Assembly (NCBI GenBank): GCA_903871875.1
Contig: CAIQIR010000039.1
Location: 1 to 64,000 of the forward strand
Direction: 5' to 3'
Origin: an uncultured Schlesneria sp.
GTDB taxonomy: Bacteria > Planctomycetota > Planctomycetia > Planctomycetales > Planctomycetaceae
DNA length: 64,000 bases
Below are positions 1 to 64,000 of this stretch, piece by piece. The position numbers were made by a program, and so were the translations under genes. Each line of letters opens with the position of its first letter. The stretch's first letter is position 1. The notes under the pieces are model-generated. The model did no database searches and was not told where the DNA came from. It saw only the letters and a program-made list of their open reading frames with translations.

Positions 1-409
1 TGAGTCCCTGGCGTTTTCCGAGATTCAGTAGGTACTGCACCTGTTTGTTCGTCGCAACGTCCCTGTTGGCGTCTTGGTCATTGCCGTTCTGATTCGTGTG
101 GCCATTCCCGTTTTGGGAATTGGAAGTTCCATTGTTTGGTGGTTCCTTGGAACCAGTTCCACTTGGATGGCTGTTGGAATGAACTGGCCTTTGTTCATCT
201 CTGCTGGCGATCGCAGATTCCCCCTCGTAACGTTCGATCTGCTGACTCAGAGTTTCCTCTGCCAGATCGTAGAATTCCTTGATCTTCTCGATCACGGCTT
301 CAGGATCATCCAACCCCACACAGACTTCACCTTCAATATTCAGGCTGAACCCTGTGGAATTGTAATCCCGAGACAGTTTCCGGCTGAGTCCAACATTGAC
401 CTTGAGCAT
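1..409 (-). CDS. Hypothetical mobile-element protein, C-terminus cut by window edge
   Basis: An open frame starts with ATG at 409 and runs without a stop to the window edge (136 complete codons). The N-terminal half, beginning MLKVNVGLSRKLSRDYNSTG, looks like a compact alpha/beta domain followed by a helix (residues about 40-60, VIEKIKEFYDLAEE). A low-complexity linker rich in Asn, Gly, Ser and Gln follows (about residues 75-115), and then the fold seems to resume with NKQVQYLLNLGKRQG. Proteins with this arrangement occur in planctomycete mobile elements, but I cannot name a function. An Asn/Gly linker between two small domains would suit a single-stranded-DNA-binding or recombination accessory protein; that is a guess. 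The opposite-strand frame at 74-496 is its shadow. Confidence 0.55.
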   Translation of the reverse strand, partial: MLKVNVGLSRKLSRDYNSTGFSLNIEGEVCVGLDDPEAVIEKIKEFYDLAEETLSQQIERYEGESAIASRDEQRPVHSNSHPSGTGSKEPPNNGTSNSQNGNGHTNQNGNDQDANRDVATNKQVQYLLNLGKRQGL

Positions 410-537
410 GGCTGGTTCCGTAAAGGTTTGGGGAGTGAAAAGCTCACCGTCCCTTTACCCCGCCAAGCAAGATCAAACGCCAGTCGTTTCAGATAAATGA
501 TGGCCATTGATTAGCGAAGGAAAGACCTTTCGCCGCA

Positions 538-1224
538 TCAGAAGGATTTAAGATCCCCGGCCCCAGCGACTTCTCCGGATTCCGTCGCGTGCCAGAATTC
601 CCCGAGGTGAACTTCCATCGCGGTCAGAATTCCCCCCAATCCACAACCAGTGTCGATACAGCAGTAATGCCCGGCATCTCGGACTAGTCCAGGTGTGTGC
701 CCCAGAATGACTTTCTTCCCGGAAATGTGGGCCTTGGGCTGTTGGTTCTCAAGGGAATACCAACGCAGAAGTGAGGAATCCTGCTGATTCATCGGATCGT
801 ACCAGCAGTAGTTGGCATGAGTGAAGATAAAATCATCGGTTTCGAAGTAGGGCACGAAGCTGGAGAGAAAATCCCAGTGTGCATTGGGAACATTGGTGAC
901 ATCCTCTGGTTCACCATATGACTTCAGCGTGGCCTCACCTCCTTGAGACTTCCACCTGCCCAGAGCAGATGGATCATTCCTGCCATCGAGCATCATTTCA
1001 TCGTGATTCCCGAGAATTGAAACCAGCTCGCATGACTGCCTGAGTTCCATCAAACAATCCAGGACTTCCCGGCTATCAGGTCCTCGATTCACGCAGTCAC
1101 CCAATGTCACGATGGTGTCATCCGGTGTAGGCTGGATTTGATCCAGTAATCCCCGTAAAGCCTTAACGTGCCCATGAATGTCACCGATTGCAATCAGCCG
1201 TTGGCGTATTCTTCCTCTTCGCAT
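538..1224 (-). CDS. PPP-family metallophosphatase (Ap4A hydrolase / Ser-Thr phosphatase type)
   Basis: A 228-residue single-domain calcineurin-like phosphoesterase. The PPP signatures are in order: GDIHG (14-18), GDCVNRG (42-48, the family's GDxVDRG with Asn in place of the second Asp) and GNHD (72-75). The later metal-binding histidines are seen in IFTHANY and VILGHTPG. Family members dephosphorylate phosphoproteins or cleave diadenosine tetraphosphate; phage lambda carries a comparable enzyme, so a place on a mobile element is not surprising. The length fits the bacterial/phage PPP group. Substrate cannot be decided from sequence. The gene lies 84 bp downstream of the DUF932 gene on the same strand. 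The Asp-to-Asn change falls at a position normally near the active site and may tune activity or specificity. Confidence 0.85.
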   Translation of the reverse strand: MRRGRIRQRLIAIGDIHGHVKALRGLLDQIQPTPDDTIVTLGDCVNRGPDSREVLDCLMELRQSCELVSILGNHDEMMLDGRNDPSALGRWKSQGGEATLKSYGEPEDVTNVPNAHWDFLSSFVPYFETDDFIFTHANYCWYDPMNQQDSSLLRWYSLENQQPKAHISGKKVILGHTPGLVRDAGHYCCIDTGCGLGGILTAMEVHLGEFWHATESGEVAGAGDLKSF

Positions 1225-1308
1225 TTGTTGGTCCTGGATTGATGCTCAGTCTGATCCTGGCATCGTACTCTTTCCCCCCGGCGTATATGGGTCAAGGGAA
1301 CTGAGGCT

Positions 1309-2286
1309 TTAAGTCGCCATCTCCAATGCCAGATCCCACGCTCGTTCCTTCAGCCGGGCACCTGAGCCAAACCATGCCGATTCCAAACGATTACTGGCTT
1401 TGTCTGATGAAGTCTTTCCGCGTGTTGATCGGTAGTGGTCCACATATTCCGTGACCGCGTTCAAAGCTGTCCAGGTCGTATGACGTATTGCTGGCATGTC
1501 ATGACCAATCCCTTCTTCGAAGAGTCTCAGCATCTCTTGCCTGACGTTTGTCGTTCTGGAAGATTCTCCTTCCGGGGAGTCCGGGTAAACATGGAGGAAA
1601 TACTGTTCTAGTTGACGCAGGCTCGGGTAGTGATTGGCGAGACGGTTAATTTGTTCCTCGGTGTCATCGTAAAACCGATTTGCCAATCCCAGGACTACTT
1701 GAGCCTGCTGGACCTTTGTCGCAAGGTCACCTTTGTGAATGATTGAAATCCCTTGTCCTCGTCCATTCCTGGCTGCTATCGCCAGGGTATTGGAGCAGAC
1801 CACCCGGATTGGTGTGAAGTACACTCTCAGGGATGAAGATCCATCGTGGGAATTGGACAACAGCAGATATTTCTCTGTGATGTCATCTGAGTTCTTCACC
1901 CGGATCTCATCTGGAAGTTTTGCCAGCATCCATACACGTTCCCCTTTTCCCAGGGCTCCGGCAGTGTGATACCGAAGCTCCCCATCAGATACCACGGCGT
2001 CCAGGAATCCAAAGGCTTGGTGGTTCTGGACCGGAACGTAGCTCGTTCCAACCACTCCTAGGATTTCCCGGGAATCAGACCTGACCACTGCTTTCCGTTG
2101 AGGGATTGGAATACCTTCTGTGGTTTGGAGGTTGTTAAGCTCAGCCAGGTAATCCAATCCTGCGGCTTCGATGGCTTCCCGAGCTGTTGCAGGCTCTTCG
2201 AGTCGGGTGCCCAGTCCGTGCCAGGGGATTTCCCCGGCAAACATCATAGCGGTGTGACCGATGGTCGTCGCTAGTTCGTGTGGCAT
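1309..2286 (-). CDS. DUF932 (phage/plasmid-related, TIGR03299-type) protein
   Basis: This protein matches the DUF932 family by its opening, with the typical PWHGLG motif after a short MPHEL...TIGHTAMMFAGE segment, followed by an 'A...EAIEAAGLDY' helix and a conserved 'VVCSNTL' near the middle. The family is found mainly on phages, plasmids and islands, and its biochemical role is unknown; links to DNA replication or recombination have been suggested from context. I place the start at ATG 2286 because GGAG lies 8 nt upstream; a TTG two codons earlier is the alternative. The length (325 residues) is normal for the family. It sits between the phosphatase and the restriction-modification genes, all in the same direction. 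Confidence 0.8.
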   Translation of the reverse strand: MPHELATTIGHTAMMFAGEIPWHGLGTRLEEPATAREAIEAAGLDYLAELNNLQTTEGIPIPQRKAVVRSDSREILGVVGTSYVPVQNHQAFGFLDAVVSDGELRYHTAGALGKGERVWMLAKLPDEIRVKNSDDITEKYLLLSNSHDGSSSLRVYFTPIRVVCSNTLAIAARNGRGQGISIIHKGDLATKVQQAQVVLGLANRFYDDTEEQINRLANHYPSLRQLEQYFLHVYPDSPEGESSRTTNVRQEMLRLFEEGIGHDMPAIRHTTWTALNAVTEYVDHYRSTRGKTSSDKASNRLESAWFGSGARLKERAWDLALEMAT

Positions 2287-2388
2287 CGTCAAATCTCCAA
2301 GGGATACGTGTTGTTCACGCCATTACTACCCTTGAAGGCATGCCTATGCTCTCATTTCAGCCGGGCCACCTGTATGACCTCAGTTGTC

Positions 2389-3096
2389 TCACTGAAAGGC
2401 TGAACCGCCACTGGGATCCATTGGCAAACTTTTTGATTGGCCAATCTTGCTTAAGAACGTCTCGATTCCGGACAGAAGGCTTTCTCTCGTTGGTGTTTTT
2501 CCCTTGCACTTATTTGCCCAGGTTCGACCTGGATGCACAACATCCCAGTCGGATTTTGATTGCTCGTATCGTCCTTTACCAGGGTCGTGGTTTCCAAAGC
2601 CGTCAAGGAAGCTGTTCCATAGGGGCTTCTTCCATTTAATCACTGAAGCTTCAAGCGTTCCGATCATGTCAGAGCTTGGTCCATCAAAGATCATGAAACG
2701 ACAGGAGAAGTCTTCTATCGCAAGGCTGTCAACCTTGTTTATGCTGCTCGCGTGTTGGCTTAACCGAGAGTAAAGCTCAGGTGATGGTTTGTCATCGGTC
2801 TGCTCGGCCCTCGACTGTCTCCATCCTTTCGGAACTGCTTTTCCCAAGTAGATCGGGAAGTCATAGGCCAGCCGGTTAAGCTCTGCATACTTGAAGTAGG
2901 GTTCAGCTTGACCAGTGTAGTAAAGAGCGTAAATACCACTGCCGTGGAATCTCTCAGGTGGTGGTAGTGGATGAACTGGAGTGCCGTTAAAGAAGCGTAT
3001 GGCGTCTTTAATTAGTTCAACGAAAGCATCGTTTTTGTAAACATGCTTAGTCCGGTCAAAAGGCTCCCTTGTCGGAGCTGGTGCCTTCTTAGCCAT
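2389..3096 (-). CDS. Eco29kI-family type II restriction endonuclease (GIY-YIG nuclease)
   Basis: The 235-residue protein resembles R.Eco29kI, a GIY-YIG nuclease cutting CCGCGG. Counting from the TTG two codons before my chosen ATG, the GIY half is GSGIYALYY (55-63) and the YIG half is the variant PIYLGK (83-88). Candidate catalytic residues follow in the family order: Arg113, His117 (SRLSQH), Glu151 (GTLEAS) and Asn163 (LWNSFLDGFGNH). The overlap with the upstream methyltransferase gene (8 nt, ATG at 3096 before the methylase stop at 3089) delays nuclease synthesis relative to methylase if the two are coupled, a sensible order for a restriction-modification pair. All key residues appear present, so the enzyme is probably active. 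The CCGCGG specificity is inferred from family resemblance. Confidence 0.88.
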   Translation of the reverse strand: MAKKAPAPTREPFDRTKHVYKNDAFVELIKDAIRFFNGTPVHPLPPPERFHGSGIYALYYTGQAEPYFKYAELNRLAYDFPIYLGKAVPKGWRQSRAEQTDDKPSPELYSRLSQHASSINKVDSLAIEDFSCRFMIFDGPSSDMIGTLEASVIKWKKPLWNSFLDGFGNHDPGKGRYEQSKSDWDVVHPGRTWANKCKGKTPTRESLLSGIETFLSKIGQSKSLPMDPSGGSAFQ

Positions 3097-4276
3097 GAGC
3101 AACGACTTTCCGCTCTGAAAGCAGTCGATGTAATTCCTTGGCTACTACTTCACACATCTGGACCGGCACAGCGTTTCCTAACTGCCTCATGGATTCTGTC
3201 CATGACCCCTGAAATGTCCAGTCGTCCGGGAATGTTTGAATTCGGGCACACTCACGTACGCTAAAATAGCGTACTGTTCCGTCTTCAAATCGGAGAGTGT
3301 TTTCGCCGCCAGGTACTCCGTGGTCGCCAGCTTTCAGTGCTTTTGCTGGCTCATCGTATGGACTACCTGTGTGCCCCGCATACGACCGTGCTCCTGGGTT
3401 GCAGAAATGATTTGCAAACTTAGAACATGATTCTCCTGGAGCTATGTCAGGAAGGTCTGAAATCGCATCCCGAACTGTCCGCCACGCGGGAAGTAACATC
3501 CCCGGAAAAAGTGAGCCCAGGTTACGAACTCGCTTCTTGATTCGGATTGGAACAGAAGGTCTTTTCTTCTTCGGAATCCTGTGACGTTCCCAGTATTCTC
3601 CTGTGACCCACATGTCATGCAGCAGGCCATCCTGTTCATGGGTCTGTTGAGGGAAGGAAAACTGAAGCTTCAGGTCTGAGCGGATTCCAACAATGAGAAC
3701 GCGGTGCCGGTGTTGCGGGACTCCATAGTCTGCTGCATCCATCAATTGGTAAATGACATTGTACCTTAACCCTGATTCGCTGCCTTTTGTGACGGCCTTC
3801 TCGAGACGTGCTAAATGGTCTGTCCACTCCTCGTCACCCTTGCGGGTCATCTGAGGATAGGCCAGCTGATGAATGATGTACTGATAGTAGTTGGCGAAGT
3901 TGTCACGAAGGAGGCCTTTCACATTTTCAAAGATGAACGCTTTGGGGGCTATCTCTCGAACAGCCCTAATGGCGTGGGGAAACATGTTTCGCTTGTCGTC
4001 CATCCCAGCATGTTTGCCACCGATGGAGAATGGCTGGCAGGGAGGGCCGCCTGAGACGAGATCAATTCCTCCGGCATATTGCCTGAAGTCAAAACCACTG
4101 ATGTCGCCTTCAACGATCAGGGTGTCCTTAAGCTGGGATAGCCCATCGGCTTTGTTCTGACGCAAGGTCTCACAGGCATTGGGGTTCCACTCCAAGACGG
4201 CCTTGTGATGAAAGCCTGCGTTGGCGGTTGCTAGGGCTAGTCCGCCCGCTCCTGCAAATAGTTCGATTGATTTCAT
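3089..4276 (-). CDS. DNA (cytosine-5) methyltransferase of the Eco29kI-type system
   Basis: A 395-residue C5-methyltransferase, the protective partner of the adjacent endonuclease. Motif I is FAGAGGLALA (7-16), the catalytic Cys is Cys80 in GGPPCQPFS (77-84), motif VI is FENVKG (116-121) and motif VIII is QHRHRVLIVG. The target-recognition region lies between about residues 210 and 310, and motifs IX-X close the protein (RECARIQTFPDDW, QLGNAVPV). The length is usual for monospecific m5C methyltransferases. The enzyme would methylate a cytosine in the sequence cut by the endonuclease. The start ATG at 4276 lies only 45 bp after the upstream unknown gene, so the pair could be read from a longer transcript or a weak local promoter. 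I see no controller (C) protein in the system. Confidence 0.93.
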   Translation of the reverse strand: MKSIELFAGAGGLALATANAGFHHKAVLEWNPNACETLRQNKADGLSQLKDTLIVEGDISGFDFRQYAGGIDLVSGGPPCQPFSIGGKHAGMDDKRNMFPHAIRAVREIAPKAFIFENVKGLLRDNFANYYQYIIHQLAYPQMTRKGDEEWTDHLARLEKAVTKGSESGLRYNVIYQLMDAADYGVPQHRHRVLIVGIRSDLKLQFSFPQQTHEQDGLLHDMWVTGEYWERHRIPKKKRPSVPIRIKKRVRNLGSLFPGMLLPAWRTVRDAISDLPDIAPGESCSKFANHFCNPGARSYAGHTGSPYDEPAKALKAGDHGVPGGENTLRFEDGTVRYFSVRECARIQTFPDDWTFQGSWTESMRQLGNAVPVQMCEVVAKELHRLLSERKVVAHG

Positions 4277-4321
4277 TGTTGGATTGTAACCGTAGAAAAA
4301 ATGAATGAGAAGTGATTGTCG

Positions 4322-4918
4322 TCAAGGGATTGATCGTCGATCCGGATTTGGAGTTGATCTCCAGGGGAGCTCCCACTCGTGTCCGGATACCACGCCTTGA
4401 GCCGTTCGCGGAAAGACGGTCTCACCTGAACTGTTGTCATGATCTTTCGTTCCTCTCGATCGGCTTGCTTTGTCAGGTTGTTCGTTCTTCAGGGCTAGGT
4501 GAGAATTGATATCCGCTTCCATTGATTTCCAGTCGTGAGGGGTGATCAGGTGGCCATTGACCAGCAGCACTCCGTTATGACTCAGTTGGCGAGTCATGTA
4601 ATCAGACCTCCTGGCGAATTGTCGACGGTACTTGTTCTTCAGGGTTTTGTTCATTGCCCTGATCCAGTCTCGTTGGCATCTTCGAGCCTCCCAGGAGAAC
4701 TCCGGTGAAAACTCTGAACTCTCCACCGTGAATTCCGGATTCAGGTAAATGCACCAACCATCAGGCTGCGGTCTCAGCTTCAGTATTCGACCCCTCGTAA
4801 CCTCAGCTAAATCATTCCACATTTCGTCGTGGACTTGGTGCTTCCGCACCAAGACACGCTTCCTGCGAACGCAGCACCGCTTCTGTTCAGGAGTTGCTTC
4901 GAGGTTTTTCATTTTCAT
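4322..4918 (-). CDS. Hypothetical basic protein, island cargo
   Basis: A 198-residue protein that I do not recognise. It is strongly basic, with Arg/Lys runs at the N-terminus (CCVRRKRVLVRK) and middle (LKNKYRRQFARRSDY), four Trp in the first 125 residues and a polar, probably disordered tail from about residue 140. The middle part (STLE-like beta then WEARRCQRDWIRAMNK) suggests a small nucleic-acid-binding fold, but that is only composition. Its ATG overlaps the stop of the preceding gene (4915-4918, ATGA), so the two are translationally coupled and probably work together. It sits just upstream of the methyltransferase gene. The low-complexity tail may be extended by frame drift, but the stop position gives no sign of a frameshift. 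Confidence 0.6.
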   Translation of the reverse strand: MKMKNLEATPEQKRCCVRRKRVLVRKHQVHDEMWNDLAEVTRGRILKLRPQPDGWCIYLNPEFTVESSEFSPEFSWEARRCQRDWIRAMNKTLKNKYRRQFARRSDYMTRQLSHNGVLLVNGHLITPHDWKSMEADINSHLALKNEQPDKASRSRGTKDHDNSSGETVFPRTAQGVVSGHEWELPWRSTPNPDRRSIP

Positions 4919-5178
4919 GAGTGGATGTCCTGTTTCGGTAAGAGCCCGGCGGACTCATGCAGGGACGGTGTCGATAACGTGAACTGTTCCTGAAGGACTT
5001 GGTACAGGTAATCTGACCAGTCCATGCAGTTGAGAGACGCCTGAGCATGAATTTTGTAGTACAGCCAGTCAGGAATGATGGCTTGGATCGACTTGCAGCC
5101 AGGTGGCAGCTTGCCGTTGACCCTTCTGGGTGCCCGTGTCGCCGGAGGCGACTTGGATTGATTGAGAGTCTTCGTCAT
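4915..5178 (-). CDS. Small hypothetical protein with possible ribbon-helix-helix-like domain
   Basis: I start this 87-residue protein at ATG 5178, which has AAGGCG six bases upstream; the frame is open 22 codons further but without a good start. After a basic N-terminus (residues 1-25) comes a segment reading IQAIIPDWLYYKIHAQASLN and then CMDWSDYLYQVLQEQF. A strand followed by two helices with this spacing is what ribbon-helix-helix DNA-binding proteins of plasmids and toxin-antitoxin systems look like, but I cannot confirm it. The stop overlaps the start of the next gene by four bases (ATGA). Function unknown; regulation of the downstream genes is one possibility. Confidence 0.5.
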   Translation of the reverse strand: MTKTLNQSKSPPATRAPRRVNGKLPPGCKSIQAIIPDWLYYKIHAQASLNCMDWSDYLYQVLQEQFTLSTPSLHESAGLLPKQDIHS

Positions 5179-5381
5179 TTTGTTTCGCCTTGAACTGAGC
5201 CAATGGCCGTCACACCAGAGATTTGATGGGGTCCGAAGGACCATTCCATTCGTCTGCTGTGGTGCCCTGGCATAGTTAATGTTTTCAGTAATCTCATACC
5301 TTTGCCTTTTCTATTCATATCCTGTGTTTGAAAGTACTTTTCCTGTGTCATGTCCATGCTTTTACTTGTCTTGATTATGCT

Positions 5382-5735
5382 TCATTTTAATTTGCTTCTA
5401 ATTCCTTTACTTTCACTTCTACCTCTAAATCTAAATCTACCTTTTTCTCTCGTTCTAACTATTTCTCCGCTTGGTTTTCTGCCGTATTGGGGTGGTTGTT
5501 CACCACGCTCGTCATCCTGTTGAGCTCCGCTACCAGCTCCTGCCAGCTGATGGTTTGTCACGATCACGGATCTATCGCGTCTGCCATTTCTACCTTGGCA
5601 TCGATTGCATAACTTTCTGACAATTATGTCTTTTCTGCATTGTCTGCATCGTCTGAATTCGCCTGACTGACGCTGCACGGTCAATGAGACGAATCGCTCC
5701 AATAATACGAATGGCCCTGGCCAAGGCGGTTCCAC
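5382..5735 (-). CDS. Possible small C4 zinc-ribbon protein
   Basis: This 117-residue frame begins with GTG at 5735, 52 bp after the ATPase stop, in the same direction. Its recognisable element is CRQC-x7-CNRC (residues about 30-46), a compact four-cysteine zinc site, followed by a long Arg/Gly/Glu-rich tail. A zinc knuckle plus basic tail would bind nucleic acid. The codon use is odd and the start is weak (no clear Shine-Dalgarno), so the frame could be fortuitous. If real, it would be the fourth gene of the ATPase module. Between this ORF and the gene ending at 5178 there is only AT-rich sequence (5179-5381) in which I see no convincing gene. Confidence 0.35.
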   Translation of the reverse strand: MEPPWPGPFVLLERFVSLTVQRQSGEFRRCRQCRKDIIVRKLCNRCQGRNGRRDRSVIVTNHQLAGAGSGAQQDDERGEQPPQYGRKPSGEIVRTREKGRFRFRGRSESKGIRSKLK

Positions 5736-5787
5736 ACCACCGAGACCAGGGCCGTCATTACAATGACCGAACAGGTAGCCAGCTCGC

Positions 5788-6531
5788 TCAAATGCCGAGC
5801 ATGTCCTTCACCATGGTTTTAGTCAGGGTTCGATCCCGCTCATCGGCAGCAGCCGCGTGGGCTTTGATTCCGAATCGGAAGCTCTTGCCGGACTGCTTGA
5901 CCATGAACTTGACGACATCTTGTGTAGCCAGGACCTTCCAGTCATCACTCATCCTCTCAAAAAACTCGACCATCTCCTCCTCTTCGGGTGGGCTGACCTG
6001 AACGACCTCGAACCTCTCCCGAAGGGGTGGGATCACTTCTTTGAGGCGATCTTCCATGATCGCTGCTATCAGAAGTCCGTCGAAGTCCTCCACGAACTTA
6101 AGCATCGGCTCCTGGGAGAGCTTTTCGTGCAGGTGATGGAGTTCGTCCATGAATAGCACGACATCGTCATCGAACCGATGTTCGTCCAGAATTTCGATGA
6201 GTTGGGTTCGGTTTGGAGTAGTGCAGTCGTACTCGAACCGTCGGTAGGGTTCCCCGTAGCCTTGGTAATATTTGCCGAAACATCGGCACCACATGCAGTC
6301 CCCGCAGGGGTCGGCGGTCGTCGGGTTTCGACTCTGGCAGCACAGGGACTTGAGCAGCAGACGGACGATACTGGTCTTTCCATATCCGTAGATCCCTGCC
6401 AGCAGCAGCGGGCTCGGGAGCCGCCCTTCGATTAGTGTCCGTTGGAGTCGCCCAAGGCGTCTCTGATTGACGGCACCGACAACGTCCGAGAATCTGGACG
6501 GTCTCCATTTTCTGATATCTTCCGAATCCAT
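5788..6531 (-). CDS. Miniature DnaX-like AAA+ clamp-loader ATPase
   Basis: A 247-residue AAA+ ATPase built like the motor of the DNA polymerase III gamma/tau subunit but ending soon after the lid domain. From ATG 6531: the N-terminal KWRPSRFSDVVG box (8-19), Walker A GIYGYGKTS (46-54), the DnaX-type zinc cysteines C64 and C76-x2-C79-x2-C82, Walker B VVLFMDELHH (124-133), and RERFEVVQV, where an arginine finger/sensor region is expected. Cellular DnaX proteins are 2-3 times longer and carry collar and polymerase-binding domains, which are absent here. Phage clamp loaders and transposition/replication ATPases use the same core. It probably acts as an oligomeric DNA-remodelling or loader ATPase for the element. 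The next gene upstream is the 416-residue unknown; 114 bp of repeat-rich DNA separates them. Confidence 0.8.
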   Translation of the reverse strand: MDSEDIRKWRPSRFSDVVGAVNQRRLGRLQRTLIEGRLPSPLLLAGIYGYGKTSIVRLLLKSLCCQSRNPTTADPCGDCMWCRCFGKYYQGYGEPYRRFEYDCTTPNRTQLIEILDEHRFDDDVVLFMDELHHLHEKLSQEPMLKFVEDFDGLLIAAIMEDRLKEVIPPLRERFEVVQVSPPEEEEMVEFFERMSDDWKVLATQDVVKFMVKQSGKSFRFGIKAHAAAADERDRTLTKTMVKDMLGI

Positions 6532-6552
6532 AAGATTTCTTTCTGTGTTAAT

Positions 6553-6644
6553 GGGCAACCAGGGCATTCGAATTGCCCAAGGGGTTGCGTGACAGTGAGT
6601 TTTGTCTGCCCACGCCTACGGGCAGACAGCGGGCATATAGGGCA
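6553..6644. repeat. Cluster of seven GGGCA/TGCCC motifs with a 9-bp hairpin
   Basis: The pentamer GGGCA or its complement TGCCC occurs at 6553, 6562, 6574, 6607, 6620, 6631 and 6640, all within the 114 bp between two genes. Two of the copies form a perfect 9-bp stem (TGTCTGCCC 6603-6611 with GGGCAGACA 6620-6628, 8-nt loop). Others form shorter inverted pairs, such as 6562-6578. On the minus strand this DNA lies immediately upstream of the ATPase gene. Such a density suggests operator or iteron-like binding sites, or an attenuating RNA structure. No U-tract follows the hairpin on the minus strand, so a classical terminator is less likely. Confidence 0.5.
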
Positions 6645-6645
6645 A

Positions 6646-7896
6646 TCAGGTCAATTGGTATCTGGCTTCCACCTCCTTCGGGTCTGGGAGGTTGCTGAAG
6701 GGGGATCGTCCTTGAATCAGTTCTTCGGGGAGTACGTATTCGATTGCAGCGTTACCGCACGTCTTTCGGATCTCTATCAGGCCTTCTGAAAGAAGTCGGT
6801 CGAAGCGAGTTCGAACCATCTTGTAGGTCCAACTGGGCAATGATTTCAGGAGTTCAGAAACTTCTGGCTGCCGTACCCGCGATGAATCTTGGGCACGAAT
6901 ACCGATCTGTTTAAGAACGCCTCGTTGGTCTGTTTGCACCAGCGTTTCTACAAGTTCCTTGGTGATGTCACTTCTCGCGTTGCCCAGGTCAACCAATTCT
7001 CTTCGAGTGATGGGGCGGGATCGGTGCTGATTCGTTGGATCGACCGCTTGCAAAGTACTCGTGTTTCCAGTTCTGCCAGCCAGTGGAGTTGGTTTGTTTT
7101 GGGCGGAGCCAGAAATGGATTTAATGTAGGCATTCGCCCTCGCAATCATTTGAAGGGTGAGGTCGTCATGTGGATGATCGACCAACCGAAATAAGCGGAG
7201 ATTTAGCAGTCGGTGGGTCTCTGCGTAGTGTTCTGGACGGGCTACAACGAAACCTCCGTGATTCATTTCTTGGAACGCTTCTTTTATGGTCACTCCTTTA
7301 AGGATTCCCATAAAGATCTGGGTGTCACGGACTGAGAGTCGTAGGCCTTTTGCGGCTGCAAGCCGAATCGATTGCCACAGGTGACTCGTGTCAATTGAGA
7401 GGTTGTTGATCAAATCCTCATCGGTCAGTGGAGCTAATGCTGAGAATTTGCCTTTTGCGAGCCACTTGCTCAGGTCGCTGAATGTTTGGTCGTCGCCTTG
7501 AGCGACCAATGTGGCCCCTGGGGTTTCTGGGCTATTCCGGTGGTGGATTGATAGAACTGCCGGTAGCGGTTGACTGCTGGCGTGGCGGATTGTGATCATC
7601 CAGTCCAGAATATTTGATGATAAAACCCCTCCATGGCTGGGGTAGACCAGGACAACGCGAGTCACTTGAAGCTTGCTTCGAAGTTGTCGAATGTCGGCTT
7701 GAGTCCATACTTCCACCACGTGTTCTGGTTTCAGTGATTGAGCCACCCCCCTCCATAGTCCGCCCACCAGATCGGGCGGGAAGTCTCGCAAGGCCACCGA
7801 AACCGGTAAACCCACGATGCCCCCCAGGATTCCATATTGAATAAGGTCGACGAGGGCTGGACTCTCCGGCATCGTTTCAGGAACGGATCGACTCAT
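6646..7896 (-). CDS. Hypothetical 416-residue protein with probable C-terminal winged helix
   Basis: I do not recognise a family. The N-terminal 130 residues look like an alpha/beta domain (alternating hydrophobic strands such as TRVVLVYPSHGGV and LPAVLSIHHR), with a hint of a nucleotide-binding or ATPase-like fold but no Walker A motif. The middle (150-250) is helical, and residues about 260-300 are a polar linker. The C-terminal 100 residues (TRRELVDLGNARSDITKELV, then WTYKMVRTRFDRLLSEGLIEI) read like two helix-turn-helix or winged-helix units. The start ATG overlaps the stop of the small HTH gene (ATGA at 7893-7896), so the two are translationally coupled. Placement between the HTH gene and the clamp-loader-like ATPase suggests a replication, partition or regulatory role for the element. 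Confidence 0.6.
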   Translation of the reverse strand: MSRSVPETMPESPALVDLIQYGILGGIVGLPVSVALRDFPPDLVGGLWRGVAQSLKPEHVVEVWTQADIRQLRSKLQVTRVVLVYPSHGGVLSSNILDWMITIRHASSQPLPAVLSIHHRNSPETPGATLVAQGDDQTFSDLSKWLAKGKFSALAPLTDEDLINNLSIDTSHLWQSIRLAAAKGLRLSVRDTQIFMGILKGVTIKEAFQEMNHGGFVVARPEHYAETHRLLNLRLFRLVDHPHDDLTLQMIARANAYIKSISGSAQNKPTPLAGRTGNTSTLQAVDPTNQHRSRPITRRELVDLGNARSDITKELVETLVQTDQRGVLKQIGIRAQDSSRVRQPEVSELLKSLPSWTYKMVRTRFDRLLSEGLIEIRKTCGNAAIEYVLPEELIQGRSPFSNLPDPKEVEARYQLT

Positions 7897-8219
7897 TGCT
7901 GATCTTTCCCACCGTGATTGAAACGCAGGGCGGCAAGAAGATCATTTCTTGTGTAAACGAACTTTCGTCCTATTTTTTGTGCTTTGATGGCCCCAGAGAG
8001 TCTGAGATCGCGTAATACGTGTCGCCCGACCCCACACGCTTGGGCTGCTTCAGCTTCATCAAGGGCAATTCGCCCAGCGGGCCAATCTAAAGCAGAAAAG
8101 GCTTCCCGCAGCACCTCCTCAACGAGTTCTCGGAGTAGAGTGCGGTCAAACGTCAACTGAACGGCCGCTGGGTTATGAGAGCCGCCGCTATCGGGAACCT
8201 GAATTGAACAACGTGCCAT
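7893..8219 (-). CDS. Small excisionase-like HTH (MerR-type) DNA-binding protein
   Basis: A 108-residue protein whose C-terminal half (about residues 50-105) carries the helix-turn-helix_17 pattern of excisionases and plasmid regulators: an Asp/Glu-Ala-Ala stretch (LDEAEAAQACGVGRHVLRDL), then LSGAIKAQKIGRKFVYTRNDLLAAL, the typical wing with the GRKFVY-type strand. The N-terminal 35 residues are probably flexible; residues 30-45 form a helix (LLRELVEEVLREAF). ATG 8219 is chosen because GGAGG sits seven bases upstream; the frame stays open 13 codons further. The downstream gene overlaps by four bases. As with other Xis-like proteins, it could steer excision of the element or repress transcription. 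Its Shine-Dalgarno lies in a hairpin (8226-8246). Confidence 0.7.
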   Translation of the reverse strand: MARCSIQVPDSGGSHNPAAVQLTFDRTLLRELVEEVLREAFSALDWPAGRIALDEAEAAQACGVGRHVLRDLRLSGAIKAQKIGRKFVYTRNDLLAALRFNHGGKDQQ

Positions 8220-8225
8220 CGAAGA

Positions 8226-8246
8226 CCTCCAACGTTTTGTTGGAGG
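8226..8246 (-). promoter_or_regulatory. Inverted repeat covering the ribosome-binding site of the HTH gene
   Basis: CCTCCAAC (8226-8233) and GTTGGAGG (8239-8246) form a perfect 8-bp inverted repeat with a 5-nt loop. In the minus-strand mRNA the arm nearer the start codon contains the GGAGG Shine-Dalgarno of the gene starting at 8219, and the other arm is its complement. The hairpin would therefore hide the ribosome-binding site. Alternatively the DNA palindrome could be an operator for the encoded HTH protein (autoregulation). Both readings are inferences. Confidence 0.55.
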
Positions 8247-8313
8247 GGATTGTCTCAATGGTCACTTGCTGGAGACTTACCGTTTGGAAAGTTCTTTGAA
8301 ATCCGTCATGTCT

Positions 8314-9279
8314 TCACTCAGCAAGATCAGTTGTGATAATGACCGCGAGGTCACGGAAGGAGATAGACACTGGAATTCCCGCACCCGCCAGTTTTTTACC
8401 TAACTTGCATGCACAACTCTGGACCGTTGCTTTCGTAGTGTTTGGTGCTTCCTCCCATGCCTCGTCGATTATGTACTGAACGTCCCGATATTTGTTCTGC
8501 TGTTTCCATAGTGCTTTGATGAGCTTGAATTCCTGTCGCGAGAGCTCAACGTGTACTCCGTTCCAATAAAAATCCCCCGCCACTCCAGGTCCATCTTCGG
8601 GTGGAACTTCTGATTCGGAACAGTCCTTGTATTGGAAGCAGAATTCCACTGCTTGCTGAAGCAAAGTCAGTGTGCGTTGATTGGCTGTCAGCTTCAACCA
8701 ATTGTTCTCGACTTTCTCAGTAAACCAGAGAGGCTCGGTCCAAAGCTGGTGGGAAAAGCCAGCTGAGTATCCGTACTTTTTTGGGTTGGTAGCGGCCGCA
8801 CACCACCAAAGAAGACGTGCTCCTAATACATGAGGTCCACCAACAAGGGTCTCGTACTCGAAATTACTGAGAGGCGGATGATGTGGCGTAAATCCCGGTT
8901 GAAACTCAATTTTCGGGGAAGGACGTTCGTGAGTCGTCGCCTTCTTCAGTGCTGCACGTGTACCCAAAATTGACTGCTTACCAATCTTGGTAAGTTCTTC
9001 CACGAAACGATCGCAGGAATCGATGAGTCTGTTGAATTCGTCTAAATTCCGCATCATCGCCTGGGATCGGAGCCACCGAGATCGCACATATTGTGCTTCT
9101 TCGGGGGAAAGTTTCTTCCGGTGATTTCTCGTTCGAAGATCCCGTAAGTAGACGGCATAATCCTCTTCAACTTTGTCCGTCACACTGAGTGGAACAAAAT
9201 GCCAGACGGCCGTTTTGAAGTTGTCGGCAGCTGCTTCTATTGAGCGACTTTTGTCGGCTCGCTGGGATTTCGGGGGCAT
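8314..9279 (-). CDS. Hypothetical protein with C-terminal winged-helix (OmpR-type) domain
   Basis: The frame is open up to 9534 but the upstream 85 codons run across the tRNA fragment, so I start at ATG 9279 (321 residues). The last 80 residues read like the trans_reg_C winged helix of OmpR-type regulators: a beta strand (WNGVHVELS), the recognition-like helix region RQEFKLIKALWKQQN, then VQYIIDEAWEE, TVQSCACKLGKKLAGAGIPV and a final strand. There is no receiver domain. The central part (about 60-230) is helical with several Trp and no family I can name. Such proteins occur in planctomycete islands. It is the first gene inside the right border of the element; no integrase motif (Arg...HxxR...Tyr, or a serine-recombinase motif) is present. 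Confidence 0.55.
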   Translation of the reverse strand: MPPKSQRADKSRSIEAAADNFKTAVWHFVPLSVTDKVEEDYAVYLRDLRTRNHRKKLSPEEAQYVRSRWLRSQAMMRNLDEFNRLIDSCDRFVEELTKIGKQSILGTRAALKKATTHERPSPKIEFQPGFTPHHPPLSNFEYETLVGGPHVLGARLLWWCAAATNPKKYGYSAGFSHQLWTEPLWFTEKVENNWLKLTANQRTLTLLQQAVEFCFQYKDCSESEVPPEDGPGVAGDFYWNGVHVELSRQEFKLIKALWKQQNKYRDVQYIIDEAWEEAPNTTKATVQSCACKLGKKLAGAGIPVSISFRDLAVIITTDLAE

Positions 9280-9425
9280 TTGGGGGGTTCCATTAGACCC
9301 CGAGAGTTCTACAGAAGTTCTACATTTTTCGCCAACGATGGGCTTTTCTTGGCGACCCTCGGCTATGGGAGACCGCAGAATTTCGCTTGTCTTGTTTCGG
9401 TTCTGTCGCCCAGTGTAGACTCGTT

Positions 9426-9484
9426 CGGGACTTAAAATCCTGTGGAGCGAAAGCTCCGTGCGGGTTCGAGCCCCGCCTCGGCTA
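9426..9484 (+). tRNA. 3' fragment of tRNA-Leu(UAA), probable att site
   Basis: The sequence starts at an anticodon arm: CGGGA (9426-9430), a 7-base loop CTTAAAA with anticodon TAA (9433-9435), and TCCTG. A class II variable arm follows (GGAGC-GAAA-GCTCC, 9444-9457), then a T-arm (GCGGG-TTCGAGC-CCCGC, 9460-9476) and the acceptor 3' strand CTCGGCT plus discriminator A. The 5' acceptor half and a normal D-arm are missing: nothing upstream pairs with CTCGGCT. GTAGAC at 9415-9420 may be a remnant of the D-loop. A tRNA 3' end standing alone at the junction of accessory and chromosomal DNA is the expected attR product of tRNA-targeted integration. It is not a functional tRNA. Confidence 0.88.
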
Positions 9485-9742
9485 ATGATTTTTGTGGATG
9501 ATCGATTGAGTAAGAGAACTGAATGACGTCGCACTTGAGCACGTCAGAGTCGAATTTGATCCCCTGGATCGTTTGCGATGGGACATGGCCGACGAGGCTT
9601 GTTTCGTCGTGGCAAAGGCTGGGGCCGAACGATTTGATGCTTGAACAACTGCCGAGGTCGATTCGACAGCGTGATGTGATCTCGGGTAAACTGCCTTCGA
9701 CAAAACCCTCCTTCCTTCCGTCCTGATCGAGAACCCACCGCT

Positions 9743-11011
9743 ATGACCACTGCCAGAAATCTCGCCTTTGTTGCTTGTGCATTGCTGCTGGTTGTTTCTG
9801 TTTCGGCCAACGATTGGTCGACCTTTCGTGGGCCGGATCGCACGGGAGTTTCGACGGAAACTGGGTTGCTGAAATCCTGGCCGGCCGGTGGACCACCGCT
9901 CGTCTGGAAAGCCGAGGGAGTGGGGCGGGGCTATGCCAGTCTGGCGATTTTCGGCGGAAAGATTTTCACGCTGGGAGACGGCACGACGGCCGATGATCCC
10001 GACGAATATCTGATGTCTTACGAAGAACAGACCGGCAAGTTCCTTTGGAAGACCAAGACGGGACCGGCTTGGAACAGTGGGAATTCGGCTTGGCAAAGTT
10101 CGCGGAGCACTCCTTCCACTGATGGAAAGATGGTCTATGTGGTGACCCCTTATGGTGTGCTGGTGGCCTGCGAAGCGGCCGGCGGAAAAGAAGTCTGGCG
10201 CAAAGACCTGAAAGCCCAATTTGAAGGTAAGAAGGGGGATGGCTGGGGTTTCAGTGAATCGCCGTTGATCGATGGTGACAAGCTGATTTGTACTCCAGGG
10301 GCTGAAGAGGCCACCGTCGTCGCCTTTAACAAGACCACGGGCGATGTCCTGTGGAAAGCGTCACAACCGGAGACTCGTGGTGCCGGTCATGCCTCGATCG
10401 TGATCTCGGAGATTGGCGGCCAGCGAGTCTATGTCCAACTGACCGCCGGTGGGGCGATGGGGATCCGGGCGAGCGATGGAACGGTGCTGTGGAACTATCC
10501 GATCGAACAGACGACGGCCGTTTGTCCGACGCCCATTATCAAGGACGACCTGGTCTTTATCGCGGCCGGTTACAAACGCGGGGGAGCATTACTCCGCCAG
10601 GTGCCGAAAGACGGCGGAAAAATCGACGTGGAAGAAATCTTCCCGATGAAGAATGATCTGGCCAACAAGCATGGCGGTGTGGTACGAGTCGGCGACTATA
10701 TCTATGCCGATTCCGACGATGCCGGGATTCCTTACTGTGCCCAACTGATGAATGGCGAGATCAAGTGGAAGCAACGTGGCAGCGGCAAGAATTCGGCCTC
10801 AATGGCCGCCGCCGATGGCCATCTCTATATCCATTTTGCGGATGGCACGATGGTGCTGGCGAACGCGGATCCGGCGGCTTACAAGGAGGTCGGATCGTTT
10901 CAGATTCCCGGTACTGGCGATCGTCCCAGTTGGGCTCATCCCGTGATCGTCGATGGCAAGTTGTTCCTCCGCGAGAACAACGAGATCCTGTGCTACAACA
11001 TCAAGGAATAA
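9743..11011 (+). CDS. Secreted PQQ-like beta-propeller protein
   Basis: A 422-residue protein with a signal peptide (hydrophobic LAFVACALLLVVSVSA, cleavage probably after residue 22) followed by the WSTFRGPDRTGVS start common to planctomycete PQQ-propeller proteins. The body repeats the pattern of PQQ-like/BamB blades: W-x-G-containing strands such as 'TGKFLWKTKTG', 'AGGKEVWRKDLKA', 'TGDVLWKASQ' and 'NGEIKWKQRGSG' at regular spacing, about 7-8 blades. No dehydrogenase active-site motif is evident, so this is likely a structural or binding protein in the periplasm-like compartment rather than an enzyme. It is the first chromosomal gene right of the island border, with 258 bp of upstream DNA. 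The specific role is unknown. Confidence 0.85.
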   Translation: MTTARNLAFVACALLLVVSVSANDWSTFRGPDRTGVSTETGLLKSWPAGGPPLVWKAEGVGRGYASLAIFGGKIFTLGDGTTADDPDEYLMSYEEQTGKFLWKTKTGPAWNSGNSAWQSSRSTPSTDGKMVYVVTPYGVLVACEAAGGKEVWRKDLKAQFEGKKGDGWGFSESPLIDGDKLICTPGAEEATVVAFNKTTGDVLWKASQPETRGAGHASIVISEIGGQRVYVQLTAGGAMGIRASDGTVLWNYPIEQTTAVCPTPIIKDDLVFIAAGYKRGGALLRQVPKDGGKIDVEEIFPMKNDLANKHGGVVRVGDYIYADSDDAGIPYCAQLMNGEIKWKQRGSGKNSASMAAADGHLYIHFADGTMVLANADPAAYKEVGSFQIPGTGDRPSWAHPVIVDGKLFLRENNEILCYNIKE

Positions 11012-11132
11012 CGATCCGTTGGATCGGCTGAGTTAAACAACATCATCTTCCTGACGTCCCGGATCGGAATGATGATGTTGGTCGGCAGAACGTTGATCGT
11101 GCTGAACTCGGGGTGCGTAGGGCCGATGTTGA

Positions 11133-11153
11133 AGCGGCTTTGAAAGCCGCTTG
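11133..11153. terminator. Perfect 10-bp inverted repeat in convergent intergenic region
   Basis: AAGCGGCTTT-G-AAAGCCGCTT is a perfect palindromic hairpin between the convergent PQQ gene (stop 11011) and WD40 gene (stop 11296). It could serve as a bidirectional terminator, although no T-tract adjoins it. The surrounding 284 bp (11012-11295) contain no gene I can support. Confidence 0.4.
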
Positions 11154-11295
11154 GCCGGCGATTTCTTGGCCGATCGTCATGGTGCTGAATCGACGCTGGG
11201 CGAACTTGCCAGCAGCGATCGCTTGGGGCGATTCTGACCGTTTCGGTCCGGAGGATATTGAAACGTTAGCGTGTCGACTGATCGGTTGATTGCGA

Positions 11296-13425
11296 TTATT
11301 TCGCATCGTTTGCTGCGGTGGTATCCGGCTGGATCTCGGCGCGAATGTCGGCCCACTTGGTGTTAATCAATCGGCCCTGATCGTCTTCGGCAAAGAAGAC
11401 GAAGTCCGAATCCAGGATCTTTTCGTTGCCATGTTTGACTCGACCATGTGAGTCGATCGTGACATAGCCTCCACCCAGTCCGAGCAGGGACTGCCACTCG
11501 GTTTCGCCCGTGGTGACATCCCAGAGACGAATCGCACCCTCATTGCCGCTGGAATAGACTCGACGGCCTTCACGGGCCCATTGAACGCCGAAGACCGATC
11601 CTTCGTGCCCACGGAGGACGGTCACCGGAGATCCATCTCGATTCCAGATGCGAACCGTATGGTCCCAACTGCCCGAAGCGAGTGCTGTACTGTCGGAATT
11701 GAAGTCGAGTGATTCGATAAAACCGCCGTGGCCGCCCGCAACAGTTTCGATTTCGCCAGACATATTCCAGAATCGAATCAGGCCATCTTCACTCCCTGTG
11801 GCAAGTGATTTTCCATCTCTGGCCCACGCCAATCCGCGAATCGAAGTCGACACCGCTTCGAAGACTTTTTCCGGCTTGCCGTCTCGCGACCAGAACCTGA
11901 CGCATCCGTCAAAGCCCGCTGAGCAAATCTGTTGTTGATCGGGCGTGAATCGCACCTGGGTAATGCCATGCAGTTGTTTACCGATCTGGGTCACGCTTGA
12001 GTTTTCCAAATCGACGAGCATCACGATCATGCCGTCGCCGCCGACGGCCAGGAACTTGCCATCGTGCGACCAATCGATACTGCGCGAGTCGGAAGGCAAT
12101 GAGATGGGCGGTCCCACGATATTGCCCGCCGCGTCGTATCGCTGCAGGGTATTGGTGAGTCGCTGGCAAGGAATGAACGTCTTGCCATCGGGACTCCAAC
12201 ACGGCGCGATCTCGAAATTACCAAGCCTTTGCAGTGTTAATTCACGAATTTGTTTTCCGTCCGCATCGTACAAGTACACCAGGTTACCGGTGCGACCGAC
12301 AGTCAGGATTGATCCGTCGGGGTTTTGGCTGATCGAGCACAATTCGATATTGCGCAGCGGGATGGAAGAGGTGTTCGTGCCGTTTTTGTCATGCAATTGG
12401 GGGCCGGCGATGAACAGGTCTCCTGAAGGTCTCCAGGCGACGGGCACATTAACGCCCATTCCTAATGCTCTTCGTTGAGCCGGCTTGCCTTCGGCACTGT
12501 TCCACATCCAGATTGAACGAGAACCGCCGCCCAGAGCGACTTTCCCATCGGGACTCCAGGCCACGTGTGACATCGGGCGGTCGATGGTTGTCGAACTGAT
12601 CTCGTGACCGTTGACGTCCCAGATCTTCATGTGAGCCATATCTGAAACTTCGTTGTCGCTCGATTCGATACCATGATCACAAGACAGCAGTTGTGAGCCG
12701 TCGAAATTCCAGGCGAGTGATTCCACAGATCCAATATGGCCTTCGGCAATCGGTCCTTTTTGACCCTCTGGCGACCAGAAACGGATTACCTTGTTCTGGC
12801 AACCCGATGTCAGCCATTTGCCGTCGGGGCTCCAGGCGACGGCATTCACCGGTGCTTCATGATCGTTTAGAGTGGCAATTGTGGTTCCCTCGACGGACCA
12901 GATCCGAACCGAGCCATCCAGGCTTGCAGAAGCCAGACGTTTGCCGTCAGGATGCCAGGCGACATCCTGCACGCCGTCTTCATGCTCTCGATAAGCACGT
13001 TGCTCGCGTCCATTCGCATCCCAGATCCTGACCGTTCCGTCGAGCGAAGCGGTCGCGATGAGTTCTCCATTGGGACTGAACCGAACTGCACGCACGAAAT
13101 CGGTGTGACCCACAAGCACCTTTTGGAATTCGGGAGCACCGACGACTTGGAAGATCCGGACCATGCGGCCCGTGGCGATTGCCAGCCAATTTCCGTCAGG
13201 GCTCCAACCAACGCCACCTGCTGTTCGTCCCGGGTTCTTGGTGAACATTTGCCAGCGGCGATTTCCCGCGAGCGGAGTGGGATTCGAGATCATTCCTGGC
13301 AGGGGACTTCGAACTTCGGGCACCGAATCGGGAGCGGCCGCCCGCAGCGCCTGTGGAACGAATCCACTCGACAAGACCGCCAATGTTGTTGTGAGCGATC
13401 CCAGAATCGTGATGAGTCGCAGCAT
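11296..13425 (-). CDS. Secreted WD40-repeat beta-propeller protein
   Basis: A 709-residue protein with a signal peptide (about residues 1-30) and at least a dozen WD40 units, recognisable by GH...V..VAWSPDGKWLA...S.D..VRIW-type repeats (for example HTDFVRAVRFSPNGELIATA and HEGSVFGVQWAREGRRVYS). Two seven-bladed propellers in tandem are likely. The last 60 residues form a conserved tail (FVFFAEDDQGRL) after the propeller. It closely resembles the WD40 protein at 63023-64000 through the second propeller and tail. A Shine-Dalgarno (AGGAAGG) precedes ATG 13425. WD40 propellers are protein-interaction platforms. Unlike its paralogue it stands alone, divergent from glpK, so its partner proteins may be encoded elsewhere. 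Confidence 0.88.
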   Translation of the reverse strand: MLRLITILGSLTTTLAVLSSGFVPQALRAAAPDSVPEVRSPLPGMISNPTPLAGNRRWQMFTKNPGRTAGGVGWSPDGNWLAIATGRMVRIFQVVGAPEFQKVLVGHTDFVRAVRFSPNGELIATASLDGTVRIWDANGREQRAYREHEDGVQDVAWHPDGKRLASASLDGSVRIWSVEGTTIATLNDHEAPVNAVAWSPDGKWLTSGCQNKVIRFWSPEGQKGPIAEGHIGSVESLAWNFDGSQLLSCDHGIESSDNEVSDMAHMKIWDVNGHEISSTTIDRPMSHVAWSPDGKVALGGGSRSIWMWNSAEGKPAQRRALGMGVNVPVAWRPSGDLFIAGPQLHDKNGTNTSSIPLRNIELCSISQNPDGSILTVGRTGNLVYLYDADGKQIRELTLQRLGNFEIAPCWSPDGKTFIPCQRLTNTLQRYDAAGNIVGPPISLPSDSRSIDWSHDGKFLAVGGDGMIVMLVDLENSSVTQIGKQLHGITQVRFTPDQQQICSAGFDGCVRFWSRDGKPEKVFEAVSTSIRGLAWARDGKSLATGSEDGLIRFWNMSGEIETVAGGHGGFIESLDFNSDSTALASGSWDHTVRIWNRDGSPVTVLRGHEGSVFGVQWAREGRRVYSSGNEGAIRLWDVTTGETEWQSLLGLGGGYVTIDSHGRVKHGNEKILDSDFVFFAEDDQGRLINTKWADIRAEIQPDTTAANDAK

Positions 13426-13798
13426 TGCAGCCCTTCCTGCCAGATTTAGTGCAAAAGAGTTTTTGATGCTTGTTAGCCGCCGGGCCGGTGATTCTAAATC
13501 TTAAAATGACATTCTGTCTACGGGTGAAGTATCGCGGCCTGGCGAATTTCCAAGAATCCTGGCGAGAGAGGCTTTATTCACGGAAAACTCAACGCATGGC
13601 ATGCTTCGCTGGAGTGCCGGCTCTGAACAAGTTGGATTTGATCTGATCGCCGGCACGTCGTTAGACTCGCGATTGGTTGTTCGCCTGAGAATCTTCCCCG
13701 ATCGAAGTCACGTACAGAAGCCCTTGGCGAATCCCCATGACCTTCGTTGGCAATGGTGGATCGAGCCTGTCCAATCACTCTTCTGAAGGATTTTTGCC
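13426..13798. other. Divergent intergenic region between the WD40 gene and glpK
   Basis: This 373-bp stretch separates two divergent genes and must hold both promoters. I see no convincing ORF, tRNA or terminator. A GAAGGA Shine-Dalgarno precedes the glpK ATG. No clear -35/-10 pair or operator palindrome could be fixed by eye. Confidence 0.5.
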
Positions 13799-15298
13799 AT
13801 GTCTTTCGTGCTGGCTCTGGATGAAGGGACGACTAGTTGTCGAGCCGTCATCTTCGACGATTCGGGAACGATTCGAAGTCTTGCTCAACAAGAGTTTACT
13901 CAGCATTTCCCTCAGCCGGGTTGGGTGGAGCACGATGCCAACGAGATCTGGACAGCTCAGTTCGATGTGGCCCAGCAGGCGTTGGCCCAGGCGAGGCTTG
14001 CTGCGAGTGATCTGGCGGCGATCGGGATTACCAATCAGCGGGAAACGACGGTGGTTTGGGACCGGCAGACCGGCCAACCGATCTGTCGCGCCATTGTGTG
14101 GCAAGACCGCAGGACCGCCGGACAATGTGACCTGCTTCGTCGCAATGGGGCGGATGCGATCATTGGTGAACGAACAGGCCTGGTGCTGGATGCCTATTTC
14201 TCGGCGACCAAAATTGCCTGGATGCTCGATCATGTGGCGGGCGCGAGAAAACAAGCCGAGGCGGGACGCTTGGCGTTTGGAACCATCGATAGCTGGCTGG
14301 TTTGGAAGCTGACAGGCGGTACGAAGCATTTGATCGACATCACGAATGCGTCGCGTACGATGCTGTTCAATATCCACACGCGGCAATGGGATGACGAGTT
14401 GCTTCGGTTGTTCAAGATCCCAAGAAGTCTCTTACCGGAAGTTTGTGGTTCGTCGGGAGTGGTGGCGGAATCGGCGTCCGGTTTGTTTGGAACCGCAGTC
14501 CCGATTGCCGGGATTGCCGGTGATCAGCAGGCGGCTCTGTTTGGACAGCTTTGTGTTCAGAAGGGGCAGACGAAGACGACCTACGGGACAGGTTGTTTCA
14601 TGTTGCAGCACACCGGCGAAACGGCAGTTCCTTCCCGCAATCGATTGATCTCGACCATCGCGGCGGCTCCGGCAGGGCAGGTCGGTTATGCGATCGAGGG
14701 CAGCGTTTTCATTGGCGGCGCCGTCGTGCAGTGGTTGCGTGACGGATTGGGTGTCATTAAATCTTCCGTCGATATCCAGGCATTGGCGAATTCCGTTCCC
14801 GACAGCGGTGGTGTGTCGTTTGTGCCGGCCTTTGCTGGACTAGGTGCCCCGTATTGGGATCCCAATGCTCGTGGAATGATCATCGGACTGACGCGGGGAA
14901 CGACGGCCGCTCATATTGCTCGCGCCGCGGTGGAATCGATCGCGCATCAAGTCGCGGATCTTGTGGAGGCCATGCAACGCGACTCGGGTATTCCACTCCA
15001 GGAAATGCGAGTCGATGGCGGGGCGTCTCGGGACGACATGCTGATGCAGTTCCAGGCAGACTTGCTGGGTGTTCCGTTGATCCGACCGGCGGTTACGGAA
15101 ATCACCGCTCGAGGGGCGGCGTACCTGGCCGGACTGGCGACGGGAGTCTGGCAGGGATTGTCACAACTGGAGCAACTGGAACAGACCGATCGACGTTTCG
15201 AACCGCAACTGACCTCATCACAAGTCGCCAAGTCGCGAGCACGCTGGCGACAAGCGGTCAGTCGTTGTCAGAATTGGGAAGGTGATGAATCACAATGA
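13799..15298 (+). CDS. glpK: Glycerol kinase
   Basis: GlpK phosphorylates glycerol to sn-glycerol-3-phosphate with ATP in the cytoplasm. The 499 residues match the family's usual length. FGGY-kinase signatures are clear: [12 protein letters not shown] (5-16), [12 protein letters not shown] (about 80-91), the ATP-site [20 protein letters not shown] and the C-terminal [16 protein letters not shown]. The start ATG 13799 has GAAGGA upstream. Its last four bases overlap the start of glpD (ATGA), so kinase and dehydrogenase are made together. No glycerol facilitator (glpF) or GlpR-type repressor gene is adjacent. Expression may respond to glycerol through an unlinked regulator. Confidence 0.96.
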
Positions 15299-16884
15299 AT
15301 CGAACGGAAATGCTCGAACGTGTGACGAATCGAACCGCCACGTGGGACCTCATCGTGATTGGCGGCGGTGCCACGGGGGTGGGCGTGGCGGTCGATGCGG
15401 CCTCGCGCGGGTACGACGTGTTGTTGCTCGAACAACACGATTTTGGCAAAGGTACGTCCAGCCGAAGCACCAAGCTGGTTCACGGCGGTGTACGTTATCT
15501 CGAGCAAGGTAATATCTCGCTCGTGATGGAGGCCTTAAAAGAGCGGGGGTTGCTGCGACAGAACGCGCCACATCTGGTGCATGATCTGGCCTTCATCGTG
15601 CCCAGTTATACGTGGTGGGAATCTCCCTTTTATGGATTTGGTCTGAAGGTTTACAACATGCTTTCGGGCCGCTATCGATTCGGTCCAACGAGCCGTCTGA
15701 CGCGGGACGAGATCCTGCAACGCTTGCCCACGATCAAGACCGACGGACTGAAAGGCGGGGTTGTCTATTACGACGGACAGTTTGATGATTCGCGACTGCT
15801 GATCAATCTGGTAGCAACCGCGGCCGAACAAGGGGGAGCCTTGTTGAACTACGTCGAAGTCACGGCGCTGTCTCGTGACGATGAGGGATTCATCAACGGT
15901 GTTCGGGCTCGAGATCGAGAAAGCGGGCGGGAATTCGATCTGTCGGCCCGCGCCGTAATTAATGCGACCGGCGCATTTTGTGACCGAGTTCGCAGAATGG
16001 CTGATCCTGACGCGGTGGGATTAATTGCCCCCAGTCAGGGAATTCATCTGGTGTTCGATCGGTCGTTCCTGGCGAGCGACAGCGCGATCATGGTCCCGCA
16101 TACTCCCGATGGACGGGTGATGTTCGCGATACCCTGGCACAACCATACGCTGGTGGGAACGACCGACGTCGCCATTCCAGACACACCGATCGAACCCCGA
16201 GCGACCGAGGAAGAGATTGATTTTATTCTCGAAACGGCCGGACGATATCTGCAAAAACCGCCTACGCGTGCCGACATCCTGAGTGTGTTTGCGGGTATTC
16301 GACCATTGGTTCGCGCGGGCGATGGCAAGAACACGGCGGCACTGTCGCGAGATCACACGATCCACATCGACAGTTCAGGACTGCTGACCATCGCGGGCGG
16401 CAAATGGACCACCTATCGCAACATGGCGGAAGATTGCGTCAATCATGCGACAACTCTGGCGGAACTCGACGAACGTCAGTGCGTGACGAGAACGCTACCG
16501 ATTCATGGATCGGGGGCAGAAAATATTGCGGGTTTTCAGGCCGAGGCGTGGGGCGATCTGGCGATTTATGGTTCCGATGCGTTTGCGATTCAGCAATTGG
16601 CCAATTCGGATCCGGGTCTGGGGACTGCACTGCATCCCAGCCTGCCCTACGTCGGAGCGGAAGTGGTTTGGGCCGTTCGCAACGAAATGGCGCGAACGAT
16701 CGAAGATGTCTTGGCCCGTCGGACACGAGCCCTCTTCTTGAATGCTCGTGCCGCAATGGAGATGGCCGCTCGAACTGCCGAGCTGATGGCGGGTGAACTG
16801 GGACGCGACGAAGCGTGGCAGCGCCAACAAATCGAGGAATTTCAGCAATTGGCGCGAGGATACACCGTGTCATCAACGAGTTGA
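15295..16884 (+). CDS. glpD: FAD-dependent glycerol-3-phosphate dehydrogenase
   Basis: GlpD oxidises sn-glycerol-3-phosphate to dihydroxyacetone phosphate, passing electrons to quinone at the membrane. The N-terminal Rossmann motif is [10 protein letters not shown] (21-30), followed by the family signatures [18 protein letters not shown] (about 52-69) and, later, IRPLVR and the C-terminal DAO_C domain (about 390-520). At 529 residues it has normal length for the aerobic enzyme. It overlaps glpK by four bases, forming a two-gene operon for glycerol use. The gene is convergent with the secreted protein ending at 16919, with only 34 bp between stops. Confidence 0.95.
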
Positions 16885-16918
16885 ACGAAATCGCCGCCAG
16901 CAGAATACACTGGCTGGT

Positions 16919-18658
16919 TTATTTCCCGTCGAGACCGCCACCGAAGGTGATTCGGACATAATCGGAGTCGACCCGTCCGACGAAGAACAAGGAATCGACC
17001 AGTTGCAAAACCGAACCGGCTTGCTCAAATCGATTCAGCCATCGCTTTGCTTCTTCCGGCGAGCCGAGAGCGAAAAAGTTGGCGATGTCAGCACCATTTC
17101 GTTCCAACATCACACGAGCTCGTGCGGTGTCGATCCAGAGGAGTTGATTGGCATCGGGAAAGTATCGGCGAGAATGATCGGTCAGCCGCGTTAGAGAATT
17201 GTCGGCTGTCTGTGTTTCGAGCGATTGACGTAGACACTCTTGCGATCCGGCGACGACAAGACTTCGTTCTTTCATCCCATAAGCAACAGGGAAGGGGGCT
17301 GTCTCGGATAACCAGCGAAGTTGAGTGGAATCTTTCTGTTCGCCGTTGACGGTCACGACATCCTGGCATTCGACACTGAAATAGGCGGCCATCAAATTCA
17401 ATGTCGTTTCCAATCCGCGGCCGACATCCTGCAGGATCTTAGTATCACGGGACGAATCGAGGGTTGTGCTAAGCATGCCGTCGAGGACCACGCGGTTCGT
17501 CCGGTGATCTGGACGAGTGACGACGAACCCGCAGAAGTCTCGCGCCAGGGCCGGCAGTACCACATCAAACAATTCTTGCCCACCCAACAGGCTTTGAGCC
17601 ATGCGCCGAATCTTAGACAGTTCAGCCAGATCGGCAGCACGAATCTGCTTGAGCGTGAGGCTGATGAATGGTGCCAGTTCCAAATGTCCGCTCACCGCCA
17701 GCATCGCTTCGGCCGGGATGCGACCCTTCCAAGACGGAGCACTGGACGCTGTGGTGACGAACTGAGGCCATGTTGCAGGCAGGTTCGATTTGTCCATTTC
17801 AATCAAGGCGTCGCAAACTACGCCGCGATCGAATTGCAGGCAACCGGAGACGGAACTGATATGTTTCCAGATGGCCGCCGGGTTGATGGATTCATCCATT
17901 CCTCGCGACGATTCTTCTAAGACCTGGTCCCACTGGCGGGCATCAATGTGAATGTAAGCCGCAGCGGTCTTTTTCAACCGTTCCCGGTTTTGAAGGAATC
18001 GATTCGAGAGCCGCAGCGAATCCGAATTCGTGGTTTGCGGTGATGCCGCCGTGGCCGCCACGAATCGTTCGATGACGTCTTGAATGAGAGACTCGTGATC
18101 GGAAATAGCGAACCATTGTTCCGAACTGGCGAAATAGATGCTTTCTTCTGCGTTGGCGTTTCTCTTTCGCTGGCGGTAACGTTGGCCGCGGTGGGATTTG
18201 GTCACCGTGAGTTCATTCGGTTCCAACTTGTTCCAGGTAGCGATGGCCATTTTGATTGCGATGGGATCGGCCGCTTCGCCGAGCATGATTCCCTTGGGGA
18301 TCCCTTCGGGGGAAACGTAAATGGCCAATACCAGATTTTTGGCAAACAGAGCCCGCAGTTGCGCCGACAGCTTCTGGCCCGTTGATTTTTCGACATGATC
18401 TTCCAACGTCTGCCACTGTTCGAACCAGCGATGTTCGAAAAATCGTTGATACACTGGAAATGCTCGCAGACGGTCCATTAACGGACTGCCTTCCAGCGAG
18501 GCCCAGGTCTTCTCCAGGGCCGGAATTTCCAGGCAAAACGCGACGTCAGACGAGATCAGGTCGAGTGCGGCGAAGGAATCGTCGGCCTGCAACACTGGCG
18601 CACTGCTGAACAAAACCAACAGTAGGCCCAGCGACCATGCCAGCATCCGATTCCACAT
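16919..18658 (-). CDS. Secreted hypothetical protein, DUF3352-like
   Basis: A 579-residue protein of unknown function with a signal peptide (MLAWSLGLLLVLFSSAPVLQA, within residues 5-25). The body consists of alternating strands and helices with recurrent phrases such as 'RFFEHRW', 'YIHIDARQWDQVL' and 'SLVVAGSQECL'. This resembles planctomycete DUF3352-type proteins that read like two repeated domains, but the match is by general look only. ATG 18658 is preferred over a GTG seven codons earlier because GTGAGG lies nine bases upstream. It is 49 bp downstream of the anti-sigma gene on the same strand and may belong to the sigma/anti-sigma operon and be its target or sensor. Confidence 0.6.
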   Translation of the reverse strand: MWNRMLAWSLGLLLVLFSSAPVLQADDSFAALDLISSDVAFCLEIPALEKTWASLEGSPLMDRLRAFPVYQRFFEHRWFEQWQTLEDHVEKSTGQKLSAQLRALFAKNLVLAIYVSPEGIPKGIMLGEAADPIAIKMAIATWNKLEPNELTVTKSHRGQRYRQRKRNANAEESIYFASSEQWFAISDHESLIQDVIERFVAATAASPQTTNSDSLRLSNRFLQNRERLKKTAAAYIHIDARQWDQVLEESSRGMDESINPAAIWKHISSVSGCLQFDRGVVCDALIEMDKSNLPATWPQFVTTASSAPSWKGRIPAEAMLAVSGHLELAPFISLTLKQIRAADLAELSKIRRMAQSLLGGQELFDVVLPALARDFCGFVVTRPDHRTNRVVLDGMLSTTLDSSRDTKILQDVGRGLETTLNLMAAYFSVECQDVVTVNGEQKDSTQLRWLSETAPFPVAYGMKERSLVVAGSQECLRQSLETQTADNSLTRLTDHSRRYFPDANQLLWIDTARARVMLERNGADIANFFALGSPEEAKRWLNRFEQAGSVLQLVDSLFFVGRVDSDYVRITFGGGLDGK

Positions 18659-18706
18659 GTAACTCAACCTCACAGCCACGAGAACCGCAGCCGAAAAGAA
18701 AACGGT

Positions 18707-19450
18707 TCAACCCGAAGGAACTTCGCTTGGAACGGTCTGCCAGAGAAAGCTAAAGGCGGTTCCCACGCGGTTACCGATCGGTTTCCACATGCGCCTCACA
18801 TCGCTGGAGCTGGGGAGCAGGTCAATTTCGTCGGGATCGGGCATCATTGATGCCGAAACCCGTTGCGGAATCGCATTGACCATTTCGCGAGCCGCGGATG
18901 TCGTTTCAGTGGCCATTTCGCGGTACTCTGATTGGAGATCAAACAGGAGTTCCACCAACGTTTCTGACACATCCATGGATGAATCGGCCAGCGACGGGTC
19001 GGAATCCCCGAGGTGAGTGGCCTGTGCCAGATCGCCCAAATGTGGCGAACGAGCGCCAGAATACAGCCCGATGGAAACAACCGCAATGAGCAAGCAAACC
19101 GACAAAGACGCGATCACCAAAACGCGAGAACGGTTCCTTCGTCGAGGCGTCGATTCGATCGATTGACCGACGGTAACCAGTTCCTCATCTTCGATCTTGG
19201 AAAGCTCGTTGATTTCTTGCAAGTCGTCTTGCCACAGTGGGTTCGAAAGTTCTGCCAGGACCGCGTCGACCAGTTTTGCCGGTGGTTCTGCGTGTCGCCA
19301 CGCGGCGATCACGGCATCCAGTTGCTGATCGATCGCCAGTACGCTACGGCATTCTGAACATGTCGACACATGCGCCAATGCATCCGGCGTGAGCGGTTCA
19401 CGGATTTCGGCAGCCCGCTCGACGGCTGTCTTAAATTCGGTGCAGTTCAT
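18707..19450 (-). CDS. Anti-sigma factor with zinc-finger domain and one membrane helix
   Basis: A 247-residue membrane-bound anti-sigma factor. The N-terminal HxxxCxxC zinc-binding anti-sigma motif is AHVSTCSECRSVL (about 26-38). A cytoplasmic Glu/Asp-rich segment follows, then one hydrophobic helix (VLVIASLSVCLLIAVVSIGLY, about 110-130) and an extracytoplasmic tail of about 115 residues. ATG 19450 is chosen because AAAGG precedes it by six bases; an ATG two codons earlier leaves no spacing. It overlaps the sigma gene by 20 bp, so the two are coupled and the anti-sigma should bind and hold its partner until an envelope signal releases it. The small charged linker KIEDEELVTVGQ could be a protease target. 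Confidence 0.85.
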   Translation of the reverse strand: MNCTEFKTAVERAAEIREPLTPDALAHVSTCSECRSVLAIDQQLDAVIAAWRHAEPPAKLVDAVLAELSNPLWQDDLQEINELSKIEDEELVTVGQSIESTPRRRNRSRVLVIASLSVCLLIAVVSIGLYSGARSPHLGDLAQATHLGDSDPSLADSSMDVSETLVELLFDLQSEYREMATETTSAAREMVNAIPQRVSASMMPDPDEIDLLPSSSDVRRMWKPIGNRVGTAFSFLWQTVPSEVPSG

Positions 19451-19988
19451 AGCCATCCTTTGTAACTACGCCGCGGTCAATCAAGAGGGCCGCCAATTCA
19501 CGGCGAGCACGATGCAGCCAGGTTTTGATGGTTCCTTCGGGGCACTTCATGATTTCCGCCACGCGCGAAATACTTAATTCCTGTTGGTGAAAAAGGATAA
19601 AGCAGGTGCGATATTCTTCTCGTACTTGATTTAAGGCCAATTGTAATTCTTCGGACAGGTCTAATGTCCCCAGCCGGACTTCCTGAGCCGGTCGGTCGAT
19701 GGCCGGATCAAGAGCCCGAGTTTGATTATTGCGTTGAGTTAAATGTGTTCGGCAGCGGTTAATGGCGATCGTCAATACCCACGGCTTGAGGGGCCGCTTG
19801 GCGTCCCAATGCCGAAGATATCGAACGGCGCGGACCAGTGTCTGTTGGGCAACGTCTTCTGCATCCTCCCGATTTCTCAACCGGCGAAGGCAGATGGCGA
19901 AGACCAATCCCTGAAAATGCTCAACGAACGCTCGAATGGCTGCTTGGTCACCGGCGAGGCAACGTTCGGCGAGTTCCCAGTCGTCCAC
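19431..19988 (-). CDS. ECF RNA polymerase sigma factor
   Basis: A 185-residue extracytoplasmic-function sigma factor. Region 2 spans about residues 20-90 (FQGLVFAICLRRLRNREDAEDVAQQTLVRAVRYL), with the core-binding helix and the -10 recognition part near KPWVLTIAINRCR. Region 4 spans about 125-175 (LNQVREEYRTCFILF...LSISRVAEIMKCPEGTIKTWLHRARREL), the -35 recognition helix-turn-helix. GTG 19988 has an AGGAG just upstream, although the spacing is short. The anti-sigma gene overlaps its 3' end. ECF pairs of this type in planctomycetes answer envelope or environmental stress. The target promoters are not visible from this window. Confidence 0.9.
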   Translation of the reverse strand: MDDWELAERCLAGDQAAIRAFVEHFQGLVFAICLRRLRNREDAEDVAQQTLVRAVRYLRHWDAKRPLKPWVLTIAINRCRTHLTQRNNQTRALDPAIDRPAQEVRLGTLDLSEELQLALNQVREEYRTCFILFHQQELSISRVAEIMKCPEGTIKTWLHRARRELAALLIDRGVVTKDGYELHRI

Positions 19989-20265
19989 TGCTCCTCACCT
20001 TTCCCCAATTGATACCCCACCGAAGCAGGAGTCGTTTCAACGTGAAGGATGATTTTATTGGGATACATCTTCACCCGGAATCAGTGGAATTGGAAGCCTG
20101 AACGATACTTATGGCCGATTTGGACATCGAATTGAGCCTTGACCGACTCATCCGGCAAGGGGGCTTTCGTCGGTGTCGACGCTCGCGCGAAAAGAGTCGT
20201 GTTTAAAATCGCTTTAATGAGTGTTCCGGTGTATACATTTTCGTCGCTCGTCGACGACGGCGTGT

Positions 20266-23200
20266 TTATTCGAATTTTAGCAATCCAAACGAGGCTGGCT
20301 GAGGTCGCGTCGTGGCGGGGTGAGTCCAACTTTGCAGCCCGACCGTCGGAATCGTCCGCAGTAGAGAAACCCCGTAAAAGCTGCCCGCGACGGGCGGTGA
20401 AGGGCTAAGTTCGTTCCAAGGAATGGCCGCTTCGATGCGCCAATCGGCGTCGTCGGCATCTGCTGCGACATACCATTTGGGATTCCAGCGTCGATCCTCC
20501 CAACAACTTTCCGCCGTCCAGCCGCGTTGGTCGACCTGAAATTCGTACCAGGTCGAGTAGTCGCGGTCGATATCCAGCCGAATCGAGAAGCGGTCATGCC
20601 GAGACAGATCGGCATCGTGCTGACGTCCCCGCAGTTGAGGATTGTCACGGGATGTGTCCGCAGCGCGGGGGACGCTGATCGCCACATACAAGAATTCATC
20701 ATCATAGGCGAACATCGCCATTGATCGCGTCAGTTCGGACGAACCGTCAGTCGCTTCGGACTTCGCCGGTTGGGCTCTCAATACCACTTCCGCGGCGGCT
20801 TCCCAGCAAGGGTCCGACAGCATTCCATCCAACTGCGGTCGTTGCGTGACACGTCGGCAGAATGCCAGAGCAGAAGGGGCATCTTGCGTGGCGTACGACG
20901 TCCATAACTCCCGCTCGGCCAGTTCCTTGGTTTGCGAATCGACGGCACTGGAAACGAAGTTTCGCATGATGGCATCCGCTGCACGGCTGGTACCGCGGGT
21001 CCGACGCAGTGCAGCGAGCGGGAATTGAATCTCGGGCGAGCGGAATAACCCAGGCGAATTCACTTCCATTTGTTTCGCCAGTTCGGTCGCTCGTGATTGC
21101 CATTCACTGAGTGCCCCGGTTCTCCAGTCGGTGTCGGCCGAGATCTTCAATCGTCCCCCCTTAGCCCCCTTTTTTCCGGGCGAAGACTGGGGATCGAGAT
21201 CCAGCGTCGCGTTCAATCGCAGGGGGACTCCGGGATTTGTATTGGCAATCACGTTGGTGTCTTTGCCGGAGACGACCGCTTGCCGAGTTCCATCATCTCC
21301 CAGGATCGTTTGGCCGATGGCTTGCTGGACGTATTGTGGTCGTTGGTCTGTTGCCGTTTGGCTGATGGTTGTGTTGGAAGTCATCGTGCGCGACCTTTGC
21401 CATGCCGTCTCGCTGCTGCACCAAAACTGGATTAACCACCGCATCGCATCGATCGATCCCGGTTCCTGAGGATAACGATGGATCATTTCCAGATAGGTTG
21501 CTTCGACCAGTTCGAATTGCGATCGCTTGCGGTGTTCGTCCGCCAGGTCTCGGAGCAGGTTCACTGCTTGCTGCGGTTCCATGCCGTCGATGACGTTGCT
21601 GATCTGTCCTAACATTTGTCCCGCGACACGTGGATCGTCGAGTGATTTCTGGGAGAACGCGGTGAAATTCCGCTGCTTTTGAACCAGTTTCTGCATCCGT
21701 TCCAGTCGGGATTCGTCCATCGGAATCATTTCGCGCCGGGCCGGAGAACCCGGGGTGATCGAAAGGCCGCCAAAAAAATCACGTGAACGAGCGGAACTGC
21801 CGCCACGACCGCCGGCTGACGAATCGTCTCCGCGTTTGCCATCCAGGCTGAGCCACCGATAAGCGATTCGAGCTGACTCAGCAACTTCGCTCAGTGGGAC
21901 TTGTCCCGGCTGCAATAGAGCGATGGATGTGCTGGCGGCAATGCGAGTTGACGTTTTCAGGCGAGGAAGGAATTCGTCGAGGTCGACCAGGGCGTCGCCG
22001 GTTGCTCCGGGGGCGAGTCGCATATAAATCCGGTCGACCGTCCAGACGCCCAATCCCGTCAAATCCGGTTGTTCGACATATCGGGTTGCATCGGCAGCTT
22101 GTTCGACGGCACTTAAGGTCGCGTTGTAAAGCAGCTGACAGGCCGCGTCATCGGGTGACGGTTGGTCGATGATGATGATATTCGGTCGCCAGGTGCGAAT
22201 CTGGCGGACCAATCCGCCTAATAACGTTTGAGGCAAACGGCCTTCCGTCTGCTTTTGCCACTCTGCCAGCAGCTTTGTCGAGGAATGTTCCAATCCGGGA
22301 ACGGTGAGTGGTAATTGCCAGTGGATTTCGGTGGCGTGGCCGCCGCAGCGTTGGACGGCCGATTCCAGACGCGATTCGGTATCGGTACCGGCCGCGAGCG
22401 GTCCCAAATCATTGCGCTGGGCGATCCAGACCGCACTGCGATACCCTTGTTCGCCGGCTAACTTCGCCGTCAGGGCCGCGCTCGTCTGTTCCGGCCTGGC
22501 ATGTAACGACAACACCGCCGCCCGTCGTCCTTCGCCATGGACGGCCCGCCAAGTTTTCCCGCCATCTTCCGTCCGCAGAATCACTCCGAACGCACCGACC
22601 GCCAGCCCCTGTTTTTCGTTCGAGAATCGCAGTGCCGACAGCGGTACCGGTTGGCCCGTTGGTTGCTTGATCCAACGTTTTCCGCCATCGGGGCTATGCC
22701 AGATCATGCTGCCTGGCGAACCGGCCAGCCAGACATTTTCCCCACGTATTTCCACAGCACGGAAGTCCATTCCTTCACGCAACTCATCCGGCAACTGTGT
22801 GGGGGGGGATTCCCAAATCACTCCCCCTTTCAGAGTTTTGAGGACCAGTCCACCATCACCGGCCAGCCAACCGACTTCATTCGAGAGGACGCTGATCGCT
22901 CTGACCGATCGGAGCCCGCGAGCCGGCAAATTGGACTCGAACAATTGCTCGCCGCCCATCAGCGCCACCCGTCCGTTGACTCCACCGACGACACCCATTT
23001 CCGGTTGGACAAAGCAGGCGGCTTTCCAGGGTTGGGTGACGCTTCCTTGAACGCCGTTCCAAGTCTTCCCTCCGTCATTGGTCTTGTAAATTCCAGCGGG
23101 TGCGACGGCTGTCGGCTGACCGACAACGACGCCTTCTTCCAAATCGAAAAACTTGACATAGCTCAGGGGGGGCAGGGAATCCCGTCCCAGTGGCAGCCAC

Positions 23201-23550
23201 GTTCGACCGCCGTCGCGAGTGGCCAGCAAGATGCCCGCATTCAGACCCGAGTAGGGCGTGATCTCGCCGCCGGCAATCCAACCGACTTGATCCGTAATAA
23301 AGCAGGCACTGCGTAGCGAGACATCCCGCTCGGCATTGAGGCGTGTCCATTTTCGGCCGCCGTCGTCCGACTTCCAAATCGCGCCATGCTCGCCGACGGC
23401 AAAGGCGAATTTCGAGCCGACCAGCTGCACGTCATGCAATTGTGCGTCTTCGATCCAGGCCAACGGGACATCGGCCGCCGTGACGGTGGACGCCAGGCAG
23501 ATCGCCATCCAAGCACACAAGACATTGAATCGCGGAGTGCATCCCTGCAT
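20266..23550 (-). CDS. Secreted YCF48-type beta-propeller protein with C-terminal DOMON/CBM9-like domain
   Basis: A very large (1094 residues) secreted protein. After a signal peptide (residues 1-25) come repeats of the YCF48/photosystem II stability type: blades ending in 'GGRKWTRL', 'GGRTWLPLG', 'GGKTWNGV', 'GGKRWIKQ' and 'GGKTWRAV', all D/N-D-G-G-x-x-W, spanning residues 40-330. A middle region (350-850) of mixed alpha/beta holds an Asn/Asp-rich linker. The C-terminal 200 residues (DDEFLYVAISVPRA..., then FEFQVDQRGWTAESCW-like strands and ADWRIEAAIPWNEL) have the pattern of a DOMON/CBM9-type domain. GAGGCGG is placed well before ATG 23550. The role is not known; related proteins are thought to bind or assemble surface components. 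Confidence 0.7.
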   Translation of the reverse strand: MQGCTPRFNVLCAWMAICLASTVTAADVPLAWIEDAQLHDVQLVGSKFAFAVGEHGAIWKSDDGGRKWTRLNAERDVSLRSACFITDQVGWIAGGEITPYSGLNAGILLATRDGGRTWLPLGRDSLPPLSYVKFFDLEEGVVVGQPTAVAPAGIYKTNDGGKTWNGVQGSVTQPWKAACFVQPEMGVVGGVNGRVALMGGEQLFESNLPARGLRSVRAISVLSNEVGWLAGDGGLVLKTLKGGVIWESPPTQLPDELREGMDFRAVEIRGENVWLAGSPGSMIWHSPDGGKRWIKQPTGQPVPLSALRFSNEKQGLAVGAFGVILRTEDGGKTWRAVHGEGRRAAVLSLHARPEQTSAALTAKLAGEQGYRSAVWIAQRNDLGPLAAGTDTESRLESAVQRCGGHATEIHWQLPLTVPGLEHSSTKLLAEWQKQTEGRLPQTLLGGLVRQIRTWRPNIIIIDQPSPDDAACQLLYNATLSAVEQAADATRYVEQPDLTGLGVWTVDRIYMRLAPGATGDALVDLDEFLPRLKTSTRIAASTSIALLQPGQVPLSEVAESARIAYRWLSLDGKRGDDSSAGGRGGSSARSRDFFGGLSITPGSPARREMIPMDESRLERMQKLVQKQRNFTAFSQKSLDDPRVAGQMLGQISNVIDGMEPQQAVNLLRDLADEHRKRSQFELVEATYLEMIHRYPQEPGSIDAMRWLIQFWCSSETAWQRSRTMTSNTTISQTATDQRPQYVQQAIGQTILGDDGTRQAVVSGKDTNVIANTNPGVPLRLNATLDLDPQSSPGKKGAKGGRLKISADTDWRTGALSEWQSRATELAKQMEVNSPGLFRSPEIQFPLAALRRTRGTSRAADAIMRNFVSSAVDSQTKELAERELWTSYATQDAPSALAFCRRVTQRPQLDGMLSDPCWEAAAEVVLRAQPAKSEATDGSSELTRSMAMFAYDDEFLYVAISVPRAADTSRDNPQLRGRQHDADLSRHDRFSIRLDIDRDYSTWYEFQVDQRGWTAESCWEDRRWNPKWYVAADADDADWRIEAAIPWNELSPSPPVAGSFYGVSLLRTIPTVGLQSWTHPATTRPQPASFGLLKFE

Positions 23551-23789
23551 GACCGCCTCCCTCGTTATCAGTCAGGATTAAGAGCCTGATGCCGGGCCAT
23601 CGCCGAAACGTCGGCAAACAGCCAATTCTAAGAGTTTTCGTAATTCACAGAAGGGGAGTTCCGCTGGCGAATCAATCGTTGCTCAATCGGAATTGACCGA
23701 AATCGAACGATAGGGTACACGACGTCCCTCCCCTCTACTGAATCCGGCAGTCCCCTCTTTATTTGTTCCGATCCACAAGGAGTCTTGTG

Positions 23790-25094
23790 ATGCGAGTTCA
23801 TCGAGTGCTCTTTCAAGGTCTCGTTTTGGCCCTGGGCGCGACGCAAGCCTTTGGTCAGTCCGTCAATCTCGACATCGAGCTGCAGCTCGGCCCAGCCGTG
23901 CCGCTGGGCTCTTATCACACGGATTCGGACGATTTTGAATTGATCCCGGTTGAGCCAGAACTCGGGCCGATTGTGTTGATTGCCGATTCGTCGTTCGCCG
24001 TCGGGAACGATTTCACGCCGACCAAACTGACCTTCCCGAATGACGAAGTTCAATATCTGCCCGGCGCGGAACTGATTCCGAATCCTTATTTTGGCTTCGT
24101 TCCCATTCCCGTGATCGGACGCCCGATTCCGGCCCAATTGATCGAACCGAGTTCGTTCGGTATGGCAAGTGCCTGCCCGATTCCCGCCCATCCGGATGAA
24201 ATCCAATTTCATTTGTCCGCGGCTTCCGCATTGTTGGCGAATCTGAATTTGCCGAGCGAAGCCCAGCAGATTCAGGGGTTCCAACAACAGTTTCAGCGAG
24301 ATCACTATTTCCGATTGCTGGTTGAACATAAGGAATCACAGCTTCGAACATTGCAGGCCGAAATTGCGAATCTGAAACAAGCCCGGCAATCAATCGCCGG
24401 GTTGACCCCAGCAGAATCACCTTCCAAGTCGATTGAGCTGCAATTGCAAATCGTGACGCTGAATCAACCTGGCCGCGAATGTCTGGCCGCCAAACTGAGC
24501 GAAATCGGTACGACGTTGAATCGATCCGGCCTGATCCGTTTCCAACAGGGCATGGGGGCTGGTCTGCAGGAATCCCCGGCGGTGCTGCATGAGCTACGGA
24601 GCCAGGCGATTCGAGAACTGCTTGATCAATTGACGAAGGACGAAAACGCCGAGATCGTCAGGCAATCCAGTGGCCGAGCCGTGGAGGGTTACGAATTCAA
24701 TCTTTTCATCGGTAACGAGTCTAGCCGGCTGGCGATCAAAGCCACGCCAAAAACGATCGGTTCATCCCGAATCCATTTGGAAATGCTCCTCGAATCAATT
24801 GTGGGAACGACGAACGATGGGTCAGAAGAATCCGACTTGCAGTCGCCCTCAATCCGCTTGGAAACGGCCGCAGAAATCTCGTCAGGCAACTCGCTGGCGA
24901 TCGTCGGTTATCCCGCGAACACACCTGCCGATCAAAACGACGTGACGAAATCCCCGACCATCCTGGTGTTGGTGACCCCCACGGTCATTGGTCCACAGGT
25001 GGATCCCGCTTCCGCCTTCGGTTCGATTCTGAGCCCGGTGCCCGAAGCATCGGCTCGGCCGGTCAAAGAGGCGACCGTCACGGGTGACAAATAG
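23790..25094 (+). CDS. Secreted protein with secretin-like C-terminal segment
   Basis: A 434-residue exported protein. ATG 23790 follows AAGGAG by seven bases; residues 3-25 form a signal peptide ending in AFGQ. The middle (about 140-215) holds a Gln-rich helix and a coiled coil (DHYFRLLVEHKESQLRTL and following). The C-terminal 150 residues have the alternating strands of a type II/III secretin gate (EIVRQSSGRAVEGYEF, RIHLEMLLE, SLAIVGYP), ending in TILVLVTPTVI, which parallels the 'LLIFITPRII' signature of secretins. I did not find the full N-domains, so it may be a pilotin-like or secretin-related planctomycete protein. It is divergent from the YCF48 gene; upstream is a 239-bp AT/GC-mixed gap. 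Confidence 0.55.
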   Translation: MRVHRVLFQGLVLALGATQAFGQSVNLDIELQLGPAVPLGSYHTDSDDFELIPVEPELGPIVLIADSSFAVGNDFTPTKLTFPNDEVQYLPGAELIPNPYFGFVPIPVIGRPIPAQLIEPSSFGMASACPIPAHPDEIQFHLSAASALLANLNLPSEAQQIQGFQQQFQRDHYFRLLVEHKESQLRTLQAEIANLKQARQSIAGLTPAESPSKSIELQLQIVTLNQPGRECLAAKLSEIGTTLNRSGLIRFQQGMGAGLQESPAVLHELRSQAIRELLDQLTKDENAEIVRQSSGRAVEGYEFNLFIGNESSRLAIKATPKTIGSSRIHLEMLLESIVGTTNDGSEESDLQSPSIRLETAAEISSGNSLAIVGYPANTPADQNDVTKSPTILVLVTPTVIGPQVDPASAFGSILSPVPEASARPVKEATVTGDK

Positions 25095-25901
25095 TTCCGG
25101 GTTGCCAGGTTCGAATGACGGGCTTCGCAAAGTCACCCTCGGTTCGCCGACGGCGAGTTCGATCGCGCGAGTCATCGTGTGATTTGTCCCGGCTGATATT
25201 TTCCTGGTTGCGGACAGGCAATTCGCCGGGCCACTCGCGGGGTGTTTGAAGCGGATCGAATGACATCGCGCGCTCGCGGCCAGGGGTGACACGGGCAGGG
25301 GGCGGGAAACCGCAGTCGGGTGAGTTTTTGCAAATTTGTTGGCAAACATGGCCAAGTTGGCAAACATCCCTATTCTGTAGCGTTTGAGCCCCATTTGTCG
25401 TTTGGCAAAGTTGGCCATGTTGGCAAAGTACTCTCGGCTGCCAGGTTGGCACGCGTTGGATTGTCCCCACGCGCGATCTGTCCAGGGCATCAGTAGCGAT
25501 TGAGCGGACCGCTGCCGGGCTGGCCCGCGCTCGTCCTGACCCGTGAACTTGGTTCGCGCTGTTTCCAGGGACTTGCCTCGAGGATGTTCCCCGATTTTTT
25601 CGCAGGCATTGAGGAACAGTCCCCGCTGCTGCCACCAGCGGACCAAGAGCCAATGACACGCCGTCAGGAAAAACGGCGGACCCACCCGCCTTCGCTGGCT
25701 GTCTGGTTGTGAGGGGCCGACGAGGCCGCCAGACGCATTCCATTTTGCACCGTGCTTCCGCCCGACCAATGGATGAGCATCAGCGATTCTCGCCTCGTTC
25801 GACGCAGCTGCCGAGATCCCCCTGATCGGCACCGTCCCTGCGGTGCCTGACAATCTCTCTGCGCTCTCTTGATTCGGCAAATTTCTGATCGGCTGGTTCA
25901 T
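24882..25901 (-). CDS. Doubtful hypothetical ORF with FAN/FAK repeats
   Basis: ATG 25901 has AAGGA seven bases upstream and an open frame of 339 codons, so something may be translated from here. However, the protein has no hydrophobic pattern of a folded domain, is rich in Arg, Gly, Pro and Trp, and its last 71 codons lie antisense to the end of the secretin-like gene. The middle carries tripeptide repeats FANMANFAK and FANLAMFANKFAK (around 25339-25428). At least its 3' half is probably spurious. Alternatively a short peptide from the start is real and the rest is decayed. This stretch (25095-25900) has no other gene candidate. Confidence 0.25.
   Translation of the reverse strand: MNQPIRNLPNQESAERLSGTAGTVPIRGISAAASNEARIADAHPLVGRKHGAKWNASGGLVGPSQPDSQRRRVGPPFFLTACHWLLVRWWQQRGLFLNACEKIGEHPRGKSLETARTKFTGQDERGPARQRSAQSLLMPWTDRAWGQSNACQPGSREYFANMANFAKRQMGLKRYRIGMFANLAMFANKFAKTHPTAVSRPLPVSPLAASARCHSIRFKHPASGPANCLSATRKISAGTNHTMTRAIELAVGEPRVTLRSPSFEPGNPELFVTRDGRLFDRPSRCFGHRAQNRTEGGSGIHLWTNDRGGHQHQDGRGFRHVVLIGRCVRGITDDRQRVA
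25339..25428. repeat. Four TTGGCAAA boxes in 9-bp phase
   Basis: TTGGCAAAC occurs at 25339 and 25357, and TTGGCAAAG at 25402 and 25420. Within each pair the spacing is 18 bp, and the pairs are offset by 63 bp, so all four share one 9-bp phase. TGGCC lies between the members of each pair. The arrangement could reflect FAN/FAK peptide repeats on the minus strand or a DNA-binding array. Confidence 0.45.
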
Positions 25902-26126
25902 CGGACTTTCCTTCTGAATTCCACAAGTAAATTGATTTGTCACTATTGTTGATATGCGACAAAAAATGTCAATACTGTTTTTTAAAAATTATTGAAATGT
26001 GGTGTAGCGAGCAGGGCAGGGGGCGGGCGTCGGCTCGTCTGCGCGCGTGTCGACGGTCTGTTGAGACTGTGAGTTTTTTGGAATTGGAACCGGTGGGCGT
26101 GCGGTTCAGGCGCTAAAACACGTGTC

Positions 26127-26349
26127 ATGAGTACGACGCCCCGCCCCCCTGCAGATCAAGTTCGAGTGAAGCGTGCGGAACGCAAGCCAGCCGAGTGGCG
26201 TCCGGCGCCGCTAGACCAGCTGATTCGGGCGGAGCACCGGGTGCGGCTGGTCTGGGTGTCTGTGGAAGCCTTGGATCTGTGAGCGGTCACGCGGGAACGC
26301 TGCCAGCGAGAATATCGGCTGGCGCCCAAGCCTGAATCGTGTCCGTTCG
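26127..26349 (+). pseudogene. Transposase N-terminal remnant
   Basis: From ATG 26127 the first 51 codons read as a transposase start: a basic leader, then LDQLIRAEHRVRLVWVSVEALDL, which resembles the 'L-dxLVpedHxVRxIW..Ve.LDLS' opening of IS1182-type transposases. A stop at 26280 ends it, and the following frame (to about 26349) shows no further transposase similarity. No terminal inverted repeats could be identified. Its 3' end lies against a truncated leucine-rich-repeat gene, so the junction probably records an old insertion and deletion. Confidence 0.5.
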
Positions 26350-26369
26350 GTGAAATGCCTTCTTGCGGT

Positions 26370-26669
26370 GAGGTGTGCCAACTGTTTGAGTTCGCTGAGT
26401 TGCTTCAAGCCGGTACCCGTAATCCGGGTGAGGGTGTTCAATTCTTTGAACGACTTGAGCAAATGCAGATATCTGCCGCTGAAGTGTTTACTCCGTCGAA
26501 AAAACGTGACACGAACCACAGGACGGCCCGGCAATGTCTCATCTCTTTTTACGCTGCCCCTCAACATTTCAATCTTCTGAATCGCTTTGGATTCGTCGAG
26601 ATTGTCATCGGCAACGCCCAGCGATGCTGCCAAGACGGCGACGGCAATGAATGCAGATTGAAATCGCAT
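26370..26669 (-). pseudogene. Truncated leucine-rich-repeat protein gene
   Basis: ATG 26669 (GAGG eight bases upstream) starts a signal peptide (FQSAFIAVAVLAASLGVADD), then AIQKIEMLRGSVKRDETLPGRPV, the typical beginning of planctomycete secreted LRR proteins. One repeat follows (YLHLLKSFKELNTLT..TGTGLKQLSELKQL). The reading then leaves the repeat pattern at about 26370 and continues through unrelated sequence to 26211, which on the other strand is the transposase remnant. Intact relatives have many more 'L-x-x-L-x-L-x-x-T-x-I-T-D-x-G-L' repeats. The gene therefore looks cut off at its 3' end. Confidence 0.6.
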
Positions 26670-27019
26670 CGCCCATCCTCTGAACCGAGATTCCTGAACT
26701 GCCTCGTGAAGAGCCGTGATTGACGCCTTCAAGACATTCTGACATCGTAAGGGCGAACGAATCTGGCACGCAAGATCGTTCGGGTTGTTGGGCGATTGCG
26801 GCAGTTACGGTGAATCATGGGCGATGTTTTTCGAGGGTGGCGTCGAAAGATTGGCGCGCTGACGCGGGTGCTGGCGTGCGTATTCACGACAGCGTGGGTG
26901 CGCAGGGAGTCGGGAGCGACACCCCTCCGTTGAATCTGAAGGACTCGCTCCGAACGGTGCCCCGATTGCTCAGCAAAACGAGGGCTGGAAGTTGCATGGC
27001 ACCGTGATTTCGAGAATCG
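26670..27019. other. Non-coding stretch upstream of the truncated LRR gene
   Basis: About 350 bp with no supportable gene. It separates the LRR remnant's start from the end of the secreted protein gene at 27020. I see no terminator or repeat of note. Confidence 0.5.
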
Positions 27020-27724
27020 CTAAGGAGAAGCGGGTTCGAGGAAAGCCCGAACGCTTTCGTCCGTTTTCGCCAACTCCGTCAGAACGCTCTCGGCGATCGC
27101 TTCGATATCGCTTTCTTTGAATTCCTTGACGGGAGGCTGGGGTGGGAGCGTCACTTTCTTTTGCTCGATGCTGGGAGTCTCTTTGGTCAGATCAACGAGA
27201 AAGACTCGTCCCTTCCCGACCGCGAATTCCTTGCCTCCAATTGCCAGAAATTCGCTGCCGCCGCTCTTCGCGTATTGATGCGCGACGGTGAGCGTTTTGG
27301 CGTTGACCTTAGTCGTCGACTCAGTCCAGAGCGTTCCGTTTCTGATCTGGGTCGCGTACGAAGATTTCGTCGTCAAATCTTTGCCTTTGTAATCGTGCTT
27401 CAAGATCAAGCAGTAGCTGACTTGAGTTTTCACGGCCGGTTTCTGCATCAAGCCGAACACGACCCCGGGGCTGCCCTCGCCGATGACAACCGCTCCTTCG
27501 ACGACAGCGACCGAGCCGTGTTTTCCCGCTTGGCCCAGGTAGATTTTCTTGGCAGTTTTTGGCGTCGAGTCAGCAGTCTCTTCGGGTTTTGCTGTCGGGT
27601 CGCCGCCGGCTGCACACGTGCTGCTGACCAGCAACAAAATCAAAATCGCGGGCAGCCGCCGCGGGGCGAGAACCCCTCTCGTACAAAACACGCCGCAAAC
27701 AGTCCGCCGTGAACTTGAATACAC
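27020..27724 (-). CDS. Small secreted hypothetical protein
   Basis: A 234-residue protein with no family I recognise. The start is probably GTG 27724, because AGGAGG sits nine bases upstream; the frame is open eight codons further. Residues 20-40 form a signal peptide (LPAILILLLVSSTCAAGG, with a possible lipobox-like Cys). The rest is mixed strands (KKIYLGQAGKHGSVAVVEGAVV, YCLILKHDYKGKDL) and ends in a helix rich in Glu (ESDIEAIAESVLTEL). The composition suggests a compact beta-rich extracytoplasmic protein. No neighbour hints at its role. Confidence 0.55.
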   Translation of the reverse strand: MYSSSRRTVCGVFCTRGVLAPRRLPAILILLLVSSTCAAGGDPTAKPEETADSTPKTAKKIYLGQAGKHGSVAVVEGAVVIGEGSPGVVFGLMQKPAVKTQVSYCLILKHDYKGKDLTTKSSYATQIRNGTLWTESTTKVNAKTLTVAHQYAKSGGSEFLAIGGKEFAVGKGRVFLVDLTKETPSIEQKKVTLPPQPPVKEFKESDIEAIAESVLTELAKTDESVRAFLEPASP

Positions 27725-28135
27725 TGTCGTGCACCTCCTGCGCTTCAACCTGTGGGAAAACCAACCGCAGGATGTCCACGCGACTCAATTCACCGCGAAC
27801 TTAACACGAAGAAAACTGAATCGCAACGACGACATCTCAATGTCATGTCGTGTGTCAGGGGGGACTCGAGCAAACGCTTGAGACCGCGTCTGCGCGCCGG
27901 TCGAAAAATTTATCGTGCCCGCCATCGCGATCGCGGGCATCATTGTGGGAACGATTACCAATTGCGGCAGTCCGACTTCAGACAATACGGGATTGATTGT
28001 CCAGGACAGCCGAAACGAGACGGCGCCGCTGACGATAGGCCGAGCAACTCTTCAGATGAAGCCACAAACACCGCGACATTTGGCGGGTTTGCCAGGATGA
28101 GCCGCTGCATCGAATCGGGGACGTGCGGGGCCTGG
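27725..28135. other. Intergenic region with an interrupted 22-bp palindrome
   Basis: About 410 bp without a supportable gene. It contains GCCCGC...GCGGGC (27917-27938) enclosing ATCGCGAT, an inverted repeat with one mismatched pair. This lies downstream of the S24 regulator gene (stop at 28136) and could act as a transcription stop for the csrA-repressor pair. Confidence 0.4.
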
Positions 28136-28726
28136 CTACTTGACCGCCGTCCTGACCAATCCCACGAAGACGCCGCGAATTTCAACTCGTGATGCCGGAA
28201 ACTCCATCGCGGTCAGTTGGTCATTCGCCGGAATCAAAGTGATGGTGTTCTTGACCTTTTTGAAGCGTTTCAGCGTGGCTTCACCACCGTCGACGAGTGC
28301 CACCACCGTGTCCCCGGTGTTTGCGGCTTTGGTATATCGAATAATCGCCAGGTCTCCATCGTTGATGCCATCGAGAATCATTGATGTGCCTCGGACACGC
28401 AGCAAAAAATGATCTTGTGGGTCGAAAACTTTGGTCAAATCAAAGGTTTCAATCTCTTCGATGGCCTCGATTGGCTCCCCGGCTGCGATGTTCCCGAGCA
28501 CTCGAAAGGGAACGGTTTGATGGCCAGCTTCTCCCAGCATCAAATCCGGATCGACTCCCAGCTCTTCCGCAATCTTTGTCAAAGAGTCTCGGCCGATCTG
28601 GTCTTTACCGTTCTCGATCTTCGACAAGTGGCTGAAATGGATGCCGACCTGACTGGCCAACGCGCGCAGTGAGATGCCACGGGCTTGCCGGGCTTCTCGA
28701 ATCATTTTTCCAATGTCAGAACTCAT
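28136..28726 (-). CDS. XRE-family regulator with LexA-like S24 autoprotease domain
   Basis: A 196-residue repressor with an N-terminal helix-turn-helix (IREARQARGISLRALASQVGIHFSHLSKIENGKD, about residues 6-40) and a C-terminal S24 peptidase/LexA fold. The serine is in RGTSMILDGINDGD and the lysine is in GGEATLKRFKK, the Ser-Lys dyad of LexA, UmuD and lambda CI. Such proteins are cleaved upon RecA activation after DNA damage; the cleavage bond is often Ala-Gly, and here NIAAGEPI fits. ATG 28726 is favoured since it overlaps the CsrA stop (ATGA), though the frame extends 28 codons upstream inside csrA. Its targets are not known, but repressing a damage-inducible function is plausible. Confidence 0.88.
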   Translation of the reverse strand: MSSDIGKMIREARQARGISLRALASQVGIHFSHLSKIENGKDQIGRDSLTKIAEELGVDPDLMLGEAGHQTVPFRVLGNIAAGEPIEAIEEIETFDLTKVFDPQDHFLLRVRGTSMILDGINDGDLAIIRYTKAANTGDTVVALVDGGEATLKRFKKVKNTITLIPANDQLTAMEFPASRVEIRGVFVGLVRTAVK

Positions 28727-28923
28727 TGCTGAATCTGCCAGGCGGACGCCGTTTTTTGAATAATGGATTCCTGGAAGTCTGCCAGCTCGGCTCGGCGAAT
28801 TCGATAGCAATCAGGGGCTTCAATCGCCAGGCGGCAACTGCCGTCCGTCGTTTGAGTGACAAAAATGCGGATCTCGTCATTGATGATGATTTCTTCACCC
28901 TTGCGGCGTTTCAACACGAGCAT
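28723..28923 (-). CDS. csrA: Carbon storage regulator CsrA (first copy)
   Basis: A 66-residue CsrA: the start MLVLKRRKGEEIIINDEI is near-canonical, and the strand-forming 'CRLAIEAP' and 'IRRAEL' segments follow, the latter holding the Arg that contacts GGA motifs in RNA. CsrA dimers bind 5' leaders of mRNAs and control translation. The last four bases overlap the S24 repressor start (ATGA), coupling the two. It differs from the second copy at 35669-35908 in the C-terminal tail and in several core residues, so the two probably bind different RNA sets. Confidence 0.9.
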   Translation of the reverse strand: MLVLKRRKGEEIIINDEIRIFVTQTTDGSCRLAIEAPDCYRIRRAELADFQESIIQKTASAWQIQQ

Positions 28924-29359
28924 GGCAACCTCCTTGACGGATTTCGGATCGAATCATTCGAGCGTTGGGTTTTACCCCAACAGCAGGATGTTAGCACCAA
29001 AAACTCAGCTGACAAGAGCAGAGTGGAAATTCATTGGATTGCCCTTCAGGGGTCACGCTGTCACGGATTCTGCCATCAGCAATCGCCCTGTCGTATTCCT
29101 TGGTCCATCGGGGAATCGCGTAGGTACCGATCGAGTCCGTCGCAATGAAAGTCGATCGCGGTTTTGATGTTGTCTGGACTGACCTACGAAATGGGGCGCG
29201 GTGCCGATCGAATTTTCGCCCAAAGAACCCATTCCACTCGATGGCGAAAGAGCGGCCCGACTGCGGCAACTTTAGCCACGGGGCGCGGAGGATGCCGCTC
29301 GCTGCCGTTTTTCTCGCCATGGGGATCAGGTTAATTATGGCCGGGATTCTGCAGGATGA
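28924..29359. other. Intergenic region between csrA and ppk1
   Basis: A 436-bp segment upstream of csrA and downstream of ppk1. The longest frames are a 109-codon minus-strand ORF (28991-29320) and short plus-strand ORFs; none has a recognisable pattern or good start. It should contain the csrA promoter. I see no terminator with a clear T-tract. Confidence 0.45.
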
Positions 29360-31612
29360 CTATTCGTCCTGGTTGGCGGCGCGGTGGGGTTCGAAGGTGG
29401 CCAGGGCGGCGCGGGCGGCGTCTTCGATGGTTTCGCTCATCCGGCGATAGAGAACTTCCTGACTGCGGATGGGTTCGCCAGTAGTGGACGCGCGGACTGG
29501 TTCGTAATGGCCGTCTGGTAACAGCCGTTTGGCTTTGACGTTGTCGCTGAGTGTCGTTTTCAGAATGCTGAGCAGATTTCGGCGGCAGACTTTGTCTTCC
29601 ACGGGGACCAGCAATTCCACGCGTCGGTCCAGGTTACGAGGCATCCAGTCGGCGCTGGAAATGAAGACTCGTTCGTCCCCGCCGTGATAGAAATAAAGAA
29701 TCCGGGCGTGTTCCAGGAAGCGGTCGATCACGCCCGTGACAGTGATGTTTTCCGAGAGACCGGGCACGCCCGGTCGCAGGCAACAGACCCCACGGATATT
29801 CAGTCGAATGCGGACACCCGCTTGCGAGGCGGCGTACAGCGCTTCAATCATTTTTTCGTCGACCAGGGCATTCAGCTTGCCGATGATCATCGCTTTTTGT
29901 TTGTGGCGTTTGTGATCGATCTCGGCTTCGATCATTTCCATCAGTTTTTCGCGGAGACCGAGCGGTGCCATTTCGATCTGACGGAATCGCTGTGGCTGGG
30001 AATATCCCGTCACCGCGTTGAAGAACGAGGTCGCGTCGGCGCCCAGATCTTCATTACAGGTCATCAGGCTGACATCGCTGTAAATGCGGGAGGTGATTTC
30101 GTTGTAGTTGCCCGTACCAAAGTGGACGTAGCGCTGGATGCCCTGGGCTTCACGGCGCACGATCAGGCAGAGCTTGGCATGGGTTTTGAGTCCCTTCACG
30201 CCGTACACGACCTGCACATCGGCGCGTTCCAGATCGCGGGCCCATTCGATATTGCGCTGTTCGTCGAACCGCGCTTTCAGCTCCACCACCGCCGTGACAT
30301 ATTTGCCTTTTTGAGCGGCTCGTTTGAGCGCCGCGACAATCGGGCTTTTCGCACTGGTGCGGTAAAGGGTCTGCTTGATCGCCAGCACGTCCGGGTCGTC
30401 GGCGGCCTCGTCGACAAAGCGCACCACCGAGTCAAAACTTTCGTAGGGGTGGTACAGCAGCACGTCGCGGTGCGAGATCGCTTCGAACAGACTTTCCGAG
30501 GGCGCGATCTGCGGGGACGGCTTCGGAGGCCAGGGCTCGTACCTCAACGCATCAAAGCCCTGCGAATCGCACAGACGGAAGAAGGCGGCCAGGTCGATCG
30601 GACCGGGAGCGGCAAACACCCAGCGGTCGGGAATATCGACGGCCGATTGCAGGAATTCTCGCAAGCAGGGGCTGGCGTGATCCGCCAGTTCCAATCGGAC
30701 ACAGTCGCTCTGACGCCGGGCGTTGACGATTTCTTGCATCACGGACAATAGATCGGAAGCCTGATCCTCCTGCAGTTCCAGGTCGGCATTGCGCGTGATG
30801 CGAAACGCGACGCTTTCCTCGATGGTTTCGCCCGGGAAAAACTGGGTCAGGAACATGCTGACGACGTCTTCCAGCAGGATGTAGCTGAATCCGCTGTCGG
30901 CCGGCAGCGTGATGAAACGTTGTCGATTGCGTCCGAAGGGGACGATGGCGAAGCGTGGTGCGGACGAGCCGTTTGTCGGCGCCAGTCGCACGCACAGGCT
31001 GATGGACTGATTGATCAGCGGCGGGAAGATCGCAGCTTCGGGGTCGTCCTGTGCATCGGAGGACGTCGTGAAGGATTCGGGGGTTTTCGCCGCCGCCTTC
31101 TTCTTGGTGGCTTTGGATTTACGAGGCGACGATTCGGTGCTGGCGGCCGCCAGCGCGGTGGCGCTGGCCGTCGATGGCGAAAGGACGGCCAGCGGAGTCA
31201 GGATCGGAAAGACTTCCTGCTCGAAAATCATCTGGATGTGCTGTGTCTGTCGATCGTTCAGTTCGTTCGGCGAAACGCGACGCATGCCGGCTTCCGTAAG
31301 AGCCGGTTCCAGATCCGATAGCAGACAGCGATATTGTTCGGTCATGAACGCCTGCATGCGTTCGCCGATCGCTTTGAGTTGCTGCGACGTCGTCAAGCCG
31401 ACCGGGTCTGGACGCATGTCTCCTTCGGCTTCGAGCAGTTGCAAGCTGCCGACGCGGACCATCGTGAATTCATCGAGATTCGAGGCCGTGATGGCCAGAA
31501 ACTTCAGCCGTTCGAGCAAGGGGATCGTCGGATCACTGGCTTCATCCAGCACCCGCTGATTGAATTCCAGCCAGCTCAATTCACGATTAAAAAAACGTGG
31601 CTCAACAGACAT
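29360..31612 (-). CDS. ppk1: Polyphosphate kinase 1
   Basis: PPK1 builds polyphosphate from ATP. The 750 residues carry the N-domain (FNRELSWLEFNQRV, from residue 8), the head domain, and two phospholipase-D-like catalytic domains. The catalytic histidine is in THAKLCLIVRR (His478 from ATG 31612; the E. coli equivalent is the phosphorylated His), and the second is in YVHFGTGNYN (His497). ATG 31612 is preferred to a TTG six codons upstream because of GAGAG 11 bases before it. Residues about 145-195 form an Ala/Ser/Lys-rich insertion (SPRKSKATKKKAAAK) not usual in PPK1; it is probably a flexible loop that may bind polyP or nucleic acid. The neighbouring ppx supports a polyP operon. Confidence 0.95.
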   Translation of the reverse strand: MSVEPRFFNRELSWLEFNQRVLDEASDPTIPLLERLKFLAITASNLDEFTMVRVGSLQLLEAEGDMRPDPVGLTTSQQLKAIGERMQAFMTEQYRCLLSDLEPALTEAGMRRVSPNELNDRQTQHIQMIFEQEVFPILTPLAVLSPSTASATALAAASTESSPRKSKATKKKAAAKTPESFTTSSDAQDDPEAAIFPPLINQSISLCVRLAPTNGSSAPRFAIVPFGRNRQRFITLPADSGFSYILLEDVVSMFLTQFFPGETIEESVAFRITRNADLELQEDQASDLLSVMQEIVNARRQSDCVRLELADHASPCLREFLQSAVDIPDRWVFAAPGPIDLAAFFRLCDSQGFDALRYEPWPPKPSPQIAPSESLFEAISHRDVLLYHPYESFDSVVRFVDEAADDPDVLAIKQTLYRTSAKSPIVAALKRAAQKGKYVTAVVELKARFDEQRNIEWARDLERADVQVVYGVKGLKTHAKLCLIVRREAQGIQRYVHFGTGNYNEITSRIYSDVSLMTCNEDLGADATSFFNAVTGYSQPQRFRQIEMAPLGLREKLMEMIEAEIDHKRHKQKAMIIGKLNALVDEKMIEALYAASQAGVRIRLNIRGVCCLRPGVPGLSENITVTGVIDRFLEHARILYFYHGGDERVFISSADWMPRNLDRRVELLVPVEDKVCRRNLLSILKTTLSDNVKAKRLLPDGHYEPVRASTTGEPIRSQEVLYRRMSETIEDAARAALATFEPHRAANQDE

Positions 31613-31655
31613 GCCGGGAAAATCTCTCAATGTAAGCGTTGTCGAATAAGGTCGG

Positions 31656-33236
31656 TCAGGGCCGGAGTTTCCTCAATAATACGGGCATTCCAAACGTGGC
31701 TTCGAACAACGAACCTGATTGCTTCAGGGCCAATTGTTCCAGGCTCAGGTCTTCGATTTGCGGGATGGCAATGACTAGACGGCCGCCTTCCCGCGAAAAT
31801 TTCAATTCGTGCAGTCGCTGGCTGTGCGACGCTTCCAGGGCGTCGGCCACCCGCAGCATGGCGGCCATTTTTACGACGGCGATTCGCTGATCACGACTGA
31901 GGGTTGTGAAGACGGTATGCGTCGGCTTGGGGGAGGCCCGCCGATGGTAACGAGCGGTTAACGCGACAAGTTGGACGTCCGATCGACTCAGTCCAAACAA
32001 TTCGCTGTGCTGGATCAAGTACATTGAATGCTTGTGATACGAACCGGTGCTGATGTACAGACCGACTTCATGTAACAGGGCCGCCACTCGCAGTAGCAAT
32101 TCGTAACGCGGGTCCAGTTGGTGTTCTTCGCGTAATCCCTGAAACAGAATGCCACACAATTTCGAGACTTGCCGCGAATGCGGTTCATCGAACTCGAATT
32201 TCCGGCCCAGGTCAAAAGCCGATCGGATCACCTGATTGCTAAAGTCTTCATTCCAACCGCCGCGCGACGCCATTTCGTTCAGCAACCCGTCGCGCAGATT
32301 GATGCTGGCAACAATCACTTCTTTCAATTCGAACGCCTTGGCCAGCATGGTATACGCCAGCAATGCCGGTCCCAGGGTGCCCGCTTCCGGAAACGTGATG
32401 TGGTATTTGTGGACCAGCTTGTCTTCGTTGAGCGACAGCACGGCGTTTGTCAGGTCGGCCAGATCCTTGACGGGAATGCGGGTCAATCGATCGGGATCCC
32501 AGTCGGGCACCAGTTGCCGCGCGGCGAAACGCATATCACCGCCCAGGGCGACCATCTCTTGCGTGGACTCGGCAGGCACTTGCTGCAGCACCTGATCGAT
32601 GATTCGCTGAATCTGCGTTTCCATCAGTCGTCGGGTGGCCGTCTGCGACGCGTGATACGCTTCCAAGGTCTGATGAATGCGCAGCGAACCAAGCCGATAG
32701 GTATGTGCAAACAAGACGTCGGCATTTTGGACTTGCAGTAGTTCTGTGCTGCCGCCGCCGACTTCAGTAACCACCGTGCGGGCATCGGCCAGTTTGGGGT
32801 CGCGTCGCAGAAGCGGCTGGATACCCAGGTAGGTGATTCGATTCACTTCCGCTTCGTCGATCGGCACCACCTGAAATCCGGTGGCCGTGTAGACGCGATC
32901 AAGGAAGGCCAGCTTGTTGCTGGCCTCGCGCACGGCACTGGTGGCCACGACGCGAACTTTGTCGGGCGATTCGATTCCGTACTCGGCAAGGACGCGGCGG
33001 TAACTTTTGAGTACGCGGACACATTCTTCGATGGTGCTCTTTTCCAGCGAGCCACGGGTGAAGGTATCTTTGCCGAGACTGACGGCCTGGGAAAGTGATG
33101 ACAAATGGTGAACGTCACCCGCTTCGTCGATTTCGGCAATCGCCATGCGAATGGAAGTCGTACCGACGTCAATCACGGCCGAAGGCTGGCCGCTGGAGCT
33201 GCGAAACGAAATCGAAGAAGTTTCAATAGGAGGCAT
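31656..33236 (-). CDS. ppx: Exopolyphosphatase (Ppx/GppA family) with C-terminal HD-like domain
   Basis: A 526-residue Ppx/GppA protein. The actin-like ATPase fold is recognised by AVIDVGTTSIRMAI (near the N-terminus), VVATSAVREASN, and TEVGGGSTELL. The C-terminal half has the HD-domain pattern RVAALLHEVGLYIS with a following H-x-H-S segment (SYHKHSMYLI). It hydrolyses polyphosphate from the end, and some members also cleave guanosine pentaphosphate. ATG 33236 lacks a strong ribosome-binding site; a GTG nine codons earlier is possible. The stop lies 43 bp from the ppk1 start, same strand, so synthesis and breakdown are co-expressed. Confidence 0.93.
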   Translation of the reverse strand: MPPIETSSISFRSSSGQPSAVIDVGTTSIRMAIAEIDEAGDVHHLSSLSQAVSLGKDTFTRGSLEKSTIEECVRVLKSYRRVLAEYGIESPDKVRVVATSAVREASNKLAFLDRVYTATGFQVVPIDEAEVNRITYLGIQPLLRRDPKLADARTVVTEVGGGSTELLQVQNADVLFAHTYRLGSLRIHQTLEAYHASQTATRRLMETQIQRIIDQVLQQVPAESTQEMVALGGDMRFAARQLVPDWDPDRLTRIPVKDLADLTNAVLSLNEDKLVHKYHITFPEAGTLGPALLAYTMLAKAFELKEVIVASINLRDGLLNEMASRGGWNEDFSNQVIRSAFDLGRKFEFDEPHSRQVSKLCGILFQGLREEHQLDPRYELLLRVAALLHEVGLYISTGSYHKHSMYLIQHSELFGLSRSDVQLVALTARYHRRASPKPTHTVFTTLSRDQRIAVVKMAAMLRVADALEASHSQRLHELKFSREGGRLVIAIPQIEDLSLEQLALKQSGSLFEATFGMPVLLRKLRP

Positions 33237-33760
33237 TTCAAACCGAATAAGACAAAACAACACAGATTAATCGGATGATTCCATTTCCGAATTCTCTGCG
33301 GGATCGACCGTTTCGCCAATCCACATTTCCGAAGCTCGTATCCCTGAATAGGCAATAAGACACAAACGCAAAACCCGCCAAGGTTTTCGGCGAGTCCATA
33401 GCATTGACAACTTTCCGACTCGAAGCAAGCCGCAGAGTTCGAACCGCAGGTCGGAATTTCGGCGCCACGAGACGCCCTCTGGAGCTGAGCAAGTTTTTTC
33501 GGCGGCGTGGTCGGCCTGCCGTCGATCTTTGTCGACCGAGTTTTCCGCCGGATTTCGTCCAATCCCAAGGTTACCGTGTCCCAATTCCGTGAAAGGCGAT
33601 TTCGGCGGCTTGTGACTTTGAGTGGGTCTTGTTCGTGGCCAGCCAGAAAAATGCTCAAAGAATGACGCGAGGACGGACCTCTTGGTCCGTCCTCGTTAAT
33701 TTCGCGGGTCATCGGCTGTCCTTTGTCCGATCTGTGTGCTGAACTTTCGTAAATGCCGCT
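33237..33760. other. Intergenic region upstream of the ppx-ppk1 operon
   Basis: A 524-bp stretch between ppx and the ctp gene stop. It probably holds the ppx-ppk1 promoter near its left end and the ctp terminator near its right end (see 33668-33695). The 179-codon frame that spans much of it has no protein-like pattern. Confidence 0.5.
33668..33695 (-). terminator. Strong 12-bp hairpin downstream of the C-terminal protease gene
   Basis: CGAGGACGGACC-TCTT-GGTCCGTCCTCG is a perfect 12-bp stem with a 4-nt loop, 65 bp past the stop at 33761. On the minus strand, a moderately T-rich stretch with two short T-runs follows. It is a good intrinsic-terminator candidate. Confidence 0.65.
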
Positions 33761-35566
33761 TCATGCGGCGACGTGGGAATCGTCTTGAACGTCACCTGTC
33801 CGGCGATAGTTGTTGGCCATTCCTTTGATGCGGGGATCGACAATCCGTCGCAACGCTTCGTTCAGCACCGCGTCGTCTTGTCGATTGTCGGCTGATTCGC
33901 TGGAAACTTTGACGTCGGGCGTCACTCCCACGCCAGCCATTTCGCGGCCTTGAGGGCTGTAAAATTTGGCTGTCGTCAGTCGCAGGGCGGCCGGGAACGT
34001 CTGCAGCGGAAACAGAGTCTGAACCGTGCCCTTGCCGTAAGATTTCTCGCCCACGATCAATCCACGACCGTTTTCTTGAATCGCCGCGGCGAAGATCTCA
34101 CTAGCACTGGCACTGTTGTGATCGATCAACACCACCAGCGGAACTTTCCAGGTCTGGGCATAGTGGGCCGTCTCTTTCGTATTGTCGTCCGGTGTCCGGC
34201 CGCGGGTCGAGACAATCGTACCACTCGGCAAGAATCGATCGGACAGTGCGATGGCCGTCGTCAGTAAGCCGCCGGGATTTCCTCGCAAGTCCATGATCAG
34301 CGACTGCATTCCCTGGCGATGCAGATTCATCAGGGCCGTGTCGATTTCGTTGATCGTGGAATCGGCGAACTGTTCCAGTTTCAGGTAGGCGATTCCCCGA
34401 GCAGGATCTTCCATCCGGACATCCACCACGCTGTGGAAGGCGATCGTCTGACGGGTCAGTGTCACTTGGCCCGATCGCCCGCCACGTGACGCCTGGATTT
34501 GCAGCGGGGTTCCCACCGGGCCGACGATGTAGTCGACAGCGCGGTTCAGTTCCATTTCCTTCAGATCGGTGCCATCGATATGAGTGATCACATCGCCCCG
34601 GCGAAGGTCGGCTTGTGCGGCGGGACCACCGGGCAACAGTTTCAGAATCTTCAAACCGGCCGGATGTGCTTCGACTTCGACGCCGATGCCAACCATGTTG
34701 TCACGCAACCCGACGCTCGGTCCGCCATTCTTTTCCGGTGGCAATAACATCGAGAACTGGTCCAGGCTGTCGGTCGCTCCGTACAGGAATTCCAATCCGA
34801 TCGCGGCCGGATTGATGTCGATCGACTGAGCGGCTTTCAATTGCACATTACGCAGGGCCGCCAAGGCGTCGTTCGTGTTACGAACCCAAAGATCCGTTCT
34901 TAATTCCTGCAGTTCGCGTTGGAAATTCGAAATCTCTTCTGATGTTCCTTTCACCTTCGCAGCTTCGATGAATGAGGGCACATCCAACGCTTGAGTCAGA
35001 TGGTCGATGGCACTGTCCACTCGTCGGCCGTAGTTCGCCGGCGTGATATGACGTCCGTCGATCAGTTCGGAGACTTCGGCGTAAAGTGATTCGGCTCCCG
35101 ACGGAGTCAGTTGCTGCAGCATCCGGATCACGCGAGGATCGGCGTACCGAGCGCTGATTTTGTCCGCGATCGACGGCTTTGTCTTACTGTTGGGGCCGGA
35201 CGTCGGGGGCTTGCTGGCCGGCACAGTTTCCTTGGATTCCGGTGCGACGGCATCATCGGTGGGAGTCAACACGGGCGAGGGCTGGCCGGCTGGCAGCCGT
35301 GCGCGATAATCGCCAGTGGTGGCATCACGCGTGGCCGAGTAGAAAGGCGAGGCCACGGGCGGTGTGTCGTCGCGGTTGGGTTGAACGGGTCGAAATCGAG
35401 TCGCGACATCTGTTTTGGTGACAGAGAAAACCGTTCCCATTTGTTGTTGAGGAGGCGAGGCGCATCGAGCACAGTTGCTTTGTGCCTGAATCCGGCCGGA
35501 CAACGCGATCACTGCAAGCAGTGACAGAGTTGCGGCGAATCGGGTGGGAATTCGCAAACGCATCAT
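33761..35566 (-). CDS. ctp: Carboxy-terminal processing protease (S41A family, PDZ)
   Basis: A 601-residue Ctp/Tsp-type protease with a signal peptide (about 10-30) and a disordered Pro/Ser/Thr-rich stretch (45-135). A helical region follows, then a PDZ domain (LRDNMVGIGVEVEAHPAGLKILKLLPGGPA...), then the S41 protease core with RGNPGG, the catalytic Ser in NSASASE and the Lys in SYGKGTVQ. The enzyme trims C-termini of extracytoplasmic proteins. ATG 35566 follows GGAAGG by seven bases, and the frame five codons before it is ignored. It is convergent with nothing and is followed by a strong hairpin. Confidence 0.92.
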   Translation of the reverse strand: MMRLRIPTRFAATLSLLAVIALSGRIQAQSNCARCASPPQQQMGTVFSVTKTDVATRFRPVQPNRDDTPPVASPFYSATRDATTGDYRARLPAGQPSPVLTPTDDAVAPESKETVPASKPPTSGPNSKTKPSIADKISARYADPRVIRMLQQLTPSGAESLYAEVSELIDGRHITPANYGRRVDSAIDHLTQALDVPSFIEAAKVKGTSEEISNFQRELQELRTDLWVRNTNDALAALRNVQLKAAQSIDINPAAIGLEFLYGATDSLDQFSMLLPPEKNGGPSVGLRDNMVGIGVEVEAHPAGLKILKLLPGGPAAQADLRRGDVITHIDGTDLKEMELNRAVDYIVGPVGTPLQIQASRGGRSGQVTLTRQTIAFHSVVDVRMEDPARGIAYLKLEQFADSTINEIDTALMNLHRQGMQSLIMDLRGNPGGLLTTAIALSDRFLPSGTIVSTRGRTPDDNTKETAHYAQTWKVPLVVLIDHNSASASEIFAAAIQENGRGLIVGEKSYGKGTVQTLFPLQTFPAALRLTTAKFYSPQGREMAGVGVTPDVKVSSESADNRQDDAVLNEALRRIVDPRIKGMANNYRRTGDVQDDSHVAA

Positions 35567-35668
35567 TTGGGTTCCTTCCAATTTTTGGTTCCACAGTCGA
35601 TGGGGCGTTACTCAGAAGCCCGCTTTGTTCGTCGTTTTCAGAAGTTGGTGGGGGCTACGGGGCCCTGA

Positions 35669-35908
35669 CTAACTTTGGACGAACATGGCTTCCAGCAGGC
35701 AATCTTCCAGCGTTTCTTCCTCTTCGCGGGCAAACATGTCATCAGGATTGTGAGCTTCGACTGTCGCGAGTTCGCCACGCAAGACTCGCACGGAAGCGGG
35801 GGCGTCGATCCCCAGTTTGACGCTACCGCTACTGGTTTTGATCACACGGATGACAATGTTCGATCCAATCTTGATGAATTCGTCTCTTTTTCGCGTCAGT
35901 ACTAACAT
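35669..35908 (-). CDS. csrA: Carbon storage regulator CsrA (second copy) with acidic tail
   Basis: This CsrA has the usual MLVLTRKRDEFIKIGSNIVI opening and the 'VKLGIDAPASVRVLRGEL' strand with its conserved Arg. It extends to 79 residues by a strongly acidic C-terminus (FAREEEETLEDC). A tail of this type is uncommon in CsrA and may prevent RNA binding or provide a protein contact. The two csrA genes in this window (this one and 28723-28923) are about 6.7 kb apart, flanking ppk1 and ppx. Like the other copy, it sits alone at its promoter. Confidence 0.9.
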   Translation of the reverse strand: MLVLTRKRDEFIKIGSNIVIRVIKTSSGSVKLGIDAPASVRVLRGELATVEAHNPDDMFAREEEETLEDCLLEAMFVQS

Positions 35909-36684
35909 GGCGTCTTCTCCGATTTTCGTGGTTCACGTTGCTGGTTGGTGGTGTGCGACTTCCATTCAGTGGCACCCGTCGTTTGACAGAAGACTTTCCA
36001 AAGCACTGGCCGTGCCAATGTCACGAATCTTGTCAAGAGAACTTGATAATGCCATTTTATGCGGCATAATATGCCTTTCATCAGCTGTGATGGACTCGTA
36101 TCGGCGGTTTCCGCTGGCTGGTTTTGTAATCCCTACCAGGCGAGGTCAAGTTGCCATTGAAAGGATGTGTAATCTTTACGATCTTGACTTGTTCTATGCT
36201 GTGTCAATGTGATTGTATTTGTCGTTTGTTGTACGGACGGAATTTGTCGGTTGTAGGAGTTGTGAGCGCGGCTTCAGGCTCGCCTTCGACATCGAAAGGC
36301 GGGAAATATCACGCGCGTGTCGCGAAAATTGCTGTTTGAGTGTTGTCGTAATGACTTTTGTTTGTTGTTTTGGAAGGGGCATTTCATGGCCGGCTGGGTC
36401 TTGCCGCAAACGTGAGGATGAAACAGGTCACATGCACGCGGTATGACTGTATGGGGCTGATTCGAACGAACGCACAGTCTGTACTCTGGGGCGTCCAATC
36501 TTGAGGGGAGGACGGTTGTTGTTTCCGCGGTGGAATCGCTGCGGCGGGAATGGTGTTCAGCCCATTCGTCCAGGCTTGACTTGGCTCTGGTGATGGGCGA
36601 GCCTGCACGAGTCGCTCAACTGGCGAAAACCCATTGCTGCCGAAGGACCAAGGCCGCTCGTCGAGATTGAGGTTCGAAATCGCC
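35909..36684. other. Long intergenic region with a candidate promoter and inverted repeat
   Basis: A 776-bp region separating divergent csrA and ppk2 genes. A plus-strand promoter candidate lies at 36043-36072 (TTGATA, 18-bp spacer, TAATAT), and GGCAT-AAT-ATGCC at 36063-36075 overlaps its -10 box. Several short frames are present but none is convincing. The size suggests a long leader for ppk2 or room for a small RNA. Confidence 0.4.
36043..36072 (+). promoter_or_regulatory. Candidate sigma-70-type promoter with overlapping inverted repeat
   Basis: TTGATA (36043-36048), 18 bp and TAATAT (36067-36072) match the consensus reasonably. The palindrome GGCATAATATGCC (36063-36075) overlaps the -10 and could be an operator. 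The start would be over 600 bp from ppk2, so it would need a long leader or an unrecognised transcript. Confidence 0.25.
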
Positions 36685-37587
36685 ATGCTGAATCTATCTG
36701 ATGTCATCGACATGTGCCGTGTTCCCACCGGCAAAAAGATCAAGCTCAAAGACTTCCATACCAGCTGGGAAGTCGACCCCGCGACGGCCGAAGCGGATCA
36801 AAGGCGAGAAGCCCGCCGCTTGATCGAAGAAGATGTCCATCAGCTTTCCATTTCGCAACAACTGCTGTACGCCTCGCAGTCCTGGTCGGTACTCGTGATC
36901 CTGCAAGGGATGGACGCCGCGGGGAAGGACAGCACGATCAGTCACGTCATGTCGGGCGTGAATCAGCAAGGTGTCGATGTCGTTGCCTTTAAGCAGCCGT
37001 CGACGGAAGAACTGAGTCACAACTTCCTCTGGCGTTGTTCCAAGTCGCTTCCCGCACGCGGTCAGATTAGCATCTTCAATCGGTCCTACTACGAAGAAGT
37101 TCTGGTGGTCAAAGTTCATCCCGAGATGATCGCCAATCAGCGAATTCCGGAAGCGAATCCCGGCAAGAAATCATTCTGGAAAGCTCGCTACAAAGACATC
37201 AATCAATTCGAACGACATCTGGTTCGCAATGGGATGCAAATCGTGAAATTCTTTTTGAACGTCTCCAAGGCCGAACAGAAGCGACGATTTCTGGCTCGGA
37301 TTGATGATCCAACCAAGAATTGGAAGTTTTCGCCCAATGACTTGTCTGAACGGGCACGTTGGACCGATTACATGTCAGCCTACGAGGAGATGTTGAGCGC
37401 CACCAGTACGAAGTCGGCACCGTGGTATGTCATTCCCGCCGACCAAAAAGTGACCGCTCATCAACTGGTCGCTAAAATTCTGTCGAGTTCGATTCTGAAG
37501 CTCGGATTGAGGTTCCCAGAGCTGACACCTTCGCAGCACGAAGCCCTGATCGAGTGCAAGGTGAAGTTGGAAGCGGAAGTGGACTGA
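36685..37587 (+). CDS. ppk2: Polyphosphate kinase 2 (PPK2 family)
   Basis: A 300-residue PPK2. The P-loop is VILQGMDAAGKDSTISHVM (about 70-88), with lid-module motifs in IFNRSYYEEVLVVKV and the conserved R-x-R and W near WKFSPNDLSERARW. PPK2 enzymes phosphorylate nucleoside mono- or diphosphates at the expense of polyP, or the reverse. The class is not decidable from this alone, but the one-domain form fits class I. ATG 36685 is used; the frame is open 17 codons before it without good initiation. The downstream hydrolase gene begins within the stop codon, so they are coupled. PPK1, PPX and PPK2 together imply active polyP turnover. Confidence 0.9.
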   Translation: MLNLSDVIDMCRVPTGKKIKLKDFHTSWEVDPATAEADQRREARRLIEEDVHQLSISQQLLYASQSWSVLVILQGMDAAGKDSTISHVMSGVNQQGVDVVAFKQPSTEELSHNFLWRCSKSLPARGQISIFNRSYYEEVLVVKVHPEMIANQRIPEANPGKKSFWKARYKDINQFERHLVRNGMQIVKFFLNVSKAEQKRRFLARIDDPTKNWKFSPNDLSERARWTDYMSAYEEMLSATSTKSAPWYVIPADQKVTAHQLVAKILSSSILKLGLRFPELTPSQHEALIECKVKLEAEVD

Positions 37588-38468
37588 TGCGGTTGGAAAC
37601 CCGGGTTATCAAGACGTCGGATGGTATCGAACTGTTCGTACGCGATTATTCTCCCGAACAAAGTGATCCCACGCGGACGGTGTACTGGGTGCACGGTCTG
37701 GGTGAGCATGGCGGTCGGATCGGTCATGTCGCGGAGGTGCTGACGCAGTGGGGCTGGCGCATGATCATTGCCGACCTGCGCGGTCATGGGCTGTCGACAG
37801 GAACGCGGACACACGTCAAATCGTTTGATGAATACAGTGACGACATCGCTCTGATTTGGGATCAGTTTGGGTTGAACAATGGCGCGACCGTCCTGCTAGG
37901 GCATAGCATGGGCGGGTTGATTGCCATTCGAACGGTACAGACACGACGTGTCGTTCCATCTTCGCTGGTGCTCTCGTCGCCGCTCTTGGGGATTAAGATT
38001 CCTGTCAATCCGCTGATTGTGCTGGCGGGGTCGATCCTGGTGAAGTTCATTCCCACGTTCCGATTCTCCAATCGCGTCGACCCGGCCAATATGACTCACG
38101 ATTCCCACTTCGTGGCGCTGCGACGTGCGGATAAATTGATCACGAAAACGGTGACGGCCAGTTGGTTCTTCGCCATGTCGGCCGCGCTGGTCGCCGCCCA
38201 GCGAGATGCCGCAGAGATCACGGTTCCCCTTCTCGCGTTGCAAGGATCGCTCGATCAAACAACCGATCCCGAAGCCATGGAAAGCTGGTGGAGTCGCGTT
38301 TTATCGGCCGACCGAGGCCTGATCGTGTTGGAAGGCCATTTTCACGAATTGTTTTTTGAACCCGATTGGCACGGGACAACGGATAAAATGTTGGAGTGGC
38401 TTGAGCAACAGAACCGAAATCGCATTTCGGAAATGATCATGTACTTCAATGTGAAGGAACGACGATGA
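37587..38468 (+). CDS. Alpha/beta hydrolase (monoacylglycerol-lipase-like, S33)
   Basis: A 293-residue serine hydrolase with oxyanion hole WVHGLGEHGGRIG (about 40-52), the nucleophile GHSMGGLIAI and a likely Asp in ALQGSLDQTTDP and His in LEGHFHELF. This matches the lysophospholipase/monoacylglycerol lipase type. Its ATG starts in the last base of the ppk2 stop codon (overlap of one base), and its stop overlaps the next start by four bases, so the three genes form a tightly coupled operon. The substrate is unknown, and why it should go with polyP and amino-acid enzymes is not obvious. Confidence 0.85.
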   Translation: MRLETRVIKTSDGIELFVRDYSPEQSDPTRTVYWVHGLGEHGGRIGHVAEVLTQWGWRMIIADLRGHGLSTGTRTHVKSFDEYSDDIALIWDQFGLNNGATVLLGHSMGGLIAIRTVQTRRVVPSSLVLSSPLLGIKIPVNPLIVLAGSILVKFIPTFRFSNRVDPANMTHDSHFVALRRADKLITKTVTASWFFAMSAALVAAQRDAAEITVPLLALQGSLDQTTDPEAMESWWSRVLSADRGLIVLEGHFHELFFEPDWHGTTDKMLEWLEQQNRNRISEMIMYFNVKERR

Positions 38469-39715
38469 ATGCTGCGTCTCATCCGCACGGATTCACGGAA
38501 GATGTCGAGTTGGCCGGGCATATCATCGACAGCTTGCTGCTTCCCAAAGTGTTGGACGAAATTACCGGGCTGGGCGGCGACTATCGCAGTCATGAGATCC
38601 GCATCGGTCATGGTCGACGAGACCCCAGTTACATCCGCTTGACGGTCTCGGCTCCAACGGAAGATTGTCTAGAACGCATCCTCACGACGATCGGCCAGCA
38701 TGGCGCTGTCCCCGTGCAGCATCACGATATCCGCATCGAGCAGGCTGATATTGCCGGCGCGTTCCCCGAAGGGTTCTATGCCACGACGAACGAACCGACG
38801 GAAGTTCGAATGGGAGGGAAATGGATTCCCGTCGACCTGCAGGAAATGGATTGCGGGATCGCCGTGGATCGTGCGCAAGGCAAAGCCTGGTGCGTGGCGA
38901 TGGCCGATGTGAAAGTGGGTGATCAGCTGGTCGTCGGACGAATCGGCACGCGCGTGCTGCCGGTGGGCCGCGATCGTGAGCAGCGGCATTCGTTTGGTTT
39001 CATGAACAGTACGGTTTCCAGCGAGAAGCCGAAGAATCTGACTGTGCGAGAAATTGCCGAAAACATGCGCCGCGCTGCTGAAGGGACTGGTCGAATTCTG
39101 ATCGTGGCCGGGCCGGCCGTCGTTCACACGGGAAGTCGCGAACTCTTAAGCTGGCTGATTCGTCGCGGTTATGTTCACGTGTTGTTTGCCGGAAACGCGC
39201 TCGCTTCACACGACATTGAGCAATCGTTTTATGGGACGAGTCTGGGAATCTCGATGGAAAGTGGTGGAAGTTCCGAAGAGGGGCACGAGCATCATTTGCG
39301 GTCGATTAACCGGATCCGGCGATTGGGAGGGATCCGGCAGGCGGTCGAACAGAAAGTGCTGACCAGCGGAATCATGTATGAATGTATCAAACACCATATT
39401 CCGTACGTGCTGGCCGGCAGCATCCGCGACGACGGGCCGTTGCCCGACGTCATTACTGATTCACTCGAGGCGCAGACGAAAATGCGCGAATTGGTGCAGG
39501 GTGTCACGCTTTGCCTGATGATCGCGACGACGTTGCACAGCATCGCGGTCGGAAACATGCTGCCGGCGTGGGTGAAAACGGTTTGCGTGGACATCAATCC
39601 TGCGACCGTCACAAAGTTGGCCGATCGGGGGACGTTTCAGACGGTGGGACTGGTCACCGATGTCGAGCCGTTTTTGCGAATTCTGGTCCAGGAATTGGGT
39701 GGGACAGGAGTCTAG
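38465..39715 (+). CDS. TIGR00300 / LOR-SDH region family protein (ornithine cyclodeaminase-like)
   Basis: A 416-residue protein of the TIGR00300 family, known from archaeal MJ1480-like proteins and from the C-terminal half of cyanobacterial AgrE, for which NAD-dependent ornithine cyclodeaminase activity has been described. The N-terminal 100 residues match the 'LOR/SDH' half (GDYRSHEIRIGHGRRDPSYIRL), and the C-terminal part has the Rossmann-like strand GRILIVAGPAVVHTG, VLFAGNALASHDIEQS, and YVLAGSIRDDGPLPDV. It would produce proline from ornithine, but that role is inferred from the family. ATGA overlap with the hydrolase. Confidence 0.8.
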   Translation: MNAASHPHGFTEDVELAGHIIDSLLLPKVLDEITGLGGDYRSHEIRIGHGRRDPSYIRLTVSAPTEDCLERILTTIGQHGAVPVQHHDIRIEQADIAGAFPEGFYATTNEPTEVRMGGKWIPVDLQEMDCGIAVDRAQGKAWCVAMADVKVGDQLVVGRIGTRVLPVGRDREQRHSFGFMNSTVSSEKPKNLTVREIAENMRRAAEGTGRILIVAGPAVVHTGSRELLSWLIRRGYVHVLFAGNALASHDIEQSFYGTSLGISMESGGSSEEGHEHHLRSINRIRRLGGIRQAVEQKVLTSGIMYECIKHHIPYVLAGSIRDDGPLPDVITDSLEAQTKMRELVQGVTLCLMIATTLHSIAVGNMLPAWVKTVCVDINPATVTKLADRGTFQTVGLVTDVEPFLRILVQELGGTGV

Positions 39716-39883
39716 GGCAGGGTGGTTGGGCCTCGGCCTGATGGTTGCGTCATCGGGCGGCGCGTCGGTTCAATTCCTCCTTTTTGTCTCAATCCGTGGG
39801 ATTTTTGCAACGTTACCGATAGGATCGACGTCTAAATGAGCGTGATCGCCTGATCTGATTATTAGCCGTCCAAACTCTTCCGA

Positions 39884-40612
39884 GTGAACTTGTCAGTGAA
39901 GAACTTTTCCGACGCCCACACATCCTCTTCCCGCGACGAGACTTCGTCGGTGTCGGAGGGGGCGTCTTCGAGTGTTGGGTTGGCCGCCGAGCGGGACGAA
40001 GATGATCAGTTGATGTATCAGATTCAAGGTGGCGACAGGTCCGCGTTTGATCGTTTGGTCGAGCGGCATCAGAATTCGCTGGCTCATTTTTTCTTTCGGC
40101 ATCTGCGGGACTGGCAACTGGCGGAAGATCTCACGCAGGAAACTTTGATCCGGGTTCACAATACGGCGTGGGATTATTTGCCGCGCGGTTGTTTCAAGGG
40201 CTGGATGTTTCGCATCGCCCGAAACCTGATGATCGATAGTACGCGTCGCCGTTCGCACGATGCCCTGGTGAACGCCGCTCGAGCCCAGCGCCCGCGGGAC
40301 GATGCCGAAGATGTCTTGGAACGGCTGGCGGGTGATTTTGTCTTACCCGAAGATAAAGCCGACCAAAACGAATTCGCCGCGATCGTCGCTCAACTGCTGC
40401 CAAAGATCCCGGAAGAACAACGGCTGACCTTTATGATGCACCACTTTTCCGGCTTGAGTTTGCCGGAAGTGGCTGACGCGATGGAGTCGAGTCTGCCGAC
40501 AACCAAGAGTCGACTTCGACTGGCTCGAGAAAAACTGAGGGAAATGTTAGCCGCACGAGGAATTATTGACCCGCAGCGAGCCGATGATTCCTCCGATCAA
40601 GAGAACGAGTGA
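39884..40612 (+). CDS. Stand-alone ECF-type RNA polymerase sigma factor
   Basis: A 242-residue ECF sigma factor. After about 40 polar residues (Ser/Asp-rich leader) comes region 2 (FDRLVERHQNSLAHFFFRHLRDWQLAEDLTQETLIRV), then WMFRIARNLMIDSTRRR, a variable linker, and region 4 (LPKIPEEQRLTFMMHHFSGLSLPEVADAMESSLPTTKSRLRLAREKL). The GTG start at 39884 is tentative; an internal ATG within the leader would shorten it by about 40 residues. No anti-sigma is adjacent. PspA follows on the same strand after 277 bp, which suggests that it may be a target. Confidence 0.9.
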   Translation: MNLSVKNFSDAHTSSSRDETSSVSEGASSSVGLAAERDEDDQLMYQIQGGDRSAFDRLVERHQNSLAHFFFRHLRDWQLAEDLTQETLIRVHNTAWDYLPRGCFKGWMFRIARNLMIDSTRRRSHDALVNAARAQRPRDDAEDVLERLAGDFVLPEDKADQNEFAAIVAQLLPKIPEEQRLTFMMHHFSGLSLPEVADAMESSLPTTKSRLRLAREKLREMLAARGIIDPQRADDSSDQENE

Positions 40613-40889
40613 AAAAATTGGTAAAGATCCACATTCTCAATTTGGCCAAAAACGTCCGCTGCCCGGCTGGGGGCCGCGAAACGGACTTGCCAAATAGGGG
40701 CTTTTGACGACGGCTACAGATATAATTGAGCTTAAGAATTCTGACGAAAGTACGAATCGAACGACGCGTTGACCACGATTTCGGTTTGGGACAACAAAAA
40801 CGGCCCGCGACAAAGATCCATTTTCTCGCGCATCGCGTTCGACCTTGATCGGCCGCGCGGGAATGGACATTAGACTTCGGAGCATCGAA

Positions 40890-41435
40890 ATGAGTTTTTT
40901 TAGCCGCTTAACTGACATTGTGACCTGCAATCTGTCTCAACTGTTGGCTCAAGCGGAAGATCCTCAGGCCGCGATTGCCGAAATTGTTCGAGAAATGCGA
41001 GAAGGCCTGTCAGGGGCGCAACGAAGCGTGACGACGGCTGCGGCATCGGAAGAACGGCTGCGGGGCGAAATCGACTCCCATCGGTCTCAGATCGATCTCT
41101 GGACGGGCAAAGCGAAAGAACAATTGTTGGCCGGAGTGGAGGCGGATGCCCGCCAGTGTCTGCTGCGAAAACGGGAGGTCGAGGATTTGATCGCCGGCTT
41201 GTCCCAGCAGCACAAAGCCGCGATTGCGACACGAGAACATCTGGCGACGATGCAGCGGGCGCTGGAAGCACGTCTGGCAGAAGCGATCAGACGACAGCAA
41301 GCCATGGGCGGGCCGGTCCACGAAGCGGTTCCAAACGTTCCATCGTATCTCTCGACTCCTCATCCGCTTGCCGAAGATCGTCATCGGGAAGTGGATGCCG
41401 AGTTGGAAGCGTTGAAGCAAGAACTGGGATCGTAA
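40890..41435 (+). CDS. pspA: PspA/IM30 family phage-shock protein
   Basis: A 181-residue PspA-type protein, almost wholly alpha-helical coiled coil: MSFFSRLTDIVTCNLSQLLAQAEDP, the amphipathic first helix typical of the family, then long heptad-like helices (REMREGLSGAQRSVTTAAASEERL, then LLRKREVEDLIAGLSQQ). It is shorter than E. coli PspA (222) at the C-terminal end. PspA forms scaffolds that protect or repair the inner membrane under stress. ATG 40890 has GGAG eight bases upstream; 15 codons of open frame before it are ignored. No pspBC-like genes are seen. Confidence 0.88.
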   Translation: MSFFSRLTDIVTCNLSQLLAQAEDPQAAIAEIVREMREGLSGAQRSVTTAAASEERLRGEIDSHRSQIDLWTGKAKEQLLAGVEADARQCLLRKREVEDLIAGLSQQHKAAIATREHLATMQRALEARLAEAIRRQQAMGGPVHEAVPNVPSYLSTPHPLAEDRHREVDAELEALKQELGS

Positions 41436-41577
41436 GACGGCATGGCCCCCTGAGACGAGGACCGGATTCGCCAGCTGGTTGCGACTTCCGGAAGCGGTCT
41501 GTTCGTTGAGTCAATGATCCCGACCCGTCAAGATCGTTCTTGACGAGATCTCTACGCGCGATGCCCCGACGAGGATC

Positions 41578-42564
41578 TCAGGCCTCGGCGGAATGTTTCG
41601 CCCAGGCGGCTGCTCCCATGGCTCCCGCATCATCGCCCAGTTTGGCGATTTTCAACTCGTAAGTTTTCAAATACGAAGGCATGACCTGTTTGGCCACGGC
41701 TTTGCCAACTTCTTCGAGAAACAGCTTTGGCAGGGCTTCCACCAACCCACCTCCCAGGACGATCACGTCGGGTGCCAACAGATTCACGGCTCCGGCCAGC
41801 ACATTTCCCAGTTGCTGAGCGCCTTCGCGAAGAATTTCTTCGACGATCTTATCTCCCGCATCGATCGCCTCTTTGATTGTGCCACTGCGAATGTTGGCCA
41901 GGTCTGTTCCGGCAACTCGCAAAATGTAAGGAGCCTGGCCACGGTAGGCAGCCTTGGCGATCTCGGCCGATAATGCGAGACGGCTGGCAATGGTCTCCAG
42001 GCAACCGCGTCGTCCGCAGCCGCACAGAGCGCCTTCGGGGACAACGGGAACATGGCCGATTTCCAGGCAGCTTCCGGTTTTGCCTCGAAAGATTTTTCCT
42101 TCGTAAATCATCGCTCCGCCGATACCGGTTCCGGGGAAGACTCCCAAGGCCGTGCGAGCTCCTTCGGCCGCTCCAAAGCGGTATTCGCCATAGACTCCGG
42201 CATCAACGTCGTTGCAGACAAAAACGGGGCAGCCGAATTCCTTCTCAAGTGCTTTCTTCAGGGGAACATTTTTCCAGCCGAGATTCGGAGCTTCGAGAAT
42301 CACACCTTCTTCGAGGTCTAGCGGTCCGGGGCAACCCACGCCGATCCCGCCGAGCATTTCTCGTGGTGCCTGCGATTCTTCGAGCAGTTTGGCGATACTC
42401 GCGACAATGCGTTCGATGCCCGATTCGACCCCTTCCGATCCGCGGCTCTTCTTGCGTCGTCGGCTGCGCACTCCGAACGCGCTGTCGAACAACATGGCGT
42501 TCATTTTGGTCCCGCCAAGATCGAATCCGATCCATACGCGATCATCGGTCAGCACTTCGTTCAT
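41578..42564 (-). CDS. ROK-family sugar kinase (glucokinase type)
   Basis: A 328-residue ROK kinase with the phosphate-1 motif GFDLGGTKMNAMLFD, GIGVGCPGPLD, GTGIGGAMIYEGKIFRG and the zinc-binding CGCGRRGCLE, plus the sugar-binding Glu/His in the EIGHVPV segment. Bacterial ROK glucokinases phosphorylate glucose at C6; other ROK kinases take N-acetylglucosamine, fructose or mannose. ATG 42564 has AGGA upstream. No DNA-binding domain is present, so this is a kinase rather than a ROK repressor. It is not linked to other sugar genes here. Confidence 0.92.
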   Translation of the reverse strand: MNEVLTDDRVWIGFDLGGTKMNAMLFDSAFGVRSRRRKKSRGSEGVESGIERIVASIAKLLEESQAPREMLGGIGVGCPGPLDLEEGVILEAPNLGWKNVPLKKALEKEFGCPVFVCNDVDAGVYGEYRFGAAEGARTALGVFPGTGIGGAMIYEGKIFRGKTGSCLEIGHVPVVPEGALCGCGRRGCLETIASRLALSAEIAKAAYRGQAPYILRVAGTDLANIRSGTIKEAIDAGDKIVEEILREGAQQLGNVLAGAVNLLAPDVIVLGGGLVEALPKLFLEEVGKAVAKQVMPSYLKTYELKIAKLGDDAGAMGAAAWAKHSAEA

Positions 42565-42687
42565 CGGTCATCCTGCTCAGGCCTGGTGACGGGCTTCTGT
42601 TCAGCGGCCACACCGCCGCTGGGATTCCCGTCTGCCACAAAAGAATAGCACAACGGGTGAGGTCCGTCGCAACAGTTCCATACTTGG

Positions 42688-43164
42688 TCAACGCTTGGCG
42701 GCTTGCTCAGCCTGTTTTAGTCGAATTGCTTCTTGACGGTATCGCTCGTTGACTTCCAAATCGAACGCGGCCGTTTTCGCGGGGTTCGGCACTCGGTGAT
42801 ATTGTGCATGACAGCGATAACAGACCAGTCGATCGGGCAAAATCGCATACAGCACCCAGTCTGCCAATCCAAATGCCATCAGGATCAGCATGGCCACGCC
42901 CGGCAGCATGTAGTAGACCGCAATCGTGCTGAGCAAGACGCCGATTCCCACGATGAAGACGCCCAGTCGCTGATCAAAATCTTTCTGCCGCCACAGGTCA
43001 TCACAGCCACAGACCAGACAACGGGCAGGGGTTTCGCCCTCGACATCACCCTGGCCGACGGGACGAGTCCATCCGCAGTCGGTACAAATCACGCCGTGAC
43101 TGGTTTGGGTCACTTCCCCGCGAGTGAGCTTCAGGCATTTGGGGCAATCGAAAGAGATCTGCAT
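42688..43164 (-). CDS. Small membrane protein with zinc-ribbon motifs
   Basis: A 158-residue protein. The N-terminal 60 residues hold three Cys clusters (CPKC...CTDC, CLVCGC) that form zinc ribbons, followed by two hydrophobic helices (VFIVGIGVLLSTIAVYYML and MLILMAFGLADWVLYAIL). A further CYRCH near residue 118 faces the cytoplasm in the predicted topology. The final part is a charged helix. I cannot assign a function; such proteins are usually conserved among planctomycetes. ATG 43164 lacks a strong ribosome-binding site. Confidence 0.65.
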   Translation of the reverse strand: MQISFDCPKCLKLTRGEVTQTSHGVICTDCGWTRPVGQGDVEGETPARCLVCGCDDLWRQKDFDQRLGVFIVGIGVLLSTIAVYYMLPGVAMLILMAFGLADWVLYAILPDRLVCYRCHAQYHRVPNPAKTAAFDLEVNERYRQEAIRLKQAEQAAKR

Positions 43165-43208
43165 TAAATCGCTTTGGCGAAAAGTCAGGAAAAAGTCGGA
43201 AAGAAATT

Positions 43209-43985
43209 TTACAGCGGAACGTGCAGCTCGGAGTACAACAGCGAGGCCGACATTTCACCGATAAACGTCAGGATGACGCCCGCGAACAAAACTCCCGTTG
43301 CCGCCTGAGTATTACGATAACGCAGAATTCGCAGCGACATCATCGCGATCGCCAGCGGGCCGACGATTCCGGCCAGCCAGCGCAGGGCGAACCAGGTCCA
43401 CTGCACGCCGCCGTGCAGGGATTGCCCTGCCAGCATCCAGCCAACGGCCGAGACGGCCAGGCGAAACAGAACGGCCGCAACGAAGTACCAGCTGAGCATT
43501 TTCAGGGGTTCGATCGACATGGTCGGTGCGGTCAAATACCAATGCCCCAGCAGCATTCCGGTCACCGACCCACCCAAGACGCCAGCGGTGGCGAAGCTCG
43601 ACAAAAAATGAAACGCGCCCGTTGGCGTTGCCAGCGTTGTCATTCCGCCCCGTGAGCAGATCAGGCTGGTCAGGGTGGCGATCATAACACCTGCCATCGC
43701 AATCGTACCCGCACGCCGTCGGTCCAGCAGCCACAGAATCGAACCCAGATAACCGCTCAGCAAACCAATTCCCGACGCGATTCTGGCGTCACGCAGCAGA
43801 TTTCCTGACAACCGTTCACCCGAATCGGACGTCAACTGGCCCATGGTAAGGATTGCGAGGACGCTTAATCCCATGACGATCAACATTTGGATACGGAAAA
43901 ACCCCGACGTGACCTTGGCGCGAGGCATCAAGCACCACATCAGGCTCATCCCACAGGTCAACAGCAGAGAGAATTCAGCAATCAT
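43209..43985 (-). CDS. Polytopic membrane protein of unknown function
   Basis: A 258-residue integral membrane protein with about eight hydrophobic segments, for example LLLTCGMSLMWCL, LIVMGLSVLAILTM, YLGSILWLLDR and YFVAAVLFRLAVSAVGWML. The His in MLLGHWYLTAPTM is conserved-looking in the fourth helix. I do not recognise a family with certainty. It lies 44 bp upstream of the zinc-ribbon membrane protein, same strand, and the two probably form an operon. Confidence 0.65.
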   Translation of the reverse strand: MIAEFSLLLTCGMSLMWCLMPRAKVTSGFFRIQMLIVMGLSVLAILTMGQLTSDSGERLSGNLLRDARIASGIGLLSGYLGSILWLLDRRRAGTIAMAGVMIATLTSLICSRGGMTTLATPTGAFHFLSSFATAGVLGGSVTGMLLGHWYLTAPTMSIEPLKMLSWYFVAAVLFRLAVSAVGWMLAGQSLHGGVQWTWFALRWLAGIVGPLAIAMMSLRILRYRNTQAATGVLFAGVILTFIGEMSASLLYSELHVPL

Positions 43986-44250
43986 GCGGGTATGCTACGC
44001 GCAACCTTCGCCGGCGAAAAGGGATGGGCTGACATTGCCGCTCGCCACGACGCAGCAAAAATCCGATGCCAAACGAAACTTGACTCAAGCTGCCTTTTGT
44101 TCTGTTGGGAAGATTTGACCAATCGCACGGCCTCTAGCGATCCAACGGACGTCGCGACGTGCGGGCAAGGTTGGTCGCCGTCCTGCCGATCATTGGTTCC
44201 GGCCCCAACCACACCAATGAGTTATTCACCCGAGTTTTTGAGGCGGCCTG

Positions 44251-44535
44251 ATGTCCGAAGTCCCTTCCGGCGTCCAGACGATGGACGCGTTGCGCCAATA
44301 CGTCCACGAACGATTGTGTCGCCACGAAAACCTCGTGGCGGAACAGTTTGCCCTGGAAGTCATTCCGCTGACGCGCAAAGGCACGCTGTGCGGCATGCAG
44401 TTCTTGCTGCGAGGTCCGCGTAGCGTACGTCTGGGAGCCGTTTGGGCTTCGGACCACAACCAGCTTTATCTCTATGACGCACGAGGCGAGCGGTTCCATA
44501 AGGAACAACTCGCCGCGCGAATCGAAGCTGCTTGA
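44251..44535 (+). CDS. Small conserved hypothetical protein
   Basis: A 94-residue protein with GAGGCGG 5-6 bases upstream of ATG 44251. The pattern is a helix (LRQYVHERLCRHENL) followed by beta strands (FALEVIPLTRKG, GMQFLLRGPRSVRLGAVWASDHNQLYLYDARG), like a small cytoplasmic alpha/beta protein. The family is not known to me. It is convergent with the DUF1080 gene (stop at 44563). Confidence 0.6.
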   Translation: MSEVPSGVQTMDALRQYVHERLCRHENLVAEQFALEVIPLTRKGTLCGMQFLLRGPRSVRLGAVWASDHNQLYLYDARGERFHKEQLAARIEAA

Positions 44536-44562
44536 TTCGATAATTAATAATGGCCGTCGTCG

Positions 44563-45540
44563 TTACTTCTTTTCGACTAGCCAAATATTACGGAACCGAA
44601 CCGGATTTCCATGGTCCTGCAGAAAGAGGGCTCCGGGCTTCTGATCAGCACGACCGCCACCGGGAGTGACTTTCAATTCGAGATTGTCGTGAACGACAAC
44701 TCCGTTGTGCTTGATGGTGACGCGAGCGGGAGCGGTCACTTTTCCCTCGGCGTCAAACTTTGCGCAGGTGAAATCAACGTCATAAGTCTGCCAGCTTAAA
44801 GGCGGCAAGCACATGTTGACCTTGGGTTTGGCGTTCTGGTAAATCCCACCACATTCGTTGTCGGCTCCTTCGAGACCGAACGAATCAAGAATCTGACATT
44901 CGTATTGATCGCCCAGATACAGTCCACTGTTACCGCGTCCTTGACCAGTCGCATTCGGCATGAAGGGCGTACGGAATTCCAGGTGCAGGGTGTAGTCTTC
45001 GAAGACCTTTTTTGTCTTGGTTCCCACGCCCATCAGTCCGTTGGCTTCCAGTTTACCCGGTTCCCACTCATCCACGTTGGTTCCATTGAACAATACGATC
45101 GCTCCTTCAGCGGCGGATTTGGCCAACGTTGTTGATTCGCGGTGCAGGCGTTTCAGTTCGTCGACTTGGCCATTGTGCTTGACGGTGATCGTTCCATTGG
45201 CGACGGTGGCCACGAATCCGTCTCCGGTCGCTGTTGTCACGCCGTCTTTGGTTTCGAAGGTTGCTCTGTGCTTTTCGTTTCTGTTGGTATCAAAGCCCGC
45301 ACCAGGCAAGCCGCCAGCATAGGTCACCGCATCGAACTTACCGGAACCTCGGGCGATCAGTTGCGTGCCGACTTGTTCGTCGCCCAATTTGCCGATGTAT
45401 TCCCCCTGAATCTGGTAATCGGAACCCGCTTCTTTCGCATCCAGAAACGTGAGGTTCTTCCCTGGTTGATCTTCACCAATCAAGGGTGTCGACGCGACCA
45501 GACAGCAAACAACAACTGACAAATTCCAAAACCGACTCAT
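44563..45540 (-). CDS. Secreted DUF1080 protein (3-keto-disaccharide hydrolase / LamG-like)
   Basis: A 325-residue secreted protein with a signal peptide (residues 1-22) and a domain matching DUF1080: VLFNGTNVDEW near residue 145, then a concanavalin-like beta sandwich (YTLHLEFRTPFMP, RGNSGLYLGDQYECQILDSF, ending RFRNIWLVEKK). DUF1080 members include an enzyme acting on 3-ketosugars and other presumed glycoside hydrolases; which role applies here is unknown. The first 120 residues before the domain have no match I can name. Another DUF1080 gene follows the same pattern 136 bp to the right. Confidence 0.85.
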   Translation of the reverse strand: MSRFWNLSVVVCCLVASTPLIGEDQPGKNLTFLDAKEAGSDYQIQGEYIGKLGDEQVGTQLIARGSGKFDAVTYAGGLPGAGFDTNRNEKHRATFETKDGVTTATGDGFVATVANGTITVKHNGQVDELKRLHRESTTLAKSAAEGAIVLFNGTNVDEWEPGKLEANGLMGVGTKTKKVFEDYTLHLEFRTPFMPNATGQGRGNSGLYLGDQYECQILDSFGLEGADNECGGIYQNAKPKVNMCLPPLSWQTYDVDFTCAKFDAEGKVTAPARVTIKHNGVVVHDNLELKVTPGGGRADQKPGALFLQDHGNPVRFRNIWLVEKK

Positions 45541-45675
45541 GTCGCAAACTCCTGATGAAAAAACGGATTCCAGACCGGTGCTGCTGCGATCGCTTTCACG
45601 GTATCAACAAGCACGGCATCATCTCAATTCACACAAACGAACGCAATTCGATAGCAGCGTCGATTGTCGTTGTGA

Positions 45676-46422
45676 CTATTTCCATTCTTTGACGCGCACG
45701 TTGCGGTAACGGACATATTGGTTCGTATAGTCCCCGCCGCCATGAACTTGTAAAGCGATGCTGCCCTTGTCGGAGTGTCGCTTTTCGTTGTCAGTGAATT
45801 CCATGAACCGAACGCGATTGATCCAGGTCGTAATCTTCGGGGGATTGCTCTCGATGGTCGCTCGAAGTTCGTTCCATTCACCATGCTTCCAGAACTCGGG
45901 CCAATCAGCTGGATGGATCGGGCAGGGAATTAACGAGTCTTTGGTTTTGATCTTGGTCACGGTGTCCAGAAAATCGAAGTTGCGATGATGGATTCCGCCC
46001 GAGAGTCCTTCGCCGTAGATGCCGGCCAGATTCCCGTTGCTGTGATAGTCGACCATGTACTGATACGCCTGACCCTTCTCATTGCTGCGGAGGAAGAGTC
46101 CACTATCAGGTCCGAAATCGTTTTTCATTTCGACGATGACTTCGAAGTTACCGAACTGCCTGTCCGTCAGAATGATTCCTCCGTTACCGGGAATATCCTG
46201 GCTGCCGACGATGGCTCCCTCTTCCAGTCTCCATTTGCCGCCGCTGGTATGCATGCTGGCGCGGCTATGACCGGTTTGGGTGCTGACATGCCAGCCGACG
46301 ATCTCTTTGCCATCAAAGATGGTTTCGAAACCGGTATCATCCCGTTTTTCACGAGGGAAATCGGCGGCCTTCACCTGCGGCAGCGCCAACAACACCAGTG
46401 CTAAAAATGTGAAACATCGCAT
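45676..46422 (-). CDS. Secreted DUF1080 protein (second copy)
   Basis: A 248-residue single-domain DUF1080 protein with a signal peptide (MRCFTFLALVLLALPQVKA) and the family core: FETIFDGKEIVGW, FEVIVEMKNDFGPDSGLFLRS, and the final YTNQYVRYRNVRVKEW. It differs from its neighbour by lacking an N-terminal extension, and the two are clearly diverged, not recent duplicates. ATG 46422 is preferred to the ATG at 46473 because the signal peptide then begins correctly. Confidence 0.88.
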   Translation of the reverse strand: MRCFTFLALVLLALPQVKAADFPREKRDDTGFETIFDGKEIVGWHVSTQTGHSRASMHTSGGKWRLEEGAIVGSQDIPGNGGIILTDRQFGNFEVIVEMKNDFGPDSGLFLRSNEKGQAYQYMVDYHSNGNLAGIYGEGLSGGIHHRNFDFLDTVTKIKTKDSLIPCPIHPADWPEFWKHGEWNELRATIESNPPKITTWINRVRFMEFTDNEKRHSDKGSIALQVHGGGDYTNQYVRYRNVRVKEWK

Positions 46423-46587
46423 GGAAAAGTCTTTCTGTTTTCGATTCCCGTTGTGATAACTCGTGCGAGCCAAATCCTAGTTCAGTCGAATCGCTCGGGA
46501 AAGCGACTGGAATTAGGAATCGGTCGCCACATCGGTTGCCGGCATGTTTGATGCGAAACGCCGGCGTGAGATCTTTCGGGGTCGGAG

Positions 46588-47781
46588 TTATGTTTTGGCG
46601 AGCGCTGCGCCCAGCTCTCGCTGCAGATCCGCGGGATCTTCGAGGCCGATGGAAAGCCTGACCAGACCGTCACTGATGCCACATGCGGCTCGTTCGGCCG
46701 CCGTCATGAATTTGTGTGATGTTCCCGCCGGGTAAGAAACCGTCGTGCGCGAGTCGGCCAGTGTGGGGGAGAATGGAATGATGTGTGCGAGATGACGGAA
46801 CAGGGTGTCGACCGCCGCGCGGCCACCGGGTAATTCGAAGGCGAGCATTCCTCCGCAGCCATGAGGCAAGCATTGTTTGGCCCGCTCAAAATGCGGATGA
46901 TCTTTTAGTCCCGGATAGACCACTCGCGAAACCTGCGGAACCGATTGCAGGAACGTCGCCACTTGCAGCGCTGTTTGGGAAACGCGATTCATTCTTAACG
47001 GAAGCGATCGAAGACCACGTGCCGCGAGCCAACTTTCGAACGGATTGCTGTTCACTCCGTAAAGACTCGACATGGCCCGGATTCGCCGGATCAAATTCTT
47101 CGGGCCGACGACCACACCCGCCATCAGGTCGCCATGCCCGTTTAAATATTTTGAGGCACTGTGCCAGACCAGCGTCGCACCCTGGCTGATTGGCTTCAGC
47201 AGACAGGGTGTCGCGAACGTGCTGTCGACCAGCAAGGGGATTTCGCCCAGAATTTGAGCGATCGCGGGCAGGTCTGCGATCTCCAGCAAGGGGTTCGAGA
47301 TCGATTCGACAATACAGAGTCGTGTCGGCACCGCAATGGCGGCCTTCAACGCGTCCAGATCGTCGATGTCGAAGTACGTCACCTTCAACCCAAATGATGA
47401 AGCGAGATGGTTCAGTAATTGTCCCGTGCGTCCATAGAGTACGCGTGCGGCGACGACATGTTCGCCCGTTTTGACCATCGCCATCAAAACCGCAGTCAAA
47501 GCACCCATGCCTGACGCCGTCACGACGCCCGCCTCGGCACCTTCCAATCGAGCGACATCGTTGGCGAACGCTTCGTGATTGGGATTGCCATCGCGCGTGT
47601 AGATGTAGCCCTTTTCCTGCCCACCAGCGACCGCATCCAATTGCTCGAGCGATTCGATGTCAAATGCCGTGGTTAAATAGACCGGCGGCGAACTGGGTCG
47701 CGTAATGAAATCAGGCGACCAACCGGCGCGTGCCGCGATCGTCGAAGGATCGAGATTCGGTTCTGGAGTTTCGGCAGTCAT
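46588..47781 (-). CDS. PLP-dependent Cys/Met-metabolism enzyme (cystathionine gamma-synthase/-lyase family)
   Basis: A 397-residue PLP enzyme. The phosphate-binding ASGMGALTAVLMAM and YIYTRDGNPNHEAF motifs, and the Schiff-base lysine in SASKYLNGHGD, mark the Cys/Met metabolism family. Whether it is cystathionine gamma-synthase, gamma-lyase, or methionine gamma-lyase cannot be said from sequence. Normal length. The neighbours (DUF1080 and EVE) give no clue. Confidence 0.9.
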   Translation of the reverse strand: MTAETPEPNLDPSTIAARAGWSPDFITRPSSPPVYLTTAFDIESLEQLDAVAGGQEKGYIYTRDGNPNHEAFANDVARLEGAEAGVVTASGMGALTAVLMAMVKTGEHVVAARVLYGRTGQLLNHLASSFGLKVTYFDIDDLDALKAAIAVPTRLCIVESISNPLLEIADLPAIAQILGEIPLLVDSTFATPCLLKPISQGATLVWHSASKYLNGHGDLMAGVVVGPKNLIRRIRAMSSLYGVNSNPFESWLAARGLRSLPLRMNRVSQTALQVATFLQSVPQVSRVVYPGLKDHPHFERAKQCLPHGCGGMLAFELPGGRAAVDTLFRHLAHIIPFSPTLADSRTTVSYPAGTSHKFMTAAERAACGISDGLVRLSIGLEDPADLQRELGAALAKT

Positions 47782-47912
47782 GGCAAATCACTTGTCTGAG
47801 AAAGCTTGATGGCAATTCTGCGAGCAGATATTCAGAACGACGATTTGATCTTATGTTCCAACCCAGTGTCCTCCCTAATCGACAATCGTCGCGTCGGTTG
47901 TGGAGGATCCAA

Positions 47913-48428
47913 CTACCGCGAATCGGCAGGCAAGGGGACATGCGCCAGGCGATGTACGGCTTTCCATTCGTCGAACGTGACGGGTTGGATCGACAGACGC
48001 ATGCCTCGTTTCATCACCAGCATGCTGGCCGTGGTCGTGTCTTGAGCCAGCATTTCACGAGTGATCGGTTCGGGGAATTTCTGAATCAGTTTAACGTCCA
48101 CCATCATCCAACGCGGATTGTCGGGATCACTCGATGCGTCGTAGTACTTGCTCTTCGGGTCAAACGCCGTGAAATCGGGATAGCCAGCGCGGGCGATTTG
48201 CATCGTGCCGAAGACTCCGAGGGGTTCTTCGCGGCTGTGATAGAACAAGACCTGATCGCCCACCTGGACGTCGTCGCGCAGAAAATTGCGAGCCTGATAG
48301 TTGCGGACGCCGTCCCATGGCGCGGTCTGTTTGCTCGCTTTGGCCAGATGATCAATCGAAAATGCCGAGGGTTCGGATTTGAACAACCAATAGCGACGAG
48401 CGGATGAATGAGCGGCAGTTTTTTTCAT
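47913..48428 (-). CDS. EVE-domain protein (PUA-like, modified-base reader)
   Basis: A 171-residue EVE protein. The signature YWLFKSEPSAFSIDHL, WDGVRNYQARNF and VGDQVLFYHS is very clear, and the AGYPDFTAFD and later RWMMVDVKLIQKFPEPITREML follow the family. EVE domains are related to YTH/PUA and read modified bases in RNA or DNA; some occur with modification-dependent restriction. ATG 48428 is chosen because the frame before it lacks a good start. No restriction gene is adjacent here, so a housekeeping RNA-related role is as likely. Confidence 0.88.
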   Translation of the reverse strand: MKKTAAHSSARRYWLFKSEPSAFSIDHLAKASKQTAPWDGVRNYQARNFLRDDVQVGDQVLFYHSREEPLGVFGTMQIARAGYPDFTAFDPKSKYYDASSDPDNPRWMMVDVKLIQKFPEPITREMLAQDTTTASMLVMKRGMRLSIQPVTFDEWKAVHRLAHVPLPADSR

Positions 48429-48485
48429 GCGACCTGGGCGTTCCTGTTGACCATGGAAAATGAGCAAGCAGACTAGAGGGGATTC

Positions 48486-48932
48486 TCAGTCGGTGCGGCA
48501 GCCGAGTGTCAGCAAGACGTTGGCCCACAAATGCTGATCCGCGGTCTGGATCGTCAGTACGTGATCTCGTGACGCCACGGCCTCGTAAAATTGCCATTTG
48601 TCGATCGGTGTCAATTCGAGAGATAGTCCTGAGGCCGACACGATGCGACGGTAATCGGCCCAGACTTCTGGATCGTCTTTCAAGGCGTAGGGGTCGTCGG
48701 CCGGAATCCCCATGGTATTGATGGCGTCGACCGGGATGGCCGTTAACAGCGTTTCCAAAACTTGCGACACCGTGACGATTCCCGGTGCCAGATTCAGACT
48801 GACCAATCGGGCATTCGGGCCGAGCGCCGTTGAGGCGGGGTAGTTTCCATCGGCGATCAACACTTTCGCGTGATGTCCGGCACGAGCCAGGATTTCGGAG
48901 ATTTCGGGGTGCAGCAGTCGATGCTTCAACAT
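48486..48932 (-). CDS. RbsD/FucU-family sugar mutarotase
   Basis: A 148-residue RbsD/FucU protein. LIADGNYPASTALGPNARLVSL and the closing WANVLLTLGCRTD match the family, with the catalytic His expected in LLHPEISEILARAGHH. It interconverts anomers of L-fucose or D-ribose. ATG 48932 is chosen as the start of the recognisable domain; the 71 codons upstream (to 49145) look non-coding. It sits next to the EVE gene, same strand, 57 bp apart. Confidence 0.85.
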   Translation of the reverse strand: MLKHRLLHPEISEILARAGHHAKVLIADGNYPASTALGPNARLVSLNLAPGIVTVSQVLETLLTAIPVDAINTMGIPADDPYALKDDPEVWADYRRIVSASGLSLELTPIDKWQFYEAVASRDHVLTIQTADQHLWANVLLTLGCRTD

Positions 48933-49165
48933 GGGTGGTGTCGCTTCTGAAAATCGGTTCGAATGGAAATCGGGGGTCGCGTGGGATTTCGGTTCCAATG
49001 CCAGCCTGATCGTACGTAGGAAGAATCGCAAAACAAAGTGCCAACGCATCTCGAATCGCGGGGCTGTTTCGGTTTTCGTCTGACCCTCTGATGACGAGGG
49101 GGGGGCTGAAAAAAAACGACCGTTTGTCCCCGTGCGCCGTTCCAATCACGGTGATTGTCCGATCA

Positions 49166-50350
49166 TCAGAGACCCAACTCCTGTTTGACTTCGATGAAAC
49201 ATTTCACGGCGAACTCAAGGTCGTCGCGCGAGTGGGCGGCAGACACTTGCGTACGAATGCGAGCCTTGCCGAGTGGGACGACGGGATAGCTGAAGCCGAT
49301 CACGTAGACGCCTTTGGCCAGCATGGCTTCCGCCACCCTGGCCGCGAGTGCTGCATCACCCAGCATGATTGGTGTGATCGGATGGGTGCCTGCGGGGATG
49401 TTGAACCCGCGCTGAGCCATCTCGTGCCGGAAAAGCTGGGTGTTGGCTGCGAGCTTGTCGCGAAGTTCCGTTGATCGCGTCAAAAGATCGAGTGCGGCAA
49501 TCGAGCCCGCGACAATCACGGGGGCAACGGTGTTTGAAAACAGGTATGGGCGTGAACGCTGCCGAAGATATTCGACAATCTCTTTTCGGCCGCTGGTATA
49601 GCCACCACTGGCGCCGCCCAGCGCCTTGCCGAGAGTTCCGGTGAGAATGTCGATCCGTCCCATCACACCATGATGTTCGTGAGTCCCGCGGCCGGTCGGC
49701 CCAGTAAAGCCGACCGCATGTGAATCGTCGACCATCACCAGCGCCTGATACTTGTCGGCCAGTTCGCAGATCGCTGGCAGGTCGGCAATTGTCCCATCCA
49801 TCGAGAACACGCCATCGGTGGCGATCAACTTGAATCGTGCTGTGGCCGCTTCCTTCAGTCTGGTTTCCAGTTCAGCCATGTCGTTGTTTTTGTAACGAAA
49901 CCGTTGGGCCTTACAGAGTCGCACACCGTCGATGATGCTGGCGTGATTCAGCTCGTCCGAGATGACGGCATCCTCATCGCCGAGCAGAGTTTCAAAAAGG
50001 CCGCCGTTGGCGTCGAAACAGGAACTGTAAAGGATCGTGTCATCGGTCCCCAGAAAGGCGGACAGGCGATCCTCCAGTTGCTTGTGGATCGTCTGTGTTC
50101 CACAAATGAATCTCACCGACGCTAGTCCGTAACCCCATTCATCGAGTGCTCGATGGGCGGCTGCGCGAATTTCCGGATGTTGTGCGAGACCCAGGTAGTT
50201 GTTCGCGCACAAATTCAGGACGGGGCTTCCCTGGCCGACGCGGACCGATGTCCCTTGAGGCGTGGAGAGGATTCGTTCTCGCTTTTCGATGCCAGCGGCG
50301 CGAATGTCCTCCAGCAGTTTGCCCAGATGTTGCTGAAACGCTTCGTTCAT
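49166..50350 (-). CDS. kbl: Glycine C-acetyltransferase (2-amino-3-ketobutyrate CoA ligase)
   Basis: Kbl, an alpha-oxoamine synthase that cleaves 2-amino-3-ketobutyrate with CoA to glycine and acetyl-CoA. The 394 residues match the family; PLP-binding motifs are [16 protein letters not shown] and the lysine in [15 protein letters not shown]. The N-terminal [15 protein letters not shown] is also typical. Threonine dehydrogenase (tdh), often next to kbl, is not seen here. The start ATG 50350 is preceded by a 175-bp gap. Confidence 0.93.
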
Positions 50351-50525
50351 GGCAGGACTCGCCTATGCCTGGGGATGGGGAACTCGGCTCGAGTGGATGC
50401 ATGGGATCTCGACGCCTGCTGCGATCTCTAGAAGACCGCGACGCGGTTGTCGAGTCAAGCCGGAGATTTGGCGAGAATGCGGCCGCGAGAGGAATACGGC
50501 CACCAGGCTGCTGACAATAGAAGGT

Positions 50526-53500
50526 CTATTGTGAGACCTGTCCTTCCGTGGCTCCACTGACATTCAGGATGCGCAGTTTGGGGTCGGGATTGAATTCGAT
50601 CCGTCGACCGCTTTGATTGCCCAGGGCGATGCCTGTCAGGCGGGCGTTCTGACGACCATGGGCTCGCAACATGTACAGGCTTTTGGATCCGTCATAGCTG
50701 ATCTCGTCGGCCGATGCGGTGAATCGTTGGCCGTTGACCTGGCCTTCGACTTCGGCGTTTCCGCGTCCGACAAGTTCGAGATACTTCTTCGCTCCGGATT
50801 CCGATTCCGGATGGTTCACGACTTGAAGCTGGTCGCAACGCATCGTTCCGCCCAGGGATGGCAGACGGTCGGGATTCACTCGTTCATTGGGCAGATTCAC
50901 TGGCCCATGAATGACTTCCACGCGATCGTCGATGGTGGCGCGTTGCCGAGTCGGGAATCCCGGAGTCTGTCCGGCGAACGTGCCTTTTAACAGTCCTTCG
51001 AACTGGACTTGCGTGTAATCCCAGACGGCGACCTCGGTGGAGATGGGGCGGTTGGCCTGAATCGTCTCACGCTGTTCGAAACCACCGCTTTCGTCCGGCT
51101 TTCGACGCCAAACGAGGATTTCACCCGGTCCCTGCGCGACGACATCGTGTGTCAGATAATTCAAGGTGAATTCACCGACATACCCTCGATAGACGTCGAC
51201 CAGTTTCTTCATCAGATAAGTGGAATTCTCAAACCGAACATTCTCGCGGCAGTGGATGATCTTGAGAGCCGGATTCGATTCAAAATTCTCTTGTTGGAAG
51301 GACAGGCGATCTGCCAGCTGGACGACCATTTGTTCGCAGAACATTTTTCCCAGACCCAGTTTCGCTTCGACTTTACCGATGAATTTGGCGTCCAGACCGT
51401 CGAAGTCCATGGATTCGACCCAATGCACGCGCAGGTCGCCATGAGCGACACCTTCCATGCCGGTCGCATTCGGTTTTTCGGGAATAGGCAGCGTCAAATC
51501 GCCGGATCCACTGACCCTCGCGTGATTCTTGCCGCGATCGAGATGGATGTCCTTTCCTTCGATTTTGAAGCCCTGGTCCTGGATCAGCGCCGGTGTTCCG
51601 ACGACGTGGATCACTTGCTGCTTATCCGATTCGGTGCCTTGCAAATGGACGCGATCGCCTCGCAGGCTGAGATCCTTTTCGCCGGTCTTTCGTTTTTGGG
51701 TAATGTTGACTTTACCTTCACCACGCACTTCTTGAACGGAAACTTCCGGAACGTCGGCTTTTTGGTTTCCCGGGACTTGTTGCATGCGAGCGAAGATTCG
51801 TTCTGCCGAGACGACGAACGGTTCTGTCGGAGGCAAGCGCGGCTTTTGCCGACGCGGTGAGGGGGCATCAAACGGAATATCGACGGACGGACCCAGGCTG
51901 CGATCAGGCTCCGCCGGGACATTTGCGAATCCCTGTCGGCGCGTTGTGGATTTTGGGATTTTCGCGGTGGTCGATTTTGCTGTCGTGGATGTGGGGCGAA
52001 CGGCTTTTCGCTCACCTGGCACCGTCAATCCCGCCAGTTGCAACTGAGATCGCGATTTTTGACTAATGGCGGTGGGAGTCGCATCGTCAGCGTCTTCGAA
52101 ACGAATATCGAGTTCGTTGGTTCGCTCGATCTGCATTTGAGGGCTGGAGAGGGCGACGTCGCCTTGAGCGAGTAGACGCTTGGGTTTTGGATCGGGTGTC
52201 TTGGCCGGTTCGCCGCCCTCTGGATTGGGTGATGATGGACTGAAGGCGAACTCCATCGGCTCCAGCCAGATCTTGATCAGTTCGGCCGCCAGTCCCGTAT
52301 TCTGTTCGCGTTGGACGAACGTCGCTTTCTCATCCAGCTCGATCAGATCCAGTTTTGTGGCGTCGTCGGTCTTTTTGCTCAGTCGTTTCTGCCAGGTGGC
52401 GACAAACTTCAGTTGGTTGGTCTGATCGTCGACGAACGTCAACTTGCCCGCTCCCAGGCAGAGCAACGATGTCGGGCTATTTTTCTCGTCAAATTGGGCT
52501 TCAATTTCAGGAGCTTGCAGGACGGAACGTTTGCGTTTGACGACAACTCCGTTGGGCAAAGCTTGGGCTTTCATCGACAGCATTTTTGTTTCGGCGCTGT
52601 AGCTCAAATGAGTCATTTCGGCAGTACTGCCGTGCGACCGCGAGAAGACCTTCACGATCCGACCATCCGCCTCCAGCGAACTGAATTCAAGATCGGTTTC
52701 GATTTTTTGATATTCGGGCGGTCGCTGATTTGCTTCCGCCGTTTGTTCGTTCGGGACGACTTTTTTCGGAGTGAACCGCATGGTCAGCGTGTCGCATTCC
52801 AACCAATCGGCAGATTTGCCGGTGGTTCCGGCTTTGACGTCCTGGGTCAGAACCGCAGTCGTGTTGGAGAAAGTGTACAACAGATCGCCCGTGCAACGGA
52901 CATTGACCGGGACCAATTTGTCTCCCTGCGGCATCTGCACTTTCAGATTCACATTGTGATTCACGTTCGGATTGTTGGGATCGCTGAGATTCGGACCTGC
53001 GATCAATCGGACCGATTCGACGCCCTGCACGTGCGGACGATCGTTGCGAGGTGCTCCTTGGGCGGGGATCAATTTCATGAGCATCTTGGCGGCCGATCCT
53101 TGATGCGATTGAAATCGAAAATCGACCTTTTTCCATGTCGCCAGACTGAGCGTATTTTCGGCGAAGATAAAATCATGGCCTTTAATTGCCAGGCCGTTGG
53201 GACCGGTAACGATGACTTCACCATTGAGCAACGCGCCGACGATCCGGCCAGGGTTGGTATTCTTTTCGTCAAACGGCGACAGGAATTCTAATTGAGCGGA
53301 ATCGCTGACGATCGAAAGCGCTTCCTGCTCGCCGGCTTGATTGACCGTCAACCAGACCATGGCAAACGGTTTGAATCGGACACTTTTGCGGTTGACTTCA
53401 TCCTGTTCCCAGTCATTCGTGTAGACGAACGCCTGCTCGAAATGCAGCATGTGCTCGGCACGTGCGGGCCATTTTTCGTCCTTGAGATAGGTCTCGGCGA

Positions 53501-53669
53501 TGCGGACGTTCTCGGCCGGCAACTCGGGCTCGGCGTAGTGCGAGTCTTCGACTTTTTGTGCCTGCGGGACGGGAATCACGACGACCGGTCGCATTGCCAG
53601 CGAATACAACACGTACAGCCCCATCAGGCTGACGGCAGTCGCGACAGTGAAGACCAGACGTTGATACAC
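50526..53669 (-). CDS. Giant OstA/LptA-like envelope protein
   Basis: A 1047-residue protein starting with GTG 53669 and one N-terminal membrane helix (LVFTVATAVSLMGLYVLYSLAM). The rest is mostly beta strand, with recurring LptA/LptC-like phrases such as 'VHLQGTESDKQQVIHVVGTPALIQDQGFKIEGK', 'ARVSGSGDLTLP', 'VEIRGNVR'-like segments (ENVRFENSTYLMKK) and Asn/Pro-rich linkers at 600-680. LptC and LptA carry lipopolysaccharide across the periplasm; E. coli versions are under 200 residues. The immediate neighbour is kdsD, as in the E. coli kdsD-kdsC-lptC-lptA order, which supports an envelope-lipid role. The motif match is by eye. Confidence 0.6.
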   Translation of the reverse strand: MYQRLVFTVATAVSLMGLYVLYSLAMRPVVVIPVPQAQKVEDSHYAEPELPAENVRIAETYLKDEKWPARAEHMLHFEQAFVYTNDWEQDEVNRKSVRFKPFAMVWLTVNQAGEQEALSIVSDSAQLEFLSPFDEKNTNPGRIVGALLNGEVIVTGPNGLAIKGHDFIFAENTLSLATWKKVDFRFQSHQGSAAKMLMKLIPAQGAPRNDRPHVQGVESVRLIAGPNLSDPNNPNVNHNVNLKVQMPQGDKLVPVNVRCTGDLLYTFSNTTAVLTQDVKAGTTGKSADWLECDTLTMRFTPKKVVPNEQTAEANQRPPEYQKIETDLEFSSLEADGRIVKVFSRSHGSTAEMTHLSYSAETKMLSMKAQALPNGVVVKRKRSVLQAPEIEAQFDEKNSPTSLLCLGAGKLTFVDDQTNQLKFVATWQKRLSKKTDDATKLDLIELDEKATFVQREQNTGLAAELIKIWLEPMEFAFSPSSPNPEGGEPAKTPDPKPKRLLAQGDVALSSPQMQIERTNELDIRFEDADDATPTAISQKSRSQLQLAGLTVPGERKAVRPTSTTAKSTTAKIPKSTTRRQGFANVPAEPDRSLGPSVDIPFDAPSPRRQKPRLPPTEPFVVSAERIFARMQQVPGNQKADVPEVSVQEVRGEGKVNITQKRKTGEKDLSLRGDRVHLQGTESDKQQVIHVVGTPALIQDQGFKIEGKDIHLDRGKNHARVSGSGDLTLPIPEKPNATGMEGVAHGDLRVHWVESMDFDGLDAKFIGKVEAKLGLGKMFCEQMVVQLADRLSFQQENFESNPALKIIHCRENVRFENSTYLMKKLVDVYRGYVGEFTLNYLTHDVVAQGPGEILVWRRKPDESGGFEQRETIQANRPISTEVAVWDYTQVQFEGLLKGTFAGQTPGFPTRQRATIDDRVEVIHGPVNLPNERVNPDRLPSLGGTMRCDQLQVVNHPESESGAKKYLELVGRGNAEVEGQVNGQRFTASADEISYDGSKSLYMLRAHGRQNARLTGIALGNQSGRRIEFNPDPKLRILNVSGATEGQVSQ

Positions 53670-53683
53670 GATCGACTAAGCCT

Positions 53684-54694
53684 TTATTTCTTTCCGAGAC
53701 CAATCACATCGGTAATATCGATGACACCCAGCGGGCATCCTTCGTCGTCGACCACCGGTAATTCGCTGACATGCTTGGCGCTCAGCAGTTGCAACGCTTC
53801 TTCCAGAATCGCGAGGGGACCAATGGTCAACGGTTGGGTGGTCATGACTTCCGCGATGGGCCGATCGAATTGACCGTCGCGCCGTTGTTCGAGCAAGCGG
53901 GCAAGGTCGCTGTCCGTAAACAGGCCTGATAGTCGGCCGCATTCATCGATCAGGATCACGGCACCGGTTCGCCGACCCGGTCGAGAGTGATTGACGAAGA
54001 CGTCGCGAATCGTATCGGACTCGTTTGCGACGCGAATCTGATCAATCGGTCGCATCACATCCTGCACCGACGCCAATCGTCGTCCCAGGCTGCCACCCGG
54101 ATGGAACGCGGCAAATTGCTGAGGAGTAAACTGTTTCATCTGGCTCAACACGAGCGCCAAGGCGTCCCCGATGGCCAACATGGCGGTGGTGCTGGTCGAG
54201 GGTGCCAGCCCGTGGGCTCCCGCTTCGATCAATCGTCCCAGTCGGATTGCGACATCTGCCTGGGCTCCTAACGTACTGGCATCACTGGCCGTGATGGCGA
54301 TGATGGGTTGTCGCTGGTTGCGGATAATCGGTAGCAGTCGCGTCAGTTCTTCCGTCTCGCCACTGTTCGAGAAAAACAACCATACGTCGTCGGTGCCGAC
54401 ACATCCCAGGTCGCCGTGCAACGCTTCGGTCGGGTGTAAGAAGTAAGCTCGAGTGCCGGTGGACGAAAGAGTCGCGGCGATTTTTTGACCGATCAGTCCG
54501 GCCTTGCCCACCCCTGTGACGATGACACAGCCGCGACAATTGGCCAGCAGTTCGAGCGCCGTGCAGAATCGAGTATCCAATTGCCGCGAGAGCTCAAGTA
54601 GTGCTTCGCCTTCGAGTCCGAGAATGGTGCGCGCCTCGCGCAACTGTTCCAAGTGCGTAAAGGGAACGACCGAGCGTTCAAAAATGGCGCTCAT
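53684..54694 (-). CDS. kdsD: Arabinose-5-phosphate isomerase (KdsD/KpsF)
   Basis: KdsD interconverts D-ribulose 5-phosphate and D-arabinose 5-phosphate, the first step of Kdo synthesis for lipopolysaccharide. The SIS domain (residues about 40-180) is clear: VIVTGVGKAGLIGQKIAAT and FLHPTEALHGDLG. Two CBS domains follow (about 205-336: VQDVMRPIDQIRVA, FTDSDLARLLEQRRDGQ and VMTTQPLTIGP). Normal length (336). The downstream giant OstA-like gene starts 15 bp past its stop, so the two form an operon. Confidence 0.92.
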   Translation of the reverse strand: MSAIFERSVVPFTHLEQLREARTILGLEGEALLELSRQLDTRFCTALELLANCRGCVIVTGVGKAGLIGQKIAATLSSTGTRAYFLHPTEALHGDLGCVGTDDVWLFFSNSGETEELTRLLPIIRNQRQPIIAITASDASTLGAQADVAIRLGRLIEAGAHGLAPSTSTTAMLAIGDALALVLSQMKQFTPQQFAAFHPGGSLGRRLASVQDVMRPIDQIRVANESDTIRDVFVNHSRPGRRTGAVILIDECGRLSGLFTDSDLARLLEQRRDGQFDRPIAEVMTTQPLTIGPLAILEEALQLLSAKHVSELPVVDDEGCPLGVIDITDVIGLGKK

Positions 54695-54800
54695 CGGCGG
54701 GCATCCTTGCTAAGCGGACTCGGCCATCCTGGCCAAGGGGCGCGGAGTGTATCTGTGCCGCTCGGGACGGTCAATCTGACTGTCGGTCAGTCGACGCAAC

Positions 54801-55319
54801 TCATTTTGTCCGTTGGTATTTCTGCAATAATGGCTGGATGACCTCCGGTGGCACGAATTCGTTCAGTTTTCCCACAGCAGCTCCTTGAGCCAATTGAGCA
54901 ATTTGCTTAATCAGCGTACTCGAGACGTGGGTGTACTTTTCGCTGGCCATCAGGAACAGCGTGTCGATCTGGGGATCGAGCGCCCGATTGGCCAGGGTAA
55001 AGGTGAATTCGGTCTCGATATCGGACAGCGTACGGACTCCACGCAGCAGCACACGAGCCCCGCAGTGCCGAATGAATTCAACCGTCAACCCTTCAAAACA
55101 GAGTGTTTCCACGTTCTTCAAGGGGGCCAAGACCGATCGCGTTAACGACAAGCGTTCCTCTGGGCTGAACAGCGGGTCTTTGCCGGGATTGATGCCGATG
55201 CCGACGGTGATTCGATCGAAGATCGCGGCGCCACGTTTAATGATATCGACATGCCCGAGCGTCAGGGGGTCAAAGCTACCCACATAGACGGCATGATGAG
55301 AACTTAACGCTGTCGACAT
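54801..55319 (-). CDS. coaD: Phosphopantetheine adenylyltransferase
   Basis: CoaD makes dephospho-CoA from 4'-phosphopantetheine and ATP. The 172-residue protein has the nucleotidyl-transferase motif GSFDPLTLGHVDII (T/HxGH) and the ISSTxIR-like SSTLIKQIAQL. GGAG nine bases before ATG 55319 fixes the start; 29 codons of upstream frame are ignored. Length is normal for bacterial CoaD. It is divergent from nothing on its 5' side for 309 bp. Confidence 0.93.
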   Translation of the reverse strand: MSTALSSHHAVYVGSFDPLTLGHVDIIKRGAAIFDRITVGIGINPGKDPLFSPEERLSLTRSVLAPLKNVETLCFEGLTVEFIRHCGARVLLRGVRTLSDIETEFTFTLANRALDPQIDTLFLMASEKYTHVSSTLIKQIAQLAQGAAVGKLNEFVPPEVIQPLLQKYQRTK

Positions 55320-55628
55320 CGCGAAGTCTCCGCAGGAATGAAAAAACTCAACGAAGCACGGGAGCGTTTGAACCCCGAAAAACTTAAGCAGATCGAGGCT
55401 TGCCATACTCGAAACAGATCGCAGGGGTATCCTTCAATTCAATCGGCATTCCCGTTGCGACGAGGCCGACATTTATTTGGTCGACCACGTGTTTGTCCGG
55501 TGTGCGCGGCATTTATCGGGTCAGTCGTCGAGCACGAAATAGCGACTTTGACAGTTATCTTTTGTGGTAAGTCGTTTTAGGAATTGTTTTTGTGGAAATT
55601 GTTTCGATTGTGGCTCAGTCGGGCTCTT
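55320..55628. other. Intergenic region between coaD and the MATE gene
   Basis: 309 bp with no gene I can support. An 80-codon plus-strand frame (55338-55580) lacks protein-like pattern. No terminator is clear. Confidence 0.5.
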
Positions 55629-57089
55629 TCACTCACTGAGCGCCTGGCTGACTGAAATTGTCGCCAGACGCTCGGGCGGTTCGACGACTGGAGGATGCTC
55701 GATGATCGACATGGTCATCCAGCGTCCGCTCAGAAATCGGCCCAGAAACGCGAATCCGAGCACCGTGACATAAACGGAGCACCACACCCAACTCATCATC
55801 AGGTCTGGTTTGTAAAGCTTCCAGGTCAGGAAGGTGGGAATCACCAGTAAGCCCCAGGCACAGGCGCAGGTCATCACCATCGAAAAGACGGTGTCTCCCG
55901 CGGCGCGTACGGCCGAACCGAAAATAATTGCCATCGCATCGAAGAACGAATACAGGGCGACGAATCTGAGCAAGACGATCACGATCTCTTTGGTTTTTGC
56001 AAAATCTTTGTCTTCGGCGTGCAGCGCATAGGGGATCAGCAACACTTGGGGAAACAGCACATAGATGGTGCCGCAAATCACCATGATGCCGCCACCCAGC
56101 ACGAATCCCTTCCAAGTGGACGTTGCGGCCAGTTTCGGTCGGCCTTCGCCCATCCGCTGGCCAACCAGTGTCGATACGGCAATGCCGACGCCGATCACGG
56201 GGGTAAAAGCGAGGGCATTTAAATTGAACGCGATGTTTGTGGCGGCCAATTCATTGGGGCCGATCCAGCCGATCATCATGATGAACGCGGTAAAGCCGGC
56301 CACATCCAGAAACATCTGTAGACCACTCGGCCCGCCAAACTTGAACAGGTTGGTCATCAGTGTCCGGTCGAGGGCGCGGTGGCTCCAGAAACGATACGGT
56401 CCGCGAACGGAATACCAATAGAGTAGACCCGCATAGCACAGGACGGCGTAGACGTTGGCAAGATTGGTGGCGATGGCGGCACCGGCGATGCCCAGCTTGG
56501 GGAAGGGCCCCTTGCCGAAGATCAGCCCCCAATCGAGTGCCGCGTTGACCAGAACTGAAGACACGTTGACGACCAGCACGACGACGGTTTGCCCCCGTCC
56601 ACTAAAGAAGCAGGACAGGGCGGCAGGCAAAATGGCCGACACGCCGCCCAGACAAAGCCAACGGAAAAATGTGGCCTCCAGCGGCCATACCTCGGGCGTG
56701 TGGCCAACCAGTCGAAAGATTTCGTTCGACCAGATCGCCGGAATCATCAACAACAGTCCGCAGATCAGGGCGAAATAAATTCCCTGCCAGACCGAGGCGG
56801 AAACGCGATCGGGGCGTTTGGCCCCTTCGTACTGGGCGACGAAGGCATTCAAGTACGAGACGGTGCCCATCGGAAGACTCAGGCACGACCAGAACAAAAT
56901 CCCCGCAGGTAGTGCCGCGGCGACCGCTTCCTTGGAATCCCAGGTCAGGAACACGCGATCCACTACGTGCATCAGAGACTGTGTGCTGGCGCTGAGCACC
57001 ATCGGCAGCGCAACGGCGAACAGCTCACCGAAACTACCAATCGGCCAGCGAGAAGGATGATCGGTGGAGGAAATGGATTCCGATGACAA
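55629..57089 (-). CDS. MATE-family efflux transporter
   Basis: A 486-residue MATE-type transporter with 12 hydrophobic helices in two halves. It starts LFAVALPMVLSASTQSLMHVVDRVFL and contains the family's GxxSALxTLxGQ-like motif in the second half (VGIAVSTLVGQRMGEGRP). MATE proteins export drugs or organic cations coupled to Na+ or H+. The TTG start at 57089 is tentative. The gene lies well separated from its neighbours and no regulator is adjacent. Confidence 0.88.
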   Translation of the reverse strand: MSSESISSTDHPSRWPIGSFGELFAVALPMVLSASTQSLMHVVDRVFLTWDSKEAVAAALPAGILFWSCLSLPMGTVSYLNAFVAQYEGAKRPDRVSASVWQGIYFALICGLLLMIPAIWSNEIFRLVGHTPEVWPLEATFFRWLCLGGVSAILPAALSCFFSGRGQTVVVLVVNVSSVLVNAALDWGLIFGKGPFPKLGIAGAAIATNLANVYAVLCYAGLLYWYSVRGPYRFWSHRALDRTLMTNLFKFGGPSGLQMFLDVAGFTAFIMMIGWIGPNELAATNIAFNLNALAFTPVIGVGIAVSTLVGQRMGEGRPKLAATSTWKGFVLGGGIMVICGTIYVLFPQVLLIPYALHAEDKDFAKTKEIVIVLLRFVALYSFFDAMAIIFGSAVRAAGDTVFSMVMTCACAWGLLVIPTFLTWKLYKPDLMMSWVWCSVYVTVLGFAFLGRFLSGRWMTMSIIEHPPVVEPPERLATISVSQALSE

Positions 57090-57426
57090 GGGGGATTACC
57101 TGATCGAGACGGCGGGGAGGAACGCGGAGCGAGCGGAAGTATGGAGCGCCACCTTCCTAGCGGCAAGTCGTCGATTTGGATCCCAACGAAAGAATTCGTC
57201 GGACGGCGAATGTCAATCGAATGATAGACCCTCTCGTGCACGGAAAACAGGAGAAATCTTGTTCACTCGTTGAAGACTTCTTGCTCTGCCGCGAGCGGAC
57301 CGCTCGCATTGAGAACGTGAATTGCCACCCAAAGAAAGATAATGGAAAGAACGACACGCTTCGTGAGACGCTCGGCAGACACGAAAAGCCACGGAAGGTT
57401 CACAGTCGAATTGGGTCAGAGATTTC
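57090..57426. other. Intergenic region upstream of the MATE gene
   Basis: 337 bp; no supported gene, terminator or RNA seen. It contains the MATE gene promoter. Confidence 0.5.
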
Positions 57427-57927
57427 TTATCTTGAACGTCCGCGGACTTCTGCACCGCTGCGCGCGGTGAGCAGTGCCAGGTTATCCTCAAAGAACTTCT
57501 GATCGAAGCCCTGCCAGGCCACGATTTCACGGCCTTTGGCGGTGATGAGCCAGATTTCGTAGGCTCCACCCAGCGCCGGAATCAGCAGATCGAAGATCGT
57601 GATAAAGATAAACCGCAGTGGGTATAGCATCGGCAGCGTTTCGGCAAAATTGACGCCTGAACTGTACTTCGTTTCCACATAAACAACTCCGGGTAGATTG
57701 CATTTCTGTGGTTTCAGCGGCAGAAATGCCAAGAAGAGTTGAGTACGGAATTTGTCTCCGTCGATCGTGGTGACGCGGTAGGTTCCCGTCAGTATCAAGG
57801 GAACCACGCAAGACAAAAGTCGAAGCCACCAGGGAAGGTGCGGCACGAACAATAGGGGCAGCAACATCACCCCCAAAATCCAGTAGCGCTGTCGTACATT
57901 CGTTTCGGGTTGCAGTGTCAGTTCCAT
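57427..57927 (-). CDS. Small membrane protein of unknown function
   Basis: A 166-residue protein with two hydrophobic segments near the N-terminus (YWILGVMLLPLLFVPHLPWW and LLSCVVPLILTGTY), a polar loop, and a third hydrophobic region (FIFITIFDLLIPAL). No family recognised. It is on the same strand as MATE but separated by 337 bp. Confidence 0.55.
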   Translation of the reverse strand: MELTLQPETNVRQRYWILGVMLLPLLFVPHLPWWLRLLSCVVPLILTGTYRVTTIDGDKFRTQLFLAFLPLKPQKCNLPGVVYVETKYSSGVNFAETLPMLYPLRFIFITIFDLLIPALGGAYEIWLITAKGREIVAWQGFDQKFFEDNLALLTARSGAEVRGRSR

Positions 57928-58065
57928 GAAGGGTGGGGTTTCCGACAGCGCGACGAAGAGCTCGACAGAACGGAAGCGCCACGGCGCTTTCCCAAAGCGA
58001 TATTCTTGGGCTCGCTCGACGGGAAAGTCAAACTAGGTGAGCAATCTTCGGCCCTCAGCGGGAAG

Positions 58066-59979
58066 TTACTCTTTGGTCGTTGCTTCTCGGGTGGCGATAT
58101 TGGCCTCTTCACCGCTGATCAGACCGTCATGGTTTGTGTCGATCTTATCGAACAGCGCACGCCGACCGAGGAACTCCTTGGGTGAAAGGTCACCATCGCG
58201 ATTGCGATCCATTTTGTTGAACCACTCGGGGCGAGTTGATTTGAGTAGGTTTCCGACGGCTTGTCCCATCCCGTTGGCGAACGCCCGGCCCACCGCACCA
58301 TTTGCCTGTGTATCGAAGGGACCGTTGACTCGGGGCGTTCCGGACTTAAAGGTCGCTTCGAGATTAATTGACAATTCGGACAATGAAATGACTCCGTCTC
58401 CATTTTCATCCCATTTGGCTAGTTTCGCCGGGGCTTCGGACAATTCGCGCAGGCTCAGTCGTCTGTCGGCAGGATTGACATCGATGATTCGGAACAGGCT
58501 GGGACCATCGCTGGAAACCTCTAATGAGAACGCGCTTTTGGAAAGCGCGATTTCGTGATCCACATGAGCCGTGTATTCGTTTTCGAAAATTTTGCCATTT
58601 CCATCGGTGTCGGCCTGAGTGAAAAAGGAATCTGCGAAACCGAACGTTTGCATCTCGGGGCGTTCGAGATAATCGTTTTTATCTCGATCCATCGTCTTAA
58701 ACTGCTGCAGATACACGTTACGGAGCGATTCTTCGCCACCTGCGGGGGAACTGTTAACGCGTAATGCAATCGCCGTGTCACCGAGCTTGAGGATCGTTGA
58801 CCCTTCCGCTTTGGCTTCCAAGTCCAACAGGGACGCTGTGGTGGAATCGATGGAACGGAGCGATTTTACCGTGAACGATCCATCTACTGACGGGGCCTGA
58901 ATTTCGAGTTCAATGGAGGGTGTCATCACCGTCGAAAGCTGACCGAGTTCATTTCGGTCGAGCTTGCCATCGTGGTTTTGATCGGCACGAGCAAAGACAT
59001 CCGGCTCGATGAGCAGTTCTGTTGGTGAGAGTCGTTCGTCCTTACGGAAGGTCTTGGCCACGGGATCGCGCGAGGCTTTGTCATACGATTCGAGTAACCG
59101 ACGTGATGTCGCGAGGCCTTTATCTGCCATGTCGACAACGTGCAGCATTCCCAGCGCGCCAGCCAGCTGTTGCTGTGAAGCTGCCATTTCTTCAGGGAGC
59201 GATTGTTGTAACTCGACACTGTCAACGACATCATCTTCGTTGCGATCGTAGCGGCGCAGGTTGGCTGTGGCCGATTCGATTTCCTGTCGTGATAGCTTGC
59301 CGTCTAGATTGGTGTCGAGCTTCGGAAACAGGTTGACTTGCGGATTTTGATTCGGGTTAAAATTCACTCGTCCCCGAGGGTTGTCAGTCGAAACGATCGC
59401 GAAGGGTGTGCCGGTGGCTGCAACCAGATAGCGGCGGCATTCCTCAAGGGTCACCTTCCCATCCGCGGGATCAGAATCCGCCGACAACGCGGTCATTGAA
59501 TCTGTCGCGGCACCAGGCCGCAACACCGTCAGCGGTGGCAGTCGCTTCAGTTCGTCTCCTTCCAGTATGCCATTATGATCGGCGTCGAATACGGCGAATT
59601 GACTGTCCGCCCACTGCCGGCGAAGGCTACGGAACCCTTCACCATTCTGGAAGACATGCAATCGGATCAGGAGCGGTCGACGTGCCGTGAAATAAAGGAT
59701 GTCTTGAACCGATTCCGCTGTGTCGGCGACAGACGGAACTGAAACGGCGGCGGACGGAGCGATCGCCGAAGCGGGTTCGTCCGCTCTGACCGTCGAATCC
59801 TGCGACATGACGAATCCGACGGCGACAAAGCCAAATACCAGCACCGCCCAGCCCAGAGAAGAGTGGCCGGTTCGGCATTTGATGGGGACTGTCGATGATC
59901 GGGTGCCCAAAATTCGAATGAGCGTGTCGGTAAGTCCTTGCGTTTCGTGTTCTGAAGTGTTCGAGGCAAACGAGATCAT
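58066..59979 (-). CDS. Membrane protein with about nine EF-hand calcium-binding loops
   Basis: A 637-residue protein, anchored by one N-terminal membrane helix (SSLGWAVLVFGFVAVGFVM, about 42-60). The rest holds EF-hand loops of the D-x-D/N-x-D/N-G-x-(I/L)-x-x-x-E type: DADHNGILEGDE, DTNLDGKLSRQE, DRNEDDVVDSVE, DQNHDGKLDRNE, DRDKNDYLERPE, DTDGNGKIFENE, DENGDGVISLSE, DRNRDGDLSPKE and DTNHDGLISGEE. ATG 59979 overlaps the DUF1501 stop (ATGA) with AAGGAGG upstream, so it is the last gene of the DUF1501 operon. Ca2+ binding could serve as a sensor or structural switch in the periplasm-like space. Confidence 0.85.
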   Translation of the reverse strand: MISFASNTSEHETQGLTDTLIRILGTRSSTVPIKCRTGHSSLGWAVLVFGFVAVGFVMSQDSTVRADEPASAIAPSAAVSVPSVADTAESVQDILYFTARRPLLIRLHVFQNGEGFRSLRRQWADSQFAVFDADHNGILEGDELKRLPPLTVLRPGAATDSMTALSADSDPADGKVTLEECRRYLVAATGTPFAIVSTDNPRGRVNFNPNQNPQVNLFPKLDTNLDGKLSRQEIESATANLRRYDRNEDDVVDSVELQQSLPEEMAASQQQLAGALGMLHVVDMADKGLATSRRLLESYDKASRDPVAKTFRKDERLSPTELLIEPDVFARADQNHDGKLDRNELGQLSTVMTPSIELEIQAPSVDGSFTVKSLRSIDSTTASLLDLEAKAEGSTILKLGDTAIALRVNSSPAGGEESLRNVYLQQFKTMDRDKNDYLERPEMQTFGFADSFFTQADTDGNGKIFENEYTAHVDHEIALSKSAFSLEVSSDGPSLFRIIDVNPADRRLSLRELSEAPAKLAKWDENGDGVISLSELSINLEATFKSGTPRVNGPFDTQANGAVGRAFANGMGQAVGNLLKSTRPEWFNKMDRNRDGDLSPKEFLGRRALFDKIDTNHDGLISGEEANIATREATTKE

Positions 59980-61346
59980 AACACGACCTCCTTGATGGGA
60001 TTGGCCTTCGGATCGACCAGACGAATCGGGCGTCCGACGTTGGACATGTTTTGCGAGGATGGATCCAGGCCCAGTGCCAGGCAAATCGTGCCGAGCAGGT
60101 CCGTCTCGCTCACTGGGCGGTCCTCGACTGCCATGCCGTCCTCGCGGGTTTTTCCAATAACCTGGCCGCCGCGGATACCGCCTCCCGATAACACGCTGGA
60201 CCATGCCAATGGGAAGTGATCGCGACCACCAATGGAATTCATGTTGGGAGTGCGGCCGAATTCGCCCATCCAGACGACCAGTGTTGAATCGAGCAGGCCG
60301 CGCGATTCGAGATCCTCCAACAGTGCGGACCAAGCGGTGTCCAGCACACTGCTCAGGGTTTTCACCACGCGGAAATTATCCTGATGCGAGTCCCAAGTAT
60401 TGAACCGTTCGTCAGTTTGCACGTTACTTAACGTCACGTCGACGAAAGGTACGCCACGCTCGACCAGACGTCGGGCCAGCAGGCACCCCTGACCGAAGGT
60501 CGTTTTCCCGTAACGCTCACGTAATGATTCGGACTCGCCACTGAAACCGAATGCACCCACCGCATCGGACTTCATCAGCCGAACAGCCTGATCATAAGCG
60601 GCGGCGTGACTCATGATCGGCAACTCGGGCCGGTCGATCTGGAATCCACGTTCTACTTCCTGCAGCAACCCCAGACGTCGGTCACGCTGTGCCGCCGTGA
60701 CCTGTTGTGGCAAGCGGAGATTCTCGACTTGCATCGTTCGATCGATGTCGGCGAGCCCGGCTGCGTTGGGGTTAAACACATTGCTGCCAACGAGCATCGG
60801 CGAATACTGCGAACCGAGAAATCCCGGTCCGTAAGCTGTCGGGCTGACAAATCGTTGCGACAGGATGCTGACAAAGTTGGGCAGTTCTGATTTGACGTCT
60901 CCCAGCTCTTTTGACAGCAGTGAACCGAGCGTTGGATACTGAATCGGCCCTTGTGGAACATATCCCGTGTGCAGCAAGTGCGTGGCGCGACTATGGTCGC
61001 CCTCACGCGTACTCATCGAACGAATAATGGCCATTCGTTTGGTCCAGGCCGCCAGCTTGGGCAGATGCTCACTGATGCGAATCCCCGGCACGGCGGTCTC
61101 AATTTCCTTGAATTCGCCGCCGTTGGCGTGACCCGGCTTCATATCGAAGGTGTCAATCTGGCTCGGTCCGCCATTCATCCATAACAGGATGCACGAACGT
61201 TTTCGCAGGGGATTGGCCGCCGTTTCAGCCGCCATCAGCGGCATCCACGAACGCGAGCTTCCCGCGGCCAGAAACGTGGCCATGCCTGCCAGGCAGTCAC
61301 GTCGAGAGAATGTCCGATCCACGTTTTTCCAAAGGGAGTCGATCAT
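59976..61346 (-). CDS. DUF1501 protein (sulfatase-like, Tat-exported)
   Basis: A 456-residue DUF1501 protein with the twin-arginine export signal SRRDCLAGMATFLAAGSS. The family shows similarity to alkaline phosphatase/sulfatase folds: MNGGPSQIDTFDMKPG, then GEFGRTPNMN and GGRDHFPLAWSSVL near residue 360. The natural substrate is unknown. The pair DUF1501 plus DUF1549/DUF1553 is conserved throughout Planctomycetota. It is co-transcribed with the gene at 61409 (62-bp gap) and with the EF-hand gene. Confidence 0.93.
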   Translation of the reverse strand: MIDSLWKNVDRTFSRRDCLAGMATFLAAGSSRSWMPLMAAETAANPLRKRSCILLWMNGGPSQIDTFDMKPGHANGGEFKEIETAVPGIRISEHLPKLAAWTKRMAIIRSMSTREGDHSRATHLLHTGYVPQGPIQYPTLGSLLSKELGDVKSELPNFVSILSQRFVSPTAYGPGFLGSQYSPMLVGSNVFNPNAAGLADIDRTMQVENLRLPQQVTAAQRDRRLGLLQEVERGFQIDRPELPIMSHAAAYDQAVRLMKSDAVGAFGFSGESESLRERYGKTTFGQGCLLARRLVERGVPFVDVTLSNVQTDERFNTWDSHQDNFRVVKTLSSVLDTAWSALLEDLESRGLLDSTLVVWMGEFGRTPNMNSIGGRDHFPLAWSSVLSGGGIRGGQVIGKTREDGMAVEDRPVSETDLLGTICLALGLDPSSQNMSNVGRPIRLVDPKANPIKEVVL

Positions 61347-61408
61347 GATTCGATCCTCATTATCAGTGCAATGATCGTGTTTCGTACGACGACACCGTCG
61401 AACGAAGA

Positions 61409-62992
61409 TTAGTGGTTCAGGGAAAACTCGCTGCTGTTGAGCAAGGCCCAGTAGACATCACCCAAGGCCTGTTTCCAGTTTTGATTCGGATCCTCGCCTT
61501 CGAAGTAGTTCAGATACAGGGCCACTTCGTCGGAACGCGGCGGCCGTGCGAGGGCGGCCAGAAACAGCGTTTCCAACCGTTGCTCATTGTTAAAGAACGG
61601 AACTGCGATGATCGCCGAGAGAGTCATGCTTCGTTCCGGTGATGAGGCTTGATCGACGAACTCGCCGTTCAGCATCAACAGGGCCTGTAAGATCGAGGTT
61701 TGAACTTCGCCGGGAGGAGAAATCTGTTGCCCGAAGAGTTCGCGGAACCGTTCCCGTTGCCCGTTGTTGCGGAAAAAAAAGCCCTGGCGCATGTTGTCGT
61801 TTTCGGCGTTGCCCGTGGCCCAGATCAGGCTGTCGAACAACTGGTCGCTGGTCAGACCCTTCACCAGCATTCGGGCGAAGTGATGGGGATCTTGCTGGCT
61901 GGGATGGCTGCGCCGGCTGGCCAACTGATAGGGGCGGCTGCGAGTAATCGCCCGGACCAGGAATTTCAGATCGTAATTATGAGCCAGAAAAGCGTTCGCT
62001 AAATCGTCGAGCAATTCGGGATGGCTGGCCGGATTTTTTTCGTCGAAATCATCCACAGGATCGACGATGCCAATCCCGAAAAAGTGAGCCCAGACTCGGT
62101 TCACTGTGGCGCGGGCAAAGTACCTGTTCTCTTTTGCTGTGACCCAGTTCGCCAGAATCGCTCGTGACGTTACCTGACCCGTGGCGCTGGGCTGGCTTCC
62201 GTCCAGGAACGCGGCCTGAACTTCTTTGTCGGTGTCGGGAATCATGATTTTCCGTCCACCCGTTCCAGTCGAAGTATTGTTTCCGATGGCGCCATCACCA
62301 TAGAACGCGGCCAGTTTCCAGAAATCTTCGCGTTGCCATTTGGCAAACGGATGGTTGTGGCATTGGGCACATTCCAGGCGAACCCCCAGGAAGGCCCGGG
62401 CTGTTCCCGCGGCCAGGTTTTCGGCTTTGCCTTCTTTCAGCCGATCGAAGGCGAGCGGCGACCCTTCACTGCGGGATTCGGTCGTCCCAGTGATGACTTC
62501 GCGAACGATGCGATCAAAACCATCGTTGCGGTCTAGTCGTTCGCGCAGCCAGGTTTCAAACCGTGGGACATCACTGCGTTGAACCAATAGATTGTCGGCA
62601 CTGGCCGCTTCAGGCACGATCACGTCGCGCCAAACTGCCGTGAAATTCGAGAGGTAACCAGGTGAGTCGAGCAGTCGTTCGATCAGCTCGCGCCGCTTGT
62701 GAGGCGAGGTTTCATCCAGGAATTCCAAGACCTCATACACCGAGGGGATACGGCCAATGACATTCAGATAGGTGCGCCGGAGAAATTCCGAATCGTCGGC
62801 CTGCGGCGCAGGTTCGATCTTGTTACGTTCCCAACCGTCGGCAATTCGACGATCGATCACTGTCGTCAATTCATCTGCAGCGTCTTGTACGGGTGCACCA
62901 GCCTGCTGTGCGTCAACTTGTGATTCTGCGAAAAGAATTCCCGCCATCACCAGTAACGCCAGCGATTTCAGTCGCATTGTCAACGGGGTCAT
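61409..62992 (-). CDS. DUF1549/DUF1553 domain protein (PSD1-type without cytochrome domain)
   Basis: A 527-residue secreted protein. DUF1549 lies about residues 40-230 (DSEFLRRTYLNVIGRIP, CAQCHNHPFAKWQREDFW) and DUF1553 about 290-500 (ANRVW-type 'ATVNRVWAHFFGIGIVDPVDDF', and 'HDYKFLVRAITRSRPYQLA'). GAGGAG precedes ATG 62992; an ATG nine codons earlier (63019) is possible. The CAQCHNHP motif could bind haem or metal. It goes with the DUF1501 partner; larger versions carry a cytochrome c domain, missing here. Function unknown. Confidence 0.93.
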   Translation of the reverse strand: MTPLTMRLKSLALLVMAGILFAESQVDAQQAGAPVQDAADELTTVIDRRIADGWERNKIEPAPQADDSEFLRRTYLNVIGRIPSVYEVLEFLDETSPHKRRELIERLLDSPGYLSNFTAVWRDVIVPEAASADNLLVQRSDVPRFETWLRERLDRNDGFDRIVREVITGTTESRSEGSPLAFDRLKEGKAENLAAGTARAFLGVRLECAQCHNHPFAKWQREDFWKLAAFYGDGAIGNNTSTGTGGRKIMIPDTDKEVQAAFLDGSQPSATGQVTSRAILANWVTAKENRYFARATVNRVWAHFFGIGIVDPVDDFDEKNPASHPELLDDLANAFLAHNYDLKFLVRAITRSRPYQLASRRSHPSQQDPHHFARMLVKGLTSDQLFDSLIWATGNAENDNMRQGFFFRNNGQRERFRELFGQQISPPGEVQTSILQALLMLNGEFVDQASSPERSMTLSAIIAVPFFNNEQRLETLFLAALARPPRSDEVALYLNYFEGEDPNQNWKQALGDVYWALLNSSEFSLNH

Positions 62993-63022
62993 GCTTTCGT
63001 CTCCTCGAGAGTCATTCAATTG

Positions 63023-64000
63023 CTATTCGGCTTTGCTGACGGTATCGGACGGTGGTTCAACGGCGGTGCGGATACTGGCCCACGGGGTTTGGGCGAGACG
63101 ACCTTGTTCGTCTTCGGCGAAAAAGACAAAGTCCGTTTCCAGAATTTTTTCGTCGCCATATTTCACGTGGCCATGCGCATCCATCGTGACATAACCGCCT
63201 CCTTCGCCCAGCAACGATTGCCATTCGGTTTCACCCGATCCGGCGTTCCACATGCGCACTGTTCCATCATCGCCACACGAGAACAAGTGGCGACCGTCGT
63301 GAGACCACTGAACGCCATAGACACCCCCTTCATGGCCTCGCAAGACCGAGACGGGTGAGCCATCTCGTTTCCAGATGCGTACCGTGTGGTCCCAGCTTCC
63401 CGACGCCAGCAAGGTGCCCGTGGGATCAAAATCCAGTGTCTCGACATATCCGCCGTGCCCGCCCACGGTCGTCTCGGATTCCCCTTCGATGGTCCAGAAT
63501 CGAATCGTGCCATCTTCCGTTCCGGTCGCCAGCAATTTGCCGTCATTGGCCAACGCCAGTCCACGAATCGAAGTCGCGATCGCTTCGAAAACCTTTCCCG
63601 GTTTGCCGTCACGCGACCAGAACCGGACGCAGCCGTCAAACCCCGTTGAACAAATCTGCTGTTGATCGGGGGTGAAGCGAACTTGCGTAATTCCATGTGC
63701 TTGTTTGCCAATCTGCGTGGCGGTCTTCGCTTCCAGATCGACCAGAATCACGGTCATCCCGTCCCCACCCGCGGCGAAGTATTTTCCATCGCGCGACCAA
63801 TCGCCGCTGCGGACGGAGGTGGGCAGACGAATGGGTTGTCCCAGTGCTTTTCCCGTGGGATCATACTGCTGGATCGTTGGTGCCAGACGCTGCAGCGGAA
63901 TAAACGAGGTCCCGTCAGGGCTCCAGTAGAACGCAACCGACTGTCCTCGCTGTCCCGTGGTCAAACTATAGGTTTGCTTTCCCTCAATGCTGTAGAGGGA
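63023..64000 (-). CDS. WD40-repeat beta-propeller protein (N-terminus outside the window)
   Basis: The frame is open from the stop at 63023 to the window edge, 325 codons. WD40 units read WSPDGTSFIP..., 'HGITQVRFTPDQQQICSTGFDGCVRFW', 'GHGGYVETLDFDPTGTLLASGSWDHTVRIW', and 'GHEGGVYGVQWSHDGRHLFSC'. The tail FVFFAEDEQGRL matches its paralogue at 11296-13425. It is followed by the DUF1549/DUF1553 gene after a 30-bp gap on the same strand, so it heads or is in the same operon. Other planctomycete members have WD40 domains fused to PSD1 proteins, which supports a complex. Confidence 0.88.
   Translation of the reverse strand, partial: SLYSIEGKQTYSLTTGQRGQSVAFYWSPDGTSFIPLQRLAPTIQQYDPTGKALGQPIRLPTSVRSGDWSRDGKYFAAGGDGMTVILVDLEAKTATQIGKQAHGITQVRFTPDQQQICSTGFDGCVRFWSRDGKPGKVFEAIATSIRGLALANDGKLLATGTEDGTIRFWTIEGESETTVGGHGGYVETLDFDPTGTLLASGSWDHTVRIWKRDGSPVSVLRGHEGGVYGVQWSHDGRHLFSCGDDGTVRMWNAGSGETEWQSLLGEGGGYVTMDAHGHVKYGDEKILETDFVFFAEDEQGRLAQTPWASIRTAVEPPSDTVSKAE

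Follow-up and report, generated by a model that had tools for sequence, protein, structure and literature searches.

Gene content of the locus

The window, the whole 64,000-nucleotide stretch analysed, carries the end of an element that is inserted at tRNA-Leu in a planctomycete, probably of the genus Schlesneria, and bears defence genes. A miniature DnaX-like AAA+ ATPase of 259 residues (5788..6567), a 416-residue MCM-like AAA+ protein lacking a P-loop and ending in a winged helix (6646..7896), an HTH_17 protein (7893..8258) and a protein with a PhoB-type winged-helix C-terminus (8314..9279) are all encoded on the minus strand, where the initial annotation had placed them. The HTH_17 protein resembles an excisionase or regulator (Pfam, 1.3e-7; weak PHROG excisionase matches), its stop overlaps the start of the 416-residue gene by 4 nt, and a 78% identical copy occupies the same place in G142. 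The PhoB-like protein (Trans_reg_C, 1e-6), the outermost gene of the element, is 49% identical to its G142 counterpart, with one other weak match in 170 genomes.

Backbone and cargo genes follow on the same strand towards the contig end, which truncates the 188-residue 'MLKVNVGLSRKL' backbone marker (2..409; E 4.1e-63 to a G090 protein); proteins related to this marker are present in 30 of the 170 genomes of the order. Next to it are a metallophosphoesterase (538..1224; Pfam, 1.3e-12), which has a similar gene adjoining DUF932 in G033 and another preceding the 188-residue marker in G079, and a DUF932/TIGR03299 backbone protein (1309..2292; NCBIfam, 1.1e-78) whose identity is 89% to G142, 85% to G090 and 49% to G658. 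The cargo includes an Eco29kI-type restriction endonuclease (2389..3102; Pfam RE_Eco29kI, 9.9e-65) and a C5 cytosine methyltransferase (3089..4276; Pfam, 3e-64; PADLOC MTase_II, 9.6e-133). A 198-residue protein (4322..4918) is common to the G090 element (34% identity, 1.3e-9 to L045 10151-10498), and a 109-residue conserved backbone protein (4915..5244) lies after the replication slot, its homologues being found at the equivalent position in G142, G108, G113, G136 and G106. A literature search on DUF1580 returned nothing.

A possible C4 zinc protein had also been proposed as a member of the gene set. If ORF 5382-5735 was meant, it is probably not a gene: its codon-position G+C is atypical (0.51/0.52/0.36, where the genes around it have about 0.60/0.42/0.53), it falls in a purine/A+T-rich intergenic stretch outside the annotated range, and no sign of it was noticed in relatives.

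The DnaX-type ATPase

From its sequence, the 259-residue protein is recognised as a DnaX-type AAA+ ATPase that ends at the start of the DnaX collar. It matches the N-terminal dnaX model TIGR02397 (NCBIfam, 4.5e-16) over positions 6-240 of 355, and the collar part is missing, as the protein, 259 residues in all, stops at model position 240. Comparison with the host DnaX in a motif table identifies a Walker A motif (GIYGYGKTS), the Cys4 zinc set, a Walker B motif (FMDE), the arginine-finger Arg and the sensor-2 Arg, in agreement with the earlier description of a collarless DnaX-like ATPase with its full zinc cysteine set. The host's own DnaX is present elsewhere in the genome (C74), and the mini-ATPases branch apart from host DnaX in the tree with support of 97/95. 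An internal start at 6531 is possible. A Tn7/TniB-like transposition ATPase was considered and rejected, because the best matches are to DnaX and no transposase is linked to the gene.

One rival reading takes the pair as a clamp-loading or polymerase-recruiting device, in which the mini-DnaX would join or mimic the host clamp loader, so that the element obtains the host's sliding clamp or Pol III, with the MCM-like protein serving only as a DNA-binding adaptor. Among solved structures the ATPase is closest to DnaX gamma/tau (4.8e-28); this, its match to phage clamp-loader families (PHROG, 2.5e-14) and its retained zinc cysteines and arginine finger are in keeping with such a role. However, the collar domain that joins clamp-loader subunits is missing, genes for a clamp, delta or delta' were not recognised in the element loci read, and what constantly accompanies the ATPase is not a clamp but an MCM-type AAA+ protein, which leaves this reading unlikely.

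The MCM-like partner

The 416-residue protein has no match in Pfam, NCBIfam or PADLOC and only a weak tail-completion match in PHROGs (0.027). A partition or terminase function had been named as an alternative identity; no ParA/ParB or terminase family was matched in Pfam, NCBIfam or PHROGs. Its assignment rests on profile comparison and on the structural model of its G142 relative. Partner subfamilies F1 and F2 align by hhalign with an E of 1.5e-7; the N-terminal half of F1 is not significant against F2 when represented by two sequences, and the full length becomes significant after G554 is added. The whole partner family aligns with a P-loop primase-helicase family over 328 colinear columns (E 1.2e-8), scoring 72 against at most 23 for scrambled controls. 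F1 alone reaches an E of 0.0064, so the 416-residue protein of the window is linked to the P-loop family only through its relatives. These P-loop relatives are either CHC2/toprim primases of plasmids or stand-alone planctomycete element proteins that adjoin Rep_trans-like and HTH genes.

In the aligned Walker A columns, SSSAAGKS of the P-loop proteins is replaced by RDFPPDLV in the protein of the window, and GKS/T is missing in all ten partners aligned. The AlphaFold model of the G142 partner (pLDDT 77.7, pTM 0.70) finds MCM AAA+ domains as its best matches (Z 15.5, 235 residues, 4.0 A), although P-loop proteins were part of its alignment and may have influenced the result; AlphaFold modelling of the window's protein from five sequences is poor (pLDDT 47). 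Searches of PDB sequences gave nothing for the partner profile, and only chance-level P-loop or unrelated matches for the profile of the P-loop relatives. The winged-helix tail proposed for the 416-residue protein is supported by homology. Taken from profiles and the model, the family is best described as an MCM-like AAA+ domain plus a winged helix in which Walker A has been destroyed, and its sequence relationships indicate descent from the MCM-like AAA+ and winged-helix half of mobile-element primase-helicases.

The lost Walker A in every partner found, an identity of about 20% between partners and a single fragmentary copy in G053 could also fit a degenerating remnant, with the ATPase acting alone, for instance by loading host DnaB in the manner of DnaC/DnaI. 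This is very improbable, as distant families still have open frames of 378-417 residues, an NPF..LP tail and the winged helix are conserved, and the partner is always kept beside the ATPase.

Conservation of the gene pair

The mini-DnaX gene lies directly 3' of the dead MCM-like gene in all eight loci with enough downstream sequence (the window, G000:C116, G065, G142, G090, G658, G554 and G622). The gap is at most 143 bp, or the genes overlap, in all of these except G622, where the ATPase starts about 280 bp downstream of the partner and the contig then ends. The pairs span several planctomycete families, and the mini-DnaX co-occurs with the element marker in 6 of 7 carriers (P 5.8e-6). The neighbourhood search that had been proposed for planctomycete genomes thus finds the ATPase and the 416-residue protein linked rather than separately distributed. 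The idea of a set moving together holds for these two genes (8/8 loci) but not for the HTH and PhoB-like genes, for which G142 is the sole other genome where they occur with the pair; these two are probable element-end regulators, usually different or absent elsewhere.

No relatives of the 416-residue protein, the ATPase, the partner profile or the PhoB-like protein were found in viral contigs. Among plasmids, the G142 partner has no match and the ATPase matches are mostly annotated DnaX. The GTDB scan with A8 recovered the G142 locus only, and nothing describing this cassette was found in the literature. As first suggested, no described replicon could be matched to the combination: a stripped-down clamp-loader ATPase paired with an MCM-helicase-like protein without an ATP-binding site, probably forming a replication cassette.

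Element boundaries and the probable replication slot

The right boundary of the element is marked by an att-like tRNA-Leu 3' fragment on the plus strand (9427..9484), a 94% match to tRNA-Leu(TAA) at G000:C62:285-370. The same arrangement is seen with tRNA-Leu(CAA) in G142, where the intact tRNA and its 3' copy are about 34 kb apart. Both tRNA boundaries of an integrative element are present in G142, and the window holds the 3' copy only, its left end being cut by the contig. A tyrosine recombinase lies beside the tRNA in G142 (PF00589, 4.7e-25); no integrase gene is visible in the window's own contig. In G090, a tRNA-Leu(CAG) is located some 10 kb to the left of the module, and the stretches read contain no 3' copy of it. 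Relaxase and type IV secretion genes were absent from the window's part of the element and not recognised among the G142 ORFs read. Contig C62, with its intact tRNA-Leu(TAA) and tRNA parts 94% alike, is only suggestive as the window's left end, and C17 was rejected as a continuation, belonging elsewhere (tRNA-Ser).

The conserved element end also contains a direct repeat, TGTAGAACTTCTGTAGAAC (9306..9324, minus strand; 1 match against 0.14 expected by chance), which is kept in G142, and an inverted repeat, TCGCCAA-N13-TTGGCGA (9329..9355), identified in the G142 alignment and possibly an att arm, operator or terminator. The element family shows tRNA-Leu fragments at its ends, a backbone of DUF932, 188-residue and PDDEXK-nuclease proteins, and defence cargo.

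In sister elements, the slot between the same HTH and 109-residue families holds a DUF3854 protein. No homology between DUF3854 proteins and the partner is detectable, so the exchange is positional. DUF3854 is the type replicating cyanobacterial plasmids (CyRepA), and a DUF3854 protein confers autonomous replication (PMC10079941). The best reading is that the cassette is exchangeable within one element backbone. Downstream of it, the A+T-/purine-rich intergenic stretch (5245..5787) is a candidate replication origin or cis site: its equivalent is 67-75% conserved as DNA across different cassettes in G106, G108, G113, G136 and G142, and the window copy is similar in composition only, with no DNA similarity to the other stretches.

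Defence genes beside the cassette (Eco29kI restriction-modification in the window; Shedu-type SduA_C and Mrr domain proteins in G090), and the fact that AAA+ plus winged-helix proteins can be regulators, leave some room for the pair being cargo with a role in defence or regulation, where it would act as an AAA+ sensor or switch that controls expression or kills infected cells. This is improbable: the pair occupies a backbone slot filled by a replication-type DUF3854 protein in sister elements, it stays constant while cargo varies, neither protein has a relevant PADLOC match, and the partner's relatives reside inside primases.

Proposed mechanism and comparison with known systems

We infer a replication role for the cassette. 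The favoured interpretation, with a probability of roughly 0.6, is that the ATPase and the 416-residue protein are two subunits of a replication-initiation and helicase-loading cassette of tRNA-Leu-integrating, defence-carrying elements. The initial suggestion of a replication/regulation module is upheld for this pair by adjacency, primase-helicase relatives and the DUF3854 swap, but not for all five genes as one unit. Once the element is excised, its origin, for which the A+T/purine-rich stretch just downstream is the candidate, would be bound by the MCM-like protein through its winged helix. The dead AAA+ core could then act as a scaffold or form a mixed ring, with the arginine finger of the mini-DnaX supplying ATP hydrolysis in trans for DNA opening or for helicase or clamp loading. 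Priming would fall to the host or to a separate primase, perhaps as in G658; the part of the element inside the window shows no gene of certain priming function. Excision and expression at the element end would probably be under the control of the HTH and PhoB-like proteins.

With this analysis a gene pair of unknown nature becomes a replication system open to testing, and planctomycetes, for which little was found described, gain a family of integrative elements that end in tRNA-Leu and carry defence genes. In the replication slot of this family, putative initiators without relationship to one another are exchanged, and the non-coding DNA next to them is conserved.

The mini-DnaX shares domains I-II of the DnaX ATPase (Walker A/B, Cys4 zinc module, arginine finger and sensor 2), with a profile match that is significant along its entire length, but lacks the collar/oligomerisation domain and the tau extension, falls in a separate branch and is element-encoded next to an MCM-like gene. 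The partner resembles MCM helicases in its AAA+ core fold and winged-helix tail, by the G142 model and, for the window member, by profile. It differs from them in lacking Walker A. An MCM N-terminal OB/zinc domain is not recognisable: Pfam gives no match, and the protein seems too short before its AAA+ core. Its sequence relatives are bacterial element proteins, not archaeal or eukaryotic MCM. The CHC2/toprim primase-helicases of plasmids and ICE-like elements (L060, L062-L067) are homologous to the partner in their C-terminal half, but keep the P-loop and a primase half, and a mini-DnaX was not noted alongside them. DUF3854 Rep proteins, in contrast, are single proteins of 958-972 residues with toprim-related and P-loop domains.

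A clamp-loader-related AAA+ ATPase acts on a helicase-type partner in the Orc1/Cdc6-MCM and DnaC/DnaI-DnaB systems, and the present pair is likened to these by analogy, with the difference that it is the helicase-type partner that has lost ATP binding. More tentatively, and with appreciable doubt, the pair may represent a two-subunit bacterial initiator made up of an ATP-binding-dead MCM-like ring and the clamp-loader-type ATPase that drives it, an alternative to single-protein Reps that is exchanged with them in one element backbone and an independently evolved loader-plus-MCM counterpart. Should the pair work in the proposed way, it would illustrate how a separate subunit of clamp-loader type can take over ATP hydrolysis from a ring of helicase type, and would bear on the possible origin of loader-helicase pairs such as Orc1/Cdc6-MCM.

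Conserved pairing of a mini-DnaX ATPase with its partner

The four open reading frames of the initial annotation were all found on the minus strand: a 259-aa DnaX-like ATPase (5788-6567), a 416-aa partner (6646-7896), an HTH_17 protein (7893-8258) and, outermost, a protein with a PhoB-like winged-helix tail (8314-9279). The C4 zinc gene proposed beside them is doubtful, if the frame at 5382-5735 was meant. Against the DnaX N-terminal model, the 259-aa protein gives 4.5e-16 (model positions 6-240 of 355), and it retains Walker A, Cys4, Walker B, arginine-finger and sensor-2 residues. The 416-aa protein returned no match in family searches (Pfam, NCBIfam, PADLOC).

Relatives of the pair occur in genome G065 (partner 50%, ATPase 75%), in G090, G142, G658, G554 and G622, and as a second copy on contig C116 of the window's own genome. 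The partner is directly followed by the ATPase in 8/8 loci with enough downstream sequence, including G622, where just the ATPase start precedes the contig end; G580 and G132, whose contigs stop inside or just after the partner, lie outside this count. The partner tree splits deeply, separating the window, G065 and G554 from the rest, and the ATPase tree is compatible with this split, with G554 weakly placed; fine topology is unsure because branches are long. The mini-ATPases branch apart from host DnaX (support 97/95).

Ancestry of the partner

A profile built from three partners matched a 992-aa toprim primase in its C-terminal half. Plasmid CHC2/toprim primases and stand-alone 423-433-aa planctomycete proteins contain the same region with its P-loop intact. 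A ten-partner profile matched this P-loop family at E 1.2e-8 over 328 colinear columns; it scored 72, and scrambled controls no more than 23. The subgroup to which the window protein belongs matched the remaining partners at 1.5e-7, and the P-loop family by itself only at 0.0064. The P-loop columns are altered in every aligned partner.

The window partner's own AlphaFold model was too poor for use, and the structural reading rests on the G142 relative (18 sequences, pLDDT 77.7, pTM 0.70). Its nearest structures are MCM AAA+ domains (Z 15.5, 235 residues, 4.0 A), and Foldseek returned viral helicase-primase families. Since the input alignment included P-loop relatives, this model constitutes support and not independent proof.

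Stand-alone relatives with intact P-loops (L069, 318-3044; L073, 2-4068; L076) follow a Rep_trans-like gene and precede HTH and integrase-like genes, apparently forming another small planctomycete element family.

An integrative element and its shared slot

Window position 1 is the end of contig C39. Positions 9427-9484 carry a 3' fragment of tRNA-Leu that resembles the intact tRNA-Leu(TAA) in C62 at 94%; all sequence read leftward of it has the look of an integrative element. In G142, also an uncultured Schlesneria, the arrangement is the same but complete, with a tyrosine integrase at an intact tRNA-Leu(CAA) and a 3' copy about 34 kb on, adjoining the PhoB-like gene. About 60 bp of non-coding boundary DNA, containing a direct and an inverted repeat, is near-identical between the two elements.

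DUF932 (85-89%) and a 188-aa protein (76-84%) belong to a backbone common to the window, G142 and G090; its further members, a PDDEXK_1 nuclease and a 281-aa protein, were seen in G142, in G090 and, as more distant versions, in G658. Pair identity between the window and G142 or G090 is just about 20-24%; the pair therefore changes faster than the backbone or has been exchanged independently of it. Of 170 genomes in the order, 30 have the 188-aa marker, 19 of them strongly. So do six of the order's seven mini-DnaX carriers, which include three with a variant 257-aa partner (G008, G108, G137); P 5.8e-6 is a guide and not an exact value, because carriers were chosen by profile search.

In G136 and G113, a DUF3854 protein of 958-972 aa occupies the place before the 109-aa gene (4915-5244, minus strand, in the window), and the HTH family upstream of it in G113 is that upstream of the partner in G065 and G580. 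In cyanobacteria, one DUF3854 protein, CyRepA2, confers autonomous replication (PMC10079941). Between the slot and the 109-aa gene lies a candidate origin, a non-coding stretch whose DNA is conserved among G106, G108, G113, G136 and G142 despite differing cassettes; the window's stretch resembles these in composition only.

Proposed role and novelty

The analysis shows that the two genes are linked, where the partner family comes from, that this family has lost Walker A, that the ATPase keeps its motifs and that the slot is shared. The pair probably has a role in replication (about 0.75). More tentatively, and at somewhat under even odds, the partner would serve as a DNA-binding scaffold, MCM-like and dead for ATP binding, that mini-DnaX drives in trans. 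Each half of the pair resembles something known. Neither the open-access literature, where absence is weak evidence, nor the libraries searched contained their pairing, a helicase-type member that has lost ATP binding, or an exchange for DUF3854 Reps.

Variant cassettes and cargo

The distant C116 copy (L009, 2731-6156) reads HTH (DUF1580), MCM-like, mini-DnaX, and adjoins a serine-recombinase-like frame, as does the G090 cassette (45% identity). In G658 (L100, 4694-6604), a 636-aa protein directly follows the pair, showing by eye the AEP-primase-like motifs hDhD and SGGxH, with just a weak PHROG primase match (0.015). In G554 (L101, 7707-9395), a 562-aa protein upstream of the pair matches a phage DNA polymerase/primase family (PHROG 2.3e-9). 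A third cassette type joins variant mini-DnaX to the different 257-aa protein (L048, 7888-9481; L049, 6642-8270; L047, 8117-9229), which lacks a meaningful Pfam match and whose C-terminus resembles, by eye, primase winged-helix tails. Directly after the G065 pair, a remnant (L007, 3002-3343) like the C-terminus of the G108 variant mini-DnaX suggests that this locus formerly had two types of cassette next to each other.

Cargo varies, comprising Eco29kI restriction-modification in the window, type I restriction-modification-like genes in G142, and, in G090, proteins with Mrr and Shedu domains. A 1349-aa G142 cargo protein (L046, 2608-6657), which has HTH and AAA regions and resembles TnsD weakly, is a possible defence gene. 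A different integrated element lies in the window's genome at the start of contig C17 (L110, 3-1698), with a truncated integrase, a resolvase-like frame and tRNA-Ser(GGA).
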